This document shows positions 1 through 22,849 of a DNA stretch of 22,849 bases, piece after piece; the stretch's first letter is position 1; each line of letters opens with the position of its first letter. The stretch is from a virus. The stretch lies in the IMG/VR virus record IMGVR_UViG_3300029263_001050, positions 1 through 22,849 of that record. The stretch is one strand, 5' to 3'. The translations under genes were made by a program, and so were the position numbers. The notes beneath the pieces were generated by a model, which did no database searches, had not been told where the DNA came from, and saw only the letters and a list, made by a program, of their open reading frames with translations.

Positions 1-2
1 AA

Positions 3-1301
3 CCACCTATTGCTATTATTAGTTTTAAATTCCCTAAATATGAACCTAAAGACGTTAATTGTTTAAAGTTAGATAATACATATAAAAATAGTATTGAAGT
101 CGTTAAGTTAGACACACTTGAAAAATCACTAGAAAAAGAAACGGCTAGTTCCTTAGTGATGGAAGAGTCTGATATTAGTAAACTTAATACTACCCAAAAG
201 AAAACACCAGAAGCCGTTGTAACTGAAACTGTTAATAAAGAGGTAAACAAAATAAATGAACGTTTATTACCATTTGCTTTAAAGTTATTAGCTGAGTTTG
301 GTATAACTTCACTAGCTCAAACATCTAAAAAAACATGCCCACCTCTAAACCAAATACCAGGTTTAATAACCAGAAAAAACAAACTAACAAGACAGTTAAA
401 TAATATACTAAAAATAACTAGCAAAGTATCAACTATTGCTACTATATTAGGTGCATTAGTAATAGCAGCTAAAATAGTAGTAAAAATAATAAGAGCAAAT
501 CCAATACCAACAACTATTGGGGGTCCAGGTCCTATAGGTGTTCTTTTCTCAATACCTCAAGGTATAATATCGGTAATAGAAGATAAAAAACAAAAAATAT
601 CTAAACTAATAGATAAATTTGGTAACGTCGTTTCGATATTAAAACCTTCAACAATACCCTTAGTTGCCTCATTAGCCAAAGTATTAAACTTATTAAGCAC
701 AACTGATATTTTAATAGGTGAGTGTTTAGATGAAGCTAGACAATCCGTTGTAGATGAAATCAATAGACAAACCCTCGAAGATAGTTTAGTAGATTCTAAT
801 CCTATTATAGGTGATGGTAGAGATGGTTTTGGGGAAGATGATTCTATTTTAAATGGTGGAAGTGGTGGTGTTAATAGTGGATTACCTAATGGTGTTAATA
901 CACAACCAGGTCAACTAACTATAGGGGATATTGATTTTCAAAGTATAGATGAATCAAGGATACGAAACATATTAGGTCTTTCTCCTAACGCAAACCTAAA
1001 CATAGCAGATTTATTATCAGGTACATTTTTACAAGTACAACTAGACGAAGAACTTACAAAAATCAACGCTGAAACCGCAGAAGAAGGTTCACCTATAGTA
1101 ACCGAATATAATGGATTTAAACTAGCTGTTGAAACACAAGAAACCGAAACCAACTTAGACATAAAACGTCGTTTTGCTGTTGGTAAGGATAGTCAAGGTG
1201 TCACCATAGTTAAGGGAGAACCATCGTTCGCTTCATCAGATCAAATACTAATAAACGAACTTATATTTACTATTGACCAAAACGATTTAAAACCAAACTA
1301 A
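3..1301 (+). CDS. Phage structural protein of unknown function, 5'-truncated by window edge
   Basis: The reading frame is open from base 3 to the TAA at 1299-1301, so the true start lies before the window. The first start-like codons inside (GTG 156, ATG 159) are preceded by about 50 in-frame sense codons and are unlikely to be real starts. Numbering from 156, a hydrophobic segment lies near residues 92-111 and a second hydrophobic stretch near 158-182. A Gly/Asn/Asp-rich linker follows (about 217-250), then a beta-rich C-terminus (about 305-381) with an RRFAVGKD stretch. A C-terminus of this style recurs, from memory, just upstream of gp25 genes in large aquatic myophages. I know no named family. 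Position suggests a baseplate, hub or tape-measure-associated protein. A putative promoter motif follows its stop, so it belongs to an earlier transcription unit. Confidence 0.7.
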   Translation, partial: PPIAIISFKFPKYEPKDVNCLKLDNTYKNSIEVVKLDTLEKSLEKETASSLVMEESDISKLNTTQKKTPEAVVTETVNKEVNKINERLLPFALKLLAEFGITSLAQTSKKTCPPLNQIPGLITRKNKLTRQLNNILKITSKVSTIATILGALVIAAKIVVKIIRANPIPTTIGGPGPIGVLFSIPQGIISVIEDKKQKISKLIDKFGNVVSILKPSTIPLVASLAKVLNLLSTTDILIGECLDEARQSVVDEINRQTLEDSLVDSNPIIGDGRDGFGEDDSILNGGSGGVNSGLPNGVNTQPGQLTIGDIDFQSIDESRIRNILGLSPNANLNIADLLSGTFLQVQLDEELTKINAETAEEGSPIVTEYNGFKLAVETQETETNLDIKRRFAVGKDSQGVTIVKGEPSFASSDQILINELIFTIDQNDLKPN

Positions 1302-1306
1302 CGTTA

Positions 1307-1316
1307 TATTTATAAT
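1307..1316 (+). promoter_or_regulatory. Putative phage promoter motif TATTTATAAT, head of baseplate operon
   Basis: This is one of six copies of TATTTATAAT in the window, all between genes. It contains TATAAT, the bacterial -10 consensus, and resembles the TATAA core of T4-type late promoters. It ends only 3 nt before the ATG at 1320, so if it is a -10 element the transcript would be leaderless or start just inside the gene. It sits in the only gap between the truncated first gene and the eight-gene baseplate block. Confidence 0.45.
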
Positions 1317-1319
1317 CAT

Positions 1320-1670
1320 ATGAAACTAGCAGAACTTAAAAACACACTACGAGAAGTAGTAAGAGAAGTAATCCAAGAGGAACTAAAGGATATTTTATTG
1401 GAAGCAGTTAAATCAAACAAGCAACCAATATACGAACAACAATCCTATTCTCCCCCTATACAGAACCAAGCCCCACCTGAGGCTAAACAAAATGTACGAG
1501 AAAGTTACATGAATGTTTTAGGTGATATGAAAAAATCATTTACATCTGGGGATGTAGCTCCAACACAAGGTTTACAAATCAGTGGCCCAGTTGACACTAT
1601 ATCAGAAGGTGGTAAACTACCAGAAGGTGAAGTATCGATAGACCAAATAATGGGTATAATGAATAAATAA
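1320..1670 (+). CDS. Small helical phage structural protein of unknown function
   Basis: 116 residues. Residues 1-31 form a strongly amphipathic, charged helix (MKLAELKNTLREVVREV onward). A Pro/Gln-rich flexible segment follows (about 35-60), then a Gly/Pro-containing C-terminus. I do not recognise a named family. A similar N-terminal helix is common in small proteins encoded just before gp25 in large aquatic myophages, but that is recollection and not a search result. Its TAA shares its last base with the next ATG (1670), so translation is probably coupled to the gp25-like gene. That points to a baseplate or tail-assembly role. It is the first gene of the proposed baseplate operon. Confidence 0.65.
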   Translation: MKLAELKNTLREVVREVIQEELKDILLEAVKSNKQPIYEQQSYSPPIQNQAPPEAKQNVRESYMNVLGDMKKSFTSGDVAPTQGLQISGPVDTISEGGKLPEGEVSIDQIMGIMNK

Positions 1671-2077
1671 TGGCATTCGGAGAAAGACAAATATTTCCTA
1701 ACGATTTACGACCCAGAGTCGCTATTGGTGTAGCTTTACCCTTTAGTGCTCCGGCTGTCTTTGACCAAACATACCAAACTAAGGATGCTATAAAATATAA
1801 CTTAGTTAACTATTTATTAACAAATACAGGAGAACGAATAGCTAACCCAACTTTTGGTGCCGGTTTAAGAAACTTCATATTTGAACAAATAGAAAACGAT
1901 AACTTAGAAGGTTTAGAAGAAACTATACAAATGGGTATAGATCAAAACATACCTAACGTTATTATAGACAACTTAGAAGTAACAGCGAATCCTGATCAAT
2001 ATACTGTAACAGTTTCACTAGAGTATAGTATTGCTCAAACGGGAATAACAGATAACGTTGAGTTAACATTTCAATAA
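1670..2077 (+). CDS. gp25: Baseplate wedge protein, gp25-like (GPW/gp25 family)
   Basis: 135 residues, the usual size for the family. T4 gp25 is the inner baseplate wedge subunit that joins the gp6-gp7-gp53 wedge and resembles the sheath-initiator protein of contractile injection systems. Visible hallmarks are an N-terminal PF-x(n)-AVFD segment, a helix carrying the conserved LLTNTGERIANPTFGAGLR block (residues 50-68), then a helix and a closing beta-hairpin (about 95-135). The Glu-Arg of the GER motif matches the conserved E-R pair of gp25-like proteins. Its stop overlaps the start of the gp6/J-like gene by one base. The gp25-gp6 order is typical of contractile phage tails and anchors the identity of the whole region. 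Confidence 0.93.
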   Translation: MAFGERQIFPNDLRPRVAIGVALPFSAPAVFDQTYQTKDAIKYNLVNYLLTNTGERIANPTFGAGLRNFIFEQIENDNLEGLEETIQMGIDQNIPNVIIDNLEVTANPDQYTVTVSLEYSIAQTGITDNVELTFQ

Positions 2078-3918
2078 TGGCAAAAAAAGTAAAAAGAGAC
2101 ATATCGTATTTAAATAAGGATTTTAGTGATTTTAGAAGTCAGTTAATAAACTTCTCTCAAACCTATTTCCCAACAACCTACACAGACTTTTCACCAGCAT
2201 CGCCTGGTATGATGTTTATGGAGCAAGCATCTTATGTAGGAGATGTTTTAAGTTTTTATTTAGATAATCAAATACAAGAAACCTTTATACAGTATGCTAG
2301 ACAAACAGATAACTTGTTTGATTTAGCTTATATGTTTGGTTACACCCCTAAAGTAACATCATTGGCAACAGTATCAATGGATGTATTCCAAATAGTACCT
2401 GCCAAAACTGTAGGTACAGGATCACTACCTGATTTTAGTTTCGCTTTGGAGTTCCCAGAAAACACAGAAGTTAAAGGAGATAATCAAACCTTTACTATAC
2501 AAGACAATATTGATTTTTCAGTTTCATCTTCTGAAGATCCTACACTAATAACTGTAGCTCAAATAAATGGGGCGACACCAACTTACTATCTATTAAATAA
2601 AAAACGTAATGCATCAGCTGGTAGTGTTCAAACTACTACCTTTTCGTTTGGTGCACATCAAGAATTCCCAACAGTTACCTTACAAGGAACCAATATAGCT
2701 AGAATAGTAGATATATTTGATTCTGATGGTAACGAATGGTACCAAGTTAGCTCATTAGGGCAAGACGCTGTTTATGATAAAATCAAAAACACAAACGTAA
2801 ACGATCCCAATAACTCTAACGGTTCCGAAGATACACCATATATTTTACAACTAAAACAAGTACAAAGACGTTTTGCTACTCGTTTTATAGATGAAACAAA
2901 CCTTCAAATCCAGTTTGGATCAGGTAACGCTGAATCAAACGATGAGGAAATAATACCTAACCCACATAACGTAGGTTTAGGTTTACCTTATACTCAAGAT
3001 AAACTTACGACAGCTTATTCACCTACAAACTTTGTTTTTACAAATACCTATGGTATAGCTCCATCTAATATTACGTTAACAGTTCGATACATAACCGGTG
3101 GTGGTGTTGCGTCTAACGTTGCTGCAAATACGTTAACCAACGTTGACACAACGAATACGACGTTCCTACAATCAACACTAAACGCATCGTTAGCTCAGTA
3201 TGTTTTCGATTCTGTAGCTGTAAATAATGCAGAAGCAGCAACTGGGGGGTTTGATGGGGATTCAACTGAAGAACTAAGACAAAACACAATATCTAGCTAT
3301 GGTACCCAACTACGAAACGTAACTGCAGATGATTATTTGGTACGTACTTTATCTATGCCTTCGAACTTTGGTTCAATAGCTAAAGCACACGTTCAAAAAC
3401 CAAATGATACTAACTCAAATACAACGTTAGATATCTATACACTATCTTATGATATTAATAGAAATCTAAGATCACCCTCAATAGCTTTAAAAGAAAACCT
3501 AACAACATATTTAAATCAATACAAAATGATAGGTGACTCCGTCACTATCAAAAACGCTTACATAGTAAATATAGCTATTGATTTTGAAATAATAACACTA
3601 CCTGACTATAATAATAACGAAGTAATACGCAAATGTCTTACAGCATTAATAGAACTTTTTGATATTACTAAATGGCAGATTAATCAACCTATTATTCTAA
3701 GAAATATAAACGTTTTATTAGATCAGATAACAGGTGTACAGACCGTAAAACAAGTAACAATAACCAACAAAGCTGGTATATCTGAAGGATATTCTCAATA
3801 TGGCTATGACGTTGAAGGAGCTACACAAAGTGGTGTAATATACCCCTCAATCGATCCATCTATATTTGAAGTAAAATATCCTAATAAAGATATTAGTGGT
3901 AGAGTAGTAACATTCTAA
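2077..3918 (+). CDS. gp6: Baseplate wedge protein, gp6/J-like
   Basis: 613 residues, close to T4 gp6 (about 660). Gp6-like proteins dimerise around the baseplate and form its inner ring, linked to gp25. The N-terminus (about 28-110) has the typical DFSPASPGMMFMEQASYVGD segment, followed by a predicted helix where J-like proteins carry the unordered-start region. The centre (about 388-420) carries a GGFDGDSTEELRQ motif and a TQLRNVTADDYLV motif, both diagnostic of the baseplate J central domain. The C-terminus (about 470-580) has alternating helix-strand segments ending in a VLLDQITGVQTVKQV stretch, which matches the J C-terminal domain. The start overlaps the gp25 stop. The next gene begins 1 nt after the stop. 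Confidence 0.9.
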   Translation: MAKKVKRDISYLNKDFSDFRSQLINFSQTYFPTTYTDFSPASPGMMFMEQASYVGDVLSFYLDNQIQETFIQYARQTDNLFDLAYMFGYTPKVTSLATVSMDVFQIVPAKTVGTGSLPDFSFALEFPENTEVKGDNQTFTIQDNIDFSVSSSEDPTLITVAQINGATPTYYLLNKKRNASAGSVQTTTFSFGAHQEFPTVTLQGTNIARIVDIFDSDGNEWYQVSSLGQDAVYDKIKNTNVNDPNNSNGSEDTPYILQLKQVQRRFATRFIDETNLQIQFGSGNAESNDEEIIPNPHNVGLGLPYTQDKLTTAYSPTNFVFTNTYGIAPSNITLTVRYITGGGVASNVAANTLTNVDTTNTTFLQSTLNASLAQYVFDSVAVNNAEAATGGFDGDSTEELRQNTISSYGTQLRNVTADDYLVRTLSMPSNFGSIAKAHVQKPNDTNSNTTLDIYTLSYDINRNLRSPSIALKENLTTYLNQYKMIGDSVTIKNAYIVNIAIDFEIITLPDYNNNEVIRKCLTALIELFDITKWQINQPIILRNINVLLDQITGVQTVKQVTITNKAGISEGYSQYGYDVEGATQSGVIYPSIDPSIFEVKYPNKDISGRVVTF

Positions 3919-3919
3919 T

Positions 3920-5170
3920 ATGTCAATATATAAAATCTTTGCAATAAACGACGCCACAATGTATAGTGAATACCCTCTAATGAATACAGGGTTAGATGCT
4001 ATGAATGAGGTTCGTAACTTTCAAAACCCAGATGTAGGGGTAGTTCACACTATAGGTACCACTAATATATGGAATACTATAGGTAACACTTGGAATGATA
4101 ACCAAATCATTTGGAACATAGGACCAAATACTACTACAGCAGCAGTATCTCGTTTCTTAATAAAGTTTGACCAAATCGATATTGATTATGTTTTTGATAA
4201 CATAGTTAAACAAAGTCCATATGATGCTTATTTAAAATCGTTTGTAGCTACTGCTCAAAGTATAGCTCAACAATCCAAAATAGAAGTATTTCCCGTAGCT
4301 TATAGTTGGACTAATGGTACAGGTCACTATCAAGATAAACCTCAAATACAAGATGGAGTTACTTGGAAACAACGTAACAACAATCAAACAAATAACTTAT
4401 GGCCCACAAGTTCATTACCTAGCTTCCAAAAATACGAAGCTATAGATGCTGAACCAGGTGGAGGAGTTTGGTATACAGGATCATCAAACCCAAATCTAAA
4501 CTTATCATCATCAAATCAAATCTATAACGTTAGAACTAAAAAAGATTTAGATATTAAGGTAACCGATATAGTTGATGTTTGGTATTCACAATCTAAAGGT
4601 ATTAATCCTTATACAACTATAGACAATAACGGATTTATAGTTAAATGGACTGGAAGTTTAGAATGGAACCCATCAGCTTCACTAGTACCTCAGATTAAGT
4701 TTTACTCATCAGATACATATACTATTTACCCACCTGAACTAGAGATTAAATGGGACGATTCCGATTTTACTACTGGTTCACTAACGGTTATTGATGACAC
4801 AGATATCTTTATGTCGTTAGATGAAAACCCAGGTGTGTTTTATGAAGACAGTATTAACCGTTTTAGAGTTAACTGTAGACCTAAATACCCACCTCGTACA
4901 TATCAAACCGCATCATCATATACTAAAAACTTCTTACTACCATCTAGTTCATACTACGCTATTCAAGATTTAGATACTAATGAGTTTGTTGTAGATTTCG
5001 ATGAAACCTATACTAAAATATCAGCGGATCCTAAATCATCATACTTTACAGTCTATATGAATGGTTTAGAACCAGAACGTTATTATCAAATATTAGTTAA
5101 AACGTTTGTTAATAATGAAATAATAGTATACAAAGATAATAATTTTAATTTTAAAGTTCTAAATGGATAG
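3920..5170 (+). CDS. Beta-rich phage baseplate-associated protein with DNRLRE-like N-terminus
   Basis: 416 residues. The N-terminus (about 8-85) reads like a DNRLRE/CBM-type beta-sandwich: an opening DATMYSEYPLMNTGLD, a spaced NTGLD-like repeat, and a SRFLIKFDQIDI strand, which is the usual domain marker. Trp- and Tyr-rich segments follow (WKQRNN, GGGVWYTGS), suggesting carbohydrate- or protein-binding surfaces. The C-terminal part (about 285-416) resembles an immunoglobulin-like or fibronectin-like beta domain. No catalytic motif is visible. It lies 1 nt after the gp6-like gene and 2 nt before the next, inside the baseplate operon. A peripheral baseplate or fibre-attachment role is inferred. 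Confidence 0.65.
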   Translation: MSIYKIFAINDATMYSEYPLMNTGLDAMNEVRNFQNPDVGVVHTIGTTNIWNTIGNTWNDNQIIWNIGPNTTTAAVSRFLIKFDQIDIDYVFDNIVKQSPYDAYLKSFVATAQSIAQQSKIEVFPVAYSWTNGTGHYQDKPQIQDGVTWKQRNNNQTNNLWPTSSLPSFQKYEAIDAEPGGGVWYTGSSNPNLNLSSSNQIYNVRTKKDLDIKVTDIVDVWYSQSKGINPYTTIDNNGFIVKWTGSLEWNPSASLVPQIKFYSSDTYTIYPPELEIKWDDSDFTTGSLTVIDDTDIFMSLDENPGVFYEDSINRFRVNCRPKYPPRTYQTASSYTKNFLLPSSSYYAIQDLDTNEFVVDFDETYTKISADPKSSYFTVYMNGLEPERYYQILVKTFVNNEIIVYKDNNFNFKVLNG

Positions 5171-5172
5171 TT

Positions 5173-5532
5173 ATGTCAGAAACACGTGTAGATCTTCAAA
5201 AAGAGGTATTTAATAAACTTGATTATCCAAGGACTATTAATGTAGAATTTTCTGAACTAAGTGTACCTACAGTCAACGATGACTTAGATGCGCAGGTGAC
5301 AGTTGAAGACTTTTTTAACCTATATAATGATTTATTTTATGATATTCCTGCTGAAGGTGAGAGTAACTCTCACGCTTATTTAGTAAGAACATCAGGTGAG
5401 TATATTGCGTTTGATGAAACAGATGCTGAGATTGAGGCATTAAGAAATGAGATTACTGCACTTCGTGAAGAAAACTTGGAGTTGGAAAAAGAAATATTTA
5501 CATTATCTAATCCCAATCCTACAACCTTATAA
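5173..5532 (+). CDS. Small coiled-coil phage structural protein
   Basis: 119 residues, acidic. The N-terminal 80 residues look globular with aromatic-rich segments (FFNLYNDLFYDIP). The C-terminus (about 84-111) is a clear leucine-zipper-like coiled coil, with hydrophobic residues at heptad spacing in AEIEALRNEITALREENLE. Such a tail could trimerise or bind a partner in the baseplate. The family is not recognised. Its stop overlaps the start of the 854-residue gene by one base, implying coupled translation and possibly a direct partnership. Confidence 0.6.
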   Translation: MSETRVDLQKEVFNKLDYPRTINVEFSELSVPTVNDDLDAQVTVEDFFNLYNDLFYDIPAEGESNSHAYLVRTSGEYIAFDETDAEIEALRNEITALREENLELEKEIFTLSNPNPTTL

Positions 5533-8096
5533 TGGAGAAAAATACTATATTAATACCGGTTAACCCAACTACTTTTGAATATCAAGAGTATACAACTGCT
5601 GATGAGCAGTTAATACCATCATCTTCTTTTGATACTAACTTTACCCAATCAACTGATTATATTGAACTTTATGTTTACAATGATAATCAACAGATAGTTT
5701 CACCAACAGAAACATATGAGTTAAAACAATATAAGGTTAGAGAAGGAGATATTGTATTAAACCCATCAGAAAATATCCAATCCTTAGGATTTACTGAAGG
5801 TAACTATTTTACAGTTTACAACACATATAGACGTAGATTAGGATCTTCGATTGATACTAGATACTATATTGATGAGATTTCACCTTCAAGAACTGAAGTT
5901 AGGTTAAAGACTAACCAACTATCAGATCAGGATGTATTTAATACGTTTGTTAACTTTCAAGAATACAGAGAAAGAAGACCATATTTTGTAGATTTTCAAC
6001 TAAACTTTGGTAATAACCAACAAGTTATTGCTAATAATATTGATGTTACCCCTACAACAATAGATCAACAAACAACAGTATTAATAAAACTATACGAACC
6101 TTTACCTACTACATTTTCGGTTAAGGATACGTTATGGATTGTTGAAGAAATATCAACACCTCAAGCTTATAAAGTAGAGTTTGGAGTTGAAGAAGTTCAA
6201 ATCGATGACGATTTTGAGTTTATTCAAGGACCTAACTTTAACCTAAACGTAAATAACGAAGTAGGTGTAGCATCAGAAAGGTTTACATATGATTCAATAC
6301 TTCAAACCCCACTTACATCATCACTCCAACAACTAAAATCACTTTTAGCTGAAAAGAGTATTAATATTAATATTGACTATACTAAATATAAGGAGTTTAT
6401 TAAGTTTTCATCTTCGGAAGAACGTTTAAAAAACTTCTACTATAAAGCATCACTATTAGAAGCTACACAAAATCAACTAAGTAAAAACATATACCCTATA
6501 ACTGGTTCAGTAACTAGTTCAATGGCGTTTTCATCATCCAAAGCAACTTTAGAATCTATTGTTAGTACTACAATAGATAACTTTGATGGGTATGAATATT
6601 TTTTATATTTTAATAGTGGATCTACATCATCATGGCCTAAAACATCTTCAATATTACCCTATACTCTATACCCAACAGGTTCAACTCAAGTAGCTGAATG
6701 GTTTGGTTCAACAGCTGAAGGTTCACTTTATTATGGTGGTCAAATAACTACAGCATCCCTATATGATGAAAATAATCAAGATGCTTTAATAAATACAATC
6801 CCTTCTTATTTAATAGAAGACCCAGCTAACGAACAATATTCGTTGTTTATAGAAATGATAGGTCAACATTTTGATAACGTTTGGACTTATACTAAGGATG
6901 TAACTAATAGATTCGACTCAGATAATAGGTTAGAATATGGTATATCTAAAGATTTAGTATCAGACGCCATTAAAGAGTTTGGTATAAAACTATATTCAAA
7001 TAACTACGATTCAGATGATTTATACCAAGCGTTTTTAGGTATTACATCAGATGGTTCAACTTTCCCTATAGCAAATATTACTGGTAGTTCGCCTGCAGAA
7101 GGTATTAATCTAGTAACAAATGCTATAAGTGCATCAAACGACATTATAGCTCAAAACGACGTATTAAAACGTGTTTACAAGCGAATATACCATAATATAC
7201 CCTACCTATTAAAAACTAAAGGTACTAAAGCAGGTTTACGTGCTTTATTATCAACTTTTGGTGTATCTAATACTATATTAGATGTACACGAATATGGTGG
7301 TTCAAGAAAAAAAACAGGAGTATTTGATACCCAAGAAAATATCTTTAACTATTATTTAGATATGACAGGTTCCCAATCAGTACAAACTAACTTTGAGTTA
7401 AATACGTACTGGAGTGGTTCTGATAATAGACCATCAACAGTGATGTTTAGGATTAAACCAGAATATCTTCACTCCTCATCTTTAGGTCCTACAAATAATA
7501 TTCAAAAAGTATTTTCTTTAGATACTGGAGTTACTATGACATTAGAATACACAGGTTCATCTGGTATTACAAGTTCATATAGCGGCTCAACAGTAGACCC
7601 AGAATACCAGTTTGCCAACCTAAAACTATTTCCTGAAGGGCAAGGAGCAACACAACCCTCAGCGTCAGTATATTTACCATTCTTTAATGGTGATTGGTGG
7701 AATGTTATGGTTAACTATGTATCAGCATCAGGGTATACTTTAACTGCTAAAAATAAAAATAGCGAATATGTATCCACATCAGCTGTTCAATATAGTAAGA
7801 TTAATACTATATCTTTAACAGGATCAAATACTTGGGTATCAGCATCAGCTGTCGACTTTGGAACAGCAGTAGCACCAGCAACATTTTTTTCAGGTGGTTT
7901 ACAAGAAATAAGATATTACACATCTCAAATAGAAGATGATACGTTTTCATACTACACTCTAAATCCACAATCATACGTTGGTACAGGAGTAAATTTAGCA
8001 CCTGATCAGTTAGCTTTTAGAGCAACTTTGGGGAGTGAGTTATATACAAGTTCAATAAGTGTTCACCCTAAAATAACAGGTCCATGGGAGGTATAA
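5532..8096 (+). CDS. Large baseplate protein, gpI-like segment plus LamG/lectin-like C-terminus
   Basis: 854 residues. The N-terminus (about 1-230) is beta-rich. A helical region (about 260-345) follows. Residues 545-580 carry YKRIYHNIPYLLKTKGTKAG, then LRALLSTFGV; this signature recurs in large phage baseplate proteins and recalls P2 gpI-like tail proteins. Residues 605-815 look like a concanavalin A/LamG-type jelly roll: FFNGDWWNVMV, then FSGGLQEIRYYTSQI near its end. The lectin-like part may bind glycans or other baseplate proteins. The C-terminus ends abruptly at PWEV, and the following gene begins in the -1 frame with what appears to be the continuation of the same protein. The gene may therefore be one half of a roughly 1530-residue protein. 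Confidence 0.75.
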   Translation: MEKNTILIPVNPTTFEYQEYTTADEQLIPSSSFDTNFTQSTDYIELYVYNDNQQIVSPTETYELKQYKVREGDIVLNPSENIQSLGFTEGNYFTVYNTYRRRLGSSIDTRYYIDEISPSRTEVRLKTNQLSDQDVFNTFVNFQEYRERRPYFVDFQLNFGNNQQVIANNIDVTPTTIDQQTTVLIKLYEPLPTTFSVKDTLWIVEEISTPQAYKVEFGVEEVQIDDDFEFIQGPNFNLNVNNEVGVASERFTYDSILQTPLTSSLQQLKSLLAEKSININIDYTKYKEFIKFSSSEERLKNFYYKASLLEATQNQLSKNIYPITGSVTSSMAFSSSKATLESIVSTTIDNFDGYEYFLYFNSGSTSSWPKTSSILPYTLYPTGSTQVAEWFGSTAEGSLYYGGQITTASLYDENNQDALINTIPSYLIEDPANEQYSLFIEMIGQHFDNVWTYTKDVTNRFDSDNRLEYGISKDLVSDAIKEFGIKLYSNNYDSDDLYQAFLGITSDGSTFPIANITGSSPAEGINLVTNAISASNDIIAQNDVLKRVYKRIYHNIPYLLKTKGTKAGLRALLSTFGVSNTILDVHEYGGSRKKTGVFDTQENIFNYYLDMTGSQSVQTNFELNTYWSGSDNRPSTVMFRIKPEYLHSSSLGPTNNIQKVFSLDTGVTMTLEYTGSSGITSSYSGSTVDPEYQFANLKLFPEGQGATQPSASVYLPFFNGDWWNVMVNYVSASGYTLTAKNKNSEYVSTSAVQYSKINTISLTGSNTWVSASAVDFGTAVAPATFFSGGLQEIRYYTSQIEDDTFSYYTLNPQSYVGTGVNLAPDQLAFRATLGSELYTSSISVHPKITGPWEV

Positions 8097-10120
8097 ATTC
8101 GTTTACTACTAGTAGTGTTTTTACTATTAATAACCCTTCATTTAGGGTAAATAGGGAAAAAACTGCTCAAAACCAAATACCATCTGGTATAGCGTCTCAA
8201 GTAAACAATAAAATTATTGTAGATAAAATCCCAACAGCATCTACAACGTTATCACCTATGAGAAGTATACAACAAAAAGATTATAATAATCTAAGAGATG
8301 TAGACTCAGGATATGTTGAAGTAGCGTTTTCACCCACAACCCAAACCAACCAAGATATTGTAGGTCAAGTAGGATATTTTAACCTAGGTGATTATTTAGG
8401 TGATTTAAAATCTATGTCAACCAACACTAATAGTTATTACGACTTTAATGTTTTAAGAGACGCATATTTCTTAAAATATACTAAGTCATATGATTTACAA
8501 GATTTTGTTAGACTAATAAAGTTCTTTGATAACTCATTATTTAAAATGGTTAAGGATTTTACACCATCTAACGTATCACTATCAGCAGGTGTTGTAGTAA
8601 AACAACATATTTTAGAAAGAAATAAACTTAGACGAGTTTTAGTATCAACTGATAATGAAACACTAACAGGTTCTATAGGTAAAGTAGAAAACTTCTCAGG
8701 TGGAGCAGGTGGTCAAGTAAATAGATACCAATACACTGGAAGTTCAAATCTAGCTCCTGTTTTTAACCTAACACAATCATGGTCAGAAATAGTTCAAACC
8801 CTAAAAGGCCCAGCTAAACTAACTACTACGGATGAATCTTCGTTTTATAATGGTGAATATGGGAATCCAACTTCAACTGCTGCTCAAGCTATTAACGTAA
8901 TAATAGGAAATGGTGGAGTAGATTGTTCTGCTTTCACTAATCCAACTTTTGAGGATACTCAAATAATACCAGTATTCTTATCAGCTACTAACTTTACAGA
9001 AGATGAGTTTTTATCTCAAGATACTATACCTAATAGAGGTATCGTTTGGTTATGGCATGATGGTACTAACGTATTACATATTAAAGTAGCTAGTATATCT
9101 AGAAATGGTCTTAGTATAGCGAGAGAACTATCTCAAGCGACCGCTGTTCCCATACTTTTAAACAACCCATCTGAAAACCCAATCCCACCTAGTTTACCTA
9201 AGTTAAAAACTGGATTCTATACTTGGCAAGTGTCTAATCGTGAGATTTTTGATGATTATGTATACTTTGAAGTTGCTGTAGCTGACTCCCCAACTATCCT
9301 AACGTCAGAAGACGCTAACGTATTTGATATAGAGTTTGAATCAACTGGAGACTTTAGATGGTTAGCTACCTCATCAGGTACACCTGCTAACCCACTTAGA
9401 TTAGATGGAATATATGAGTCAATCCCACAAGGATATTTCCCACTAACACCATCTTTCCCTCAAGAGCAGTTTTTTAGAGGATGGGATGGTGCTGATTACT
9501 TAATAGGCCCAGACGAATATTATGGTGGAACAGGGATTATTATAGATGATATAGGTAACTTTGATGTGGGTACTAAGGAAGTAAACACAGCATTTACATC
9601 ATCCGATTCTCAACCTGATATATATAATAGGGTAGCAGCAACACCTGAAATGCCTTGGTTTGTAAATGCACCCCAACAGATGGTACAATACCCAGCTGCT
9701 TTAATAGTAGATCAAAACCCAGATGTTATACCTAGAACTATAGTAGTTACAGCTATAATATTAACCCCTATTACTACTAACTGCTCTACTTTAAATAATA
9801 ACCAAAGTGGTCAAACTATAGCTATAAGTTATCAAGGTAACGAAGCGTTTTTTGTTCCTAACGCATTTAATAAGTTAGTACTTAAAGAGGGTATAAACGG
9901 ATTCGCTACAGTTAAAGATATTGTACTCCAAAACTCAGCAACATCAGGAGTAGATTGGACATCTTCATCAATAACAACACCAGCTGCTACACCAACTAAC
10001 TTACCTAGTGGTATTTATGGGGTGAATAAGTTCTCTTCTCAAAACGAAGATAATATTATTGTAAGGATTGGAGATATAAACGGACAACAGGGTATTAAAT
10101 CAATAGGATATTGTTTCTAA
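8084..10120 (+). CDS. Phage baseplate/tail structural protein, apparent continuation of the preceding gene
   Basis: 678 residues. The ATG at 8084 overlaps the preceding gene by 13 nt, and the next internal Met is far downstream. The first 40 residues (GINSFTTSSVFTINNPSFR) look like the continuation of the upstream LamG-containing protein rather than a fresh N-terminus. Residues about 135-185 hold a helical block (DFVRLIKFFDNSLFKMVKDF, then VVKQHILERN) that in relatives I recall lies downstream of the same lectin domain in a single chain. The remainder (about 215-678) is beta-rich with no recognised domain. It is likely a structural baseplate component. Adding one G to the G run 8086-8088 would fuse the two frames. 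Confidence 0.7.
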   Translation: MGGINSFTTSSVFTINNPSFRVNREKTAQNQIPSGIASQVNNKIIVDKIPTASTTLSPMRSIQQKDYNNLRDVDSGYVEVAFSPTTQTNQDIVGQVGYFNLGDYLGDLKSMSTNTNSYYDFNVLRDAYFLKYTKSYDLQDFVRLIKFFDNSLFKMVKDFTPSNVSLSAGVVVKQHILERNKLRRVLVSTDNETLTGSIGKVENFSGGAGGQVNRYQYTGSSNLAPVFNLTQSWSEIVQTLKGPAKLTTTDESSFYNGEYGNPTSTAAQAINVIIGNGGVDCSAFTNPTFEDTQIIPVFLSATNFTEDEFLSQDTIPNRGIVWLWHDGTNVLHIKVASISRNGLSIARELSQATAVPILLNNPSENPIPPSLPKLKTGFYTWQVSNREIFDDYVYFEVAVADSPTILTSEDANVFDIEFESTGDFRWLATSSGTPANPLRLDGIYESIPQGYFPLTPSFPQEQFFRGWDGADYLIGPDEYYGGTGIIIDDIGNFDVGTKEVNTAFTSSDSQPDIYNRVAATPEMPWFVNAPQQMVQYPAALIVDQNPDVIPRTIVVTAIILTPITTNCSTLNNNQSGQTIAISYQGNEAFFVPNAFNKLVLKEGINGFATVKDIVLQNSATSGVDWTSSSITTPAATPTNLPSGIYGVNKFSSQNEDNIIVRIGDINGQQGIKSIGYCF

Positions 10121-10131
10121 ATATTAAATAA

Positions 10132-12198
10132 ATGGCAAGAGATATACAACCAGATAACGTATTTTTATCGTTCACAAATGTTAACGTCCTCTCAGGTAAT
10201 AATATCTTAACGTATTATTATAGAGAGGGTGAGATTATAGCTACAGGGACTGAAAACCTATTTGAACCTAAAATACTTACTTTAACTGAATCTACTACTA
10301 GTAGAACAACACGTATAAAATCAGTATTAGATCCTATCATAAACGGTGGGATATTTGTAACTCCTGAGGGTGAAAATATACCACATGGGGCTAACGATGA
10401 AATATATGCTTCATCTAACTACTTTGGATCCCAAAATATGAATAGGGATTTCAACTCACAACTTTTTGCTAATAGTTGGTGGTATGATACTAACGCTCAT
10501 AGGTCATACAAAATATATTCCGTATTATCTTATACTGAAGTTACTAATATATTAGGTACACTTTACTATAACTGGGAAGTAGCTAGTTCTAACATAGTAT
10601 ATAGAACTGCTTTACAAGATCCTAACGATGGAATATACACCTTTTCATCACTACCTGTTCAAGATGTAGCTATAACAGCATCAGCAGCTTTTACAACACC
10701 TAGTGGTTTTGATACTTGGGGTAAAACATCTTTAAATCTATACCTTAATAATACAATACTTACTTCATCTTTTGTGGTAGCTCCATTTACTAAATCAGGT
10801 AGTATTGATATACTAACATCTATAAGACCATCGGAACTTAATCTTAACGATACTTTAAAACTTTCACTTTCAGTTGATAATAGTGCTAACTTAGTAGATC
10901 CTTTAATAGTAACAGACTATTCTATGTCGTTTTCTACCCCAGGAGGTTCATCACAAGCTGAATCTTATTTAGGATTAACAACAGGATTAGGATTAGATTT
11001 ATCACCAGATTGTCAACCTCTATTAAATAACGTAATAGTATCTAGACCATCCTTATTTATAGAAGATGTAGATTATTCAAACTCATCTAACCTTAGTGGA
11101 TCAGGTATATTATTACCTCAAAATATTGAGTTGTTACGTAGAAACCAAGCGGTAAAAGCAGCGACACCTGATTCAAACTACACCCAAACATCACATATTC
11201 GTATTAGATATAACGGGAGTAAGACAACACGTAGAGAAGTAAACAAATACTTTGAAGGTGAACCTACTAACAACTTAGGATCTATACCCAACGTAGAATC
11301 ACTAAACGCATATTTAGGATACTTTAGTAAAGTTGTAGATCCATATCCTAACTTAAATAATAAAACCGCTTTATTTGTAAAATATCTTATTGATTCTGTA
11401 GGAACTTTATTTGATCCATCACTATCTGCGGTAAACTTTTTTAACTTAGAAAATACGTTTAAACTATATGACGCAGATAACGTACCAACCAACGTTATAA
11501 TAAGTATACAAAGTATTGATGAATCCAAAGAACTAAAAAATCTAGAATCCAAAACACCATCAGTTTATTCTGTAGGTACTTATCCAAGTCCTATTTTGTA
11601 CTCACAAAACTCGTCAACAACTAAATCTAATACAATCCCACTATTAGGTAATCCTAATATAACATCAACTGGTCCTTTCTGGACAGTAAATACGGGTAAT
11701 AGAAAAATATTAGACTGTGTTTCAAACGATTTAATCAATACATATGATACAAACTATTATATGGGAGATCTACCATACATACCAGGCGAAAATACCGATT
11801 TCCCTTCAGGTCTAGAACCATCCTTTACACAGTTTGATCCAGTTACTTCTCCTTGGTCTATATTATCACAAAGTTTATCAACTGTAGGTGATGAGTTTAG
11901 ATTTGAAAATAACGAAAGCTCGAGTTTTAAAGTAGTAGACGTTAACTATACAGCTTCAACATCGTTATCTGTTATTTTAGATAAAGAAGTAGATGCAACA
12001 ACAGACACTGATTTCTTTTTAATAAGGAGGTTGGCTACCAATCCAGGGTTCGTTATATTGAATGAGCAAAAACCATATGGGTTTCCTGTTTCGGCATCAT
12101 CATCACCAGGTATCGTTTCACCCCAATACAGAGTAGACGCACTAAAAACAAATCCTGATGATATTATAACATCACTTATTGAAAAGAACTTAATATAA
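10132..12198 (+). CDS. Large phage structural protein of unknown function
   Basis: 688 residues, beta-rich and low in Cys, without visible catalytic motifs. The N-terminus has an NILTYYYREGEIIATGTENL strand pair. A central block (about 285-400) holds a DCQPLLNNVIVSR segment, EDVDYS, and SNYTQTSHIRIRYNGSKT. A similar block occurs, from memory, in big aquatic phage structural proteins of unknown role. It starts 11 nt after the previous stop with A-rich DNA (attaaataa) and no Shine-Dalgarno. It is the last gene before a promoter-like motif, so it probably closes the baseplate operon. A peripheral baseplate or fibre-connector role is inferred from position only. Confidence 0.65.
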   Translation: MARDIQPDNVFLSFTNVNVLSGNNILTYYYREGEIIATGTENLFEPKILTLTESTTSRTTRIKSVLDPIINGGIFVTPEGENIPHGANDEIYASSNYFGSQNMNRDFNSQLFANSWWYDTNAHRSYKIYSVLSYTEVTNILGTLYYNWEVASSNIVYRTALQDPNDGIYTFSSLPVQDVAITASAAFTTPSGFDTWGKTSLNLYLNNTILTSSFVVAPFTKSGSIDILTSIRPSELNLNDTLKLSLSVDNSANLVDPLIVTDYSMSFSTPGGSSQAESYLGLTTGLGLDLSPDCQPLLNNVIVSRPSLFIEDVDYSNSSNLSGSGILLPQNIELLRRNQAVKAATPDSNYTQTSHIRIRYNGSKTTRREVNKYFEGEPTNNLGSIPNVESLNAYLGYFSKVVDPYPNLNNKTALFVKYLIDSVGTLFDPSLSAVNFFNLENTFKLYDADNVPTNVIISIQSIDESKELKNLESKTPSVYSVGTYPSPILYSQNSSTTKSNTIPLLGNPNITSTGPFWTVNTGNRKILDCVSNDLINTYDTNYYMGDLPYIPGENTDFPSGLEPSFTQFDPVTSPWSILSQSLSTVGDEFRFENNESSSFKVVDVNYTASTSLSVILDKEVDATTDTDFFLIRRLATNPGFVILNEQKPYGFPVSASSSPGIVSPQYRVDALKTNPDDIITSLIEKNLI

Positions 12199-12201
12199 TC
12201 A

Positions 12202-12217
12202 TATTTATAATAAAATA
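12202..12217 (+). promoter_or_regulatory. Putative phage promoter motif TATTTATAATAAAATA
   Basis: This is the second copy of the TATTTATAAT motif, extended by AAAATA. Its TATAAT core (12206-12211) ends 17 nt before the ATG at 12229. That would give a leader of roughly 10 nt if transcription starts about 7 nt downstream. It occupies the 30-nt gap after the baseplate operon and heads a three-gene unit. Confidence 0.55.
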
Positions 12218-12228
12218 CAACATACAAA

Positions 12229-12897
12229 ATGGGCTATTTAAATAACAGCGTTGTTACAATCGACGCTATTTTAACTAAAAAAGGAAGAGAATCGTTAGCT
12301 AAAAACGATGGTTCATTCCAAATCACTCAGTTTGCGTTAGCAGATGATGAAATCGATTACACACAGTATAATCCTAACCACCCATCAGGTTCTTCGTTTT
12401 ACGGACAAGCTATTGACAATATGCCTCTATTAGAAGCATTTCCTGATGAGTCTCAGATTATGAAGTATAAACTTGTAACTCTACCTAGAGGAACAGCTAA
12501 ACTACCAGTACTAGATGTTGGTTATACAGCTATTACTTTAAAACAAGGAGCACAACTTGCTATTACACCTCAAACACTTAACTATTTGGATGCAGCTCAA
12601 TCCTTTGAAACAAGTGGGTATTCAGCTACAATCGCTGATATTAGATTATTATCTAACTTCAACGGAGTAGGTATTAATACAGATGCAGCTACACAAGCTA
12701 ATAATAACTCAACAATAACAATAGGTACAAACGTATCCAAAACTGTTATTGGAACTCAAATTAACTTAAGAGCAACTACCATCAATACACTATTTGGATC
12801 ACAAACCTCAATCACTACTACTTTAACTATAGTAGGTTTAGATTCTGGTGCTCGTATAACCGTTCCGATTACTATTAATAAAACATCAACACAATAA
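12229..12897 (+). CDS. Conserved phage structural protein of unknown function
   Basis: 222 residues. The N-terminus is distinctive: MGYLNNSVVTIDAILTKKGR, then a FQITQFALADDEIDYTQYNP segment (residues about 30-49) and NMPLLEAFPDE. This pattern recurs, from memory, in one gene per genome in large aquatic myophages next to baseplate genes, but I know no assigned function. The C-terminal half (about 120-222) is Thr/Asn-rich and beta-strand-like, ending in an ITVPITINKTS strand. It heads the second proposed transcription unit. The next gene begins 3 nt after its stop. It is likely a virion protein, perhaps part of the baseplate periphery or fibre attachment. Confidence 0.65.
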   Translation: MGYLNNSVVTIDAILTKKGRESLAKNDGSFQITQFALADDEIDYTQYNPNHPSGSSFYGQAIDNMPLLEAFPDESQIMKYKLVTLPRGTAKLPVLDVGYTAITLKQGAQLAITPQTLNYLDAAQSFETSGYSATIADIRLLSNFNGVGINTDAATQANNNSTITIGTNVSKTVIGTQINLRATTINTLFGSQTSITTTLTIVGLDSGARITVPITINKTSTQ

Positions 12898-12900
12898 AAT

Positions 12901-13947
12901 ATGGGATTCAAAAGATTAGATCCGGAAGATTTTTTAGTAAGTGCAGATTCCGTATCACAAACAGTATGGAGTAACGAGACTGTAGAGTTATCTACCTTCT
13001 TCACCTCCTCAGCACAACGAGTAGCTTCCCTTTCAGGTGAATACTATTTAGCAGTAAATCAATCACTAACATCAGTAGCAGGATCAACTCCACAGTTTGA
13101 TATAGCTTATGGTGATTTAACATCAGGTGGTGGTGTATACTTTAACGATGCTGTTCCTGGTAAGTCTACAACTTCAACTATATATGGTCAATTCCGTACT
13201 TTAGTATTAGAAGATGAAGATAAAAACTTTACGTTTAACTCATCATACGCACCAGGATACATTTACGCTTTATCTATTGAAAGAGCTAGGTATAAGGAAA
13301 AACTATTACCTGGAACCCTATCTTTAATCTTACAAGGAGCAACAGGTAACGCTATTACACTCACAGATAACTCAAACGATGTAACTTTACCAACTTATTT
13401 TGGAACTCAAAGAGCATATCAAATAGTAAGACAAGGAGCTATACCAGGTAACTCAGATGGTATTAATGCTGGTTATACTAACTCAGGTTCATACGGTTTA
13501 TTTCTACCTGATACAGGACTTATATTATTAAATGGTTCAGCGTTAGATCAAACACCAGGAACACCAACTATAGCTAACCCAAACATAGGTATTGGATTAG
13601 GAACTAATAGAAACTTAGATGTTGCTGGAGAAAATAACTCTAAACTATTTGGAGCTATTGTAAAAGGTTCATCGTTTAAACTAAACTGTGAAGAAACCTT
13701 ATCATCGGATTTTATATTTGTTAGATCAAGAAACTCAGAATTCAACTACTCAGAAAACCCCTCTTTTATTAAAGGTGCGACTGGTGAGGTGTATTGGGAT
13801 TCATACATAAATGCACCACAAACGTATGTAACAACGATTGGATTATACAACGACCAAACCGATTTACTAGCAGTAGCTAAGCTGTCAAAGCCGCTATTAA
13901 AAGATTTTACAAAAGAATCACTTGTTAGAGTAAAGTTAGATTTCTAA
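12901..13947 (+). CDS. Phage structural protein, paralogue of the next gene
   Basis: 348 residues. The centre has a LLPGTLSLIL strand (residues 135-144) and a GSYGLFLPDTGLILLNGSAL segment (196-214). The C-terminal module (about 279-334) reads SEFNYSENPSF, then TTIGLYNDQTDLLAVAKLSKPL. The same module, in the same order, ends the next gene, so the two are paralogues that have diverged at their N-termini. The FNYS-NP and GLYN-x(4)-LLAVAKLS-x-P motifs recur, from memory, in aquatic myophage baseplate-region proteins of unknown role. A heteromeric baseplate or fibre-attachment ring is a reasonable guess. It follows the 222-residue gene by 3 nt. The next gene starts 4 nt after its stop. Confidence 0.65.
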   Translation: MGFKRLDPEDFLVSADSVSQTVWSNETVELSTFFTSSAQRVASLSGEYYLAVNQSLTSVAGSTPQFDIAYGDLTSGGGVYFNDAVPGKSTTSTIYGQFRTLVLEDEDKNFTFNSSYAPGYIYALSIERARYKEKLLPGTLSLILQGATGNAITLTDNSNDVTLPTYFGTQRAYQIVRQGAIPGNSDGINAGYTNSGSYGLFLPDTGLILLNGSALDQTPGTPTIANPNIGIGLGTNRNLDVAGENNSKLFGAIVKGSSFKLNCEETLSSDFIFVRSRNSEFNYSENPSFIKGATGEVYWDSYINAPQTYVTTIGLYNDQTDLLAVAKLSKPLLKDFTKESLVRVKLDF

Positions 13948-13951
13948 ATGA

Positions 13952-15046
13952 ATGAGCGCATACAAACAATTCAATTCTTCAGACATAATAGTTTCCCCAC
14001 TAGAGGTAAACAAAGGGTATAGATCTACGATCGTACCCTTAATATCTTCTTCTGGAGGATACGCTTTTATAACTTATGGTGTTGGTAAATATTCTGAGAG
14101 TTTAAGTAGACTTAATGATTCTGGTTATACTAATGAAGTAGAAAGATATTTAGGTCAAAAGATTGATTACAATAATCCAAAAAATCTTTCAACTGGTATT
14201 TACAATAAATACAAAGAATCCTCTATATACAACTCTATAAAACAACTATACTATACCAACTTTCTATCAGGTAGTTTAAATGAGAATGGGGATTATGTAA
14301 TGTCAGACGCTAGTCTACCCTATTTCAGACCTGATGGAGTAGTAACAGGTTCTAACTACAATACAATATACGACAACTATAGACAAACCGATCTATTAGA
14401 ACAAAAAACATATCCCGAACCCATAAATGATTCTCCTGATATTGATGGTACTCCTGATATAGCAGTATTATCGTTTCCTACAAATATGTTTGGAGATATG
14501 ATACAACCAGGATCATTTAAGTTTGATTTTGGGGAATATGGTAGTTCTAGGAGTGGTAGTTTTACGGATGACGGTGAAGGTAGAGTTTTATCATCATCAG
14601 GAGCGGTAGTAGGTAATATAATCTACCCTCATGGGATTGTAGCTATAACTAACCCACATCCTGATAAGTTTGGTTATGGAGAACAAGATTATAGTTTTAG
14701 TAACTATGGTAAAGATAACTTTGCTAGTAGAGATTTCTTTAAGGGCTTTATATCTGGGTCAAACTTAACAGCGTCTATATCCTCATCATATACTTTTTAT
14801 GAAACACAATATAAAGTAACAATCGGTGAAAGTGAATTTAACTACTCACAAAACCCATCTTCCCAAACTGGAAGTAGAGGAGTTCCAATTAATTTTATAA
14901 CTAGTTCATATTTTTCTCCTTACGTTTCATCCGTAGGTTTATATAATAACGCATATGAATTACTAGCTGTAGGTAAATTATCACAACCCTTACCTACATC
15001 TAACACAACAGATACAACTATTTTAATAAACATCGATAGGCACTAA
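13952..15046 (+). CDS. Phage structural protein, paralogue of the preceding gene
   Basis: 364 residues. The start is ATG 13952; a nearby ATG at 13948 is in another frame and gives an unrelated peptide. The N-terminus is Tyr/Asn/Ser-rich, with a helical part (NKYKESSIYNSIKQLYYTNF). A QPGSFKFDF strand (185-193) and a YPHGIVAITNP segment (225-235) match the preceding protein in order. The C-terminal module (about 294-347) has SEFNYSQNPSS and GLYNNAYELLAVGKLSQPL. Function is unknown; a tail or baseplate structural role is inferred. It is the last gene of its unit, and a promoter-like motif follows 10 nt after its stop. Confidence 0.65.
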   Translation: MSAYKQFNSSDIIVSPLEVNKGYRSTIVPLISSSGGYAFITYGVGKYSESLSRLNDSGYTNEVERYLGQKIDYNNPKNLSTGIYNKYKESSIYNSIKQLYYTNFLSGSLNENGDYVMSDASLPYFRPDGVVTGSNYNTIYDNYRQTDLLEQKTYPEPINDSPDIDGTPDIAVLSFPTNMFGDMIQPGSFKFDFGEYGSSRSGSFTDDGEGRVLSSSGAVVGNIIYPHGIVAITNPHPDKFGYGEQDYSFSNYGKDNFASRDFFKGFISGSNLTASISSSYTFYETQYKVTIGESEFNYSQNPSSQTGSRGVPINFITSSYFSPYVSSVGLYNNAYELLAVGKLSQPLPTSNTTDTTILINIDRH

Positions 15047-15056
15047 GGATGTTTAG

Positions 15057-15066
15057 TATTTATAAT
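15057..15066 (+). promoter_or_regulatory. Putative phage promoter motif TATTTATAAT before the long fibre gene
   Basis: Third motif copy. It ends 16 nt before the ATG at 15083, the same spacing as the copies before the two B-type adhesin genes. The downstream extension differs from the other copies (ATATCAAATAAAATA), but A-rich DNA still precedes the start. Confidence 0.5.
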
Positions 15067-15082
15067 ATATCAAATAAAATAA

Positions 15083-17941
15083 ATGGCTAAGATACTATCA
15101 AACGCAGGCATAGTTACAGGATTACCGGTAGAGGCAAAACACGTGTCTCAATCGGTTAATGCTCTAACTGCTGCCGAAGCTTACGACATAAACATATCAG
15201 GATCACTAACAGCAAATACACTAACATATCCGTTTGTTGATGGTACAGCTGATCAATCCTTACTTACTGATGGTAGTGGTCAAATCACTATAAGAACATT
15301 AGAAACCGTTCCTACAGCATCATTTGTAACATCATCAGGGGTGTATGGTCCTTATGGGTCTAACTCTATTGTAACATCCTCATATGCTGTAACCTCATCT
15401 TATGCCAACTTTGCTACTCTTGCATCGTCATCTTTATTTTCAATAAACTCACAAAACGCAACCACAGCTACATCAGCATCATACGCTCTTACAGCATCAT
15501 TTGCTTTAAACGGAGGTGGAGGAGGTAGTGGTTCTTTCGCAACAACCGCATCTTCTGCTTTAACCGCCTCATATATTGAGATGGCTAATGCCTATAGACA
15601 AAATATATCAGAATCTATAGCTACAGTAACACACAATAGAGACTCAGAGGATGTTTTAGTCGTAGTTTACAAAGCAACGGGTACTGATGATCCTGTATTA
15701 ATAATCCCATCTAGTGTTACATTAACCGATACCAATACTGCTGTAGTAGCATTTTCTAATATAGTAGAAGGTTACGTAATAGTAACAGATGGTAAAGGTG
15801 TAGCTACAGGTGGTGGGGGCTCAGCAGTAACTGCTTCATATGCATTAACAGCCTCATATATTGAGATGGCTAATGCTTATAGACAAAACGTATCAGGTAG
15901 TAGTGCGACAGTAACCCACAATCGAGACTCCGAAGATGTTTTAGTAGCCGTATACGAAACAACTGGAGGTACTAACCCAGAACTAATCATACCTGCTAGT
16001 ATTATACTTACAAATACTAACACTGCTGAAGTAACATTCGATCCAGGTATCATAGGTTACGTAATAGTGACTGATGGTAAAGGTATAGCCAATAACTCAG
16101 TAACATCTTCATATGCTATTACAGCATCTTATGCCTTAAACGCAGGAAGCGGAGGAGGTAGTAGTAGTGGATCTTATGTATCATCCTCAACTAGTGGTGA
16201 TAATATTACATTCACCAAAGGAGATGGTTCACAAATAACAAATAAAATAATATCATCATCTTACTCTCTTACAGCATCATATGCTTTAAATGGTGGAAGT
16301 GGTGGTAGTAGTAATGCTTATGTATCATCAAGTACTACAGGCAATCAAATAAACTTTAATAGAAGTAGTGGGGGTGTTATCATAACACCTATAATATCTG
16401 CTTCACACGCTACAACAGCTATATCATCATCATATGCTATAACAGCGTCATACTTATTAGGCTTTATACAATCAGCATCATATGCTCTTACATCATCATA
16501 TGCTGTATCATCATCACACGCTGAGTTTGCTGATAGTTCATCATACGCTGTCTTATCATCTACAGCCTCACTAGCTACAACAGCCATAACATCATCATAT
16601 GCTCTTACAGCATCCTTTGTAATAGGATCTATTGAATCAGCGTCATATGCTCTTAGAGCTGAAACGGTTAGAACTGTAACATATCCAGCGAGAAATGATG
16701 ATAGTGTAATCATACAAAAAGGTGATCCAGTTTTTGTTACAGAAGTTAATAATGGTGTATACGATATTAGAAAAGCAGAAGCTTTAGATCCTAATAAAAT
16801 GCCAGCAGTAGGTGTAGCAGCGACAACAGCAGCTTTAGGAGCAAGTGTTGAGATGTTACTAATAGGTGAAATCAAAAACACTAATACGTTTGGTGCTAAT
16901 CCAGGTAGAAATATTTATGTCGCTGCAAACGGTGGCTATTCTCAAACAAAACCACTAGCTCCTGCTCTTATACAACCTATAGGGATTATAGCAGAAGCAT
17001 CAGCAACTGAGGGTGTATTACTTATAAATGGTCCTATGGCAGATATGTCATCAGGTAGTGCTAGTGTACCAACAGCATCTTATGTTTCATCTTCAAATGT
17101 AGATGGACCTTTTGGATTTGATAGTATATTAACTTCATCATATGCTTTAACAGCTTCACACGCTCAAACAGCTATATCATCATCATATGCTATAACGGCA
17201 TCCCACTTAATAGGTACAACCCAATCAGCATCGAATGCTATATCATCGTCATACGCTGTATCATCATCGAATGCTATATCATCGTCATACGCTGTATCCT
17301 CATCTCATGCTTCTTATTCTTTATCATCTTCTATAGCTGAATATACATCTGAATGGAATCTAACAGCTGATGGGACAAATAATTACTTATTTAATGGTCC
17401 AGGATTTACTTCCTCAGCTGCGGATCCTAACATTTATTTAGTTAGAGGACAAAAATATAAGTTTACTAATAATATGGGTGCTCATCCATTCCGAATACAA
17501 ACAACGGTAAATGGCTCAACTGGTACCGCATATGCAAACGGTGTAACTAATAATGATGTTTCAAACGGTACTCTTCTATTTAACGTACCTATGCAGGCAC
17601 CTGATGTACTTTATTATCAGTGTACTTCTCACCCAAATATGGGAGGTAAAATATCTATTCCTCCTGCTGTAACATCATCCTATGCCATAACTTCATCATA
17701 TGCTTTAACAGCATCTTATGTTTTAAGTGATTCAACTAATAGCTCATATAGAGAGTCAGTAAGTGGTACAACTACTTACACCATAGTACATAACCTAAAC
17801 GAAAACTTTCCTATAGTACAAGCATATGAACTAGCTTCACTATCTCAGGAGATACCACAATCCGTAACATCAACAAACGCAAGCACAATATCAGTTTCGT
17901 TTATAAATAACTTTGATGGAACTATAGTAGTAATAAAATAA
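15083..17941 (+). CDS. Long tail-fibre/adhesin with hexapeptide repeats and cupredoxin domain
   Basis: 952 residues, Ser/Ala/Thr-rich. Residues 1-50 form a distinct N-terminal head, probably the baseplate anchor. Residues 95-145, 338-360, 388-402, 436-525, 684-753 and 862-880 consist of hexads of consensus [LIV]-[TS]-[AS]-S-[YHN]-A, likely an elongated beta-structured shaft. A fibre beta domain occurs twice in tandem (about 158-240 and 254-334) and once diverged at the C-terminus (about 886-952). A segment VPTAS-[FY]-V recurs at 76 and 662 with its flanks. Residues 530-650 resemble DUF2190-type domains found in phage fibres. Residues 757-859 are a cupredoxin domain with His801, Cys847, His850 and Met853. 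No peptidase S74 or enzymatic motif is seen. It lies between two motif copies, so it is probably transcribed on its own. Confidence 0.85.
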   Translation: MAKILSNAGIVTGLPVEAKHVSQSVNALTAAEAYDINISGSLTANTLTYPFVDGTADQSLLTDGSGQITIRTLETVPTASFVTSSGVYGPYGSNSIVTSSYAVTSSYANFATLASSSLFSINSQNATTATSASYALTASFALNGGGGGSGSFATTASSALTASYIEMANAYRQNISESIATVTHNRDSEDVLVVVYKATGTDDPVLIIPSSVTLTDTNTAVVAFSNIVEGYVIVTDGKGVATGGGGSAVTASYALTASYIEMANAYRQNVSGSSATVTHNRDSEDVLVAVYETTGGTNPELIIPASIILTNTNTAEVTFDPGIIGYVIVTDGKGIANNSVTSSYAITASYALNAGSGGGSSSGSYVSSSTSGDNITFTKGDGSQITNKIISSSYSLTASYALNGGSGGSSNAYVSSSTTGNQINFNRSSGGVIITPIISASHATTAISSSYAITASYLLGFIQSASYALTSSYAVSSSHAEFADSSSYAVLSSTASLATTAITSSYALTASFVIGSIESASYALRAETVRTVTYPARNDDSVIIQKGDPVFVTEVNNGVYDIRKAEALDPNKMPAVGVAATTAALGASVEMLLIGEIKNTNTFGANPGRNIYVAANGGYSQTKPLAPALIQPIGIIAEASATEGVLLINGPMADMSSGSASVPTASYVSSSNVDGPFGFDSILTSSYALTASHAQTAISSSYAITASHLIGTTQSASNAISSSYAVSSSNAISSSYAVSSSHASYSLSSSIAEYTSEWNLTADGTNNYLFNGPGFTSSAADPNIYLVRGQKYKFTNNMGAHPFRIQTTVNGSTGTAYANGVTNNDVSNGTLLFNVPMQAPDVLYYQCTSHPNMGGKISIPPAVTSSYAITSSYALTASYVLSDSTNSSYRESVSGTTTYTIVHNLNENFPIVQAYELASLSQEIPQSVTSTNASTISVSFINNFDGTIVVIK
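15554..16084 (+). repeat. Tandem duplicate of a fibre beta domain within the 952-residue protein
   Basis: Two copies, about 15554-15802 and 15842-16084, encode near-identical openings (YIEMANAYRQN, then VTHNRDSEDVLV) and similar ends (YVIVTDGKG). Part of the DNA is identical between copies, including the stretch coding for ASYIEMANA apart from third positions at its edges, so the duplication is fairly recent. A third, strongly diverged copy closes the protein at about 17738-17938. Confidence 0.8.
16391..16657 (+). repeat. Dense hexapeptide-encoding repeat, consensus LTASYA
   Basis: This is the densest block of 18-nt degenerate repeats (tcatcatatgctnntacagc-like) encoding A-[VIL]-[TS]-[AS]-S-[YHN] hexads. 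A second dense block lies at 17132-17341, where the hexad A-[IV]-S-S-S-[YNH] runs almost without interruption. The minus strand of this DNA is also open, giving a Tyr-Asp-Asp-rich reading that is only a by-product of the repeat. Confidence 0.75.
17351..17659 (+). other. Cupredoxin-like domain inside the fibre gene
   Basis: Encodes residues 757-859 of the 952-residue fibre. It starts with a Trp-Asn-Leu strand and IYLVRGQKYKF, which is typical of cupredoxin strands, then GAHPFRI (His801) and finally YYQCTSHPNMGGKI (Cys847, His850, Met853). The Cys-x2-His-x2-Met spacing is that of amicyanin and pseudoazurin type-1 copper sites, so all four ligands are present. Similar domains occur in marine phage structural proteins; copper binding itself is inferred. 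Confidence 0.8.
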
Positions 17942-17943
17942 TA

Positions 17944-17959
17944 TATTTATAATAAAATA
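17944..17959 (+). promoter_or_regulatory. Putative phage promoter motif TATTTATAATAAAATA
   Basis: Fourth motif copy, lying in the 19-nt gap after the long fibre gene. The TATTTATAAT part ends 7 nt before the ATG at 17961, so a transcript from it would be nearly leaderless. It heads the first A-type gene pair. Confidence 0.5.
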
Positions 17960-17960
17960 G

Positions 17961-18713
17961 ATGAGAATAGATAATGCCATATTAAGCGGATCAGTATTTG
18001 GTTCAAGTGCTGTAGTATCCATAACCGGATCATTTACAGGCTCAGGACATATTACTACTTCATCATATGCCGTAACAGCATCCTATGCTTTAAACGCTGG
18101 TAGTGGTGGAGGTGGTAGTGATGTTTATTCTTCAATATACGTAACTGCAGATACAACAGCTATAACTAATAGACTGTATGTATTTACTTCCTCAACCCTA
18201 AAAACCTTAACACTACCTGCTTCTCCTACAAACGGAGATTCACTTTATATTTCCAATAGATCAGATATATCAACTAATATTGTAGCTAGAAATGGCCAGT
18301 TAATAATGGGCCTAGCTCAAGATGTAACTTTAGATGTCGCTCCTGCTTCGTTTAAACTTACATACGCTGCTGGAACACAAGGTTGGGTTATAACAGGTGC
18401 TGGTGGTGCCGGGTCGTCTATAAGTAACTATGCTCCAACTACTCAAACAACAAACTTTACAGCCGTATCAGGTAAAGCTTATATTATAACTTCTTCCGCT
18501 TCACCCATAACTATGTCACTACCCTCATCACCAGGAAATGGTGATAGTATTAAGTTTGCGGGTATGGATGGTAAAGAAACTCATATAGCAGCTAATGGTA
18601 ATAAGATTATGAGTAGTACTGAAGATCTGACTGTAAATGTTACAGCATCATTTGAACTTATTTATGAATCCTCCCTTATAGGTTGGACAGTAATAGGATC
18701 AAGAAGCGTTTAA
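17961..18713 (+). CDS. Short fibre/stalk protein with two GDSI/NG-IMG beta domains (A0)
   Basis: 250 residues. The N-terminus (1-30) is a small head. Residues 31-47 hold two hexads of the same LTASYA type as the long fibre, followed by a Gly/Ser linker (48-53). Two tandem copies of a roughly 85-residue beta domain follow (about 61-147 and 160-250). Each has TLPASPTNGDSL- or SLPSSPGNGDSI-like turns, an NG-x2-IM motif (Asn111-Gly112; Asn212-Gly213), then F-x-L-x-Y and a closing GW-x-[VI]-x-G. The same domain ends the next gene and the 232-residue gene. It probably decorates or extends the fibre. The next gene starts 17 nt after its stop without a new promoter motif, so the two are likely co-transcribed. 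Confidence 0.75.
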   Translation: MRIDNAILSGSVFGSSAVVSITGSFTGSGHITTSSYAVTASYALNAGSGGGGSDVYSSIYVTADTTAITNRLYVFTSSTLKTLTLPASPTNGDSLYISNRSDISTNIVARNGQLIMGLAQDVTLDVAPASFKLTYAAGTQGWVITGAGGAGSSISNYAPTTQTTNFTAVSGKAYIITSSASPITMSLPSSPGNGDSIKFAGMDGKETHIAANGNKIMSSTEDLTVNVTASFELIYESSLIGWTVIGSRSV

Positions 18714-18730
18714 CAAATAATAACTAATAA

Positions 18731-19267
18731 ATGATTATACAACAACCCACACTAACTTCTTTTGTAAGTGGTAAAACCATAAAAACCAATGTATCAGGAT
18801 CTTATATTGGGTTTAATGCTACATCATCTAACCCTTCAGCTTCAAACGAAGTTGTTTTAGGTATTGGTGTAACAGGTTCAGGTAACAATACAGTAACTTT
18901 AGGTAATACAAATACAATCCATACAGAAATATATGGTAGTATTTATAAACACCAAAACCTAATAGGTGATAATACTGTTACTCATAACTTAGAGAAGTTT
19001 TACGTATACACCTTAAGTGGTAGTTTTACAGCATCACTTCCTCCATCACCTAATATTGGTGATTCAATAAAGTTATCTAACTTTTCAACTAGTAATACAG
19101 GTTCTAGTAGGGGGTCAGTATCACCTACTAATACCAAAGTTATTGTAGGTAGAAATGGTAATAATATAATGGGGGTAGCTCAAGATATGGGGTTAAACAC
19201 ATATGCTCCTGCCTTTGAAATAATATACACTGAACCAACAAAAGGTTGGGTAATAATAGCTTCTTAA
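18731..19267 (+). CDS. Short trimeric-type stalk protein with YadA-head-like repeat and GDSI domain (A1)
   Basis: 178 residues. Residues 1-20 (MIIQQPTLTSFVSG...) are nearly identical to the start of the gene at 20516. Residues 23-62 hold a SNEVVLGIGVTGSGNNTVTLGN repeat (from residue 38), which resembles the left-handed trimeric beta-roll repeats of YadA-type adhesin heads and phage fibres. Residues 80-178 are one GDSI/NG-IMG domain (LPPSPNIGDSIKL, then RNGNNIMGVAQDM, ending GWVIIAS). No enzymatic motif is seen. Its last 36 nt plus the following 57-nt gap are almost identical to those after the 232-residue paralogue, so its 3' end forms part of a repeated joint. Confidence 0.75.
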   Translation: MIIQQPTLTSFVSGKTIKTNVSGSYIGFNATSSNPSASNEVVLGIGVTGSGNNTVTLGNTNTIHTEIYGSIYKHQNLIGDNTVTHNLEKFYVYTLSGSFTASLPPSPNIGDSIKLSNFSTSNTGSSRGSVSPTNTKVIVGRNGNNIMGVAQDMGLNTYAPAFEIIYTEPTKGWVIIAS

Positions 19268-19327
19268 AGTAAGTAGGATATTTAACTTAGATTTAATATA
19301 TTTATAATAAAATAAAACAACAATATG
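19232..19327 (+). repeat. A-to-B joint repeat, copy 1 (pairs with 21179-21274)
   Basis: 96 bp that align without gaps to 21179-21274 with 6 mismatches (about 94% identity, counted by eye). It covers the last 36 nt of A1, the whole 57-nt non-coding gap (2 mismatches) and the ATG of B1. The gap is better conserved than the coding flanks, and it contains the promoter-like motif. Confidence 0.9.
19299..19314 (+). promoter_or_regulatory. Putative phage promoter motif TATTTATAATAAAATA before adhesin B1
   Basis: Fifth motif copy, inside the joint repeat. The TATTTATAAT part ends 16 nt before the ATG at 19325. It would drive the B1-C1-A2 unit with a leader of about 10 nt. Confidence 0.55.
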
Positions 19328-20254
19328 AGTAATTTTTCACAATTTTTTCCAGCAGGAGGTGCAAGTGGAGGCGCGGGTGGTGGTACATCAATAAATGAAC
19401 CAGCAACCTTCGCAGTAACTTCAACAGGTAACCCAGATGGGTATAATGCAACCACTGGTTTATATTTAAACCCTGATGGTGGTACTTATATAAAAAGTGG
19501 TTTTTTATCTACTGATACCACCACTTATCCTAAGGGTAATATTTCTCCTGCAGGACCTTCTACCAATAGAAATATTTCTACTACACCCCCTAACGCAGTT
19601 ACTGTTATTGGTAATAATATTATTTTTAATCAAGAGAATAGTCTTGTAATGCTTCTTAGAAATGCAGCTGGGGCGAATACAGGGACTTTTACCTTAACGG
19701 GTGGGAGTATAACAATAATAACTGATATATTTACAGATGGAACGGATTTATATGTTACAGGTAATAATCTTTTAGAAAAATATACATCTGCTGGGGTTTT
19801 TATAAGTACTCTTACAACGTCTACAGGTGTTGTTAAATTTGTTGGATTTGATGGAACCCATTTCTGGGCCCAAAACGCTCCAGTATCTCTAACTATTTAT
19901 AAGTATAATACTTCATTTGTTTACCAAAATGTAAGTTTTACACCAACAGCAGGTCAACTATCCTCAGCATCAAATTATGGGTTTACATTCTATCAAAATG
20001 CCTGGTATGGTACAGGAGTAAATGGAGGTCAAGGTTTATCCTCTTATGATACCTCTTTTAATCTTATTACTGATAACCTTTACAATAGTATACTTACTAA
20101 CCCAAGAGGTATAGGTAGTAGCACAACTACTATTTATGTCGCTAATCGTTCTGCACCTGTAGTAGGGGGTATTGCGTTTGCAGGTGGTATAGGTATAACT
20201 GCTGCAAAAACAGACAGTGATACTGGTCTCCCTATATTTTTAAGAATAAAATAA
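19325..20254 (+). CDS. Receptor-binding-type adhesin, FPA anchor plus beta-propeller-like domain (B1)
   Basis: 309 residues. The N-terminus MSNFSQFFPA is the anchor peptide shared with the genes at 21272 and 22315. A Gly-rich linker follows (11-21), then a short beta segment (about 38-70: DGYNATTGLYLNPDG, then TYPKG). Residues about 92-275 contain roughly 45-residue repeats with DG-x-[DH]-[LF]-[YW] turns (TDGTDLYVTG, FDGTHFWAQ) and YKYNTSF- or SSYDTSF-like strands, resembling NHL/YncE-type beta-propeller blades. This would be a distal receptor-binding or structural tip. No catalytic residues are recognised. A small APC-type chaperone gene follows 35 nt downstream, as is usual for phage tail-fibre tips. 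Confidence 0.7.
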   Translation: MSNFSQFFPAGGASGGAGGGTSINEPATFAVTSTGNPDGYNATTGLYLNPDGGTYIKSGFLSTDTTTYPKGNISPAGPSTNRNISTTPPNAVTVIGNNIIFNQENSLVMLLRNAAGANTGTFTLTGGSITIITDIFTDGTDLYVTGNNLLEKYTSAGVFISTLTTSTGVVKFVGFDGTHFWAQNAPVSLTIYKYNTSFVYQNVSFTPTAGQLSSASNYGFTFYQNAWYGTGVNGGQGLSSYDTSFNLITDNLYNSILTNPRGIGSSTTTIYVANRSAPVVGGIAFAGGIGITAAKTDSDTGLPIFLRIK

Positions 20255-20289
20255 ACAATAACTAAATATCAAAATATAAAACTAAAATT

Positions 20290-20493
20290 ATGACAGAATC
20301 CGAAATATCATCATCCAACGCGGCTATATCAACAGCAAAAATTTGGAGAAACGAAGAGCTTAACGCTACGGATGGGATCATTCAAGTTGTTGATCATCCC
20401 TTAAGATCCTCATACTTTAAATATAGACAAGAACTTAGAGATTACCCTCAAAAACCTGGTTTTCCATCTACTGGTTCTAGACCAACACTATAA
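20290..20493 (+). CDS. Small tail-fibre assembly chaperone, Phage_tail_APC-like (C1)
   Basis: 67 residues, essentially one domain. Family-type landmarks appear in order: IWRNEELNATD (18-28), a DHP motif (35-37), KYRQELRDYPQKPGFP (44-59), and a terminal RPTL. This matches the Phage_tail_APC type of small tail-assembly chaperones, whose genes usually follow the fibre or adhesin they help fold or attach. The equivalent gene at 21982 keeps the W, DHP, YR, LR and FP positions at identical spacing. No signal peptide or membrane segment is present. By position it likely acts on B1. The start is preceded by AT-rich DNA without a Shine-Dalgarno. Confidence 0.8.
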   Translation: MTESEISSSNAAISTAKIWRNEELNATDGIIQVVDHPLRSSYFKYRQELRDYPQKPGFPSTGSRPTL

Positions 20494-20515
20494 TAACAAA
20501 ACAAGATCAATATAG

Positions 20516-21214
20516 ATGATTATACAACAACCCACCATAACGGCTTCCATAAGTGGAGATAATATAAAATCTAACCCACTTGGGTCTTATATTGGTTTTA
20601 GTGCTACATCCTCTAACCCAACAGCCTCAAACGAAGTTGTTTTAGGTATAAACGTTACTGGTTCAGGTAATAATAGTATTACTTTAGGTAACCCTTCAAC
20701 TCTACGTACTAGGATACTTAATAGTATTGAAACTACAGTTGACGGAGCATATATCGGATACTCTACATCAGCATCAAACTCAACAGCTTCAAACGAAGTT
20801 GTTTTAGGTATTGGTGTAACAGGTTCAGGTAATAACACAGTAACTTTAGGTAACACAAACACTACACTTACTAAAATATTTGGTAGTATTTATAAACACC
20901 AAAAACTAATAGGTGATGGTACTACAACACACAACTTAGAAAAGTTCTATGTGTATACTATAAGTGGTAGTTTTACAGCATCACTTCCACCTTCTCCTAT
21001 TAGTGGAGATTCAATAAAACTTTCTAACTTATCAACAACCCAAACAGGTTCGGATAGAGGAGAAATAACAGCAAGTGCTGCTAGGATCTTAATAGGTCGA
21101 AACGGTAAAAATATAATGGGCTATGCTCGTGATATGGAGTTAGATTATTTCTCTCCTTCGTTTGAGTTAATATACTCAGAACCAACAGATGGTTGGGTAA
21201 TAATATCCTCTTAA
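20516..21214 (+). CDS. Stalk protein with two YadA-head-like units and GDSI domain (A2)
   Basis: 232 residues, a paralogue of the gene at 18731 with exactly 54 extra residues. It carries two SNEVVLG-x2-VTGSGNN units (about 23-70 and 77-124) where the paralogue has one. The C-terminal GDSI/NG-IMG domain (about 134-232) is conserved: LPPSPISGDSIKL, RNGKNIMGYARDM, GWVIISS. The first 20 nt match the start of the paralogue exactly. The second unit is more like the single unit of the paralogue than like its own neighbour, so the first unit looks inserted. It is probably a trimeric stalk protein co-transcribed with B1 and C1. Its 3' end forms the second copy of the joint repeat. Confidence 0.75.
   Translation: MIIQQPTITASISGDNIKSNPLGSYIGFSATSSNPTASNEVVLGINVTGSGNNSITLGNPSTLRTRILNSIETTVDGAYIGYSTSASNSTASNEVVLGIGVTGSGNNTVTLGNTNTTLTKIFGSIYKHQKLIGDGTTTHNLEKFYVYTISGSFTASLPPSPISGDSIKLSNLSTTQTGSDRGEITASAARILIGRNGKNIMGYARDMELDYFSPSFELIYSEPTDGWVIISS
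20582..20887 (+). repeat. Tandem 162-nt stalk unit within A2
   Basis: Two in-frame units, about 20582-20725 and 20744-20887, are offset by 162 nt (54 codons), which equals the length difference from the paralogue at 18731. The core (aacgaagttgttttaggt) is identical in both units and also in the paralogue. Confidence 0.8.
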
Positions 21215-21274
21215 AGTAAGTAGGATATTTAACTCAGATTTAATATATTTATAATAAAATAAAATAACAATATG
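21179..21274 (+). repeat. A-to-B joint repeat, copy 2 (pairs with 19232-19327)
   Basis: Ungapped partner of 19232-19327, 1947 bp downstream. It covers the end of A2, the non-coding gap with the promoter-like motif and the ATG of B2. Beyond the ATG, identity drops to the shared anchor peptide only. Confidence 0.9.
21246..21261 (+). promoter_or_regulatory. Putative phage promoter motif TATTTATAATAAAATA before adhesin B2
   Basis: Sixth motif copy, 16 nt (from TATTTATAAT) before the ATG at 21272, within the second joint repeat. It would drive the B2-C2-B3 unit. Confidence 0.55.
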
Positions 21275-21973
21275 GCAAATACTACATTTTCTCAATTCTT
21301 CCCAGCAGCTGGAACAACACCATCAGGTGGTGGTAGTGCCTCTAGTTCCGACCCACTTACTTTAAATCGAATACAAGTAAGAGACGATAGGTTGATCCTT
21401 AAACGCTCACCAAATACCGTTTCCGATTCAAATACAACCCAATTTTGGTCATATCTTGGAAATAATAATAAAGGTCAGTTGGGGGCTGTAAAACAACTAA
21501 CCGGCCTCACAAGTACATTTCAGGAAGTTGTAAACGTTACTAACACAGGAAAAGGAGGTAAATTAGTCGCAGTAATTGGACCTTCAACAAGTACAGCTAC
21601 TGTGTTGACTTTTAAAATAACAATAGACGGAACCGCAACCGAAATAGAAGCTACAAGTAATATAGATTCAATGAGGTTTTGTCTTGGTGGTATTTTAGCT
21701 GGGAATCCTGTATCAACAACTCTTACAGAAGCTGCTGCCCAAATTGCAAGTCCCTTTAATGGTGGGTACTATTTTAGTTGGGAAAACAGTTTTTCTTCCA
21801 ATGCTAGTGGATTTGCTTCAACAAATAAAGAGAACTACTGGTCAGTACCTATTATCTTTAATCAAGTAAATCAAATAGTATTTACAGATACTTGTAAAGT
21901 TGAAATAAAAGTACCAACTATGAATGGAAACGCAATTACAAATAAAGCAGGTGTAGTAATAATTCCAAATTAA
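21272..21973 (+). CDS. Receptor-binding-type adhesin, FPA anchor with unrecognised distal domain (B2)
   Basis: 233 residues. The N-terminus MANTTFSQFFPAAG is the anchor peptide shared with the other B genes, followed by a Gly/Ser linker (about 13-27). The distal part (about 28-233) is beta-rich and unrelated by eye to B1. It has LLILKRS-like and VVNVTNTGKGGKLVAV strands, a WENSFSSNASGF segment and two well-separated Cys residues. I recognise no named fold. The architecture suggests a trimeric receptor-binding tip. An APC-type chaperone gene follows 8 nt after its stop, closer than in the B1-C1 pair. Confidence 0.65.
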   Translation: MANTTFSQFFPAAGTTPSGGGSASSSDPLTLNRIQVRDDRLILKRSPNTVSDSNTTQFWSYLGNNNKGQLGAVKQLTGLTSTFQEVVNVTNTGKGGKLVAVIGPSTSTATVLTFKITIDGTATEIEATSNIDSMRFCLGGILAGNPVSTTLTEAAAQIASPFNGGYYFSWENSFSSNASGFASTNKENYWSVPIIFNQVNQIVFTDTCKVEIKVPTMNGNAITNKAGVVIIPN

Positions 21974-21981
21974 TAGAAATT

Positions 21982-22293
21982 ATGATAAATATAATTACAG
22001 AAAACTTAACAGACCCTTCAAGAGTTGATAATCCTTTAGAAGGAGATACAATAAAAACAACTAACACAAGAACTGGTTTAGTTTTTATAGCATCACATAT
22101 AAATCCTTATGTTGAAACTCAAGAAGACAAAGAGAGAGAAGCTAAAGCCTGGAGAGATAGTGAATTATTTAAGGTAGATTATATAGTCCCACTAACTGAT
22201 CACCCACAACATAGTGAGTATATGGCATATAGAGTAGCTTTAAGAAATTGGCCTTCAACATCCAATTTCCCAGCTACAAGACCAACATTATAA
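21982..22293 (+). CDS. Tail-fibre assembly chaperone, Phage_tail_APC-like with N-terminal extension (C2)
   Basis: 103 residues. The C-terminal domain (about 50-103) has AWRDSELFKVDYIVPLTDHP, then YMAYRVALRNWPS, NFP and a terminal RPTL, the same landmarks as the gene at 20290 and at matching spacing from W to FP. It has about 38 extra N-terminal residues, including a short beta segment (TRTGLVFIASHINPYV), which may give specificity for B2. It is predicted to assist folding, trimerisation or attachment of the neighbouring adhesin and not to be part of the finished virion, although that is family-based inference. The next adhesin begins 21 nt downstream without a new motif. Confidence 0.8.
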   Translation: MINIITENLTDPSRVDNPLEGDTIKTTNTRTGLVFIASHINPYVETQEDKEREAKAWRDSELFKVDYIVPLTDHPQHSEYMAYRVALRNWPSTSNFPATRPTL

Positions 22294-22314
22294 TAATAAT
22301 AAAAATAAAATAAT

Positions 22315-22849
22315 ATGAGCAAATTTACAGATTATTTCCCAGCGAGTGCCAGTGGTGGTGGTAGTGGTGGTGGGATTCTCAAACAACACATAATAACATC
22401 CTCAGGAACCATAGATTTAACCACACTAGGAATAGCTGACGGAGCCCTTATCCAACTATTTTTAGTAGGTGGTGGTGAAGGCGCTGGTAATGCCAAAGCA
22501 GGGAGGGGAGGTAACGTTTTGATTAGATCAACAACAATAGGAACCGCTGGAACAGCTACTGTAACCATTGGGGCTGGTGGACTAGCTGTAGGTTTTAATC
22601 CAAATCCCGGTGGTGCCACAACCATATCAGGGGGTGGTATATCTCCATCTTTGTCCTCAAATTCTACAGGTACAACCCCAGGAGGTGCATTTGGAACCTA
22701 TGGAACTGCTGGAGCTACTTCTGGTAATAATGCTGGATTTGGTCAAGGTGGGGGAGGAGGTTCAAATTTGGATGGCCCTACTAATTCAGGTAACGGAGGA
22801 GCCGCTATTGGTTCAAACGGAGGTGGTGGTGAAGGCGCTGGTAATGCCA
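22315..22849 (+). CDS. Glycine-rich adhesin with FPA-type anchor, 3'-truncated (B3)
   Basis: At least 178 residues, open to the window end. It begins MSKFTDYFPA, a variant of the anchor peptide (F-[ST]-[QD]-[FY]-FPA), followed by a Ser/Gly linker. The body is typical of glycine-rich phage adhesin domains (Gly_rich_2-like, as in T-even fibre-tip proteins): a lead-in HIITSSGTIDLTTLG strand, then LFLVGGGEGAGNAKAGRGG, TVTIGAGG, and long Gly runs (GQGGGGGS, SNGGGGEG). Such loops are hypervariable receptor contacts in known phages. The DNA is richer in G than its neighbours. No start motif or Shine-Dalgarno precedes it; the upstream gap is AT-rich (taataataataaaaataaaa). Confidence 0.75.
   Translation, partial: MSKFTDYFPASASGGGSGGGILKQHIITSSGTIDLTTLGIADGALIQLFLVGGGEGAGNAKAGRGGNVLIRSTTIGTAGTATVTIGAGGLAVGFNPNPGGATTISGGGISPSLSSNSTGTTPGGAFGTYGTAGATSGNNAGFGQGGGGGSNLDGPTNSGNGGAAIGSNGGGGEGAGNA
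22467..22495 (+). repeat. 29-bp exact direct repeat, copy 1 (copy 2 at 22821-22849)
   Basis: The 29 bp at 22467-22495 are identical to 22821-22849, the last 29 bases of the window. Both copies lie in the same reading frame and encode GGGEGAGNA. The separation is 354 bp, exactly 118 codons. Confidence 0.95.
22821..22849 (+). repeat. 29-bp exact direct repeat, copy 2, at the window end
   Basis: Identical to 22467-22495. The sequence stops exactly at the end of the matching stretch that can be seen, so the true length of the repeat is unknown. It could be a real gly-loop duplication or an assembly stop at a repeat. Confidence 0.9.

Follow-up and report, generated by a model that had tools for sequence, protein, structure and literature searches.

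A cupredoxin domain with an intact predicted copper-type site is a portable virion module in marine phage tail fibres and baseplate connectors

We identify a segment of a phage tail fibre protein as, almost certainly, a cupredoxin domain in which a predicted type 1 copper-type site (His-Cys-His-Met) is intact, and find that marine phages use this domain as a portable virion module, in tail fibres as well as in baseplate connectors. The domain lies in a 22.8-kb IMG/VR record (the window, meaning the whole stretch of DNA analysed), where it spans positions 17351–17659 of the plus strand, encodes 103 residues with no stop codon, and corresponds to residues 757–859 of a 952-residue modular tail fibre protein (15083–17941, plus strand). 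The overall explanation we prefer, with a probability of about 0.55, is that the domain is a selected cupredoxin metal site carried as a portable module and loaded with copper, with a structural lock as its likeliest role. An initial annotation had noticed a complete cupredoxin site within the fibre, an observation that our analysis confirms; its interpretation as a whole is partly supported.

The four proposed ligands are all present at their assigned positions in the fibre translation. His801 (codon 17483–17485) sits in an HPF motif, and Cys847, His850 and Met853 form a C-terminal metal loop, CTSHPNM (17621–17641), which has the amicyanin-type spacing C-x2-H-x2-M that had been read from the sequence. 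Cys847 is the sole cysteine of the entire protein, which contains only 11 histidines, and six-frame translation of the window yields the C-x2-H-x2-M motif a single time, while 4 of 20,000 shuffled versions of the fibre sequence contain it. Around the domain the fibre is built from repeated parts, all encoded on the plus strand: two near-identical beta modules recognised by self-similarity (residues 164–241, 15572–15805, with a match to phrog_21918, and residues 259–336, 15857–16090, with matches in fibre relatives), a middle domain (residues 530–655, 16670–17047), an upstream linker with many S-[YH]-A hexad repeats (residues 664–756, 17072–17350), a downstream hexad linker (residues 860–879, 17660–17719) and a C-terminal module that resembles the beta module (residues 880–952, 17720–17938). 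S-[YH]-A hexad linkers separate the beta modules and the C-terminal module, and five fibre relatives (L198–L202) contain the same modules in shuffled arrangement.

The cupredoxin assignment rests on a structure model and a family profile because the single-sequence HMM signal is weak. Single-sequence searches of Pfam and NCBIfam and with phmmer returned no match above cut-off, and the NCBIfam amicyanin family TIGR02657 (E = 0.034) scored 14.5 bits and did not reach its curated cut-off of 110.2 bits. An AlphaFold2 model of the domain, built with 13 sequences, has a pLDDT of 92.1 and a pTM of 0.84, and the model and its structural matches display the Greek-key beta sandwich of about 100 residues that characterizes the cupredoxin superfamily. 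In domain numbering, predicted strand E86–91 ends in the ligand Cys, the His and Met ligands lie in the Cys91–Met97 loop before strand E98–102, and His45 is positioned between strands E35–41 and E47–50. The ligand topology of the model is canonical for cupredoxins; the initial annotation had looked to structure prediction for the ligand geometry, and what the model bears out is the fold and ligand topology, with geometry judged from model topology and alignment. Using VIA-align, we observed that all 50 of the 50 best matches listed are copper cupredoxins with Z-scores up to 10.1, led by the N-terminal cupredoxin domain of a three-domain nitrite reductase (2dv6; Z 10.1 with an rmsd of 1.9 across 87 residues) and followed by rusticyanin (Z 9.8) and then small laccases. 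Foldseek comparison with the PDB gave modest E-values with copper proteins at the top of the list. A profile of 27 diverse relatives (A4) searched against PDB sequences matched nearly exclusively copper proteins, including nitrite reductase (1.4e-6), plastocyanin (5e-5) and amicyanin (9e-5) as well as rusticyanin and auracyanin, and placed the C-x2-H-x2-M loop in exact register with the amicyanin loop and the first His in register with the copper His of plastocyanin 2plt. The relation to cupredoxin families that the initial annotation had expected from an HMM search is thus found by the family profile, with the single sequence below cut-off.

The closest annotated phage family is phrog_677 ('baseplate wedge tail fiber protein connector'), which comprises cyanophage gp9-type proteins. 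Positions 308–408 of its 412 are the cupredoxin domain, its C-terminal part matches the fibre domain with E = 3.6e-37, and the gp9-type proteins likewise have the His-Cys-His-Met ligands. The match to the window protein is confined to the domain (within 300–410 of 412) and the gp9 body is absent, so the window fibre is not a gp9. Among cellular proteins, amicyanin has the same C-x2-H-x2-M loop and shares with the phage domain a Tyr two residues before the Cys and a Thr directly after it (YxCTxH), which are found in 124 and 110 of 125 phage sequences, respectively. However, amicyanin is a soluble electron carrier, whereas the phage domain is part of a virion protein and reads HP, not HN, at the first ligand. 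Classical cupredoxins (plastocyanin, azurin, amicyanin) usually have Asn directly after this His; in 122 of the 125 phage domains the position is Pro, a replacement that may shift the redox potential. The best structural matches, rusticyanin and the N-terminal cupredoxin domain of Hyphomicrobium nitrite reductase, are 16–18% identical to the phage domain, and rusticyanin has longer ligand spacings. One phage cupredoxin copy (L121, 1490–1804) has a metal loop two residues longer (CTTGGHGGM). Cyanophage petE, encoding plastocyanin, is also a phage-borne cupredoxin, but it is an auxiliary gene (PMC2984593) and as such a separate metabolic gene, not a virion module. Metal within a phage fibre, as proposed here, is known from HxH tail fibres, which bind iron (T4 gp37 and Alteromonas phage R22Y; PMC11705849); those fibres are intertwined and hold octahedral iron, in contrast to the cupredoxin fold and His-Cys-His-Met set of the window domain.

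To define where the module occurs, we collected relatives from IMG/VR, phage genomes and MAGs. Each of the 17 cyanophage genomes tested contains between one and five domain matches (17/17), and in the cyanophages examined its commonest place is the C-terminus of gp9-type connectors. Further copies reside in proximal fibre proteins, in structural proteins annotated as S8 peptidases and in a structural protein encoded close to the portal gene, and current database labels for domain-bearing proteins read only connector, tail fibre or unknown. Six matches on MAG contigs were considered as cellular homologues and set aside, as the contigs look at least partly phage-like; one of them (L092) encodes a protein of gp9 size with the domain at its end. 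Separately, two giant-virus 'beta-sandwich' proteins in BFVD (Pithovirus and Marseillevirus; A0A481Z6J5 and A0A481YWX9) are distant structural matches, with E-values of about 1e-6 to 1e-4.

The initial annotation had further described the domain as an inserted module flanked on both sides by hexad repeats. S-[YH]-A repeats do stand on both sides in the window, but this is not the general setting of the domain: of 156 occurrences, just 7 have hexads on both flanks, which confines this context to the window and a small set of relatives. The fibre relatives L198–L202 have the beta modules and the C-terminal module in common with the window fibre and lack the cupredoxin, and one of them, L201, additionally has its N-terminus and middle domain, again without the cupredoxin. 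These related fibres indicate that in the window fibre the domain is an exchangeable module between hexad linkers. We considered L201 as a clean empty site and rejected it because other modules occupy the corresponding place; insertion is therefore borne out as exchangeability and as absence from related fibres, but not as a clean excision. An assignment of the window phage to the cyanomyoviruses (Kyanoviridae) was also dropped, since its gp6-like baseplate wedge protein (1670–3918) is closest to those of Flavobacterium phage immuto (44%) and Microcystis phage Mel-JY01 (41%); a genome-wide search of these two phages did not find the domain.

The ligands are retained across highly divergent copies. 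All four (H, C, H and M) are present in 9 of 9 representatives at <40% mutual identity, and a tree of 125 unique domains implies a single change in each ligand column, against a per-column median of 20. Conservation alone is not peculiar to the ligands, as several non-ligand columns in the same 125 sequences, among them Tyr at Cys-2 (0 changes) and Phe38 (1 change), are equally conserved. Part of the homologue sample was gathered with patterns that contain Cys and His, and because one earlier scan used such ligand-containing patterns we repeated it with a ligand-free N-terminal alignment of the first 44 residues of the domain only. The repeated scan recovered 61 unique domains with His-Cys-His-Met, and its exceptions were two truncated matches, one partial match and one degenerate fragment. 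In this degenerate fragment, which belongs to a second copy (L003/L108), Asn stands in place of Cys and Arg in place of His. A mid-region alignment (A3) was too weakly conserved to serve for searching. Outside the domain, cysteine is missing altogether from 77 of the 145 ORFs. Free loss of Cys or His among homologues, named at the outset as evidence that would speak against a copper site, was not seen: ligand loss is rare, occurring once in the main family, where all four are lost together, and otherwise in fragmentary or weakly aligned extra copies. The proposal that the ligands themselves are selected, as opposed to mere reuse of the fold, is accordingly supported by the fold, the profile and near-absolute ligand conservation.

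A ligand-free lineage further informs what the site is kept for. In L074 two copies stand in tandem, the first kind intact and the other carrying Lys, Ser, Asp and Pro at the four ligand positions, and a search with this ligand-free copy retrieved sisters in L205 and L206 that are 78% identical to it and carry Asn, Ser, Asn and Pro; the lineage thus comprises KSDP (L074/L204) and NSNP (L205/L206) forms that differ at two of the four former ligand positions. The ligand-free copies (L074 2650–2973 and L205 2001–2324) occupy an equivalent place in related fibres, adjoining the intact copy in L074 and standing alone in L205. AlphaFold2 predicts the same sandwich for the L074 ligand-free copy (pLDDT 84.6), a prediction that is not fully independent since the alignment used consists mostly of intact relatives. 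Loss of all four ligands with persistence of the predicted fold indicates that the ligands are not required for folding and argues against a purely structural need for them, and their loss at once, with variation at the former positions, suggests that elsewhere they are retained for a common purpose, a metal. Conservation and joint loss together are good evidence for selection on the metal site, and we consider it very probable that the site is maintained by selection for a metal.

Which metal this is, and whether a metal is needed at all, can be weighed against the same data. Copper is the probable occupant and would be taken up in the cell or after the particle has left it, but phage proteins are put together in the cytoplasm, a compartment with very little free copper, and this counts against a copper-loaded site. 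A site for zinc or iron instead, or a Cys-His-Met set kept for packing only, appears unlikely. Zinc can occupy Cys/His sites, and some neighbouring residues are as conserved as the ligands; against another metal stands a ligand set identical to that of cupredoxins in residues and spacing, axial Met included, within a cupredoxin fold, and against packing the disappearance of all four ligands as a unit while the predicted fold persists. It is highly improbable that the motif arose by chance in a generic Ig-like fibre domain, a reading that could appeal to a single sequence below every Pfam and NCBIfam cut-off and to the modest Foldseek E-values but is contradicted by the VIA-align matches, profile A4 and ligand conservation in 125 sequences; model, profile search and conservation all indicate cupredoxins, and the rarity of the motif in shuffled fibre sequence points the same way.

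For the role of a copper-loaded site, we tentatively favor a metal lock that would stiffen and protect an exposed fibre or baseplate module, at somewhat less than even odds. The presence of the module in many virion proteins and in unrelated phages favors a host-independent function, and for this reason the lock is ranked first, with a redox switch and a copper Trojan horse next. The ligand-free lineage, whose predicted fold persists, weighs against a purely structural role. As a redox switch, the copper site would respond to light, oxygen or the host surface and gate fibre release, adsorption or baseplate triggering. The axial Met is as conserved as the other ligands, consistent with such a switch, and axial Met is a weak ligand that tunes potential more than it binds. 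The commonest cyanophage location of the domain, the gp9 connector between long tail fibre and baseplate, would also suit a switch, as would the reported light dependence of cyanomyovirus adsorption (PMC2984593). We nonetheless regard a switch as unlikely, given that the domain also occurs in the window phage, whose closest baseplate relatives are phages of Flavobacterium and Microcystis, that it is found at several virion locations and that no electron partner is visible. Slightly less likely still is that host outer-membrane copper uptake or copper proteins recognise the fibre copper or the cupredoxin surface. This would parallel the published Trojan Horse proposal for iron in the tips of HxH phage fibres (PMC11705849) and fits a window copy that sits in a fibre, but many annotated copies belong to baseplate connectors or proximal fibre parts and not to receptor-binding tips, and the same module is present in phages of different host groups.

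The cupredoxin fold is already known and its virion setting is new; a literature search of open-licence PMC papers turned up no previous report of such domains in the fibres or connectors of phages. On sequence and structure prediction, these data suggest that a bound metal, most likely copper, is carried by many ocean phages. Should copper be bound, widespread cyanophages and other marine phages would have a metalloprotein as a structural module, a copper counterpart to the iron of T4-type fibres. The domain also provides a concrete candidate metal site at the fibre–baseplate junction and a possible link between phages, seawater copper and light- or redox-dependent adsorption. A broader reading, in which many abundant marine phages place copper-loaded blue-copper domains in their fibres and baseplates at several copies per genome and the copper functions in infection, either as a trigger that responds to redox state or metal or through host contact based on copper, is rather doubtful at about one chance in four; on that reading, phage particles would make up a copper-carrying fraction of seawater.

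Elsewhere in the window, two paralogous small fibre-like genes that begin MIIQQPT (18731–19267 and 20516–21214) have a C-terminal part similar to phrog_4302, and each is followed by a different ORF with FSQFFPA near its start.
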